From a virus: a DNA stretch of 29,711 nt. The DNA lies in IMG/VR virus record IMGVR_UViG_3300042987_000477, positions 1 through 29,711 of that record, one strand, 5' to 3'. Positions 1-29,711 of this stretch are shown piece after piece. The notes beneath the pieces are model-generated. The model had not been told where the DNA came from, searched no databases, and saw only the letters and a list, made by a program, of their open reading frames with translations. Positions within the stretch are counted from its first letter, which is position 1, and the number at the start of each line of letters is the position of its first letter. The translations under genes were made by a program, and so were the position numbers.

Positions 1-1578
1 GAGGTGCTGGCTGATGTGCGCGACGGCGTGCTGCGTAATGTTTCCTTTGGCTACGCAATCAGCGAAATGGAGCAAAGAGGCAGCGGCGACTTCGTTGCTA
101 CCAGCTGGGCTCCTTACGAGATTAGCGTGGTTAGCATACCTGCAGACCCCACTGTGGGTATGGGTCGGTCACTTGAGACCGATCCTGCGGCCACAGCCGC
201 ATCACCAACCCCCGAAACAGAACCTGAGGTTCCGATGGAAAACACCCCCGATCTGACGGCGGTGCGGGCTGAAGCGGCTGCTGAGGCTGCCAAAGCTGAG
301 CGCGCCCGTATTGCCGGCATCACTGCCCTGACCGAAAAGCACGGCATGGCCGATCTCGGTCGCCAGCTGATCGACGGCGGCCGCAGCCTTGATGAGGCTC
401 GCGCCGTTGTGCTCGACAAGCTGGGCGCCAAGCCTGTTGAGACTGTCGCCCCTGTGGAGATGGCCTCTGAGGAGCGCGCCAACTACAGCATCACCGCTGG
501 TATCCGCGCGATGCTGACCGGCGACTGGTCCAGCCGCGAGGCCGGCCTGGTGCGTGAGCTGTCGCGTGAGGTGGAGAAGTCCGGTGTGTCCAAGACCACC
601 GAGCGCAGCTTCTTCGTTCCCTTCGCTGCCCTGAACCAGCGCGCCACCTACGTGACCTCTGGTGCCACCACCGGCGGCAACCTGGTGCAGACCGATCTGC
701 TGGCTGAGGACTTCATCGAGTTCCTGCGGAACAACGCCCTGATGCTGCAGCTGGGCGTGCGCACCATGCCTGGCCTGGTGGGCAACGTGGCGATCCCCCG
801 CCGCTCTGGTGTGGCTTCGACCTACTACCTGAGCACCCAGACCACCGCGATCACCCAGTCGGAGAGCACCTTCGACCAGGTGACCATGAGCCCCAAGAAC
901 CTGGCCGCTCTGTCCAAGTACAGCCGCCAGACCTTGCTGCAGGGCACCCCTGGCATCGAGGAGCTGGTGCGTCGTGACCTGACCGATGGCATCAACCTCG
1001 CCATCGACCTGGGCATCCTGAACGGTTCTGGCTCCAGCGGCCAGCCCACCGGCATCATGCAGACCTCCGGCATCGGCTCTGTGGCGATGGGCACCAACGG
1101 TGGCGCCATCACCCTCGAGAAGGTGGTTGATCTGGAAACTGCCGTGATGCAGGTCAACGGTGCGGTGAACCCCGCCAACGTGGCCTACCTCACCAACTAC
1201 AAGGTGATGGCAGCCCTCAAGAAGCTGCGTGCTGGTGGCTCCACCACCGGCGACGGTCCGTTCCTGTTCAACACGGATCTGGCCGGTATCGGCCGCGGTC
1301 CTACCCCCGCTCAGCTGAACGGCTACCCCCTCGCTGCCACCAACCAGGTGCCCAGCACCCTGACCAAGGGCTCCAGCTCGGGCGTCTGCTCCGCGCTGGT
1401 GATGGGTGACTTCAGCCAGGCAATGGTTGGTTTCTGGGGCAACGGCCTCGAGATCACCGTGGGCGAAGATCAGGACGACTTCAGCAAGGCTCTGACCAGC
1501 GTTCGCGGCATCGTCACCTATGACGTGGCCGTGCGCGATCCCAAGAGCTTCGCAGCCATCCTGGACATCACCACCTGA
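1..1578 (+). CDS. Prohead protease / HK97-type major capsid protein fusion (5' end outside window)
   Basis: The frame is open from base 1, so the gene starts upstream; 525 residues are visible. Residues 1-57 match the C-terminal part of HK97-family prohead proteases (VRDGVLRNVSFGY, then PYEISVVSIPADPTVGMGRS). An acidic, Pro/Ala-rich linker (about 58-80) and a charged helical region (about 80-160, like the scaffolding delta domain) follow. Residues about 160-525 form the HK97-fold capsid protein, with typical stretches such as ATTGGNLVQTD, SPKNLAALSKYSRQ and NGSGSSGQPTGIM. In this family the protease cuts the delta domain from capsid protein during procapsid maturation. Having both in one frame implies self-cleavage or internal initiation; an internal ATG with a ribosome binding site at 235 would give capsid protein alone (447 aa). 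The family call is firm; how capsid protein is released is inferred. Confidence 0.93.
   Translation, partial: EVLADVRDGVLRNVSFGYAISEMEQRGSGDFVATSWAPYEISVVSIPADPTVGMGRSLETDPAATAASPTPETEPEVPMENTPDLTAVRAEAAAEAAKAERARIAGITALTEKHGMADLGRQLIDGGRSLDEARAVVLDKLGAKPVETVAPVEMASEERANYSITAGIRAMLTGDWSSREAGLVRELSREVEKSGVSKTTERSFFVPFAALNQRATYVTSGATTGGNLVQTDLLAEDFIEFLRNNALMLQLGVRTMPGLVGNVAIPRRSGVASTYYLSTQTTAITQSESTFDQVTMSPKNLAALSKYSRQTLLQGTPGIEELVRRDLTDGINLAIDLGILNGSGSSGQPTGIMQTSGIGSVAMGTNGGAITLEKVVDLETAVMQVNGAVNPANVAYLTNYKVMAALKKLRAGGSTTGDGPFLFNTDLAGIGRGPTPAQLNGYPLAATNQVPSTLTKGSSSGVCSALVMGDFSQAMVGFWGNGLEITVGEDQDDFSKALTSVRGIVTYDVAVRDPKSFAAILDITT
226..237 (+). promoter_or_regulatory. Internal ribosome binding site and in-frame ATG for capsid protein alone
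   Basis: GAGG at 226-229 lies 5 bases before ATG at 235, in frame with the protease-capsid fusion. Translation from here would give a 447-aa product beginning MENTPDLTAVRAEAAAEAA, the natural beginning of a delta domain. The position just after the protease and linker makes this more than a random Met. No initiation can be proved from sequence alone. Confidence 0.5.
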
Positions 1579-1586
1579 TAGGAGCC

Positions 1587-1614
1587 GGGGGCGGGCAACC
1601 GCCCCCCTTTTTTT
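1587..1614 (+). terminator. Rho-independent terminator after the capsid gene
   Basis: A perfect 8-bp GC stem (GGGGGCGG / CCGCCCCC) closes a GCAA tetraloop and is followed by C and seven T. It lies 8 bases after the capsid stop and ends 2 bases before the next ATG. Partial termination here would give high capsid and lower connector/tail expression. Confidence 0.88.
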
Positions 1615-1616
1615 CG

Positions 1617-1808
1617 ATGAAGGTTCTCATCTCTAGCGACTGCGCAGCACGCGGTGAGTATCTCGAGGCCGGCAAGGTCTACGAGCTGGACTCTGACGTG
1701 GCTGCTGAGCTGCTCCGCATGGGCCGCGCTGTTGAGGCGCCGGCTGAGGAACCCAAGCCCAAGGCAACCCGCAAGGCCAAGGCGGAGGCCGCCAATGGCG
1801 CTGACTGA
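1617..1808 (+). CDS. Small head-completion-region protein, unknown function
   Basis: 63 aa, beginning MKVLISSDCAARGEYLEAGKVYELDSDVAAELLRMGRA and ending in a Lys/Ala/Glu-rich tail. Short proteins of this pattern (a beta strand, 'G..Y.AG..Y.l....A..L...G.A', charged tail) are common between capsid and connector genes of siphophages, but their role is not established. The start codon follows the capsid terminator almost directly. The only good Shine-Dalgarno sequence (AGGAG at 1580-1584) is 5' of the hairpin, so the hairpin would have to fold to bring it near the ATG. The gene overlaps the next one by 14 bases. Confidence 0.75.
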   Translation: MKVLISSDCAARGEYLEAGKVYELDSDVAAELLRMGRAVEAPAEEPKPKATRKAKAEAANGAD

Positions 1809-2073
1809 GGATTTGGCAGTCTTCCTGAATGACTTTGGCGTCAGCTGCACCGCTGGCGCGATCACTGCGCTGGGCATCCTCGACATGCCGACGCAGGTGC
1901 TGGCCGGCGAGATGGTGCTCAGCACTGACTACACTCTGACGGCGCGGTTCGCTGATTTCGGCGGGCTGAAGTATGGCGACCCGATCAGCGTGGCCGGTGT
2001 GAACTATCAAGTCCGCGAGACGCGCCAGCTTGACGATGGTGCTTTCGTGGAGATTGGGCTGCAGAAGGTATGA
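1795..2073 (+). CDS. Head-tail joining protein (lambda gpFII-like)
   Basis: 92 aa from ATG 1795, chosen because GGAGG lies at 1784-1788 and the protein then starts MALTEDLAVFLNDFGV. The C-terminal half (GDPISVAGVNYQVRETRQLDDGAFVEIGL) has the 'G..i...g..Y.Vr......DG....i.L' pattern of lambda gpFII and related joining proteins, which bind the capsid portal vertex and give the docking surface for the tail. Location between capsid and tail-terminator genes agrees. A longer reading from an upstream GTG would run across the previous gene and is unlikely. Function is inferred from pattern and position. Confidence 0.72.
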   Translation: MALTEDLAVFLNDFGVSCTAGAITALGILDMPTQVLAGEMVLSTDYTLTARFADFGGLKYGDPISVAGVNYQVRETRQLDDGAFVEIGLQKV

Positions 2074-2498
2074 CCACCCGCCGCGAGACAATCCTGGCCG
2101 CTGTGCGCACCGCTCTGACGGGCACCACCGGCGTGAGCACGCGGATCTACCGCAGCCGTGTTGAGCCGATGGCACGGGCCGAGAGCCCGGCGATCGTGGT
2201 GGAGCCGGTGAGCGATACCGCTGAGCAGAACACCAGCCTGCCCACGCTGGACTGGAGCCTGACGGTGCGGATCGCGGTGATTGTGCGTGGCGCCATCCCT
2301 GATCAGCTGGCCGATCCGATCGTTGAGGATCTGCACTCCAAGCTGATGGCAGATCTAACCCTTGGAGGAGTAGCGATGGACATCAGACCGCAAGCTGTGA
2401 ACTTCGAACTGGTCGAGGCTGATCAGCCAGCAGGTGTGATCAGCTGCGACTATCTGATCCGTTACCGGACCGCTAACGCTAACCTCGCAACAGCGTGA
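2070..2498 (+). CDS. Tail terminator / minor tail protein U-like
   Basis: 142 aa. It starts MTTRRETILAAVRTALTGTTGVSTRIYRSRVEPMARAESPAIVVEP, continues with alternating strands (DWSLTVRIAVIVRG) and ends with a beta segment (GVISCDYLIRYRTA). This layout (N-terminal helix, 'R.ipl...e.PaivV.p', then strands ending in a Y.i.YRT segment) is typical of the gpU family, which caps the tail tube and stops its polymerisation. ATG overlaps the previous stop (ATGA). The next gene starts inside its stop codon, so translation is probably coupled. Confidence 0.7.
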   Translation: MTTRRETILAAVRTALTGTTGVSTRIYRSRVEPMARAESPAIVVEPVSDTAEQNTSLPTLDWSLTVRIAVIVRGAIPDQLADPIVEDLHSKLMADLTLGGVAMDIRPQAVNFELVEADQPAGVISCDYLIRYRTANANLATA

Positions 2499-2665
2499 TG
2501 GCTACGATGATGGATGAATACCACGGGCAAGGCGGGACCTACCTGCTGGATCCCAAAACCGGCAAACGGAAGCTCATCGAGCGGACAGAGCCGGCCAATC
2601 CCTCTGAACCCCAAGCCGAGGAACTGAGCGATGGCTCTGACACGCAAGAGACTGATCCAGGTTAA
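2498..2665 (+). CDS. Short acidic protein between tail terminator and tail tube, unknown function
   Basis: 55 aa, MATMMDEYHGQGGTYLLDPK then TGKRKLIERTEPANPSEPQA and an acidic tail. The core 'HG.GG.Yl.dp.tG.R.LieRT.PA' is a pattern I recognise from small proteins at this place in many siphophage tail operons, though no function is assigned. It starts in the stop codon of the preceding gene (GTGATG) and runs 35 bases into the tail tube gene in another frame, so it is a genuine overlapping gene. Confidence 0.7.
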   Translation: MATMMDEYHGQGGTYLLDPKTGKRKLIERTEPANPSEPQAEELSDGSDTQETDPG

Positions 2666-3560
2666 AAAGGAATCCACCTACGGGACCGACAGCACCCCTG
2701 CCGGTACTGACGCCCTGCTGGTGCGCAACCTGGAGATCACCCCAATCGAGGCCGATGTTGTCAGCCGCGACCTGATCCGCAACTACCTCGGCAACAGCCC
2801 GCAGCTGCTGGCCAACAGCCGGGTGAGCATCACCTTCCAGGTGGAACTAGCTGGTTCCGGCACTGCTGGCACGGCGCCCCGCTACGGCGCGCTGCTGCAG
2901 GCTTGCGGCCTGTCGGAGACGATCGTGGCCAGCACCAGCGTCACCTATGCGCCGGTGAGCAGCAGCTTCAGCTCGACCACGATCTACTTCAACAACGACG
3001 GCATCCGCCACATCCTCACCGGCTGCCGCGGCACCTTCACGCTGAACGCCGAAGTGGGTCAGATCCCCACGATCGACTTCACCATGGTCGGTGTCTACAA
3101 CGCCCCGACCGATACGGCGCTGCCCGCCACCACCTACAGCGCACAGGCCAGCCCGCTGATCTTCAAGCAGGGCAACACCTCGGCCTTCCAGTTCTTCAGC
3201 TACGCAGGCTGCCTGCAGTCGGTGTCGTTCGACATCGCAAACGAGACGGTCTACCGCGAGCTGGTGGGCTGCACGAAAGAGGTGATGATCACCAACCGTG
3301 CCCCCAGCGGCACCGTGCTGATCGAGGCTCCTGCTCTGGCGACGAAGGATTACTTCAACCTCGCTCAGACCGAGACCACCGGAAACCTCACCTTCCTGCA
3401 CGGCACCACTGCCGGCAACCGTGTCACCTTCACGGCTGGCCAGTGCGACATCTCGAATCCGTCCTACGCGGATCAGGATGGCGTGCAGATGCTGAGCATC
3501 CCCTACGTTGCCGTTCCGACCACGGCCGGCAATGATGAACTGAGCCTCGCCTTTACCTGA
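2631..3560 (+). CDS. Major tail tube protein
   Basis: 309 aa, MALTRKRLIQVKKESTYGTD. The N-terminus has the 'KR..l.v..E.tyGtd..p.g.dAl.v.n..i.p.e...v.rd..r...G' layout of a siphophage tail tube family. The rest is strand-rich with little charge, including VSITFQVELAGSGTAGTAPRYGALLQACGL, usual for the beta-barrel that stacks in hexameric rings around the tape measure. No extra Ig-like surface domain is evident. It lies two genes before the chaperone pair, as in lambda (V before G/T). AAGCCGAGGAACTGAGCG precedes the ATG, with GAGGAA as ribosome binding site. Confidence 0.88.
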   Translation: MALTRKRLIQVKKESTYGTDSTPAGTDALLVRNLEITPIEADVVSRDLIRNYLGNSPQLLANSRVSITFQVELAGSGTAGTAPRYGALLQACGLSETIVASTSVTYAPVSSSFSSTTIYFNNDGIRHILTGCRGTFTLNAEVGQIPTIDFTMVGVYNAPTDTALPATTYSAQASPLIFKQGNTSAFQFFSYAGCLQSVSFDIANETVYRELVGCTKEVMITNRAPSGTVLIEAPALATKDYFNLAQTETTGNLTFLHGTTAGNRVTFTAGQCDISNPSYADQDGVQMLSIPYVAVPTTAGNDELSLAFT

Positions 3561-3572
3561 TAGGAGCCCTGC

Positions 3573-3932
3573 ATGGCGTTTGTTCTCAAGCAGTCCGACA
3601 CCTACGTCTGGCCGGTCACCTTTGACATTCCCGTCGATGGTGGCCGCCACGAACGGCAAACATTTGACGGTGAGTTCAAACGCCTGCCGCAGAGCCAAGT
3701 CGGCCCGATGGTGGCCGAGCTGACGAAACTCGAGGATCTTGGCGATCTGGATCGCATCACCGAAATCGCGCGTGAGCTGCTGGTGGGCTGGTCCGGTGTG
3801 ACCGGCGACGATGGCAAGGAAGTTCCCTACAGCCAGAAGGCGCTCGACCAGCTGCTCGAGGTGCCGTTCCTCGCGGTGGCGGTGCTGAAGGCGTACATGG
3901 ACAGCATCAAGGGAGCCAAGAGAAAAAACTGA
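3573..3932 (+). CDS. Tail assembly chaperone (lambda gpG-like)
   Basis: 119 aa, MAFVLKQSDTYVWPVTFDIP. It has the size, position (between tail tube and tape measure) and helical C-terminal half of gpG-type chaperones, which coat the tape measure protein during tail assembly. GGAG lies 9 bases before the ATG. Its last codons are AGA AAA AAC TGA, which form an exact -1 slippery heptamer. A fraction of ribosomes should continue into the downstream frame to make a 225-aa G-T fusion. The junction 5' of this gene repeats the sequence ACCTGATAGGAGCC that also follows the capsid gene. Confidence 0.87.
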   Translation: MAFVLKQSDTYVWPVTFDIPVDGGRHERQTFDGEFKRLPQSQVGPMVAELTKLEDLGDLDRITEIARELLVGWSGVTGDDGKEVPYSQKALDQLLEVPFLAVAVLKAYMDSIKGAKRKN

Positions 3933-3961
3933 TCGAGGCCGCTGAGCATTGGGCCGGCGGC
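3923..3961 (+). other. Programmed -1 ribosomal frameshift site
   Basis: The heptamer A AAA AAC (3923-3929) is in the correct phase, followed at once by the zero-frame TGA (3930-3932). Slippage leads into an open frame to 4249. A possible stimulatory hairpin, GCCGC (3938-3942) with GCGGC (3957-3961), begins 8 bases downstream, within the usual spacer range. Frameshifting at this gene pair is the rule in siphophages; efficiency is unknown. Confidence 0.88.
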
Positions 3962-4249
3962 GGTGTTGTGGATGAAACGGAGGCTGACGCAGCTGCGCTG
4001 GGTATCGTGATGCCGGAGCAGCCGCCGGAGGATTTCGAGGTGTGGGAGGAGAACTGGCCGGTGGTGGAGATGTTCCTGCGAGCGCAGACGCAGTGGCGCA
4101 CCACGATGAACGGCTTGCTGGGCCTCGATTACGGAGCTGTGGCGTGGCTCCTTAGACTGTATGAAGTAGAAGACCAGCGCGCGCTCCTGGAGGACCTGCA
4201 GGTGATGGAGGCAGCAGTGCTAGTCGTGTTCCAGAAGCGGAGCAGCTGA
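3929..4249 (+). CDS. Tail chaperone T part, expressed as frameshift fusion (DUF1799-like)
   Basis: 106 residues are added after Asn119 of the G-like protein, beginning LIEAAEHWAGGGVVDETEAD. The core PEDFEVWEENWPVVEMFLRAQTQW...GLDYGAVAWLLRLYEVED matches the DUF1799 pattern ('fevwpeNwpav..Fl...TQWr.g..G..GLDY.a....l...g'), found directly before tape measure genes. A GTG at 3968 could in theory start a free 93-aa protein, but no ribosome binding site precedes it, so the frameshift route is preferred. In lambda the T part binds tail tube protein and brings it to the G-coated tape measure. Confidence 0.85.
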   Translation: MIEAAEHWAGGGVVDETEADAAALGIVMPEQPPEDFEVWEENWPVVEMFLRAQTQWRTTMNGLLGLDYGAVAWLLRLYEVEDQRALLEDLQVMEAAVLVVFQKRSS

Positions 4250-4250
4250 G

Positions 4251-6533
4251 ATGAACCTCGAGGCGCTGCTGCGGATCCGCGCAAACGTTCAAGGCGAGAA
4301 CAACATTCGCCGGCTTGGCAACTCGCTGCAGGGACTGCAGGGACAAGCGAAGAATGCGGCGATGGCGCTGTCCGGCTTGCGCGCCGGCGTTGGCGGCCTT
4401 ATCGGCTTGGTTGGCGGCGGGTTCATCGTCAGCAAGATTTTTGGTGACACGGCAACGCTGCAAAGCCAAGCACGAAGCCTTGAGGTGCTGACGGGCAATG
4501 CGAAGATCGCCGGTCAGATCGTTAGGGAGCTGCAGGCTTACGGATCTGCAACACCGTTTGAGTCAACGGAACTTATTGAAACAGCCAAGAGGCTGAACGC
4601 CTTCGGTGTTGGGGCAAACGAGGTCGTGAGCACCGTAAAACGGCTTGGTGATGTCGCCGGTGCAACCGGCGCCAACCTTGGCGAGTTGGCAACAGCTTAT
4701 GGCCAAGTCATCTCGAAAGGCCGGCTGCAAGGTGAGGAGCTGCTTCAGTTCCAAGAGCGTGGCGTGGCGCTGTCTCAAGAACTGCAGAAGATGTACAAGC
4801 TGCAGGGCCAAGAGTTCACCAAAGCGTTGGAAGGCGGCAGGATCAGCGCCGAAGCTGTGGAGGTGGCGATTGAACGTCTGACGGACAAGGGCGGCAAATA
4901 CGCAGATGGTGCGATCGCTCAGAGTGACACGCTGAACGGCAAGCTCAGCACCCTTAAAGATACTGTCACTGCTCTGTCGCAGACGCTGGGCAAGATCCTA
5001 GAGCCAGCATTGCAGCGCATCCTCACGTTCGCCACTGACATTCTCGACACTATTAACAAAAGCATCCAGACAGCAATCAACGGCCCGCAGAACGCAAACA
5101 CTATCGCCTCGGTCAGGGCAGGCCAGCTGCCTTTCGGCGGTGCCGGAGCTGTGGACAAGATCATTGGCGAAGCCCGCAGAAGGCAGCTACAGGATCAGGC
5201 AGGCCCAGGTTTCCTTGGTCTTGGCTTTGATACTAATCAGTTCATCAAACTGCTGCAGCAACAGCCTGAGTTCAGGCAAGCATTGCGGCCACCAAACCGG
5301 CCTCGTGCCATACCGGCGCTTCTTCCTGGCAGAGCCGACACCGCAGAAGCCGAAGCCCGCAAGGCTGCAGCAGAAGCCAAACGTGCTGCTGCGGAACAGG
5401 AACGCCTAGAGGATCGCCGCAAGCGTTTGACGCTTAACACTATCGATCTTCAGCGTCAGCTCCAGGACAGCGTGGCTGACGTGAACGCGGCTTATGAAGG
5501 CATCGGCGCGACCCCGGTTGATCGGCTATTTCTGCAGCGTGATAAAGCAATCACCGAAAACAACCGTCTCGTTGATGAGCTGACCCGCGATGTGGTGAAA
5601 CTTGCCACTGAGGTGAACGAAGCCGGCGGCAAGCTGGACATCAAGCCGTTTGAAACGCTGATCAACACGCTGTCCGAGGCCAATGTTGCACTGGCCGACA
5701 AGGACTACCTCCAGGGCCTGAAGGATCTACTGCCGAGCCTGCAGGAGTATGACGCCAAGATCAAGGAAGTGCAGCGCGGCAAAACTGAGCTGACTGAGGT
5801 GGAGAAGCTGAACGCGCAGATCAACCTGCTGCAGCTGGACATCTTGGCGCAGACCAACCCGGCACTGGCTGAGCATGTTCGGCTGCTGCGTGAACGCGCC
5901 AAGGCGCTCGATGACGCAACGGCCAAGCAGAAGAAAGACAGCGAGTCGATTGGCGCCGGCATCCGCGACCGGCTGCAAGAGTATTACAACAGCGTCAAGG
6001 ACCTCGGCGGCGCCATTGGCGATGCGGTGGTGAGCGGCCTGCAGGGACTGGAAGATCAGCTGACGGCGTTTGTCACCACCGGCAAGGCCAACTTCAAGGA
6101 GCTGGCCGCCAGCATCCTCTCCGACCTGGCGCGCATCGCACTGCGGGCGGCCATTATCCAGCCCATTGTTCAGGCGCTGGGCGGCATGTTCCCCGGCTTC
6201 AAGTTTGCTGACGGAGGCATCATGACCGGCGACGGTCCTATGCCGCTCAAAAAGTACGCCAACGGCGGCATCGCAAACACCCCGCAGCTGGCGCTGTTCG
6301 GTGAAGGCAGCAAGCCCGAGGCGTTTGTGCCGCTGCCTGACGGGCGCAGGATCCCCGTGGCCATGCAGGGCGGTGGCGGAAGCAGCACCAGCGTGACTGT
6401 GAACGTCGATGCCAAGGGCACCAGCGTGCAGGGCGACAGCGGCCGCGGCGAGCAGCTGGCGCGCGTGGTGGCGCAGGCAGTGCAGGCAGAATTGATCAAG
6501 CAGAAGCGGCCTGGCGGCCTGATAGCGGCGTAA
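4251..6533 (+). CDS. Tape measure protein
   Basis: 760 aa. Residues 1-35 resemble other tape measure N-termini (LRIRANVQGENNIRRLGNSLQGL). A Gly-rich hydrophobic segment (about 42-62, GVGGLIGLVGGGFIVSKIF) is followed by the conserved tape measure domain (about 70-240: LEVLTGN, ATPFESTELIETAKRLNAFG, ELATAYGQVISKGRLQGEELLQ, ERGVALSQEL). Residues about 365-400 are an Ala/Glu/Arg coiled coil. The C-terminus (about 645-720) has the lambda gpH-type FADGGIM...YANGGIA...LFGEGSKPEAFVPLPDGR segment. It sets tail length and is ejected with the DNA. At roughly 1.5 Angstrom per residue the tail would be about 110 nm. It starts one base after the T-part stop. Confidence 0.95.
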   Translation: MNLEALLRIRANVQGENNIRRLGNSLQGLQGQAKNAAMALSGLRAGVGGLIGLVGGGFIVSKIFGDTATLQSQARSLEVLTGNAKIAGQIVRELQAYGSATPFESTELIETAKRLNAFGVGANEVVSTVKRLGDVAGATGANLGELATAYGQVISKGRLQGEELLQFQERGVALSQELQKMYKLQGQEFTKALEGGRISAEAVEVAIERLTDKGGKYADGAIAQSDTLNGKLSTLKDTVTALSQTLGKILEPALQRILTFATDILDTINKSIQTAINGPQNANTIASVRAGQLPFGGAGAVDKIIGEARRRQLQDQAGPGFLGLGFDTNQFIKLLQQQPEFRQALRPPNRPRAIPALLPGRADTAEAEARKAAAEAKRAAAEQERLEDRRKRLTLNTIDLQRQLQDSVADVNAAYEGIGATPVDRLFLQRDKAITENNRLVDELTRDVVKLATEVNEAGGKLDIKPFETLINTLSEANVALADKDYLQGLKDLLPSLQEYDAKIKEVQRGKTELTEVEKLNAQINLLQLDILAQTNPALAEHVRLLRERAKALDDATAKQKKDSESIGAGIRDRLQEYYNSVKDLGGAIGDAVVSGLQGLEDQLTAFVTTGKANFKELAASILSDLARIALRAAIIQPIVQALGGMFPGFKFADGGIMTGDGPMPLKKYANGGIANTPQLALFGEGSKPEAFVPLPDGRRIPVAMQGGGGSSTSVTVNVDAKGTSVQGDSGRGEQLARVVAQAVQAELIKQKRPGGLIAA

Positions 6534-6535
6534 CC

Positions 6536-6871
6536 ATGGCGACTTTCACCTACACCCCCAGCTTTGAGGCCACCGAGAGCAGCAAGCCCCGTGTGCGCAG
6601 ATTTCAAGCGGGCGATGGCTACGAGCAGCGCATTCGCTTTGGCCTCCACACCGACCCGAAGGAGTGGAGCCTGACGTTCGCAAACCGCACCGACACCGAG
6701 CGCGACAACATCTTGGCCTTCCTGGAGGCACGCGGCGGCGTCGAGAGCTTCGACTGGACACCTCCCCGCGGCGCCGCTGGCAAATACGTTTGCGAGGAGT
6801 GGCAGACCACGCTCAGCAACTGCAACAATAACCAGATACAGGCAACATTCCGGGAGGTCTACGAGCCATGA
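6536..6871 (+). CDS. Minor tail protein M-like
   Basis: 111 aa, MATFTYTPSFEATESSKPRV. The pattern 'F.y.Ps......sskPrv....fGDGYeqR...Gln...ewsltf...t..e...I..Fl.ar.G..sF.wtPP', with the segment SFDWTPPRG, is characteristic of lambda gpM and its relatives, which act at the tail tip as part of the initiator complex. It starts 2 bases after the tape measure stop and ends in an ATGA overlap with the next gene. The order tape measure, M, (small gene), L, K, I, J is that of lambda. Confidence 0.88.
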   Translation: MATFTYTPSFEATESSKPRVRRFQAGDGYEQRIRFGLHTDPKEWSLTFANRTDTERDNILAFLEARGGVESFDWTPPRGAAGKYVCEEWQTTLSNCNNNQIQATFREVYEP

Positions 6872-7254
6872 GCACCATCGTCACCAGGGCTGGCAAAGGC
6901 AGTGCGCTAACGCACGCCGAGGTGGATGCCAATTTCACAAACCTTGGCTACTCAATTCCTGACAGTGCGCTGCAAGTAGCAACGCCCACAACCGGCACAA
7001 CTGTGACGGTAAATGACAACGCTGCCGCGCTAATTCTCAAGCACACCGCCACCATCGCAACGCTGACCATCGTTCTGCCGGCAAGTCCGGCAAACGGTCA
7101 AATTGTTCGCATCGGAACGCGCTCAACGGTCACCACGCTGACGCTAAACGCAAACACCGGGCAAACACGCTACGGCAACCCAACAACGATCACAGCAACA
7201 ACCCCCGTCGCCTTCATCTATGAGGCGGCAACACTCAGCTGGTATCGCGTCTGA
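6868..7254 (+). CDS. Small tail-tip-associated protein with 'THAEVDANFTNL' motif
   Basis: 128 aa, MSTIVTRAGKGSALTHAEVDANFTNLGYSI. The motif 'RaGKGs.LTHaEvDaNFtNL' is common at the N-terminus of phage tail fibre and tip proteins and probably attaches them to the tail. The rest is Thr/Ala-rich and strand-like (TPTTGTTVTVNDNAAALILKH; ANGQIVRIGTRSTVTTLTLN) and ends with an aromatic YEAATLSWYRV strand. This 'values, zero baseline, resulting shape' layout is seen in phage-surface beta domains. Lambda has no gene here, so it is an insertion between M and L. Function is unknown; a small decoration or receptor-contact role is a guess. Confidence 0.75.
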   Translation: MSTIVTRAGKGSALTHAEVDANFTNLGYSIPDSALQVATPTTGTTVTVNDNAAALILKHTATIATLTIVLPASPANGQIVRIGTRSTVTTLTLNANTGQTRYGNPTTITATTPVAFIYEAATLSWYRV

Positions 7255-8042
7255 TGGCTGTCCAAGACCTCTACGTTGTCGAAGGTTATTGGGCAGTCGG
7301 CTATGCCGTCGGTGACGGCTGGGTTTATCCCACCTCTGAGCTGCAGGGCATTGCGCCCAGTGCTGTCATCGAGCTGTTTGAGCTGGAGTTGAACACAGCG
7401 CAGCACGGCGCCAACGACATTTACCGCTTCCACGCTGGCAGCAACATGAACGCCAACGGCGAGCTGCTGTGGGCTGGCAACAGCTATCTGCGGTTTCCGG
7501 TCGAGGCGGATGGCTTTGAATACACCGGCAACGGCCAGCTGCCGCGGCCCAAGCTGCGCGCAAGCAACATCCTCGGCACCATCACTGCCATTTTGCTGAG
7601 CCTGCCTGAAGGACTGGAGGGCGCCAAGTTCACCCGCATCCGCACGCTGGCGCGCTATTTGGACGCCGGCAACTTCGCCGGTGGCGTCAACCCCTACGGC
7701 ACACCAGACCCGACTGCCGAGTTCCCGCGAGAGATCTACTACATCGACAGGAAGACCGCCGAGACGCGCGATGTGGTGGAGTTTGAGCTGGCGGCAGCGT
7801 TCGATTTGGCTGGCGTGCGCGCACCGAAGCGGCAGTGCATCGGCAACATTTGCCAATGGGAGTACCGCTCGGTGGAGTGCAGCTACACCGGCAGCAGCTA
7901 CTGGGATGAAAACGACAACGTGGTGACCACGCTGGCGGCAGACGTGTGCGGCAAGAAGCTGAGCAGCTGCAAACTGCGGTTTGGCCAGACCGCTGAGCTG
8001 CCATTCGGCTCTTATCCCGGCATCGGAGCCTATTTCGCATGA
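7254..8042 (+). CDS. Minor tail protein L-like (Fe-S tail-tip protein) with N-terminal extension
   Basis: 262 aa. Residues 1-25 ([22 protein letters not shown]) form a small extra module. From about residue 35 it follows lambda gp[10 protein letters not shown], a strand-rich N-domain with [17 protein letters not shown], then [20 protein letters not shown]. The Cys-rich C-terminal region has Cys at 195, 200, 209, 232 and 239; gpL coordinates an iron-sulfur cluster there at the tip of the tail. It overlaps its neighbours on both sides by ATGA. Functional identity with gpL is well supported; cluster binding is inferred from the conserved cysteines. Confidence 0.9.
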
Positions 8043-8761
8043 CCTGGCGCGCAGCAGCACTAGAGCACGCAAAGGCAGAAGATCCCCGCGAAGCCTGCGG
8101 CCTGCTGGTGGTCGTCAAGGGGCGCCGGCGTTACTGGCGGTGCCGCAACCTGGCGGCAGGCACCGAGCAGTTCATCCTGGATCCGCTGGACTTTGCTGCA
8201 GCCGAAGACGCGGGCGAGATCTTGGCGGTGGTCCACAGCCATCCCGTCACCCCGCCAGTGCCGAGCCAGGCCGACCTGCTGGCCATCGAACGCACCGCGT
8301 TGCCTTGGTACATCGTCAACCCTAAGACCGAGGCATGGAGCACCAAGCTGCAGCCGTGCGGCTACAAGGCGCCGCTGATCGGCCGTGAATGGACGTGGGG
8401 GCTTTCCGACTGCTGGACGCTGGTGCGGGACTGGTACGCCGAGCAGGGCCTGGAGTTGCTCGACTGGGCGCGACCGCTGACACCTGAGGAGTTTGAGACG
8501 GATCCGCTGTTTGACCGCTACTGGAAGGACGCAGGGTTCCGCGAGCTGGATGAGGACGAGCCACTGAAGCGCGGCGATGCGGTGTTGATGAGCATCAGCG
8601 GGCCGGGCCTCAACCACGTCGGCGTCTACATCGGTGACCAGCTGCTGCTGCATCACATCCGCGGCCGACTGAGCAGCCGTGATCTCTACGGCGGTTGGCT
8701 GCAGAAGTGCACTGGCCGCAGGCTCCGGCATTACGATGCAGGGAGGCTAGAGCTGACGTGA
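8039..8761 (+). CDS. Tail assembly protein K-like: JAMM metalloprotease + NlpC/P60 peptidase
   Basis: 240 aa with two domains. Residues 1-105 are a JAB/MPN domain with a complete JAMM signature: Glu18 (REACGLL), His66-Ser-His68-Pro, Ser76 and Asp79. This family is zinc isopeptidase/protease. Residues about 110-235 are an NlpC/P60-type cysteine peptidase with Cys125 ([13 protein letters not shown]), His193 ([11 protein letters not shown]) and a third polar residue at His205/His206. In lambda, gpK is needed for tail-tip assembly and is thought to process partner proteins and/or cut peptidoglycan peptides at entry. All catalytic residues are present, so both activities are plausible. The next gene (I-like) carries a ubiquitin-like domain, a natural JAMM substrate. 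Confidence 0.93.
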
Positions 8762-9333
8762 TGCTGCGCACGATCCGCATCTACGGGCGCCTGGCGAAAC
8801 TCCTCAAGCGCCGCAAGTTTGAGGCTGAGGTGGCCAGCGCCGCCGAGGCCGTGCGCTTCCTGCTGGCCAATTTTCCGCAGCTGGAGCCCGAGCTGGCCAA
8901 GGGCCATTACCGTGTCAGCGTTGGCAGCTACGACCTGGCCGAGGACGAGCTGCAGGCGCCGGCCGGCCAGCAGGAGATCAAGATCACCCCGGTGGTGGCA
9001 GGTGCTGGCGCTGTGGGGCGCATCATTGCGGGCGTGGCACTGGTCGCGTTGTCGTTCTTCCTGCCGCCGGTGGCAGGCATTGCGCTCGGCACCATCGCCT
9101 TTGGTGTGGGTGCCAGCTTGGTGCTGGGCGGTGTTGCGCAGCTGCTCACGCCGGTGCCCAGCTTGCCAACCAGCGGCAGCACCGCTGAGACCGCTAAAGA
9201 CCCCCGCAAGTCCTACAGCTTCAGCGGCGTTCAGCAGACCAGCCGCGCCGGTGTGCCGGTGCCCGTCGTCTACGGCGAGACCCTGGTGGGCTCTGTGGTG
9301 ATCTCGGCCGGCATCGACACGGTGCAGACATGA
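8761..9333 (+). CDS. Tail assembly protein I-like with ubiquitin-like N-terminal domain
   Basis: 190 aa from the ATG overlapping the K stop (TGATG), preferred to an upstream start that would run through K. Residues 1-82 have the beta-grasp layout ([64 protein letters not shown]). This domain has been described as ubiquitin-like in lambda gpI relatives. Residues about 83-130 are Gly/Ala-rich hydrophobic helices (GRIIAGVALVALSFFLPP, GVGASLVLGGVAQLL). A conserved C-terminal segment follows (SFSGVQQTSRAGVPVPVVYGE). GpI is required for tail-tip assembly but is not found in mature lambda tails. The Gly-Ala-Gly after the beta-grasp fold is a candidate cleavage point for K. Confidence 0.9.
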   Translation: MLRTIRIYGRLAKLLKRRKFEAEVASAAEAVRFLLANFPQLEPELAKGHYRVSVGSYDLAEDELQAPAGQQEIKITPVVAGAGAVGRIIAGVALVALSFFLPPVAGIALGTIAFGVGASLVLGGVAQLLTPVPSLPTSGSTAETAKDPRKSYSFSGVQQTSRAGVPVPVVYGETLVGSVVISAGIDTVQT

Positions 9334-12300
9334 ACAGGATCGTCGGCGCAGGTGGTGGCGGTGGCGGCGGCGGGTGCTTCTTAGGGCACACGCTGGTGCG
9401 CACGCCTGACGGGTTGCGCGCCATCGAGGCGCTGGAGCCTGGCGACCAGGTGCTGAGCTTTGACGACCAGGGAGAGCTGCACCAGGCCGCGGTGCTGAAG
9501 GTCCACGTCCACGAAAACGAGCGCGTAGTCCGCTACCGCCTCTGGGGCGGTGCCGTGCTCGATGCCACCCCGAACCACTGGGTGCTCAACCAGTTCAACG
9601 CCTTTGTTGAGATCGGCACGCTGGGCGCAGACGACTGCCTGGTGGATGAGAACGGCCACCTGCGGCCCATCGTTGAGCGCACCGACCACGGCCGCGGCAC
9701 TGTCTACAACCTGACGGTCGAAGGCCACCACACCTTCATCGCCGGCGGCATCCGTGTGCACAACGCCGGCCTGGGCCTGGGCATCGCCGGCGCAGGCGGT
9801 GGAGGTGGCGGTGGCGGCAAGGGCGGAGGTGGCGGCGGCGGCACCACCTACACCCCGACCGAAGCGGGCGACACGCTCAACAGCACTCAATACGCCAACC
9901 TGGTTGACCTGATCAGCGAGGGGGAGATCGAGGGCCTCAAGGATGGCCACAAGTCGATCTTCATCGACAACACTCCGCTGCAGAACGCAGACGGTTCCTA
10001 CAACTTCCAGAACGTCACCGTCACCACGCGGACGGGCACACAAAACCAGAGCTACATCCCCATCGCGGCTGATGTTGAAAACGAGCAGCCGGTCAGCGTC
10101 CAGGTGCAGTTCGGCACCCCGATTGTCCGCAGCATTACCAGCACCACCGTCAACGCCGCACGGGTGACCATCACGGTGCCGGCGTTGCAGGAGTTTGCCA
10201 GTAACGGCGACATCAACGGCTCTAGCTTCGGCTTGCAGATCGAGGTGCAATACAACGGCGGCGGCTACACCACGGTCCTGACCGATACGGTCTCCGGCCG
10301 CAGCGGTGATCAGTTCCAGCGCGACTACCTGGTCAGCCTGAGCGGCGCCTATCCCATTGACATCCGCGTGTCGCGGACCACGGCCGACAGCGGCAGCGCC
10401 AAGATCCAGAACGCCTTCAGCTGGTCGAGCTACACCGAGATCACCTACGCCAAGCTCCGCTACCCCAACAGCGCGCTGGTGGCGCTCCGCGTCGATGCCG
10501 AGCAGTTCAACTCCATCCCGCGCCGCAGCTACCTGATCCGCGGCATCAAGGTGGTGATTCCCAGCAATGCCACGGTGGACACGACTACCGGCCGGCTGAT
10601 CTATGCCGGCATCTGGGATGGCACCTTTGGAGCTGCAGCTTGGACCACCGACCCCTGCTGGATCCTCTGGGATCTGCTGACATCGACCCGATACGGCTTC
10701 GGTGATCACATCCAGGCGGCGCAGCTGGACAAGTGGGCGTTTTATGCCGCATCGGTCTATGCCTCGGCCTTGGTGCCCGATGGTTTTGGTGGCAGCGAGC
10801 CCCGCTTTAGCTGCAACGTCAACATCCAGACCGCTGAGGACGCCTACAAGCTGATCAACGACATGTGCTCGGTGTTCCGGGCCATGCCCTATTCGAGCAC
10901 CGGGGCGCTCACCGTCAGCCAGGATGCGCCGGCCGATCCGGCCTATCTGTTCACCTACGCGAACGTCTCGGAGGAGGGCTTCAGCTACCAAGGCGGCAGC
11001 CTCAAAACCCGTCCGACCGTGGCGGTGGTCAGCTACCTGAACCTCGACACCCGCGACATCGACTACGAGGTGGTGGAGGACCAAGAGGCGATCAGCAAGT
11101 ACGGCGTCGTCACCCGCGAGATCTCCGCCTTTGCCTGCACCAGCCGCGGCCAAGCGCACCGCCTGGGTGAGTGGCTGCTGTATTCGGAGTGGTACGAGAA
11201 CGAGGTGGTCAGCTTCACCGCCAGCATCGACGCGGGCGTGCTGGTGCGGCCAGGGCAGATCATCGAGATCAGCGATCCGATGCGCGCCGGCGCCCGCCGA
11301 GGTGGCCGCATCAGTTCCGCAACCACGGCCAACATCACGGTGGACGACGCCACGGGCCTGGCGCTAGGCACCGGCGCAACGCTGTCGGTGATCCTGCCCG
11401 ATGGCGCCGTGCAGAGCCGAGCGGTGGCCGCAATCAGCGGCAGCGTGCTCACCGTCAGTCCGGCGTTCACCACGGCGCCGAACGCCAACAGCATTTGGAT
11501 CTACCAGACCAACACGCTGCAGACCTCCACTTGGCGCGTGTTGAGCGTGCAGGAGCAGGAGGGCGCTCAGTACGCCATCGGCGCCCTGGCCTACAACGCC
11601 AGCAAATACGGCTACATCGAGCGGAACCTGACCCTGCAAACGCGGGACGTTACCGACCTGAACGAGATTCCGGCGGCGCCGGCCAACATGCAGGCCACTG
11701 AGGCGCTGTACGAAAGCAACGGCCGCGCGCTGTCCAAGCTGGTGATCAGCTGGCAGGCAGTGCTGGGCGTCAACCAATACCGCATCCGTTGGAAGCCACA
11801 GAACGGCAACTGGACAACAACAACGCAGACCCGACTGGATTACGAGATCCTTGACACCGTTGCCGGCCGCTACGAGGTCGAGGTCTACAGCATCAACGCG
11901 GGCCTCAAACAATCAACGCAGCCGGCCCGGTTGACCGTTGAAGCACGCGGCAAGACGGCTGCACCGGCGGATGTGACCGGCTTGTCATTGATTGCTATTG
12001 ATGAAGCAAGCGCAATCCTTACATGGGATCCCACCACTGATCTTGATGTGCGAATTGGCGGCAAAGTCCTGATCCGCCATAGCACTGTGCTCGTGGGCGC
12101 CACATGGGAGGAGTCGCAGGAGATCGTCCCCAGCGTTGGCGGCAATCAAACCCAGAAGCAGGTCCCGGTTCTTGAAGGCACCTATCTGGTCAAGTTCCAG
12201 GATGACTCCGGCAATCGCTCGGTCAATGCCGCAACCGTTGTGGTCGATCTGCCAACACCGCAGCCACGCCTGCTGGTGCAGAGCTACCGCGAGGACCAAG

Positions 12301-13052
12301 AGACGCCGCCGTTCTCGGGGAACTTGACCGACATGTTCTACAGCGCCGAGCAGGACGGCTTGGTGATCAGCACCGGCCTGGACGTGGACGACATGGCTAC
12401 GGACGGCGACTGGGATGCGCTTGGCACGATTGACGGCGTTGGCGGCGTGCTGAGTTCTGGCGAGTACGAGTTCGGCAGCACCCTCGACCTAGGTGGCACG
12501 TTTGATCTCAACCTCACCCGCTATTTCGTCACAAGGCCCTACCTGCCAGGCAGCTTGTGGGACGACAAGCTGGGGGACATCGATACCTGGCCCGCTATTG
12601 ATGAAACCAACCTCGATGGCGTGAACGCGCTGCTCTACGTTCGCGCCACCGCCGACAACCCGGCAGGCACCCCAACTTGGAGCACCTGGCGCGAGTTCTC
12701 GAACGTGATCACTCGCGGGCGTGGCTTCCAGTTCAAGGTGATCGCCACCAGCTCCGACCCTGCGCAGAACATCATCGTGGACGAACTGGGTTGCGAAGTG
12801 GAGCTGCAGCAGAGGACAGAACAGTCGGGCACCTTGACAAGCACCGCCGCAACGTATGCAGTGACGTTTGCTGACGCCTTCTATCAGGCACCTTCCATCG
12901 GCGTCACAGCGTTCAACATGGTGACCGGCGATTACTTTGAGGTGGCAAGCGTGACCAGGGCAGGATTCCAGGTAACCTTTAGGAATAGCGGCGGCTCTGC
13001 CGTGGCTCGCCAGTTCACTTACACTGCTATCGGATACGGCCGGGAGATCTGA
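9330..13052 (+). CDS. Tail tip / host specificity protein J-like with N-terminal Hint (intein-like) domain
   Basis: 1240 aa. Residues 1-15 are a short leader ending in eight Gly. Residues 16-145 are a Hint domain (see separate entry). Residues 152-171 are Gly-rich (eight Gly, Lys, seven Gly). From about 172 the protein follows lambda gpJ (TPTEAGDTLNSTQYANLVDL, ISEGEIEGLKDGHKSIFIDN, then VQFGTPIVRSITSTTVNAAR; later TDPCWILWDLLTSTRYGFG and VSEEGFSYQGGSLKTRPTVA). Two fibronectin-III-like domains lie at about 780-870 and 873-970, and a divergent C-terminal region at 975-1240 probably contacts the host. In lambda, J starts at the 'GKG...TPREA' segment, so the leader and Hint domain are an addition. 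It forms the trimeric tip that recognises the receptor. Start overlaps the I-like gene (ATGA). Confidence 0.93.
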   Translation: MNRIVGAGGGGGGGGCFLGHTLVRTPDGLRAIEALEPGDQVLSFDDQGELHQAAVLKVHVHENERVVRYRLWGGAVLDATPNHWVLNQFNAFVEIGTLGADDCLVDENGHLRPIVERTDHGRGTVYNLTVEGHHTFIAGGIRVHNAGLGLGIAGAGGGGGGGGKGGGGGGGTTYTPTEAGDTLNSTQYANLVDLISEGEIEGLKDGHKSIFIDNTPLQNADGSYNFQNVTVTTRTGTQNQSYIPIAADVENEQPVSVQVQFGTPIVRSITSTTVNAARVTITVPALQEFASNGDINGSSFGLQIEVQYNGGGYTTVLTDTVSGRSGDQFQRDYLVSLSGAYPIDIRVSRTTADSGSAKIQNAFSWSSYTEITYAKLRYPNSALVALRVDAEQFNSIPRRSYLIRGIKVVIPSNATVDTTTGRLIYAGIWDGTFGAAAWTTDPCWILWDLLTSTRYGFGDHIQAAQLDKWAFYAASVYASALVPDGFGGSEPRFSCNVNIQTAEDAYKLINDMCSVFRAMPYSSTGALTVSQDAPADPAYLFTYANVSEEGFSYQGGSLKTRPTVAVVSYLNLDTRDIDYEVVEDQEAISKYGVVTREISAFACTSRGQAHRLGEWLLYSEWYENEVVSFTASIDAGVLVRPGQIIEISDPMRAGARRGGRISSATTANITVDDATGLALGTGATLSVILPDGAVQSRAVAAISGSVLTVSPAFTTAPNANSIWIYQTNTLQTSTWRVLSVQEQEGAQYAIGALAYNASKYGYIERNLTLQTRDVTDLNEIPAAPANMQATEALYESNGRALSKLVISWQAVLGVNQYRIRWKPQNGNWTTTTQTRLDYEILDTVAGRYEVEVYSINAGLKQSTQPARLTVEARGKTAAPADVTGLSLIAIDEASAILTWDPTTDLDVRIGGKVLIRHSTVLVGATWEESQEIVPSVGGNQTQKQVPVLEGTYLVKFQDDSGNRSVNAATVVVDLPTPQPRLLVQSYREDQETPPFSGNLTDMFYSAEQDGLVISTGLDVDDMATDGDWDALGTIDGVGGVLSSGEYEFGSTLDLGGTFDLNLTRYFVTRPYLPGSLWDDKLGDIDTWPAIDETNLDGVNALLYVRATADNPAGTPTWSTWREFSNVITRGRGFQFKVIATSSDPAQNIIVDELGCEVELQQRTEQSGTLTSTAATYAVTFADAFYQAPSIGVTAFNMVTGDYFEVASVTRAGFQVTFRNSGGSAVARQFTYTAIGYGREI
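9339..9374 (+). repeat. Direct repeat copy 1, 5' of the Hint coding region
   Basis: 36 bp coding Ile-Val-Gly-Ala-Gly8, ending exactly before the Cys codon of the Hint domain. It matches the copy at 9783-9818 at 31 of 36 positions, in the same reading frame, 444 bp away. The unequal Gly codons mean some likeness could be convergent low complexity. Confidence 0.75.
9375..9764 (+). other. Hint domain, bacterial intein-like type (residues 16-145 of J-like protein)
   Basis: 130 residues with all Hint blocks and no homing endonuclease. Block A is CFLGHTLVRTPDGLRAIEAL followed by EPGDQVLSFD. Block B has the TPNH motif (ATPNHWVLNQF, residues 79-89). Blocks F/G are VYNLTVEGHHTFIAGG and IRVHN. The first residue is Cys16 and the last two are His144-Asn145. 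The next residue is Ala146, not Cys, Ser or Thr, so canonical splicing lacks its C-extein nucleophile. This combination is that of bacterial intein-like (BIL) domains, which mainly self-cleave at one or both ends and splice only weakly. Expected here: N-terminal thioester formation at Cys16 and Asn145 cyclisation, releasing J with a Gly-rich N-terminus. Confidence 0.9.
9783..9818 (+). repeat. Direct repeat copy 2, 3' of the Hint coding region
   Basis: 36 bp coding Ile-Ala-Gly-Ala-Gly8, 31 of 36 bases identical with 9339-9374. It lies 18 bases after the Hint Asn codon and is followed by Lys and seven more Gly. It looks like the original J N-terminal Gly stretch, of which copy 1 would be a duplicate. 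Confidence 0.75.
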
Positions 13053-13055
13053 CGC

Positions 13056-14852
13056 ATGGCGCAAGGGGACCTCAATGTCGCCAACCAGTCGGGCGCTGCG
13101 TTCCGCGCCGATCTGAACAACCAGCTGCTGGCACTGGGCACGCTGATGAGCGGCGCCAGTGAGCCGAGCACCATGTACGCCTACATGCTGTGGGCCGATA
13201 CGACCGCAGGCCTGCTCAAGCAAAGGAACGCAGCGAACAACGCCTGGGTGACACTGGGGACGCTGGGCAGCGCCAACTTGGGGCTGCTGCCGTCTGGCAG
13301 CACCCTGATTGCTGCGCTGGGCAGTGCTGGCACGCCAGGCGTCACCTTCACTGGTGACCTAGATACCGGCCTGTACTCACCCGGCGCCAATCAGGTGGCG
13401 CTTGGCACCAGCGGCCAGCAGCGGCTGGCGGTTGATAGTTCTGGTCGAGTGCTTGTCGGCCCTGGCTCGCTCCGTGAAGTAGGTGGCGCTGTCATCCCGA
13501 CGTTGGCGGTGGAGTCGCTGGGCCTGCCGCTGTCATGCGTGCGCAACAGCAATGACACCTCCGGCGGCATCATTGCGATAGGCAAGAGTCGCGGCACAGC
13601 TGCTGGCGCTGTCACCGCTGTTCAGGACGGCGACATCCTGGGCGAGATTCGCTTCTGCGGCGCCAATGGCACTGACCTGACCAGCATCGGCGCGCACATC
13701 CGCGCGGTGGTCAATGGCCAGGTTGGTACGGCCGGTGACACCACCGACATGCCGACGCAGCTGGTCTTCAGCACGACGCCAGATGGCCAAGCAACTGCAG
13801 CGCAGCGGCTGGCTATCAACACCACAGGGATTCAGGTTTCTGGAGACGCGCAGATTGTATCGCTCAATGGTGGACCGCTTGCTGGTGACCGCAACCGCAT
13901 TATCAACGGCGACATGCGGATCGACCAGAGAAACGCTGGGGCTACTGTCACCTTGCCTGCGGCAACTGTTACTTACGTAGTTGATCGGTGGGCGCATTTT
14001 GAAGACACCGATGGCACCGCTACTGTCCAACGCAGCACTGTTGCTCCTGCAGGTTTTACGAACTCGCTTCTGATCACAACGACAGCAGCAGATGCATCAC
14101 TTTCAGCAACACAGCGTTTAACAACTGCGCAAGTCATCGAAGGGTTTAATGCAGCAGATTTGGGGTGGGGTGCTGCAGGCGCATTATCGGTGACTTTATC
14201 CTTCTGGGTCAGAAGTTCCTTGACTGGCACATTTGGCGGAGCTGTAAAAAATGGCGCAAATACTAGGGCTTATCCATTTACCTACAGCATTTCTAGTGCC
14301 AACACCTGGGAGTACAAAACAGTTGTGATTCCCGGCGACACTACAGGCACTTGGCCAACTGATAACAGTCCCGCGCTAGCGGTAAATTTCGGGCTTGGAG
14401 TTGGAACGACTTTCAGCGGAACGGCTGGATCGTGGCAGGCCGCAGACCTAAACTCAGCAACTGGAGCTGTCTCGGTAATCGGCACTCTCAACGCTACCTG
14501 GCAGATCACTGGCGTCCAACTTGAAGCCGGCACCGTCGCCACCCCATTTGAGCGCAGGAGCTACGGGCAGGAGCTGGCGTTGTGTCAGAGGTATTACTAC
14601 AAAACGGACAAAAATTTTAGCTTGCAGAGTTACGGCGTTGCGGCAGGCGGAAATACTTACGCCCATTTGACTCATCCAGTGCCTATGCGAGCAGCGCCAA
14701 CTGCAACCAACTCATTCGCTTCCGGCATAAACAATCAATCACAAACAGTAACCCTATCGGCGCAAGCATTTACCTTGCAACTTGTTTCTAATGCCAGTGG
14801 CGACTATGCCGTTATTTACCAATCTGGCAACACCATGTCCGCCGAGCTGTAA
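13056..14852 (+). CDS. Tail fibre / receptor-binding protein
   Basis: 598 aa. Residues 1-70 (MAQGDLNVANQSGAAFRADLNNQL...YMLWADTTAGLLKQRNAANNAWVTLGTL) are the widespread 'GA.FR.dlN..L.al' N-terminal module that attaches phage fibres. Residues about 85-145 have a fibre-like repeat (TGLYSPGANQVALGTSGQQRLAVDSSGRVLVG). Residues about 285-500 (NRIINGDMRIDQRNAG, VDRWAHF, LSFWVRSSLTGTFGGAVKN, WQITGVQLEAGTVATPFERR) form the carbohydrate-binding-like domain often fused to phage and cyanobacterial surface proteins. GC content falls clearly in the C-terminal half. It starts 3 bases after J. Likely the host-range protein. Confidence 0.87.
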   Translation: MAQGDLNVANQSGAAFRADLNNQLLALGTLMSGASEPSTMYAYMLWADTTAGLLKQRNAANNAWVTLGTLGSANLGLLPSGSTLIAALGSAGTPGVTFTGDLDTGLYSPGANQVALGTSGQQRLAVDSSGRVLVGPGSLREVGGAVIPTLAVESLGLPLSCVRNSNDTSGGIIAIGKSRGTAAGAVTAVQDGDILGEIRFCGANGTDLTSIGAHIRAVVNGQVGTAGDTTDMPTQLVFSTTPDGQATAAQRLAINTTGIQVSGDAQIVSLNGGPLAGDRNRIINGDMRIDQRNAGATVTLPAATVTYVVDRWAHFEDTDGTATVQRSTVAPAGFTNSLLITTTAADASLSATQRLTTAQVIEGFNAADLGWGAAGALSVTLSFWVRSSLTGTFGGAVKNGANTRAYPFTYSISSANTWEYKTVVIPGDTTGTWPTDNSPALAVNFGLGVGTTFSGTAGSWQAADLNSATGAVSVIGTLNATWQITGVQLEAGTVATPFERRSYGQELALCQRYYYKTDKNFSLQSYGVAAGGNTYAHLTHPVPMRAAPTATNSFASGINNQSQTVTLSAQAFTLQLVSNASGDYAVIYQSGNTMSAEL

Positions 14853-14855
14853 CCC

Positions 14856-15089
14856 ATGACCTACCAACTCACTCAAAACGACTGCATCCTCCGCCTTGCG
14901 GACAACGCCGTCATCCCACCCGACCCCGCCAACCGCGACTACGCGGAGTACCTGGCCTGGCTGGAAGAAGGCAACACCCCCGAGCCTGCACCCGAGCCCG
15001 AGCCCGTCCCCGAGCTGACGCCTGCTGAAAAGCTGGCCGCTAGTGGGCTGACGGTGAATGAGCTGAAGGAGCTGCTGGGGCTTACCTGA
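14856..15089 (+). CDS. Fibre-associated small protein, unknown function
   Basis: 77 aa, MTYQLTQNDCILRLADNAVI then PPDPANRDYAEYLAWLEEGN. The segment 'iP.DpaN.DY.eYLaWl.eGNtP.pA' is common in small proteins encoded just after tail fibre genes of many phages. A Pro/Glu-rich linker (PEPAPEPEPVPELTP) joins it to a short C-terminal helix (AEKLAASGLTVNELKELLGL). Role in fibre assembly or binding is a guess from position. The gene starts 3 bases after the fibre stop. Confidence 0.78.
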   Translation: MTYQLTQNDCILRLADNAVIPPDPANRDYAEYLAWLEEGNTPEPAPEPEPVPELTPAEKLAASGLTVNELKELLGLT

Positions 15090-15226
15090 TGGCCGTCAAG
15101 TCCAAGACCGGCACCGCCAGGATCGACCACCAGCCGGGGGCGCCTAAAACAACGCGCCAGGGGTACGGCCAACACAGCCGACCCCGGCGCCGCGGCCGCA
15201 AGCCCCTGAGAGGGCAAGGCCGGTAA
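15089..15226 (+). CDS. Very small basic protein of a cyanophage-like type
   Basis: 45 aa, MAVKSKTGTARIDHQPGAPK followed by an Arg/Gly/Lys-rich tail. The 'KSKTGTARIDHQPG..K...QG.g.hs....g.K..RGQG' pattern is one I recall from cyanophage genomes, where it is annotated only as hypothetical. The strongly basic composition suggests nucleic-acid binding, without proof. ATG overlaps the previous stop (TGATG) and its own stop overlaps the next ATG (TAATG), so it is a coupled gene. Confidence 0.72.
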   Translation: MAVKSKTGTARIDHQPGAPKTTRQGYGQHSRPRRRGRKPLRGQGR

Positions 15227-15543
15227 TGGACCCCGAAACCCGCGAGAACTGGCGCAAGATCAAGCACGCGCTGGAAGCCGCGGGGAAGACCGACAACCAC
15301 TACTATCGCCGCGCTCTTGCCATCCTCGCCGGGATGCCTGATCCCTTTGATCGTTACGATGGGATCGACGCAGGGCGCCCCGATGGTGGACGAACCCAAA
15401 ACCGTTGGCGGAGTGCTTGCTGCTTCTCTCCCGGCAGCACTCGCAGCAGGCATGGTTGCCATCGGGGCGCTGCTGATCTCGATGCAGGTGCAGTCCGCCA
15501 GGATCGAGGCCACGCTGGTGCAGATGGCCAAGTCGGTGGATGA
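15226..15543 (+). CDS. Small hypothetical protein; C-terminal half probably not conserved
   Basis: 105 aa. The first 45 residues (MDPETRENWRKIKHALEAAG, KTDNHYYRRALAILAGMPDP) form a regular amphipathic helical unit that looks genuine and resembles small cyanophage proteins. After about residue 50 the sequence becomes Arg/Gly/Cys-rich and overlaps the whole first part of the next gene by 161 bases in another frame. A natural stop near 15380 seems to have been lost, either by mutation or by a frameshift. I am sure of the N-terminal half only. Confidence 0.55.
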   Translation: MDPETRENWRKIKHALEAAGKTDNHYYRRALAILAGMPDPFDRYDGIDAGRPDGGRTQNRWRSACCFSPGSTRSRHGCHRGAADLDAGAVRQDRGHAGADGQVGG

Positions 15544-15616
15544 GCTGAAGACTGATGCACGCGCCCAGCTGGCGGAGCTGGATCAGCGGGTGCGTGCCCT
15601 TGAAATGAACCCCTAA
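15383..15616 (+). CDS. Membrane protein with TM segment and coiled coil, lysis-associated
   Basis: 77 aa from ATG 15383 (an ATG at 15359 would add 8 residues). Residues 7-30 (TVGGVLAASLPAALAAGMVAIGALLI) are one transmembrane segment. Residues 32-75 are a charged heptad-like helix (SARIEATLVQMAKSVDELKT, DARAQLAELDQRVRALEMNP). This N-terminal TM plus coiled coil is like holin-associated XhlA-type proteins or inner-membrane spanins. Location upstream of the endolysin supports a lysis role. Exact type is uncertain. Confidence 0.7.
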   Translation: MVDEPKTVGGVLAASLPAALAAGMVAIGALLISMQVQSARIEATLVQMAKSVDELKTDARAQLAELDQRVRALEMNP

Positions 15617-15631
15617 CGTTGGAGCACCAAC

Positions 15632-15781
15632 ATGGATGCCATGAGCCCCGAAACCGTTGCCGCGATCGCCATCATCGTCGCTGCCGGCTCTGAGCTGATC
15701 GCCATCAGCCCCCTGAAGTCCAACAGCTGGCTGCAGCTGATCCTGCAGGCCGCACGCCTCGCCTTTCCGAAGCGCCGCTGA
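15632..15781 (+). CDS. Small hydrophobic protein next to endolysin (holin candidate)
   Basis: 49 aa, MDAMSPETVAAIAIIVAAGSELIAISPLKSNSWLQLILQAARLAFPKRR in overall shape: a TM helix at about 8-27, an amphipathic helix (NSWLQLILQAARLAF) and a basic end. GGAG at 15620-15623 precedes the ATG. Small proteins with 'SELIaisPlKaNsWlQlil..lr..FPK' are familiar to me from cyanophages and cyanobacterial prophages beside lysin genes. It could be the holin or pinholin; this is inferred from size and place. The stop is one base before the endolysin ATG. Confidence 0.72.
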   Translation: MDAMSPETVAAIAIIVAAGSELIAISPLKSNSWLQLILQAARLAFPKRR

Positions 15782-15782
15782 C

Positions 15783-16865
15783 ATGGCCAACACCGCGCCG
15801 ATCACGCTCGAGCAGCTGTTTCGGTTCTATCGCGCGCTGCCCCATCAGGCTGCTGCCATCCAGCAGCTGGAGCAGGATCTCGCGGTGAACGGTTACGCAG
15901 CAGCGATGCGGCGCGATCGGGCATGGTTCAACACCTGGAGCCAAGACGGCAAACACGCTGATCTCGGCGCTGCACTCAAGCTGATCCAGGAGTTTGAGGG
16001 CTGCCACCTCGATGCCTACCCCGATCCGCTCAGCGGCGGTGAGCCGTGGACGATCGGCTGGGGCACCACGCGCTACGACGACGGCCGGCCTGTCCGCAAA
16101 GGCGACCGCCTCAACATGGTCGAGGCCGACATGCTGCTGCGGCTGGAGGTGGACAAGATCGCAGACAAGCTGCGCGCCACCGTGCCCTACTGGAAGGAAA
16201 TGTCCGACCAGCAGAAGTGCGCGCTCATCTCCTTCGCCTATAACCTCGGCTCTGGCTTCTACGGCGCCAAGGGTTTCGAGACCATCAGCAAGCGGCTGCG
16301 CGAGAAGGACTGGGCCGGCGTGCCCGATGCCCTGCTGCTCTACCGGAACCCCGGCAGCAACGTCGAGGCCGGCCTGAAGCGCCGCCGTATCGCTGAAGGC
16401 GACCTATGGGGCCGCGAGCGGCAGACCACCGGCCCCATCGAGGCGATGTTCACGCCCGAGAGCCCGTTCAGCCAGAAGATCACGCCGCACATCACCGCCG
16501 GCGAGTTTGCGTTGAACCAAGAGGCCCGGCGTTTCGATCACCAATTTCAGTGCGATACGGCGCTGCGGTTGGCGCAGTTCCTGGAGAAGGCACGCGCGCA
16601 GTTCGGCGGCAAGCCGGTGGTGATCACGAGTGGCTATCGCAACGCGGCCATCAACCGTTCAGTGGGCGGCGCCAGCAGCTCCGAGCACCTCTACGACGGC
16701 ATCGGCGTCGGAGCCGTGGACTGGTTCATCGACGGCGTGAACATCTACCAGCTGCAGGACTGGTGCCTCGCCAACTGGCCGTTCAGCACCGGCAAGGGCG
16801 CTCCCAAGGGGTTCATCCACACGGGAATTAGAAAGGGCTCGCCGCGGGTGGTCTGGGACTATTAG
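15783..16865 (+). CDS. Two-domain endolysin: GH24 muramidase + M15-type peptidase
   Basis: 360 aa. Residues 1-55 are a helical N-terminal extension. Residues about 60-215 are a GH24 phage lysozyme domain with Glu72 (IQEFEGCHLDAYPD), Asp81 and Thr90/Thr95 (WTIGWGTT), then the family segments QQKCALISFAYNLG and GLKRRRIAEGDLW. Residues about 228-360 are an M15 (YcbK-like) D-Ala-D-Ala type peptidase with zinc-ligand pattern His302, Asp313 and His346 (SEHLYDGIGVGAVDW, FIHTGI) after PVVITSGYRN. The enzyme should cut both glycan strands and cross-link peptides. No signal peptide is visible, so it needs a holin. Its stop codon lies in the first copy of the repeat that flanks dcd. Confidence 0.92.
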   Translation: MANTAPITLEQLFRFYRALPHQAAAIQQLEQDLAVNGYAAAMRRDRAWFNTWSQDGKHADLGAALKLIQEFEGCHLDAYPDPLSGGEPWTIGWGTTRYDDGRPVRKGDRLNMVEADMLLRLEVDKIADKLRATVPYWKEMSDQQKCALISFAYNLGSGFYGAKGFETISKRLREKDWAGVPDALLLYRNPGSNVEAGLKRRRIAEGDLWGRERQTTGPIEAMFTPESPFSQKITPHITAGEFALNQEARRFDHQFQCDTALRLAQFLEKARAQFGGKPVVITSGYRNAAINRSVGGASSSEHLYDGIGVGAVDWFIDGVNIYQLQDWCLANWPFSTGKGAPKGFIHTGIRKGSPRVVWDY

Positions 16866-16882
16866 GGCCTAAGCTGCGCCCG
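16864..16882 (+). repeat. Repeat copy 1 flanking dcd
   Basis: AGGGCCTAAGCTGCGCCCG overlaps the endolysin stop. It differs from the copy at 17407-17424 by one extra C and one C/A change. The outer GGGC/GCCC can pair as a small stem. Confidence 0.65.
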
Positions 16883-16898
16883 CCGACGACGAGCGCCT

Positions 16899-17414
16899 GT
16901 GCCGCTACCTGATTTTGAGATCCACCACCTCTGCAAGAAGCACGCGCTGGTGGTGCCCTTCGACCCCGACCTGGTGAACCCGGCCAGCATCGACGTGCTA
17001 CTGGGGGACCGCATCATGGTCGAGGTGCCCGACCGCCCCGAGCTGCAGATCGTGGGCATCAGCGGCCACACCGCTGACGATCCCTACTGGCTACAGCCGG
17101 GTGAGTTCTGCCTGGCGGAGACCCGCGAGATCTTCAACCTGCCAGACAACCTCGCCGCTCAGTTCGTGCTCAAGTCCAGCCGCGCCCGCGAAGGGCTTGA
17201 ACACCTTCTCGCGGGCTACTGCGATCCGGGCTGGCATGGCAGCCGCCTAACGCTGGAGCTGCAAAACGCACGCAGAATGCATCCGATTGGCATCTGGCCC
17301 GGCATGAAGATCGGCCAGATGGTCTTTCACAAGATGGAAGGCATCCCCGGCCGCAGCTACGCCGTCACCGGCCGCTACAACGGCGACCTGGGCGTAACCG
17401 CCAGCAAGGGCTAA
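16899..17414 (+). CDS. dcd: dCTP deaminase (Dcd)
   Basis: 171 aa, read from GTG 16899 (MPLPDFEIHHLCKKHALVVP); no ATG gives a better N-terminus and no clear ribosome binding site is present. Motifs of the dCTP deaminase / dUTPase trimer family are intact: PASIDVLLGDRI, LKSSRAREGL with Ser93/94 and Arg95/97, GYCDPGWHGSRLTLELQN with the catalytic-type Glu120, then PGMKIGQMVFHKME and the C-terminal TGRYNGD. It makes dUTP from dCTP, feeding thymidylate synthesis for phage DNA; it could be bifunctional (dCTP to dUMP), which this sequence cannot settle. It stands between lysis genes and accessory genes, flanked by near-identical short repeats, so it looks like an acquired cassette. Confidence 0.88.
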   Translation: MPLPDFEIHHLCKKHALVVPFDPDLVNPASIDVLLGDRIMVEVPDRPELQIVGISGHTADDPYWLQPGEFCLAETREIFNLPDNLAAQFVLKSSRAREGLEHLLAGYCDPGWHGSRLTLELQNARRMHPIGIWPGMKIGQMVFHKMEGIPGRSYAVTGRYNGDLGVTASKG

Positions 17415-17424
17415 GCTGAGCCCG
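17407..17424 (+). repeat. Repeat copy 2 flanking dcd
   Basis: AGGGCTAAGCTGAGCCCG overlaps the dcd stop codon (17412-17414). GGGCT/AGCCC forms a 5-bp inverted repeat. It is nearly the same as 16864-16882, which overlaps the endolysin stop. Confidence 0.65.
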
Positions 17425-17443
17425 GAGCGTCTTGTGGAGACGG

Positions 17444-17471
17444 AGCCCCGGCTTAGCCAGCTGGGGCTTTT
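17444..17471 (+). terminator. Terminator of the late/structural transcript after dcd
   Basis: AGCCCC (17444-17449) pairs with GGGGCT (17463-17468), followed by TTTT (17468-17471). The loop holds GCTTAGCC (17451-17458), which can alternatively pair with GGCTAAGC (17409-17416) at the dcd stop, and CGTCT/AGACG (17428-17432 / 17438-17442) forms an inner hairpin. The next genes run leftward, so a terminator here makes sense. The T tract is short, and the competing pairing is possible regulation. Confidence 0.6.
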
Positions 17472-17531
17472 ATCTGCGCAGCTACCAGTGCAGCAGCAGC
17501 GGCTGGGACGGTTTGCTGCGCCATTCGCGCA

Positions 17532-17723
17532 TTATTCGCGCACCATCGGATGCTGCAGCTTCGCCATCCGCAGCCGGTGGATCCAGCCCGGCGCTTCGGC
17601 TGGATCATCGAGCGGGATCAGGGTGAAGTCATCGCAGCCGTGGCTCTCGGCAAAGTGCTGCGCCGAGATGTGGGTGGGGAACGGCCCGACGTGCCACGGG
17701 CCGATGCGGAGGGCGTATTGCAT
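17532..17723 (-). CDS. Small hypothetical protein
   Basis: 63 aa, MQYALRIGPWHVGPFPTHIS then AQHFAESHGCDDFTLIPLDD. Composition is that of a folded small protein (balanced, with Trp, His, Asp), not a shadow, and no gene lies on the other strand. I do not know its family. No Shine-Dalgarno sequence is seen before the ATG; a GC-rich hairpin (17737-17754) precedes it. It is the last gene of the leftward pair starting at 18008. Confidence 0.6.
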   Translation of the reverse strand: MQYALRIGPWHVGPFPTHISAQHFAESHGCDDFTLIPLDDPAEAPGWIHRLRMAKLQHPMVRE

Positions 17724-17736
17724 GGTGGTGAGGTTA

Positions 17737-17754
17737 GGGGCGCCGGAGCGCCCC
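17737..17754 (-). other. GC-rich hairpin between two leftward small genes
   Basis: GGGGCGC (17737-17743) and GCGCCCC (17748-17754) form a perfect 7-bp stem around a 4-base loop. No T tract follows on either strand, so it is not a standard terminator. It may be a processing or attenuation element ahead of the 63-aa gene. Confidence 0.5.
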
Positions 17755-17762
17755 GGTAGGGG

Positions 17763-18008
17763 TCAGCGCCCGAGGCACCGGCTGGCGGGCTGCTCAGAAA
17801 CCCAGCCGCCTTCTTCGCCGGGATTGGGCAGTGCTGCGGTTGGCAGCTGGCGCACCCAGACCATGCCGGCTTGAGGCTCGCGGTGACCCTCGATCACCTG
17901 CGCCCACATCACAGCGCCAGGGAACCAGTCAGCCATGTGTGGCATGTCCACCCAGACCTTTTGGCCGATGTGCAGAGCCTCGCCGGCCTGATCGAGAAGT
18001 TGAACCAT
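17763..18008 (-). CDS. Small hypothetical protein
   Basis: 81 aa, MVQLLDQAGEALHIGQKVWV then DMPHMADWFPGAVMWAQVIE. The pattern 'G..l.iGqkVWVdmPhMa.wfpG.V..a.VieghrepqagmvwVRql' suggests a small SH3-like beta-barrel. Function unknown. A strong GGAGG stands 6 bases before the ATG (minus strand), and a -10 sequence TATAGT lies about 27 bases upstream of the start, so this gene starts the short leftward unit. Confidence 0.7.
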   Translation of the reverse strand: MVQLLDQAGEALHIGQKVWVDMPHMADWFPGAVMWAQVIEGHREPQAGMVWVRQLPTAALPNPGEEGGWVSEQPASRCLGR

Positions 18009-18034
18009 GGCGTCCTCCGCCTGAACTGAAAAAA

Positions 18035-18098
18035 ACTATACACCGCCCGCGGGGCACCCTGCCCCTGAGCACTGGCCCGTTCACAATCCGTCACAGTG
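18035..18098 (-). promoter_or_regulatory. Leftward promoter with GGGCGGTG motif and TGTGA half-sites
   Basis: On the minus strand: CCCGCGGGCGGTGTATAG contains the hexamer TATAGT (18040-18035) preceded by a GGGCGGTG element. The 17-base stretch 18037-18053 recurs with two changes at 22919-22935 before the other leftward unit. TGTGA half-sites lie upstream (complement of 18081-18085 and 18091-18095). No clear -35 box is present, so an activator or alternative sigma factor may be used. Confidence 0.6.
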
Positions 18099-18145
18099 CC
18101 CGATCCTGTTCCTCTCGCTACCGTGCAGCAAGCGGCGGCCAGCCC

Positions 18146-18331
18146 ATGCGGGCGTTCTACCTCGAGATCTCCGCCAAGCTCATCATCCGATCCGACACCG
18201 ACCCCGACGACCTGCCGGCTGACATCTACTCCCAGCTGGCGGAGTTCATCCCGTCCGATGAGGACATCATCGACATCGAGGTGAACGCTATCCCCCTCCC
18301 GCCGGACCTCTGTGGATCAACACCACATTGA
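18146..18331 (+). CDS. Small acidic hypothetical protein
   Basis: 61 aa, MRAFYLEISAKLIIRSDTDP then DDLPADIYSQLAEFIPSDED. The first strand (AFYLEISAKLIIRSDT) and the later IIDIEVNAI strand suggest a small alpha/beta fold seen in cyanophage hypothetical proteins ('..LEI.A.l.I.a.t......'). ATG is chosen at 18146; the open frame extends farther upstream but through the promoter region. No strong ribosome binding site. The end overlaps the HNH gene by 20 bases. Function unknown. Confidence 0.6.
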   Translation: MRAFYLEISAKLIIRSDTDPDDLPADIYSQLAEFIPSDEDIIDIEVNAIPLPPDLCGSTPH

Positions 18332-18632
18332 TGAGACCCGCCTGGTCACCCGGCGATCGGCCCGTGATCAGATCCACCTCGCCTGGAGCTACCGCTGCGC
18401 ATACTGCGGCGATCAGCTAGGCCGCAGCCCCACGCTCGACCACGTTGTGCCCAAGGTTCACGGCGGCCTCACCGTGCGCCAGAACCTGGTCTCTTGCTGC
18501 CTGATGTGCAACAGCCAGAAAGGCCACAAGCACTGGATCGACTGGTATCGCCAACAGCCCTTCTGGTCTGCGCTCGGAGAGTGGGCAATCGCGCAGTGGG
18601 TGGCTGGCGAGGGCTATAGTGACGGCTCCTGA
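18312..18632 (+). CDS. HNH endonuclease
   Basis: 106 aa from GTG 18312. It has the complete HNH fold signature: CAYCG (Cys29, Cys32), the catalytic LDHVVPKVHGG (Asp43-His44), QNLV (Asn58), and CCLMCNSQKG (Cys63, Cys66, Asn67). A Trp-rich helical C-terminus follows. HNH enzymes of this kind in siphophages nick or cut DNA and often work with the terminase during packaging; others are free-standing homing enzymes. No terminase is in this window, so the role is open. It is a rightward gene between two leftward units. Confidence 0.85.
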   Translation: MDQHHIDETRLVTRRSARDQIHLAWSYRCAYCGDQLGRSPTLDHVVPKVHGGLTVRQNLVSCCLMCNSQKGHKHWIDWYRQQPFWSALGEWAIAQWVAGEGYSDGS

Positions 18633-18650
18633 ACTTCGGCTCAGGGCAGT

Positions 18651-18669
18651 CCGCTGCGGCCGGCAGCGG
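18651..18669 (+). other. Hairpin after the HNH gene
   Basis: CCGCTGC (18651-18657) and GCAGCGG (18663-18669) form a perfect 7-bp stem, 19 bases after the HNH stop. No T tract follows, so termination is unlikely or needs Rho. It lies between convergent genes. Confidence 0.45.
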
Positions 18670-18711
18670 TGAGGCTGGCACCGCGTGAGGACCAGCCACC
18701 GGCCACCCCTA

Positions 18712-18798
18712 TCAAGGCAGGATCCGGCTGCAGACGTACAGCGCGATCCAGCACGTCACCCAATACTCAAGCGACAGGATCAGGATGTCGTGCAGCAT
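18712..18798 (-). CDS. Possible 28-aa membrane microprotein
   Basis: MLHDILILSLEYWVTCWIAL plus YVCSRILP. It is one hydrophobic segment, starting inside the stop codon of the gene before it (ATGA), as elsewhere in this leftward operon. At 28 codons chance is not excluded; the coupled start and the membrane-like composition are the only support. Confidence 0.35.
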   Translation of the reverse strand: MLHDILILSLEYWVTCWIALYVCSRILP

Positions 18799-18968
18799 CA
18801 GCGCGCCAGCAGGTGATCTAGGTATAACTCCGCCTGCCATAGGTCGCTTGAGTAGCGGCAGATCCCACCCACGCAGCTGCGGTAGTAGATCTCGCCATGC
18901 ACCGGCATGAGCGTCTCGATGTAGCCGCCATCTCGATCGGTGCGGCTGATCACCTCCGGTCCGAACAT
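18798..18968 (-). CDS. Small hypothetical protein
   Basis: 56 aa, MFGPEVISRTDRDGGYIETL then MPVHGEIYYRSCVGGICRYS. GGAG lies 8 bases before the ATG on the minus strand, and the stop overlaps the next small frame. Two Cys and a mixed strand-like composition; function unknown. It follows the 108-aa gene by 22 bases and is part of the leftward operon. Confidence 0.6.
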   Translation of the reverse strand: MFGPEVISRTDRDGGYIETLMPVHGEIYYRSCVGGICRYSSDLWQAELYLDHLLAR

Positions 18969-18990
18969 CGCCCGTGCTCCTGGTCTGCCT

Positions 18991-19317
18991 TCAGTCTGCC
19001 GGCAGGAACACCTCGCATCGGGTGGCGTAGCGGCCGCCGCTCTGCTTTGCCTCCGGGAAGTCCAGGCTGCACCGCTTGCGCGCCTGGTCCCATTGCACGC
19101 AGTCCCAACACATCCGCGGTTCCGTCACCGGCCTGATGCGCACCACCGCTGCGCTGTAGATCGAGTGCGCGCGCAGCAGCGCATCCTGCAGCCGGATGGC
19201 GCCGGTGTCGGCCTCGAGCTGGTGTTCAGGTTTCGGCCCGAGCACCACCCGGCAGTGCCACGTCCGATCTGCGCTATCGCAGAACAGCAGCAGCCTGCCG
19301 GCGTGGAGGCTGATCAT
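18991..19317 (-). CDS. Hypothetical protein with Cys cluster
   Basis: 108 aa, MISLHAGRLLLFCDSADRTW. The C-terminal third has CWDCVQWDQARKRCSLDFPE and GGRYATRCEVF, that is C-x2-C-x10-C-x17-C, a spacing suited to one zinc site. The layout 'mC.dC..Wd....rCsL..peak..GgryA..CevF' resembles small zinc-binding domains of cyanobacterial phages. The N-terminal part has strands (HCRVVLGPKPEHQL). Start overlaps the previous stop by ATGA. Function unknown. Confidence 0.7.
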   Translation of the reverse strand: MISLHAGRLLLFCDSADRTWHCRVVLGPKPEHQLEADTGAIRLQDALLRAHSIYSAAVVRIRPVTEPRMCWDCVQWDQARKRCSLDFPEAKQSGGRYATRCEVFLPAD

Positions 19318-19541
19318 TCTTCCTCGCCGTATGCCGGCAAATGGAAAATCCGCTCGAGGTGCATCGAGGCCGGCTCCTGCTCACCGTTGGTGACGTAGCA
19401 AGCCACATCATCTGATGGATCGGCCGCGGCGAACACTGTTGGCCAGAGCCGCTCCTTCACCACCACCAGGCTGACGCGCGGGCTACGCACCAGCAGCCAG
19501 AGCGCCAAGCGTTCGATCAGGTTCAGCCCCGGTAGGTGCAT
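19314..19541 (-). CDS. Small hypothetical protein
   Basis: 75 aa, MHLPGLNLIERLALWLLVRS then PRVSLVVVKERLWPTVFAAA. GGAGGG sits just before two adjacent ATGs (19544 and 19541); 19541 gives the better spacing. An amphipathic helix (LNLIERLALWLL) is followed by strands and an acidic end. Function unknown. The start overlaps the stop of the DUF3310 gene. Confidence 0.65.
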   Translation of the reverse strand: MHLPGLNLIERLALWLLVRSPRVSLVVVKERLWPTVFAAADPSDDVACYVTNGEQEPASMHLERIFHLPAYGEEE

Positions 19542-19753
19542 CATCCCTCCAGTTTGCCGAGCAGGCGGCGGAGATACCACTGCGCCTTGGCAAGTGACAC
19601 CGCCTCACCTTTGTGGCGCTCCCGCCAGGTGTACTTGATGATGTTGCCTTTGCAGTAGCCGCGGAATTCCTCGGGCGTCAGGGCCGCCTCAATCGCGTCG
19701 ATGCACTCAACACCGCCTTGGCGGTAGTGGTCTGGGTTGATCTGGTCAGCCAT
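19541..19753 (-). CDS. DUF3310 family protein (SaV-like)
   Basis: 70 aa, MADQINPDHYRQGGVECIDA. The family signature is clear: 'NPDHY..GgvECIDAIeAaL..eef.GyckGNiiKYtwR...KG..e.L.KAqWYL.rLl'. DUF3310 proteins are very common in phages of many hosts, usually among small early genes; they are suspected to bind nucleotides or act in nucleotide metabolism, but function is not established. The gene overlaps both neighbours by one to four bases. Confidence 0.9.
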   Translation of the reverse strand: MADQINPDHYRQGGVECIDAIEAALTPEEFRGYCKGNIIKYTWRERHKGEAVSLAKAQWYLRRLLGKLEG

Positions 19754-20109
19754 TAGATCACCGTTCTGGTCTGGTAGTTGGGGTCCGTCTCATCCAGATG
19801 GCACTCAGGCCCGAAGCCGGTGGCTAGCAGTTCTTGCGAAAGGCTGGCTTCACCATCTTGAACAACAGGCGCGCTTGTTAAAGGCTCCGTTGCGTCTGGC
19901 TGCTGCTCAAAGCTGTTCAGCCATTCGCGGAACCTGTCGCCGGTGGGAGTTTTGACCGGCCACGCCACAAACTTCAACAGCAGCTTGCGCTCCCGGAAGG
20001 CCATGCTCACGTTCGGCTTCCAAGCGATGAACAGCGCACCATTCCACCGATCCCACTGGCGCACGACCAGCAGGCCGGGCGCCGTGAACGTATCGGCCTT
20101 CATCCCCAT
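19753..20109 (-). CDS. Hypothetical protein
   Basis: 118 aa, MGMKADTFTAPGLLVVRQWD. GGAG is 4 bases before this ATG. The first half contains aromatic strands (WNGALFIAWKPNVSMAFRERKLLLKFVAWPV), the second a flexible acidic tail (PDATEPLTSAPVVQDGEASL). A folded N-domain with disordered tail is suggested. Unknown function; overlaps the previous gene by 10 bases. Confidence 0.65.
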   Translation of the reverse strand: MGMKADTFTAPGLLVVRQWDRWNGALFIAWKPNVSMAFRERKLLLKFVAWPVKTPTGDRFREWLNSFEQQPDATEPLTSAPVVQDGEASLSQELLATGFGPECHLDETDPNYQTRTVI

Positions 20110-20369
20110 TTATCTCCCAGCAGCTCCTGACGGCAGACCTGGATCGCGCGCTGGGCGTTCTTCTCCGTCATCACCGACTCTGCCTCATCCATCGCGCAGC
20201 ACACGCGAGCGAACAGATCGGGATAGCTGCTGTCGCGGAAGTTAGCAGCCAGATCAAGGGCAAACTCCTGCCACAGGCCGGTGTAGGTGCAGCAGGTGCG
20301 GCCGCTGCGTTGGTAGAGCGCCTCCATCATGTCGGCGCGCATCTGGTCGAGCTTGACTGCTTCGCTCAT
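20100..20369 (-). CDS. Small hypothetical helical protein
   Basis: 89 aa, MSEAVKLDQMRADMMEALYQ. Mainly helical with four Cys (RTCCTYTG, RVCCAMDEAE) and Trp-Gln-Glu-Phe-Ala. It shows no known family motif to me. The ATG overlaps the previous stop (ATGA). Confidence 0.65.
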   Translation of the reverse strand: MSEAVKLDQMRADMMEALYQRSGRTCCTYTGLWQEFALDLAANFRDSSYPDLFARVCCAMDEAESVMTEKNAQRAIQVCRQELLGDKWG

Positions 20370-20554
20370 GGTTCGAGTTGTTGGCGAATGTGGAGCAGCT
20401 CAGCGCAGAGCTGCTGGGTGCGGGGGATGGCACGCAGCTGATCAATGCGAACGTCAATCAGCTGCTGCAGCCGCAGTCGTTCATCATGGCGACCCTGCTG
20501 GTAGGTGCCGCTATCGGTGAGCAGCTGGTTCAGCCTGGCGCGAAGATCAGCCAT
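20366..20554 (-). CDS. Small coiled-coil protein
   Basis: 62 aa from ATG 20554, MADLRARLNQLLTDSGTYQQ; GGAGGG lies 5 bases upstream. The middle and end (RHDERLRLQQLIDVRIDQLR, TQQLCAELLHIRQQLE) are leucine-spaced helices able to form a coiled coil. Function unknown. Confidence 0.65.
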   Translation of the reverse strand: MADLRARLNQLLTDSGTYQQGRHDERLRLQQLIDVRIDQLRAIPRTQQLCAELLHIRQQLEP

Positions 20555-20789
20555 CGGCACCCTCCAGCTCGGCGGCGATGGCGAGAAGCTTCCAGCGGAT
20601 TCCCATACCTAGTCGGGCTTTGTCGGGCTGGTCTGGGTGCGGCACCACCTGATCCGCAGCAGCCCGCAGGGCGGCGGCTATGGATTTGTTGTGAAAGACA
20701 GGTGTATCAATCACTGGGCGCCAGTAAACAGCAAGTGATGCGTCCACCACCGCCTGCGCGGCGGGACTCAGTGGGGTGGTGTTAGTCAT
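20547..20789 (-). CDS. Small hypothetical protein
   Basis: 80 aa from ATG 20789 (MTNTTPLSPAAQAVVDASLA), whose ATGA overlaps the upstream stop; the frame is open farther 5' but would run into the neighbour. The pattern 'lSPAAQaVvDA.l..YwrP.......iAaALRAaADQVvp.......r.....lLaIAaELEg' is frequent in cyanophage-like genomes as a hypothetical protein. No function known. Confidence 0.72.
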   Translation of the reverse strand: MTNTTPLSPAAQAVVDASLAVYWRPVIDTPVFHNKSIAAALRAAADQVVPHPDQPDKARLGMGIRWKLLAIAAELEGADG

Positions 20790-21105
20790 CAATGCTCTCC
20801 AGGGCGAGGCGGATGGTGATTGCGTCTCTCGGATTAACAAAGCAGGATCGCTCCAATACCTCAAGCGCCTGCTCCTTCAAGCTCGGCGGCTTGGGGCGGC
20901 GGGCGGCGCGGAGACCGTTGCTGGCTTGGCCCCACCCATTCAGAAGTAGCCAGCTGATACACGCCTCCAGCTCCTGATCAGCGCCCCATTGGGCGGCTCG
21001 GGTGGCGATTGAGATTTGGTGGAAGTAATGCTTCTCGTTGTACTCGACGGATTCGTCGCACCATTGGCGCACCAGCTCCGGCGGTGGGGTGACGGGGTGG
21101 GTCAT
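20782..21105 (-). CDS. Hypothetical protein, paralogue A ('PPPELVRQW...AAQWGADQELEAC')
   Basis: 107 aa, MTHPVTPPPELVRQWCDESV. The segment 'PPpElv.qW..E......h....IAtrAAqWGAdqElEAC..WL' is shared with the next gene (21102-21377: PPAEIIRQWEAEW...IAAKAATWGAKAAIECAL), so the two adjacent genes derive from duplication. The C-terminal half (SLKEQALEVLERSCFVNPRDAITIRLALES) is a second helical unit. Common in this phage type as hypothetical; function unknown. Confidence 0.75.
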   Translation of the reverse strand: MTHPVTPPPELVRQWCDESVEYNEKHYFHQISIATRAAQWGADQELEACISWLLLNGWGQASNGLRAARRPKPPSLKEQALEVLERSCFVNPRDAITIRLALESIDD

Positions 21106-21377
21106 TCTTCAACCTCATAACGCTTGCCGATGGCAGCAGCCCAAGCCACCAGATCACTGGCACGCACCAGTTGCACTCCATCTTCAGGACCCTCAGCAAC
21201 GCGCCAGTGGCATGAAGCAGTGTCCTTGAGAGCGCACTCGATGGCAGCCTTGGCGCCCCATGTTGCAGCCTTTGCGGCGATGTAGAGTGCGCTATCGCAA
21301 CGGGCGGCACCGTTGGTGTCCCATTCGGCTTCCCATTGGCGGATGATTTCGGCGGGTGGTGAAAGTAGGCGTGTCAT
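21102..21377 (-). CDS. Hypothetical protein, paralogue B
   Basis: 91 aa, MTRLLSPPAEIIRQWEAEWD. It aligns with its downstream neighbour over the first 50 residues, including the A-A-x-x-WGA core, and then differs (DTASCHWRVAEGPEDGVQLV, ASDLVAWAAAIGKRYE). The ATG overlaps the preceding stop. Unknown function. Confidence 0.72.
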   Translation of the reverse strand: MTRLLSPPAEIIRQWEAEWDTNGAARCDSALYIAAKAATWGAKAAIECALKDTASCHWRVAEGPEDGVQLVRASDLVAWAAAIGKRYEVEE

Positions 21378-22087
21378 TGATTGGCTTGGTCGTAAAGAGC
21401 GTTGACGACGATGCCACGATCGCCGGGGTAGAGGTCTAAAGGTGCTTCGTTAAGCCACAAGGCCACCTCCCGAATAGCAGCGCGGGCCATGGAGCCCTGA
21501 CCCTTGACGCTCTCCATCAAGGCATCTTCCACCCGCTCTACCAGTGACCCCCCAATTTGGGAGGAATTAGGAGTTGGCTTGGAGTTGGGTGCAAGCAGAT
21601 CCCTGACCTGTTGCGCCTGCTCAGGCGTCAACTTCAGCGGTTTGCTGATTTCATGGGTTTTTGAGGGCTCACTGTATCCGTATCGAGCCTTGGCATAAGC
21701 GTTAAGCCTGGTTACCTGCTCATCGGTAAGCCAACTCTCGACCTTGCCTGTCACCTTGTTTACTTTGCGCCAAGGTCGAATACCAAGATCGGCAAGCCAT
21801 TTGTATGCGCTAGACCTGGCGCAATCAAATTGCTCATACCAATCCTTCACGCGTATTTGCTTTGGCGCGCATAGGTCAGGTCGCTGTTGCATAGTCTCTA
21901 GCGACTCGACCCTGCTCGCCAAAGCCAAGATGTTGGCGCTGGTTTCGACGATATGCTTATGAGATGCAGCCTCCAGCTGCTCGACCCTGGAGCGGAGCTC
22001 TAAGAGGCAGGCGTGACTAACGCCATTAACGGCGGCCCAATCTTCAACATCTGCCCACTGCTCGGGCGTTGCTCTGTACTCCGTCAC
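21374..22087 (-). CDS. Putative DNA-binding protein with coiled coil and HTH-like middle
   Basis: 237 aa from GTG 22087, the largest of this operon. Residues 1-42 (MTEYRATPEQWADVEDWAAV...ACLLELRSRVEQLEA) are a module common in small cyanophage proteins. Residues 30-70 continue as a coiled coil. Residues about 76-145 (QIRVKDWYEQFDCARSSAYK, WLADLGIRPWRKVNKVTGKV, LTDEQVTRLNAYAKARYGYS) look like a winged or helix-turn-helix DNA-binding unit. The C-terminal part (SLVERVEDALMESVKGQGSM, AAIREVALWLNEAPLDL) is helical. It reads as a fusion of modules; GC is lower than in its neighbours. A regulator or replication factor is possible. Function not assigned. Confidence 0.68.
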   Translation of the reverse strand: MTEYRATPEQWADVEDWAAVNGVSHACLLELRSRVEQLEAASHKHIVETSANILALASRVESLETMQQRPDLCAPKQIRVKDWYEQFDCARSSAYKWLADLGIRPWRKVNKVTGKVESWLTDEQVTRLNAYAKARYGYSEPSKTHEISKPLKLTPEQAQQVRDLLAPNSKPTPNSSQIGGSLVERVEDALMESVKGQGSMARAAIREVALWLNEAPLDLYPGDRGIVVNALYDQANQ

Positions 22088-22323
22088 GCCGCCACCTCCA
22101 CTGCAGCACCAGGCCAGCGGGCTTGCGCGTAGCGGATTGCGTGGCGTTTGCTTTCGGCGCGCGTGATCCAGGTCATCGGCTTGGCACCTTGTGGGTAGAC
22201 GATCAGGCGAAACTCGCGCGTGCGTGTCTTCGGCCGCGGCCGGCTGATGCCGTCGCCGTGCTTGCTGGTGGGTTCATCTTCTGCCCATTGCCAGGGCAGC
22301 ATCGCTCCGGTGACTTCAGGCAT
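22084..22323 (-). CDS. Small hypothetical protein
   Basis: 79 aa, MPEVTGAMLPWQWAEDEPTS. An Arg/Lys-rich middle (RPRPKTRTREFRLIVYPQGA) is followed by TWITRAESKRHAIRYAQARWPGA, like a small nucleic-acid-binding or adaptor protein. Function unknown. Overlaps neighbours by 8 and 4 bases. Confidence 0.65.
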   Translation of the reverse strand: MPEVTGAMLPWQWAEDEPTSKHGDGISRPRPKTRTREFRLIVYPQGAKPMTWITRAESKRHAIRYAQARWPGAAVEVAA

Positions 22324-22489
22324 GGCAGTTGGGATCTGTGACGGTTTCAGGGTTCAGCCACTCCAGCTCTGACCACCACGGCAACCAAGACTCGGCGGCG
22401 ATGGCTTTAGCTTCGGTCAGGCTGTGCGCTGTGACGCACTCGCAGACGTTGGCGCTGCGAATCTGGAAGTAGAAGCGGCGCTGCGTCAC
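22316..22489 (-). CDS. Small hypothetical protein
   Basis: 57 aa from GTG 22489, which overlaps the stop of the upstream gene (GTGA). MTQRRFYFQIRSANVCECVT then AHSLTEAKAIAAESWLPWWS. Its layout, a strand followed by 'A.sl.eAkA.aa..W.pww', is a recurring alpha/beta unit in phage small proteins. Function unknown. Confidence 0.6.
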   Translation of the reverse strand: MTQRRFYFQIRSANVCECVTAHSLTEAKAIAAESWLPWWSELEWLNPETVTDPNCHA

Positions 22490-22617
22490 TTGCGCACCTC
22501 CACCAGCTGCTGTGTGCCGGAGTGGGTGGTGCCGGACTGGTTGCCGGACTCGATGCCGATCATGGCGAACACGGCCGCGACGATCAGCAGGCAGATGGCG
22601 TTGTTGAGGCGGTTCAT
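22486..22617 (-). CDS. Small membrane protein
   Basis: 43 aa, MNRLNNAICLLIVAAVFAMI then GIESGNQSGTTHSGTQQLVE. One transmembrane segment (residues 7-22) preceded by Arg/Asn, and a Ser/Thr/Gln-rich polar tail. A longer frame exists upstream but overlaps the 74-aa gene and is not preferred. Function unknown; a small early membrane protein such as a superinfection-exclusion factor is one possibility. Confidence 0.55.
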   Translation of the reverse strand: MNRLNNAICLLIVAAVFAMIGIESGNQSGTTHSGTQQLVEVRK

Positions 22618-22655
22618 GGTGGTGTCAATGGAGTGGAGGGAGAGCCCCGGAGGGC

Positions 22656-22880
22656 TCAGATCACGGCGACAAGGCGGTCTTTGCCCATGCGCTTCTCCCA
22701 GATGCTGCCGTCCTTGTTGGCGAACTGGGCGATTACCTGAGCCTTGGTCTCCTTTGCGAAGCCCACAAAGGCGCAGGTGTAGCCGAAGTTCCAGATCGTC
22801 ACGTCGCCGGCCTGCAGTTGACCAGCGGGCTTGCCCTTGCAGCGGCCGACGGATTGGATTTGAACGGTGGCGGTGGTCAT
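22656..22880 (-). CDS. Small hypothetical protein, first gene of the long leftward operon
   Basis: 74 aa, MTTATVQIQSVGRCKGKPAG then QLQAGDVTIWNFGYTCAFVG. Strand-rich with 'LqaGDVtiWNfGYt' followed by a VxxFxKET helix; it resembles small cyanophage proteins of unknown function. It begins 33 bases downstream of the conserved promoter motif at 22917-22935, so it is the promoter-proximal gene of the leftward cluster ending near 18712. Confidence 0.7.
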   Translation of the reverse strand: MTTATVQIQSVGRCKGKPAGQLQAGDVTIWNFGYTCAFVGFAKETKAQVIAQFANKDGSIWEKRMGKDRLVAVI

Positions 22881-22916
22881 GATCTGGAGAGCGGTGGCCT
22901 CGTCGGCCGTCCCCTA

Positions 22917-22968
22917 AGTATGCACCGCCCACGGGTCACACGGCTAACCGTTGTGACAGTTCTTCACA
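22917..22968 (-). promoter_or_regulatory. Leftward operon promoter with shared motif and TGTGA inverted repeat
   Basis: Minus strand: CCCGTGGGCGGTGCATACT contains a -10-like CATACT (22922-22917) aligned with TATAGT at 18040-18035; 22919-22935 matches 18037-18053 at 15 of 17 bases. Upstream, TGTGACAGTTCTTCACA (22952-22968) is a TGTGA-N7-TCACA inverted repeat, a likely operator or activator site. A further TCACA stands at 22936-22940. Confidence 0.6.
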
Positions 22969-23197
22969 CGGCGTTGCTTCCGACCGCCAGCTCCACAGGC
23001 ACCCGCAGAACGGGCACGCTCTTGTTTGTGTCCGGCGTGCGCGCCCAGCCGATCGCCAACAAGCTCACAGGCAGCTCGACCGTGTACCAGACATGCCTGC
23101 AGCCCACGCACCTTCGCTGGCGGGTCACCTTGTCAGCCTCTTTCCCGTTCGTTGCGATCGCCCTGATCTCACCGCTACCGCAGCGTGGGCACTCCAT
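22964..23197 (-). CDS. Zinc-ribbon protein resembling the NrdR N-terminal domain
   Basis: 77 aa from ATG 23197 (MECPRCGSGEIRAIATNGKE); ATG 23212 would add five residues. Cys3, Cys6, Cys30 and Cys33 (CPRCGS...RQRRCVGCRHVWYTVE) form a zinc ribbon of the kind seen in NrdR and Ogr-type regulators. The ATP-cone of NrdR is missing. The C-terminal 40 residues (VSLLAIGWARTPDTNKSVPV) are unfamiliar. It may bind DNA or RNA and regulate phage transcription. It is transcribed away from the 61-aa gene at 23252, with only 54 bases between the starts. Confidence 0.7.
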   Translation of the reverse strand: MECPRCGSGEIRAIATNGKEADKVTRQRRCVGCRHVWYTVELPVSLLAIGWARTPDTNKSVPVLRVPVELAVGSNAV

Positions 23198-23251
23198 AGG
23201 TATCCTGAACATGTACCCCGCCACGGTAGCACTGTGAACTTCGGAGAGTGG

Positions 23252-23437
23252 ATGGCGGTTCAGCTCACGCCAGAGCAGCAGTTCGAGATCGAAAAACAAG
23301 CCCGCACCCTGCTCAACAGCAAGGATGCGGGCGCAATGGCCGCGGCTCTCCTTAAACAAGCCTGCTACCAGCAGCTGCTGCTGCAGCAGGCCGTCAACGA
23401 GATCGCACGCCTCGAGTGTGAGCTGATGAAGCCCTAG
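23252..23437 (+). CDS. 61-aa protein, remotely NblA-like
   Basis: MAVQLTPEQQFEIEKQARTL continues with two helices (AGAMAAALLKQACYQQLLLQ, QAVNEIARLECELMKP). GGAG is 5 bases before the ATG. The 'LT.EQqF.ie..k.q......d......ll.kQ' beginning and the size recall NblA (phycobilisome degradation proteins, about 60 aa), which start 'LS.EQ.F.l...'. NblA genes are known in some freshwater cyanophages. The match is by pattern only, and the C-terminal half does not fit well, so a general helical hairpin is equally likely. Its 3' end overlaps the convergent gene by 4 bases. Confidence 0.5.
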   Translation: MAVQLTPEQQFEIEKQARTLLNSKDAGAMAAALLKQACYQQLLLQQAVNEIARLECELMKP

Positions 23438-23760
23438 AACAGATCAGCCTCGGTGATCTCGCTCACCACGCCGTCAGTCGCCTTGGCCAGGCTCTGAGCG
23501 GCGTTCTGCGCGGTCACCGGGGGCACCCAGTCACGCGGCGGCTGTGCCACTGCGCTCACATAGGCGAGTCCCTTGCTGCTGGTCTTCTTCCAGCCGCTGA
23601 TCGGCACCTGCACGCTCCCGTACTGGTCCGGCGTCTGGCTCATCACGAACGCGCAGAAGGCGTCCAGCTCCTCCACCTTGATGTTCATCATCCCGGAGAA
23701 GTCGATCTTCGACTCCGGCTTGGTGCTTTTGAAGATGCTCAGGTTCAGCTTGAAGCTCAT
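23434..23760 (-). CDS. Hypothetical protein of the recombination operon
   Basis: 108 aa, MSFKLNLSIFKSTKPESKID. The central part (FSGMMNIKVEELDAFCAFVM, YGSVQVPISGWKKTSSKGLA, YVSAVAQPP) is strand-helix-strand-rich and ends in an acidic tail (VSEITEADLF), a feature seen in single-strand DNA-binding proteins. Its place as the last gene of the RecE/RecT operon would fit an SSB-like accessory role, but no OB-fold signature can be shown. Overlaps the HTH gene by 4 bases. Confidence 0.65.
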   Translation of the reverse strand: MSFKLNLSIFKSTKPESKIDFSGMMNIKVEELDAFCAFVMSQTPDQYGSVQVPISGWKKTSSKGLAYVSAVAQPPRDWVPPVTAQNAAQSLAKATDGVVSEITEADLF

Positions 23761-23984
23761 GGTCTCGGTTGATTGGGTGGATTGTTTGGCATCCCGCGCA
23801 GGTTCCGAAGCTCATACGCCTCGACCTCCGCGACGGGATACAAGACGCGGCCGCCGATCTTCACAAACCGGGGACCACGGTTCTGGCTGCGCCAGTTGTC
23901 GAGCGTGCTCAGCGTGACGACACCACGCCACCGCTCAGCCAGCTCACGCGGCTGGAGATAACCAGCTTCAGAAGATTTCGTCAT
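23757..23984 (-). CDS. Excisionase / AlpA-like helix-turn-helix protein
   Basis: 75 aa from ATG 23984 (MTKSSEAGYLQPRELAERWR); GGAGGGAG lies 6 bases upstream. 'YL.prELAeRWrg.vtl.TLdNWRsqnrGPrFvKiGgRVlYpvaeVeAYE' is the MerR-like winged helix domain of phage excisionases and AlpA regulators. In temperate phages it bends DNA in excision; in others it is a transcriptional regulator. Here it sits in the recombination operon, overlapping RecT by 17 bases, and no integrase is in view, so both options remain. Confidence 0.82.
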   Translation of the reverse strand: MTKSSEAGYLQPRELAERWRGVVTLSTLDNWRSQNRGPRFVKIGGRVLYPVAEVEAYELRNLRGMPNNPPNQPRP

Positions 23985-24645
23985 CAAGCACTCCCTCCTT
24001 CTCCTCTACTGTCGCCGTCTTGGCGATCTTCTGGTTCAACTCGTCGATGCTGGCCTTCACCGGCGCCTCGGTAATCGTCACCGGCTCCACGTCCAGCACC
24101 TCCTCCTGCGTCTGGATGCCGACCAGCAGCTCGGGGATGTAAAGCCGCCCCCAGAAGGCCGCGGCGCGATACCGGACCATCAGCTCGGGCATGGTCTGCC
24201 ACTTGCTGCCGGCCTTGGTCGCCCACTGCTCTTTCTTGGCCATCGCCATGCTCACGGTCGGACCCTTGAGGTCCTTGCCGCTCGCCAGCTCCGTCGCCTC
24301 GCAGTAGCAGGCCAGGCTGTCACCGCTGCCGCTGATCTCGTACCGCAGCGGGCTGAAGCGCCCGCAGCCGTTGATCAGGCCGATGATGAACTGGCTGCTC
24401 CAGCTGGGGCGCCCGTGGATGATGTGCAGGTTCTGCATCACCTGAAACGGGCTCATCCGCATCCGGTTGGCGATCTCCAGCGCCACCAGGCAGTTGGCGA
24501 ACCCGTTCTGCCCTTGGAACTGCGGCGGGATCAGCGTGCTGCTGGCCAGTGCCTTGGCGATCCGCTGGGCATCCTCAAACGCCTGGATGCCGCTGAACAC
24601 CGAGCCGCTTGGGCTGGTGGTCGTGAGTGCTGTGCTCTCGGTCAT
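23968..24645 (-). CDS. recT: RecT-family single-strand annealing protein
   Basis: 225 aa from ATG 24645 (MTESTALTTTSPSGSVFSGI). Family pattern: FEDAQRIAKALASSTLIPPQ, GFANCLVALEIANRMRMSPF, QVMQNLHIIHGRPSWSSQFI, then LKGPTVSMAMAKKEQWATKA and MPELMVRYRAAAFWGRLYIP. RecT proteins bind single-stranded DNA, promote strand annealing and act with a RecE-type 5'-3' exonuclease, here the gene directly upstream. The C-terminus is acidic and flexible (VEEKEGVLDDEIF). It starts 1 base after the exonuclease gene ends, so the two are translated together. Role: recombination-dependent replication, repair and mosaic exchange. Confidence 0.88.
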   Translation of the reverse strand: MTESTALTTTSPSGSVFSGIQAFEDAQRIAKALASSTLIPPQFQGQNGFANCLVALEIANRMRMSPFQVMQNLHIIHGRPSWSSQFIIGLINGCGRFSPLRYEISGSGDSLACYCEATELASGKDLKGPTVSMAMAKKEQWATKAGSKWQTMPELMVRYRAAAFWGRLYIPELLVGIQTQEEVLDVEPVTITEAPVKASIDELNQKIAKTATVEEKEGVLDDEIF

Positions 24646-24646
24646 G

Positions 24647-25525
24647 TCAGAAGGTCTCGATCTCGGTGATGGTGGGCATGGACCCGTCAGGCCGCGGCCG
24701 CATCCACGGCGGCAGACTGATGGTCTCGATCTGGTCGCTGTACCCCGGCCACGCATCAGCGGCCTTGCAGACCGCCAAGGTGTCGAGGTCCAGCCGTGCC
24801 TGCTTGGCACCGGCGGCGATCATGTCCGCATCGGCGGCGTAGACGGCCACCGCATAGGGGGGCTTCTTCTCCACCACGATGAAGATGAACTGATCCGGGC
24901 AGGTGCCTGTTGCTTGCGTCAGCCCGCCCAAGTACCAAGCGGCCTGGACGTGATACCGCCAAGCGGCCACGGACTTCTGGAACCCCTTGGGGCTGGCATC
25001 CTCCGTGGTCTTGAGGTCCACGATCAGCCGGTGGTCGTCGGTCAGCCAATCCGGCCGGCACTTGCACTCCAGCCCGGTGGCCTCATCGGTCCACATCCAA
25101 GTGGTCTCAGCCTTGCCGGCCATCCCCAGCAGCATCGCTGCCGCCGGGTGCTCGAACACCGAGCGCGCCATGCGCATCACGGTGTCGGCGTCGGCCTTGC
25201 TGATCACGGTGCGGCCGGTGGCGGCCACGCTGAAGGCTTCCCATTCAGCTTTGCCCTGCTTGGTGCGCCGGTCGATGCCTTCCGGTGCCATCACATAGCG
25301 GGCGTCCCACTGGTCCAGCTCCAGCACATGGGTGTGCAGGGCGGTGCCCATCAGCATCGCTGGCGTGGGCTCCGGCTCAACCCGGTTGGGGTCGAGGTAC
25401 CGCGCCCAGTAGTGCTTCGGGCTGCGTGCCACCAAGTCGAGGTGGCTTTTGCTCACCGCACTGTGGCGGTGGTAGTCGGCGTTTTCCAATCCCTCCCATT
25501 CATCAGGGCTCTCAGAGCTTACCAT
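24647..25525 (-). CDS. RecE-like exonuclease (PD-(D/E)XK)
   Basis: 292 aa from ATG 25525, with GAGGAA 3 bases upstream; the open frame continues farther upstream but into the neighbour's promoter. Residues 56-70 (AMLMGTALHTHVLEL) carry His64. Glu140, Asp159 (CRPDW), Asp170 and Lys172 (LIVDLKTT) give the PD-(D/E)XK active site, and YHVQAAWYLGGL (residues 191-202) is the QxxxY motif. This is the layout of RecE / lambda-exonuclease-like enzymes (DUF3799). It degrades 5' strands to provide single-stranded DNA for the RecT-like protein. Confidence 0.87.
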   Translation of the reverse strand: MVSSESPDEWEGLENADYHRHSAVSKSHLDLVARSPKHYWARYLDPNRVEPEPTPAMLMGTALHTHVLELDQWDARYVMAPEGIDRRTKQGKAEWEAFSVAATGRTVISKADADTVMRMARSVFEHPAAAMLLGMAGKAETTWMWTDEATGLECKCRPDWLTDDHRLIVDLKTTEDASPKGFQKSVAAWRYHVQAAWYLGGLTQATGTCPDQFIFIVVEKKPPYAVAVYAADADMIAAGAKQARLDLDTLAVCKAADAWPGYSDQIETISLPPWMRPRPDGSMPTITEIETF

Positions 25526-25627
25526 CAGTTCCTCCCTCGTCACGCTCCTTCCCGCTAAACCACTGAAATCATTTGGCTTTCCGGGCTTCGACTCGGATAC
25601 CACTAAGCCAGTCGCGGGTCTAGTCCT
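25526..25627. promoter_or_regulatory. Divergent promoter region between recombination and helicase genes
   Basis: 102 bases between the leftward exonuclease and rightward helicase starts. Rightward, TTGGCT (25573-25578) and GATACC (25596-25601) are 17 bases apart, a weak sigma70-like pair. Leftward no convincing pair was found. No repeat of the GGGCGGTG motif occurs here. Confidence 0.4.
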
Positions 25628-27004
25628 ATGGGTCTCATCCTTCGTCACTATCAGCAGCAGGCCATCTCGGACCTTCGCGGCGCCTACCGCGACGGGGCAC
25701 GCGCCCCCCTGCTCGTGCTCCCAACCGGCGGCGGCAAGACCATCGTGATGGCCGAGATCATGCGCTCGCTCGCAGCCCGTGGCCGCAGCGCCTTGGTCCT
25801 CGTCCATCGGCGTGAGCTGGTCGCGCAGACCAGCCGCAAGCTGGATCTCGCTGGTGTCGATCACGGCATCATCGCGGCCGGCACGCAGCCGAGCGCCGCG
25901 CCGATCCAGGTGGCGTCAGTTCAGACGCTGGTTCGTCGTTTGGATTGCATTACTCACCCCCCAGACTGCGTTCTTATTGATGAGGCGCACCACGCCACCG
26001 CAGGCAGCTGGGCGCGCGTGCTCGGCCATTGGCCTGGCGCCCTTCGCCTTGGAGTCACCGCCACCCCCGTTCGTCTGGACGGCCGCGGCCTATCGGCAGT
26101 CTTCGACCGCCTTGTTCTCGGTCCGTCTGTCGCGGACCTGATCTTTACCGGGCATCTGTGCCCTGCGCGACTTTACGCCCCACCTCTGCGTGCGGACTTG
26201 TCGCGGATCACCCGAAGGGCGGGAGATTTTGCCGCAGGTGACGCGGCAGAACGTCTCGACCGCCCCACCGTCACCGGCGATGCCATTGAGCACTACCAGC
26301 GCCTTGCATCAGGCCAGCCCGCCATCGTTTTCTGCTGCACTACTCAGCACGCAGAGCATGTCGCTGCCTCCTTCCGTGCAGCCGGGCACACCGCCGCCAC
26401 CCTGCTGGGCAGCACGCAGCCAGAGCAGCGAGATCGTTTGGTCCAGCAGTTCGCCGCTGGTGATCTGCAGCTGCTGGTGACCGTGGATGTGGTCTCCGAG
26501 GGCTTCGATGTCCCGGCCGCCAGCTGCGCCATCCTGCTGCGCCCCACCGCCAGCCTTGGCCTCTACCTCCAGCAGGTTGGTCGGGTGCTGCGCCCAGCAC
26601 CGGGCAAGCCCCACGCGGTGATCCTTGATCACGTCGGCAACGTCCACCGCCATGGCTTCCCCGACGACCCGCGCGACTGGTCCCTCGATGACCGGCTCCG
26701 CACTGGCCGCGGCGGCAACGGCCAATTAGCTCCATCAGTCCGTACCTGCACCACATGCTTCGCTGCCTTCAAGCCGGCGCCCGTGTGCCCCTGCTGCGGC
26801 GCACACTGCGCACCCGAGCCCAAGCGCGCCATGCGCCAAGTCGACGGCGAGCTGCAGGAGCTGAAGCGCGTCAACGCCCAGCTCCGTGCCAGCGAGCGCA
26901 AGCGTGCCCGCACCCTGCCCGAGCTGCTCGCCATCGCCGCACAGCGCGGCTACTCGCCCGGCTGGGCGTACCGCGTCCACAATGCCCGCAGCAGCAGAGC
27001 ATGA
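25628..27004 (+). CDS. SF2 DEAH-box helicase with C-terminal zinc finger
   Basis: 458 aa, MGLILRHYQQQAISDLRGAY. Helicase motifs: I PTGGGKT (32-38), Ia LVHRRELVAQ, II DEAH (118-121), III VTATP (143-147), and C-terminal LGSTQPEQRDR, VSEGFDVPAASC and VI QQVGRVLRP (315-323). A C-terminal Cys4 (CTTC at 374-377, CPCC at 387-390) is a zinc finger. Related to phage helicases of the UvsW / type III restriction R-subunit class; here probably used in replication, recombination or fork remodelling. It precedes nuclease and primase genes in one rightward unit. Confidence 0.92.
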   Translation: MGLILRHYQQQAISDLRGAYRDGARAPLLVLPTGGGKTIVMAEIMRSLAARGRSALVLVHRRELVAQTSRKLDLAGVDHGIIAAGTQPSAAPIQVASVQTLVRRLDCITHPPDCVLIDEAHHATAGSWARVLGHWPGALRLGVTATPVRLDGRGLSAVFDRLVLGPSVADLIFTGHLCPARLYAPPLRADLSRITRRAGDFAAGDAAERLDRPTVTGDAIEHYQRLASGQPAIVFCCTTQHAEHVAASFRAAGHTAATLLGSTQPEQRDRLVQQFAAGDLQLLVTVDVVSEGFDVPAASCAILLRPTASLGLYLQQVGRVLRPAPGKPHAVILDHVGNVHRHGFPDDPRDWSLDDRLRTGRGGNGQLAPSVRTCTTCFAAFKPAPVCPCCGAHCAPEPKRAMRQVDGELQELKRVNAQLRASERKRARTLPELLAIAAQRGYSPGWAYRVHNARSSRA

Positions 27005-27374
27005 CGTGGCCAACGCCGAGACCGACCTGCAGCAGCGCATCCGCCTGGCGCTCGGTCTGCGGCCTGATCTACGCCTGTTCCGCAACCAGGTCGGCTCGCT
27101 CCCAGACCCACGCACAGGCCGGCTGGTCACCTTTGGCCTAGCCCGTGGCTCAGCAGATCTGATCGGCTGGCGCACGGTCACCATCACACCCGAGATGGTC
27201 GGCCAGCGCATTGCCGTATTCACCAGCATCGAGGTCAAGACACCCACCGGCCGCATCGCTCCTGCCCAGCAGCACTGGCTTCATGCCGTGCGGATCGCTG
27301 GTGGCATCGCAGGCGTGGCGCGCTCTGTGCCGGATGCTTTGCGAATTGTCACACCCGAGCACCCAACCTCCTAA
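26982..27374 (+). CDS. VRR-NUC domain nuclease
   Basis: 130 aa from ATG 26982 (MPAAAEHDVANAETDLQQRI), overlapping the helicase by 23 bases. The motif set 'R..P....fRN..G.......GR.vtfGLarGsaDLIGW......vG...AvftsiEVKtPtGri.p.QqhWl.avr.aGGiAgVArS' is VRR-NUC, with Asp in ADLIGW and Glu/Lys in IEVKT as metal and catalytic residues. VRR-NUC enzymes in phages cut branched DNA, an alternative to Holliday-junction resolvases. It is between helicase and primase genes, consistent with replication-fork processing. Confidence 0.85.
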   Translation: MPAAAEHDVANAETDLQQRIRLALGLRPDLRLFRNQVGSLPDPRTGRLVTFGLARGSADLIGWRTVTITPEMVGQRIAVFTSIEVKTPTGRIAPAQQHWLHAVRIAGGIAGVARSVPDALRIVTPEHPTS

Positions 27375-27377
27375 CCT
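27362..27377 (+). repeat. AACCT-type repeats before primase gene
   Basis: CCCAACCTCCTAACCT contains CCCAACCT (27362-27369) and CTCCTAACCT (27368-27377), overlapping the VRR-NUC stop, 37 bases before the primase start. The same two words recur after the primase gene (29447-29454 and 29508-29517). Confidence 0.5.
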
Positions 27378-27413
27378 GACGGCACACTTTGCCAGCAACT
27401 CCACGAGGCACCG

Positions 27414-29459
27414 ATGCCTGCGCTTACAGATCAGCTCGCCCTGCTCCCAGATGAATGGGCTCTTGTCGCCGTTGGCAACGACAAGCGCCCCTACCAGCCC
27501 GAGTGGCAAAAGCACCCCCTCACCAAAACGCAGATCGAACGCGAGCTGCAAGGCGGCCGTGCCGTAGCCATCGGCGTGCTTGCTGGCCCACCTTCCGGCG
27601 GCTTGCTGTTCGTTGATCACGATGGCCTCGGCGCCTCCGTGGTGCTCACCAACCTCGGCACCTCCCTGCGTGATCTCCCCAAATCCTGGGCAGTCACATC
27701 CGGCCGTGATGGTCGGCTCCAGATCATCTACAGCGTGCCTCGTGGTTTCTGGGAGCAGATCAAGACCACCAAGCTGAAGTCATCCGTCAAGGGCGAGCAG
27801 CTTGAGCTGCGCTGGACCGGCTGCCAGTCCGTTGTCATCGGCAAGCACCCCATCACCGGCGCCTACCGCTGGCTCAAAGGCCGCGCACCCGGTGACCTAC
27901 CCCTTGCCGAGGCGCCATCGGTGCTGCTCCAGCAGATGATGCGCGGTCCCGAGATCCCCCCGCTCATCCACACCCCCAACCCCACCGAGGACGCTGATCG
28001 CGCACGCGCCTACCTCGACAACATCCCCACCTCCCTTTCAGACGACTACGACGAGTGGGTCAAGGTCGGCATGGCGCTCCACAGCGTTGGTGATGACAGC
28101 CTGCTCGCTGACTGGATCCAGTGGTCGGCAGGCTCCGGCAAGTTCAAGGCCGGCGAGTGCGAACACAAATGGGCCACCTTCAAGTCCGACTCCGGTGGCG
28201 TTGGCCTCGGCACCCTTTACCACCTCGCCGGTGGCATCTCTCCACGGCAGGTGGCTGTCAATGCCCTCAAGGCTGCGCTGGGTGACACGCACCCCAAGGC
28301 CGCGGCCATCGAAGCATCATCCGGCGGCAAGGCGCTCAAGCTCGAAGCCGATGAGCTGCTTACCCTGATCCGCCAGCAGCTTGGTGATCGCCTTCGCTAC
28401 AACATCTACACCCAGAACATCGAGCTGGACGCACAGCCCATTCAAAGCCTGGAGCACTACTACCTCCAGTTCGCGCAGATGGGCATCAAGGTTTCTAAGG
28501 AGCTTGCCGCCGACGCCATCGTCTATGTGGCGCAGGCCAACAAGTTCGACCCCGTTCGGGAGTACCTCGATCGCATCGCAGAGGAAGTCCCCCCGGTCTC
28601 CATCGACCACCTGGCCAGCGCCTACCTGCGTCCGAAGGACGAGCCCGGCACCCTCTACGACGCCATGCTGCGCGCCACGCTCATTGCAGCCGTGCGCCGC
28701 ATCTATGAACCCGGCTCCAAGCACGACTCCGCCTGCGTTCTCATGGGACCGCAAGGCTGCGGCAAGTCCACCTTCTGGCGCAATCTCGGCGGCGTGTTCT
28801 TCTCCGATGCCCTGCGTGATGTATCCAGCAAGGACGACCTGATGGTCCTCCACCGCTCCTGGATCATGGAGTGGGCAGAGCTGGACCACATCACCGGCCG
28901 GCGCCATGCAGGGCAGGTCAAGGCGTTCCTGTCCCAGCAGACCGACACCTTCCGCGTGCCCTACGGCAAGGCCACCGAGGACTTCCCTCGGCGCTGCATC
29001 ATCGTCGGCTCCACCAACCGCGACAGCGGCTTCCTGGTGGACGACACCGGCAACCGCCGCTTCTGGGTGATCCCTGTCCTCGCTGCGCCCCACATCGCCG
29101 TTGATGGCCTGCTGCTGGAGCGTGATGCCATCTGGTCCGCTGCGGTCCACGCCTACCGGGCTGGTGAGGCCAACCACCTGCCCCGTGAGCTGGAGATGCA
29201 GGTCGAGACCGAGAACGAGTCCTACCTGGTCTCCAACCCCTGGCAGTCGGCCGTGCAGTCGTATCTCACCAGGCGCGTGAGCGTTGAACCGATCACCACC
29301 GAGGAGGTGTTGACCAACGCGATCCAGAAGCCGCTGGAGCGCCAGACCAGGGGCGATCAGATGCAGGTCGCATCCATTCTCAAGGATCTCGGCTGCGACA
29401 AGTATCGGGACTGCACGGGCGGAAAGCGCCGCTGGGTGTACCGACTCCCAACCTCGTGA
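27414..29459 (+). CDS. Primase-polymerase / VirE-type helicase
   Basis: 681 aa. Residues 1-175 resemble the bifunctional primase-polymerase N-domain (GNDKRPYQPEWQKHPLTKTQ, AIGVLAGPPSGGLLFVDHDG with Asp68/Asp70 as metal ligands, ELRWTGCQSVVIGKHPITGA). Residues about 193-275 are PriCT-2-like (RARAYLDNIP, DYDEWVKVGMALHSVG, LADWIQWSAGSGKFKAGECE, GTLYHLAGG). Residues about 370-620 are a VirE (virulence-associated E) P-loop helicase: Walker A GPQGCGKS (445-452), WIMEWAELDHITGR with Glu486/Glu489, and STNRDSGFLVDDTGNRRFW. A C-terminal wing (about 640-681) follows. It should prime and unwind at the phage origin. Confidence 0.9.
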   Translation: MPALTDQLALLPDEWALVAVGNDKRPYQPEWQKHPLTKTQIERELQGGRAVAIGVLAGPPSGGLLFVDHDGLGASVVLTNLGTSLRDLPKSWAVTSGRDGRLQIIYSVPRGFWEQIKTTKLKSSVKGEQLELRWTGCQSVVIGKHPITGAYRWLKGRAPGDLPLAEAPSVLLQQMMRGPEIPPLIHTPNPTEDADRARAYLDNIPTSLSDDYDEWVKVGMALHSVGDDSLLADWIQWSAGSGKFKAGECEHKWATFKSDSGGVGLGTLYHLAGGISPRQVAVNALKAALGDTHPKAAAIEASSGGKALKLEADELLTLIRQQLGDRLRYNIYTQNIELDAQPIQSLEHYYLQFAQMGIKVSKELAADAIVYVAQANKFDPVREYLDRIAEEVPPVSIDHLASAYLRPKDEPGTLYDAMLRATLIAAVRRIYEPGSKHDSACVLMGPQGCGKSTFWRNLGGVFFSDALRDVSSKDDLMVLHRSWIMEWAELDHITGRRHAGQVKAFLSQQTDTFRVPYGKATEDFPRRCIIVGSTNRDSGFLVDDTGNRRFWVIPVLAAPHIAVDGLLLERDAIWSAAVHAYRAGEANHLPRELEMQVETENESYLVSNPWQSAVQSYLTRRVSVEPITTEEVLTNAIQKPLERQTRGDQMQVASILKDLGCDKYRDCTGGKRRWVYRLPTS

Positions 29460-29471
29460 AAACAGGTTGGG
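29447..29471 (+). repeat. Inverted repeat CCCAACCT / AGGTTGGG spanning primase stop
   Basis: CCCAACCT (29447-29454) and AGGTTGGG (29464-29471) form a perfect 8-bp stem with a 9-base loop containing the primase stop (29457-29459). No T tract follows, so it is not a standard terminator. AGGTTGGGCA recurs at 29599-29608. Confidence 0.6.
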
Positions 29472-29663
29472 CAAGGAAAATCCGCGCCCTGCATGGGGTC
29501 TCCCTATCTCCTAACCTCCCTACTTCTAAGAAAGAGTATAAATAAAGTAGTAGAGAGGGGGTAATACCCCCCTTTTGGGGAGGGTCTGAGGTCGGGATAG
29601 GTTGGGCACAGGCTTCACGCCTTTTCGATGGATCTGACGGGCTGCCGCTCCTACCCTTGACGC
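29460..29663. other. 204-bp non-coding region after primase: candidate origin / regulatory region
   Basis: No gene is seen here. It holds the right arm of an inverted repeat (29464-29471), CTCCTAACCT (29508-29517), an AT-rich segment with TATAAATAAAG (29537-29547), a terminator (29557-29576) and AGGTTGGGCA (29599-29608). The AT-rich part contrasts with the GC-rich surroundings. The AACCT-type words cluster here and before the primase. A replication origin is possible but not shown. Confidence 0.4.
29557..29576 (+). terminator. Terminator after the replication operon
   Basis: GGGGG (29557-29561), loop TAATA, CCCCC (29567-29571), then C and TTTT (29573-29576). It sits 97 bases after the primase stop, preceded by an AT-rich segment. 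Confidence 0.7.
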
Positions 29664-29711
29664 ATGGCAACGCTGACCCTCGACATCAAATCGGAGCTGC
29701 CCAAGGCCATC
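29664..29711 (+). CDS. Start of an unidentified gene (3' end outside window)
   Basis: ATG 29664 opens a frame reading MATLTLDIKSELPKAI up to the window end. 16 residues are too few for assignment; the 'TL.IKSeLp.ai' start is like some siphophage head-tail proteins. It stands 87 bases after the terminator, so it would belong to a new transcription unit. Confidence 0.55.
   Translation, partial: MATLTLDIKSELPKAI

Follow-up and report, generated by a model that had tools for sequence, protein, structure and literature searches.

BIL domains occur in secreted as well as other proteins, and BUBL loci join a ubiquitin-like and a BIL domain in one protein. Type A BILs (e.g. the C. thermocellum BIL 2LWY and Tetrahymena BUBL1 BIL2, 6Y75) combine the Hint fold with Cys1, a TxxH and a terminal His-Asn, have no nucleophile at position +1, and both cleave and can splice (excerpts of PMC4031507 and PMC7664689). 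HINT domains of polymorphic toxins are proposed to set free the domain next in the chain (excerpt of PMC3482391). Inteins of phages occur in DNA metabolism and packaging enzymes (terminase, helicase, dCTP deaminase, ribonucleotide reductase), and some include a homing endonuclease. At the lambda tail tip, according to a 2025 meeting report (PMC12908700), gpI loses its ubiquitin-like domain to cleavage by gpK, reportedly only once gpI has met other tip proteins; action of K on I is an older prediction (excerpt of PMC1779556). J is itself a target of bacterial defence systems (excerpt of PMC11364771).

We analysed a window of 29,711 nt, i.e. positions 1 to 29,711 of IMG/VR record IMGVR_UViG_3300042987_000477, from what is probably a cyanobacterial phage. 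Genes K, I and J are consecutive and overlapping, the ATG start of I overlapping the TGA stop of K and J overlapping I by ATGA. The features discussed below are as follows.

8039..8761, + strand: gene K, JAMM (JAB) metalloprotease with NlpC/P60, tail assembly protein (Pfam, phrog_30)
8090..8275, + strand: JAMM residues of K, i.e. Glu18 (8090-8092), His66 (8234-8236), His68 (8240-8242), Ser76 (8264-8266) and Asp79 (8273-8275), read in the translation, the motif being kept in relatives
8761..9333, + strand: gene I, tail tip insertion protein with N-terminal ubiquitin-like domain (phrog_32)
8761..9000, + strand: ubiquitin-like domain of MoaD/SAMP type, I residues 1-80 (AlphaFold2 model, VIA-align)
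8989..9009, + strand: PVVAGAG tail after the ubiquitin-like fold, I residues 77-83 (alignment of I proteins)
9330..13052, + strand: gene J, central tail fibre or hub protein with N-terminal Hint insert (phrog_31, FNIII-A_GpJ)
9330..9374, + strand: 15-residue J leader before the Hint, with the first I-x-Gly-Ala-Gly-Gly copy (translation; 66 distinct rows compared)
9339..9373, + strand: 35-nt direct repeat flanking the Hint, first copy
9375..9764, + strand: Hint (BIL-like) domain, J residues 16-145, from Cys16 to His144-Asn145 (PT-HINT, intein_Cterm, model, fold search, catalytic residues)
9765..9842, + strand: Gly-rich stretch from Ala146, with the second motif copy (translation; row comparison)
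9783..9817, + strand: 35-nt direct repeat, second copy (89%), the two copies encoding the two J motif copies; this repeat was examined in the window of the source phage alone

K matched Prok-JAB (1.5e-15) and NLPC_P60 (7.1e-15) in the Pfam search, as well as phrog_30 (2e-85). Its translation holds every residue of the pattern E..HxHx7SxxD, which together with the Prok-JAB match confirms the intact JAMM centre described in the first-pass annotation. I gave no ubiquitin match in the Pfam search and was assigned to the tail assembly proteins of phrog_32 (1.6e-48). AlphaFold2 modelled it with confidence only over about residues 1-80, and the domain so modelled resembles MoaD/SAMP1 (VIA-align: 1v8c, Z 10.8, 2.4 A over 78 residues; 4hro, Z 10.3). 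Pro77, Gly81 and Gly83 are invariant in 22/22 aligned I proteins. The model, the structural matches and the alignment thus bear out the earlier reading that I opens with a ubiquitin-like fold followed by Gly-Ala-Gly. By analogy with the lambda proteins in the available part of PMC12908700, PVVAGAG is likely the region where K cleaves. With JAMM and NlpC/P60 in K, and a ubiquitin-like domain and following glycine in I, these two genes are the ordinary lambda tail-tip pair. The K-I-J order and the motifs recur in the relatives studied, which places them beyond chance. The source phage shares with lambda the gene order, a JAMM/NlpC K, a ubiquitin-like I and a gpJ hub, and differs from it in J, since no Hint is described among the lambda gpJ domains in the sections of PMC10721106 available.

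The body of J matched phrog_31 (2.3e-245) from residue 163 onward and FNIII-A_GpJ (2.6e-37). Its N-terminus matched PT-HINT (1.1e-10), the best Pfam match to the Hint of the window, and NCBIfam intein_Cterm above the cut-off (23.2 vs 15.6 bits). The domain of 130 residues, too short for an endonuclease, was modelled by AlphaFold2 with a pLDDT of 93-98 per ten-residue block over J residues 21-140. Its top PDB matches in Foldseek were BIL domains (6y75, E 1.3e-11; 2lwy, 1.3e-10), and phmmer aligned it with 2lwy at 3e-10; identity to BIL structures is only 24-29% in the structural alignments. That J opens with a Hint domain, as had been proposed, is therefore supported by the two profiles, the model and the structural matches. 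The domain combines the Hint fold with Cys1, a block B TxxH and a C-terminal His-Asn and has no +1 nucleophile, as in type A BILs. Cys1, TxxH, HN, the -1 Gly and the +1 Ala are kept in 58/58 distinct Hints of the first clade. Second-clade Hints (L156-L159) have identical catalytic residues, with Gly at +1 in the four complete copies, and so do those of the third clade, with Gly at +1 in both copies. From its residues, the J Hint can be described as type-A-BIL-like, with self-cleavage and some splicing predicted.

Two other assignments of the domain were rejected. A class 1 intein does not fit a +1 position that is never Cys, Ser or Thr and is Ala or Gly in every copy read, nor a site in the Gly-rich N-terminal tail of gpJ and not at a conserved enzyme site; phage inteins share the Hint fold within phage proteins, whereas the J Hint is without endonuclease and +1 nucleophile and lies in a flexible tail. 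A polymorphic-toxin PT-HINT is contradicted by the J body (FNIII-A_GpJ, Phage-tail_3), and no toxin, following the Hint in all three clades; moreover, the Hint is preceded by only 15 residues. Unlike the type A BILs described, it lies in a phage tail hub protein, within a Gly-rich stretch right at the N-terminal end. The nearest solved fold (6y75) comes from a BUBL locus, in which ubiquitin-like and BIL-like domains likewise occur together, but in the source phage each lies in a protein of its own, and the ubiquitin-like protein is also found where there is no Hint.

Three divergent clades carry the Hint in the Gly-rich stretch at the N-terminus of J, with 43-49% Hint identity to that of the source phage. 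Among 80 loci chosen by J similarity, it was present in 41, absent in 35 (i.e. 35/76 readable loci) and unreadable in 4. Presence and absence separate close relatives: the I proteins of Hint-bearing L025 and Hint-less L085 are 97.4% alike, and the J proteins of L024 and L120, one with and one without Hint, are 91.5% alike over 329 residues. Third-clade Hint-J does not adjoin K or I, and in the one prophage of this clade that was studied K/I lie about 57 kb from it. Three Hint queries were compared by tblastn with 50,697 phage records and matched 24, 14 and 33 of them; no Hint-J was among the matches listed, which comprised, together with L189 and L190, inteins of helicase and other enzymes, an RHS-type toxin, a small Hint protein, a tape measure and uninformatively named proteins. 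A J query matched 1,524 phage records. The Hint profile was found in 1/399 genomes in the order of the genome of L156 and, at E 1e-12, in 5/388 genomes in the class of that of L155, i.e. L161, L163 and L164, which are Hint-J, L165, which is another protein, and L166. A search of genome contigs with strict patterns gave 2 loci.

On a quick J tree, Hint presence is patchy, with 10 changes when L110, whose contig begins in the Gly tract, is left out, and 11, at least 4 of them forced, when it is included. Mean protein identity is 0.79 for the Hint vs 0.53 for J, and fourfold-site identity 0.40 vs 0.34; the Hint protein is strongly conserved against free synonymous change. Since fourfold-site identity is similar for the Hint and its neighbours, in a comparison drawn mostly, and hence with bias, from loci picked for their Hint similarity, recent Hint transfer was rejected as a general rule. 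Fourfold identity of the Hint was higher at p<0.01 in 87/1,953 pairs and lower in 18, these pairs not being independent. Recombination of the Hint independently of J is seen in single pairs: in L018/L042 the Hint has a fourfold identity of 0.82 vs 0.31, so that this segment recombined apart from J. The constancy of the catalytic residues owes part to the similarity-based finding of loci, yet 40/40 readable J-selected copies agree. Purifying selection on these residues fits a useful and a selfish domain alike.

We consider it probable that the J Hint is a type-A-BIL-like domain that leaves in cis, that K and I form a separate module, and that the Hint comes and goes as a cassette. The domain would fold within the Gly-rich N-terminal tail of J and then remove itself. 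Cys16 would take the leader as a thioester by an N-S shift, aided by the block B T-x-x-H, and Asn145 would cyclise with the help of His144, cutting the chain before Ala146. As there is no +1 nucleophile, cleaved products should dominate; some leader would be ligated to J, as in type A BILs, by attack of the freed Ala or Gly amine on the thioester. Cleaved or ligated, J would be left with an ordinary Gly-rich start of the kind its Hint-less relatives have, free for the tail tip. K would separately trim the ubiquitin-like domain off I. Because the Hint bears a full set of self-cleavage residues, it is predicted to need no protease, and J would need no K. Gain and loss of the cassette could proceed by recombination, helped by the surrounding Gly-rich repeats.

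The first-pass annotation had instead described K, I and J as a maturation block, in which the JAMM of K cuts I after the ubiquitin-like fold and J at both Gly-Ala-Gly motifs. Its three domains are real, the three genes do overlap, and the motif is present at all three places named, i.e. in I, before the Hint (IVGAGG, J 4-9) and after it (IAGAGG, J 152-157); moreover, the second-clade motif after the Hint (PVVAGSGG, PVIAGAGG) closely resembles that of I (PVIKGSGG). Cutting of I by K also agrees with the available parts of PMC12908700 and PMC1779556. The J sites are another matter, as no ubiquitin-like fold precedes them and the hydrophobic-x-Gly-Ala/Ser-Gly motif also opens Hint-less J proteins, where a single copy is directly followed by the same Gly/Lys tract. 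J and I proteins in general share the I-x-Gly-Ala-Gly motif; being common to Hint-less J, it is no mark of a Hint block. Nor is co-occurrence obligate: the JAMM motif of K was intact wherever readable, both beside Hint-bearing J (37/37) and, with the same I motif, beside Hint-less J (27/27), and third-clade Hint-J stands apart from K/I. A Hint-J adjoining K/I genes without JAMM or ubiquitin-like domain was not seen among the loci studied; what was seen is the reverse, i.e. Hint-less J beside intact K/I and Hint-J separated from them. A K-driven three-gene unit is thus very improbable. Self-removal in cis has its own difficulties: the catalytic residues could serve some slow or conditional chemistry, and in the first and second clades the motif stands on both sides of the Hint, which simple splicing does not need. 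Third-clade Hint-J has a single copy, so splicing there would restore the standard J start. Matching of the two copies within a phage was rejected as evidence, being only weakly above chance (45/65 vs 40.9 shuffled, reached by 188/5,000 shuffles; second measure 19 vs 16.5, 968/5,000). Of the 66 distinct rows, this matching left out one, L074, which is without leader motif. Indels seem to have broken the K, I and leader frames of L074.

The Hint may also be a useful timed switch that masks the J N-terminus until the tail tip starts forming, so that its self-removal would parallel the trimming of I by K. This is a minority possibility to which we give some weight: in the available sections of PMC10721106 the N-terminal region of lambda gpJ and the C-terminal domain of gpL form the HDII-insertion domain, contacted by gpI; the reported delay of gpI cleavage until gpI meets tip proteins (PMC12908700, in part) is of the same kind; and the Hint occupies one site in three divergent clades. 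Against it, close relatives such as the L024/L120 pair do without the Hint and keep K and I, and there is no sign of conditional processing. That the Hint is inert and remains part of virion J as a structural domain is very improbable: catalytic residues are lost in 0/58 distinct copies, unexpected of an inert domain, and three extra domains would sit at the gpJ-gpL-gpI contact, judging from the same sections of PMC10721106. We regard as highly doubtful that the Hint is an enzyme-free ligation device, passing its thioester-activated leader, whose terminal Gly resembles that of a ubiquitin tail, to an amine on J or on an adjoining tip protein and forming a covalent tail-tip joint timed with the cutting of I by K. 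Returning to self-removal in cis, we favour an insert that is tolerated and removes itself, perhaps with timing as a secondary role.

If this is correct, an intein-like self-processing domain is kept at one tail-hub site in phages of environmental samples, of cyanobacteria and of an Oxalobacter, away from the enzyme sites that phage inteins are usually reported from. It would be a short BIL-type domain with one Gly junction and one junction of Ala or Gly, bearing on J processing in phages hardly ever cultured, and close phages with and without it offer a natural test of a role in assembly. Searches of the open-licence PMC literature brought up no paper that describes a Hint or an intein in gpJ, and excerpts of PMC7468147, PMC6293099, PMC7156551, PMC3556154 and PMC12613952 name inteins in proteins other than gpJ; a Hint in J thus seems unreported. 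Such sequences may already be in databases, since the top viral structural match is the deposited protein A0A218MKA3, 'Putative gp62 [uncultured virus]'.

The tail genes of the window, a viral record of 29,711 bases, follow the lambda order (M, an extra gene, L, K, I and J), and domain matches, structural models and individual residues all confirmed the anatomy proposed in the first-pass annotation, i.e. a JAMM site in K, a ubiquitin-like fold in I and a Hint domain in J:

8039-8761, K: JAB/JAMM domain and NlpC/P60 domain; Glu18, His66, His68, Ser76 and Asp79 all present
8761-9333, I: phrog_32 tail assembly protein
9330-13052, J: Hint domain (residues 16-145), then an ordinary gpJ body

Residues 1-80 of I were modeled as a beta-grasp fold matching MoaD (Z 10.8) and archaeal SAMP1 (Z 10.3), with PVVAGAG directly after it; beyond residue 80 the model is weak (pLDDT below 50 across residues 131-190). 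These domains are well conserved and genuine. The K-I pair is already known: the association was described in 2006, when K was predicted to free the ubiquitin-like domain (PMC1779556), and a 2025 meeting summary presents this freeing as demonstrated for lambda (PMC12908700). Searches of the open-licence PMC literature yielded no report of a Hint domain in gpJ, and its presence in J is apparently undescribed. Among the neighbours, the extra gene between M and L (6868-7254, 128 residues) had a single, weak Pfam match (StcE beta-sandwich, 0.0016, below the cut-off). At the left end, the protein encoded at 4-1578 matched families of major head proteins as well as one combining head and protease functions (phrog_617, phrog_4523), and is perhaps a capsid protein whose protease part is cut off by the end of the record.

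A scan with the window Hint retrieved 470 IMG/VR relatives, and in all of the best 80 a J body was detected downstream of the Hint by tblastn; wherever the beginning of the J frame was readable, the Hint followed shortly after it. As these loci had been picked by Hint similarity, a second set of 80, having contigs in common with the first, was selected by similarity to the J body. The Hint was present in 41 of them and absent from 35, the contig starting too late to judge in the other 4. In most Hint-less J proteins, a hydrophobic-x-Gly-Ala/Ser-Gly-Gly motif lies a few residues after the initial M and is followed by a Gly/Lys tract; in Hint-bearing J of the first clade (that of the window), the motif occurs on both sides of the Hint. 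In L074 and L087, which belong to one contig, K, I and the J leader are in shifted frames, probably through sequencing or assembly indels, slippage in the Gly-coding repeat being a possible alternative.

The proposal that K, I and J form a three-gene protein-maturation block was assessed by the co-occurrence of the Hint with JAMM and ubiquitin-like features. In the J-selected set, the JAMM site was intact in 37/37 readable Hint-bearing loci and in 27/27 readable Hint-less ones (leaving out 4 Hint-bearing and 5 Hint-less loci without K sequence, 3 Hint-less loci in which K is truncated ahead of the site, and the 4 of undecided Hint state). The I motif was likewise found in nearly all I proteins, Hint-bearing and Hint-less alike, a few being missed by the simple pattern used; when 22 I sequences from Hint-bearing loci were aligned, Pro77, Gly81 and Gly83 were invariant. 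Close pairs with and without Hint were L024/L120 (J 91.5 % identical over 329 residues) and L025/L085 (I 97.4 % over 194 residues, J 86.9 %). Thus, K and I are independent of the Hint, and the three-gene block found no support. The reverse dependence, of the Hint on K and I, is less clear, since K and I occur in the same element as Hint-bearing J wherever enough sequence exists. Hint-bearing J was also found in two further clades:

Clade 2: L156 (Oxalobacter genome contig) and L157-L159 (three IMG/VR contigs); Gly at +1 (first residue after the Hint), motif on both sides
Clade 3: two cyanobacterial genomes (L163/L167 and L164/L168); Hint 43 % identical to that of the window, Gly at +1

The Hint of L156 shares 49 % identity with that of the window. 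K and I lie upstream of J in L156, L158 and L159, and JAMM and NlpC domains were detected in L156 and L158. The motif following the Hint in J of L157 and L158 (PVVAGSGG, PVIAGAGG) is almost identical to the tail that the ubiquitin-like domain carries in I (PVIKGSGG), a likeness that may reflect a common origin or common use of both linkers. The I protein of L159 (3021-3965) has about 100 additional C-terminal residues, which we take to resemble a bacterial Ig-like repeat. Clade 3 has a single motif copy, in the order IKGSGGGG (or a variant), Hint, GGGGKSG. In both genomes the gene upstream of J is on the opposite strand, and neither K nor I adjoins J. In G788, an IMG/VR record of 94,657 bases from the same prophage as L167, I and K, carrying PVIAGSG and a JAMM-like motif, are found near 32-34 kb and J near 90 kb; I was not found in the L164/L168 genome, where the J contig has just 5,897 bases.

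The Hint shows the sequence features that define type A bacterial intein-like domains (BILs), i.e. Cys1, TxxH, His-Asn and absence of a +1 nucleophile. Type A BILs are described as mainly cleaving, splicing being possible when a freed amine attacks the thioester (PMC4031507, PMC7664689). The unhindered junction residues in J (Gly; Ala or Gly) would be compatible with that route. The single motif copy of clade 3 would suit splicing; with the two copies of clades 1 and 2, cleavage would fit too. As the N-terminal region of lambda gpJ is reported to pair with the gpL C-terminal domain and to contact gpI (PMC10721106), an unremoved Hint would, by analogy, be expected to obstruct these contacts.

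A quick tree of 92 J bodies implied 10 changes in Hint state without the uncertain row L110 and 11 with it, at least 4 of them being forced by well-supported branches. Hint protein identity remained at about 0.79 where that of J fell to 0.53, whereas fourfold-site identity was similar (Hint 0.40 vs J 0.34, K 0.37 and I 0.35); selection thus holds the Hint protein, its identity staying high while its fourfold sites behave like those of its neighbours. The fourfold-site comparison with J, K and I gave no general sign of recent Hint transfer; in single pairs the Hint segment has been exchanged. Synonymous identity was 0.82 for Hint vs 0.31 for J in L018/L042, and 0.57 vs 0.86 in L064/L115, which we read as pointing to recombination at the borders of the Hint. 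The window Hint is flanked by two 35-nt direct repeats, 89 % alike, between which recombination would excise the Hint and give a J start of the Hint-less type.

Concerning the host, GC content is 59-66 % and, among cultured phages, Synechococcus phage S-CBS1 is the closest at the DNA level (72.6 % over 2760-3616); no J-annotated gene was found in the stretches of S-CBS1 and S-LBS1 examined. The capsid protein best matches Roseobacter and Synechococcus phages (31-35 %), and one 88 % Hint relative sits in a cyanobacterial MAG contig. The host suggested by these similarities is likely a picocyanobacterium.

Follow-up and report, generated by a model that had tools for sequence, protein, structure and literature searches.

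A Hint domain of the bacterial intein-like type at the N-terminus of a phage tail-tip J protein

The window analyzed here, a stretch of viral DNA of 29,711 nucleotides, carries tail genes in the order L-K-I-J (Table 1). This order, together with a match of residues 167-880 of the last gene product to profile positions 2-717 of lambda_TipJ (NF049904; 5.6e-134), places that protein in the lambda J family; matches to FNIII-A_GpJ and Phage-tail_3 were also found. The ATG of J overlaps the stop codon of gene I (ATGA), and gene I is described in the literature as having a Ub-like N-domain. The J precursor consists of MNRIVGAGGGGGGGG (residues 1-15), a Hint domain (residues 16-145), the segment AGLGLG-IAGAGGGGGGGG-KGGGGGGG and the J body. 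The lambda_TipJ match thus begins only after the Hint domain, which sits where lambda J begins, as an earlier note made from this DNA had stated. An open frame of 592 residues runs antisense to J (window 9381-11159, minus strand) and is most likely explained by the G+C-rich codon usage.

Table 1. Tail-tip genes and features of the J precursor in the window
Feature	Coordinates	Strand	Evidence or remark
Gene L, tail hub, Phage_tail_L	7254..8042	+	Pfam 2.8e-58
Gene K, JAB + NlpC/P60	8039..8761	+	Pfam Prok-JAB 1.5e-15, NLPC_P60 7e-15
Gene I, tail-tip insertion/plug protein	8761..9333	+	PHROG 32 1.6e-48
J-like tail-tip/central fibre protein, precursor, 1240 aa	9330..13052	+	PHROG 31 E 2e-245
N-extein MNRIVGAGGGGGGGG, Gly at -1	9330..9374	+	translation
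First copy of J start motif, I-V-G-A-G	9339-9353	+	within N-extein
Left arm, imperfect direct DNA repeat	9339..9374	+	31/36 identical to 9783-9818
Hint domain, BIL-type, mini, without endonuclease, C16-N145, 130 residues	9375..9764	+	
Cys1 of Hint (N-S acyl shift nucleophile)	9375..9377	+	invariant 100/100
Block B T-P-N-H, residues 80-83	9567..9578	+	TPNH 92/100, TANH 8/100
Block F Y-N-L-T-V-E-G-H-H-T-F	9705..9737	+	Asn at F:4, inteins Asp
Block G His-Asn (Asn cyclisation, C-terminal cleavage)	9759..9764	+	HN 100/100
+1 to +4, A-G-L-G	9765..9776	+	AGLG 100/100; pN/pS 0.001-0.05
Second copy of J start motif, I-A-G-A-G	9783..9797	+	C-copy in 99/100
Right arm, imperfect direct DNA repeat	9783..9818	+	codon comparison with 9339-9374
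J body (TPTEA onwards: hub domains, FNIII-A, fn3)	9852..13052	+	

Several lines of evidence identify the Hint domain. The Pfam model PT-HINT (PF07591) matches residues 22-147 above its cut-off (E 5.6e-12), as does NCBIfam TIGR01443 (intein_Cterm), with TIGR01445 (intein_Nterm) slightly below its own, and a profile built from 21 relatives has as its top PDB match the C. thermocellum BIL domain 2LWY (1e-9). AlphaFold2 supplied with 51 relatives folds residues 16-145 as a Hint domain with a pLDDT of 89.7 and agreement of all five models; this run superseded an initial one with 21 sequences, which gave one good model and four poor ones. Foldseek searches with the resulting horseshoe-shaped all-beta model, the fold of the Hint superfamily, returned BIL2 (6Y75), BIL4 (2LWY; TM 0.85), mini-inteins (gp41-1; 0.89) and Hedgehog. 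The Pfam, profile and fold results together exclude a chance match as the source of the assignment. The earlier note had described residues 16-145 as a complete Hint domain of the BIL type, and this description holds: each motif it named is present (Cys16, TPNH at residues 80-83, VEGHHTFIAGG at 130-140, His144-Asn145 and then Ala146), the +1 Ala is non-nucleophilic, the fold is nearest to those of BIL domains and mini-inteins, and the endonuclease is absent. The span that it gave, 9330-9818, is wider, as it includes the Gly-rich linker as well as the N-extein. In 100/100 distinct relatives the length is exactly 130 residues, without insertion, leaving no room for an endonuclease, and homing by such an enzyme is thus ruled out. 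The site of block F reads VYDIEVE in cyanobacterial DnaX inteins. Beyond the catalytic residues, H59-x-H61 (9504-9512) and Cys103 (in DDCLVDEN, 9636-9638) are invariant and could allow redox or metal control of the domain.

The two junctions are fixed. Cys1, Gly at -1, the His-Asn pair and AGLG are invariant among 100 distinct N-termini, an exactness that is partly ascertainment, as these N-termini were picked by similarity. The two Gly residues at -2 and -1 are nearly invariant, and the start motif of the N-extein is found in 99 of the 100. Codons at the junctions have a pS of 0.28-0.64 with the amino acids hardly altered, the N-terminal copy of the start motif has a pN/pS resembling that of the C-terminal copy, and pN/pS is lower for Hint than for J in seven of eight divergence bins. 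Judged from these sequence comparisons, purifying selection is strong, and constraint of this kind is what would be expected of a working self-processing domain. The +1 residue is Ala in 100/100 close relatives; divergent groups have Gly (L255, L265, L266 and L324), Lys (the L250 group) or rarely Ser (L316, 3001-3393), and these variants provide a natural series for comparing splicing with cleavage. In one locus (L039:4944-5004) the J start loses its reading frame within the Gly run, so that Gly codons are read as Trp (CRRWWWWRG/CFLG, the slash here and below marking a Hint boundary). An indel within the GGT/GGC repeat is the probable cause; if the frameshift is real, it would silence J.

J proteins with an N-terminal Hint domain, which the earlier note had suggested looking for, turned out to be numerous in environmental data, with relatives of the domain in at least 450 viral contigs. 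The first of three scans of viral contigs found 457 relatives, of which the best 80 were kept, a wider second scan found 471, and the third extended to Hint domains of as little as 37% identity. In nearly all loci read out the domain occupies the same place, at the N-terminus of J. The clear exception is a related Hint (41%) lying midway in a 1579-residue protein of a 101-kb viral contig (L249:745-5481), where it is preceded by a long Gly/Asp run and followed by Ser at +1; the N-terminal part of that protein matches PHROG 4287 (DNA ejection protein). A search of 50,697 phage records found no Hint domain in J, its only Hint matches being a Vibrio phage helicase/NTPase and a Ruminococcus phage protein; the hypothetical protein of Ruminococcus phage NatCom_29429 (L164:5482-6780) has a BIL-like Hint ending VHN/AEC, with Ala at +1. 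Thus, the family, which comprises hundreds of environmental contigs, is known from uncultured viruses only. Among 84,980 genomes searched for prophages there was a single match, on a 7-kb contig of a cyanobacterial MAG that is probably a binned virus, and the idea of a prophage gene was set aside. The BFVD entry A0A218MKA3, named 'Putative gp62 [uncultured virus]' in UniProt, has a Hint fold 40% identical to that of the window. Burkholderia phage Bcep176 has gp62 as its J protein, so this entry is probably an unrecognized member of the family.

The endolysin of the window shares 66% identity with its counterpart in Synechococcus phage S-CBS3, the nearest J among isolates is that of cyanophage MED4-117, and the only genome match lies in a cyanobacterial MAG, making a cyanobacterial host likely for this freshwater virus. 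Cyanophages S-CBS3 and S-LBS1, to which it is related through endolysin and capsid, have no annotated J at the corresponding place. A cyanobacterial genome (G102; L242:1498-1887, minus strand) encodes a BIL domain with TVYNFTVEGLHTYVAGGIRVHN/TSV and a block F/G very near that of the phage, and a cyanobacterial BIL of this kind is a possible source of the cassette.

About half of the close relatives lack the domain altogether. A search with the J body alone returned 37 loci with Hint and 40 without. In a J clade about 50% different, approximately 46 loci have it and 32 do not, with one locus scored empty in these counts (L399) actually carrying Hint, and among J proteins at least 90% identical to the query the split is 19 to 19. 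Empty alleles at the same site, as class 1 inteins also have, are present in every clade sampled, and L162/L159 and similar pairs show a clean insertion between flanks 90-97% identical. The J tree requires 12 changes in Hint presence, of which at least eight are forced by well-supported branches, and the Hint tree conflicts with it at 11 of 35 strong J splits. Exchange can also be seen locally: the Hint domains of L045 and L060 have a pS of 0.08 versus 0.57 for J, L025 and L031 have a Hint island in common between diverged flanks, and L036 and L065 differ mainly within Hint. Tree conflict and local exchange show that the cassette moves between J alleles by ordinary phage recombination, with no endonuclease. 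Recombination between the two repeat arms could in turn lead to cassette loss, leaving an empty J in frame.

The start motif of J bears directly on how the domain is processed. Empty J alleles begin MSR-IVGAGGGGGGG-KGGGG and contain the motif once, and in the group of the window it occurs twice, with one copy on each side of Hint; a Gly run and then K-GGGGGGG (9819-9842) come after the second copy. The motif is old: phages of Halomonas, Burkholderia, Stenotrophomonas and Klebsiella have forms of I-x-G-[AS]-G ahead of the TPxEA of their J proteins. Among distant lambdoid J proteins its position is fixed relative to TPxEA and variable relative to Met. The mean distance from Ala146 to the Lys is 18.3 residues, and that from Met to the Lys in empty alleles is 15.1. 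A divergent branch formed by L250, L252 and L332, with a Hint identity of 37-39%, has Lys at +1 and no second motif (ILRGAG/CFVAG...VHN/KGGGGGSCTP), and its close empty relative L335 reads VLRGAG-GGGGGGQSCTP.

With its catalytic residues intact, the domain very probably carries out autoprocessing of some kind, and the expectation that J acquires a Gly-rich N-terminus in this way remains a likely outcome. We propose that the J precursor carries a catalytically competent BIL-type Hint within the disordered, Gly-rich stretch that precedes the hub domain. The Gly15-Cys16 bond would shift to a thioester, Asn145 would then cyclise and free the J chain at Ala146, and the freed alpha-amine of Ala146 (or water) would attack the thioester, upon which the Hint would leave. 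Ligation in the last step would yield MNRIVGAGGGGGGGG-AGLGLGIAGAGGG...KGGGG-J. We favor such self-excision with ligation, using no nucleophilic +1 side chain, as the main product, while giving it only about an even chance. This preference draws on the conservation of the N-extein motif, on the L250/L335 case and on a report of ligation by a BIL domain without a nucleophilic +1 side chain (Aranko et al. 2013, by its title as cited in PMC7664689). In the L250 branch, the most informative of the natural cases, excision with ligation would give the arrangement of the empty allele, whereas cleavage alone would remove the motif. The first copy of the motif in the window's group seems to matter too, since it is as conserved as the second (99/100) and the two copies do not covary. 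The pairs IQGAST/IQGAST in L062 and GSKG/GSKG in L275 had raised the idea of covariation; gene conversion or coupling between the copies is not supported, as independent pairs on the J tree show no covariation.

The principal alternative is cleavage only, in which Asn cyclisation frees J at Ala146 and the N-peptide and Hint together are a removable pro-domain; we consider this a real possibility, though a somewhat doubtful one. It was the outcome preferred by the earlier note, and much of the case for it stands: Ala at +1 and Asn at F:4 are of the cleavage type, and BIL domains give mainly cleaved products (PMC7664689). The mature J, AGLGLG-IAGAGGG...KGGGG, would resemble the empty start MSR-IVGAGGG...KGGGG at nearly the same distance from the Lys, so that the second motif rebuilds the J start; it would be redundant after splicing and useful after cleavage, and its placement by TPxEA rather than Met in distant lambdoid J proteins agrees with this. 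However, cleavage alone does not account for the conservation of an N-terminal copy that would be discarded, in motif and in pN/pS alike, unless recombination with empty alleles maintains it. Nor does it account for the L250 branch, in which the motif is not duplicated, or for the near-invariant Gly pair before Cys1, which suggests that the N-terminal reaction is selected too. Preference for ligation is tempered by the points in favor of cleavage.

Two further readings fare poorly. An inert structural or decoy domain that remains on J is very improbable: no result speaks in its favor, the catalytic residues and both junctions are invariant, and empty J evidently suffices in close relatives. 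Slightly weaker still is the earlier note's suggestion that the Cys16 thioester links J to another tail protein; more generally, the N-peptide would be joined to some tail protein or other molecule in the way that Hedgehog is joined to cholesterol. The chemistry is possible at Gly15-Cys16 and the N-extein ends in a Gly run, but only a 15-residue peptide would be transferred (10-18 residues in relatives), the Hint lacks a downstream extension for binding an acceptor and, unlike Hog domains, keeps His-Asn, and no column of gene I separates loci with and without Hint beyond clade effects. Co-adapted gene I residues were likewise rejected, as their associations track clades and none is diagnostic of Hint.

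What the domain does for the phage is a separate matter from whether self-excision ends in ligation or cleavage. If all three J chains bore a bulky 14-kDa Hint next to the gpL/gpI/gpM ring, the tail tip could probably not assemble, and removal of the Hint would therefore have to precede or license assembly. The domain may be a selfish or neutral passenger resembling a mini-intein, its catalytic residues kept because unprocessed J would be useless; this reading, compatible with ligation or cleavage, seems to us evenly poised between right and wrong. Near-even presence and absence in two clades, the forced changes on the J tree, the tree conflict and the local exchange of Hint all speak for it. 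On the other side, a single site persists over J divergence to about 49% identity with no endonuclease for spread, and most comparisons show tighter constraint on Hint than on J. Even presence and absence fits a passenger or balanced selection, and the latter enters a less favored proposal, which we regard as unlikely, of a maturation switch in a siphovirus tail tip: a ligating Hint (+1 Ala, Gly or Lys) would hold J assembly-incompetent until excised and be kept at roughly half frequency by opposing selection. Excision would then possibly respond to redox state or metal in the cyanobacterial host, through C103 and H59/H61. JAB processing of the Ub-like domain of gene I, at the end of that domain and beside a Gly-rich linker, has been predicted (PMC1779556). 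As gene K has JAB as well as NlpC/P60, self-processing by Hint and trans-processing by JAB on gene I may coexist in the same tail tip.

Self-processing Hint domains are known in enzymes, toxins and adhesins. No report of a Hint domain or intein in J or another phage tail-tip protein was found in searches of full texts available without subscription. The chemistry and fold are already known, and it is the setting in a tail-tip hub protein and the population pattern that appear new. The system provides natural pairs of alleles that differ in whether the cassette is present, and raises the question of whether tail assembly is timed by protein self-excision or tolerates a parasite. In practical terms, J sequences predicted from viromes may include 130 residues that are missing from the virion.

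A comparison with known systems shows similarities and disparities with each. With lambda gpJ the protein of the window shares gene order and homology over residues 167-880, but J proteins in the phage records searched carry no such Hint. Phage inteins (TerL, RNR and dCTP deaminase; phiCbK, Mic1 and CL131) are likewise Hint domains in phage proteins, some of them of cyanophages; they lie in enzymes, often with a homing endonuclease and a nucleophilic +1, and none has been reported in J. The pretoxin HINT of polymorphic toxins (PF07591) is the best Pfam match and also releases a flanking polypeptide, but it precedes a C-terminal toxin, whereas the J Hint is near the N-terminus and would take the N-peptide with it on release. 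Class 1 mini-inteins (gp41-1, DnaB and Mtu RecA) have the same fold, Cys1, block-B His and His-Asn, and share the clean insertion with inteinless alleles and allelic exchange. They differ in having Cys, Ser or Thr at +1, where the J Hint has Ala146 (Gly, Lys or rarely Ser in relatives), in having Asp rather than Asn at F:4, and in lying at a conserved active site rather than in a disordered Gly-rich segment; homing inteins differ further in their endonuclease. A-type BIL domains (C. thermocellum BIL4, 2LWY) agree in fold, size, Cys1, T..H, terminal His-Asn, block F (Y-N-[LF]-x-V-[ED]), the non-nucleophilic +1 and the lack of an endonuclease, so that all splicing motifs of this class are found in the J Hint. 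According to reviews, BILs lie in the variable regions of bacterial proteins that are not conserved, in contrast to the J Hint, which has a fixed site in a conserved hub protein of the phage virion, a near-invariant C-flank and clean empty alleles. From its motifs and predicted fold we therefore class the J Hint as BIL-type, distinct from A-type BILs by location and from class 1 inteins.
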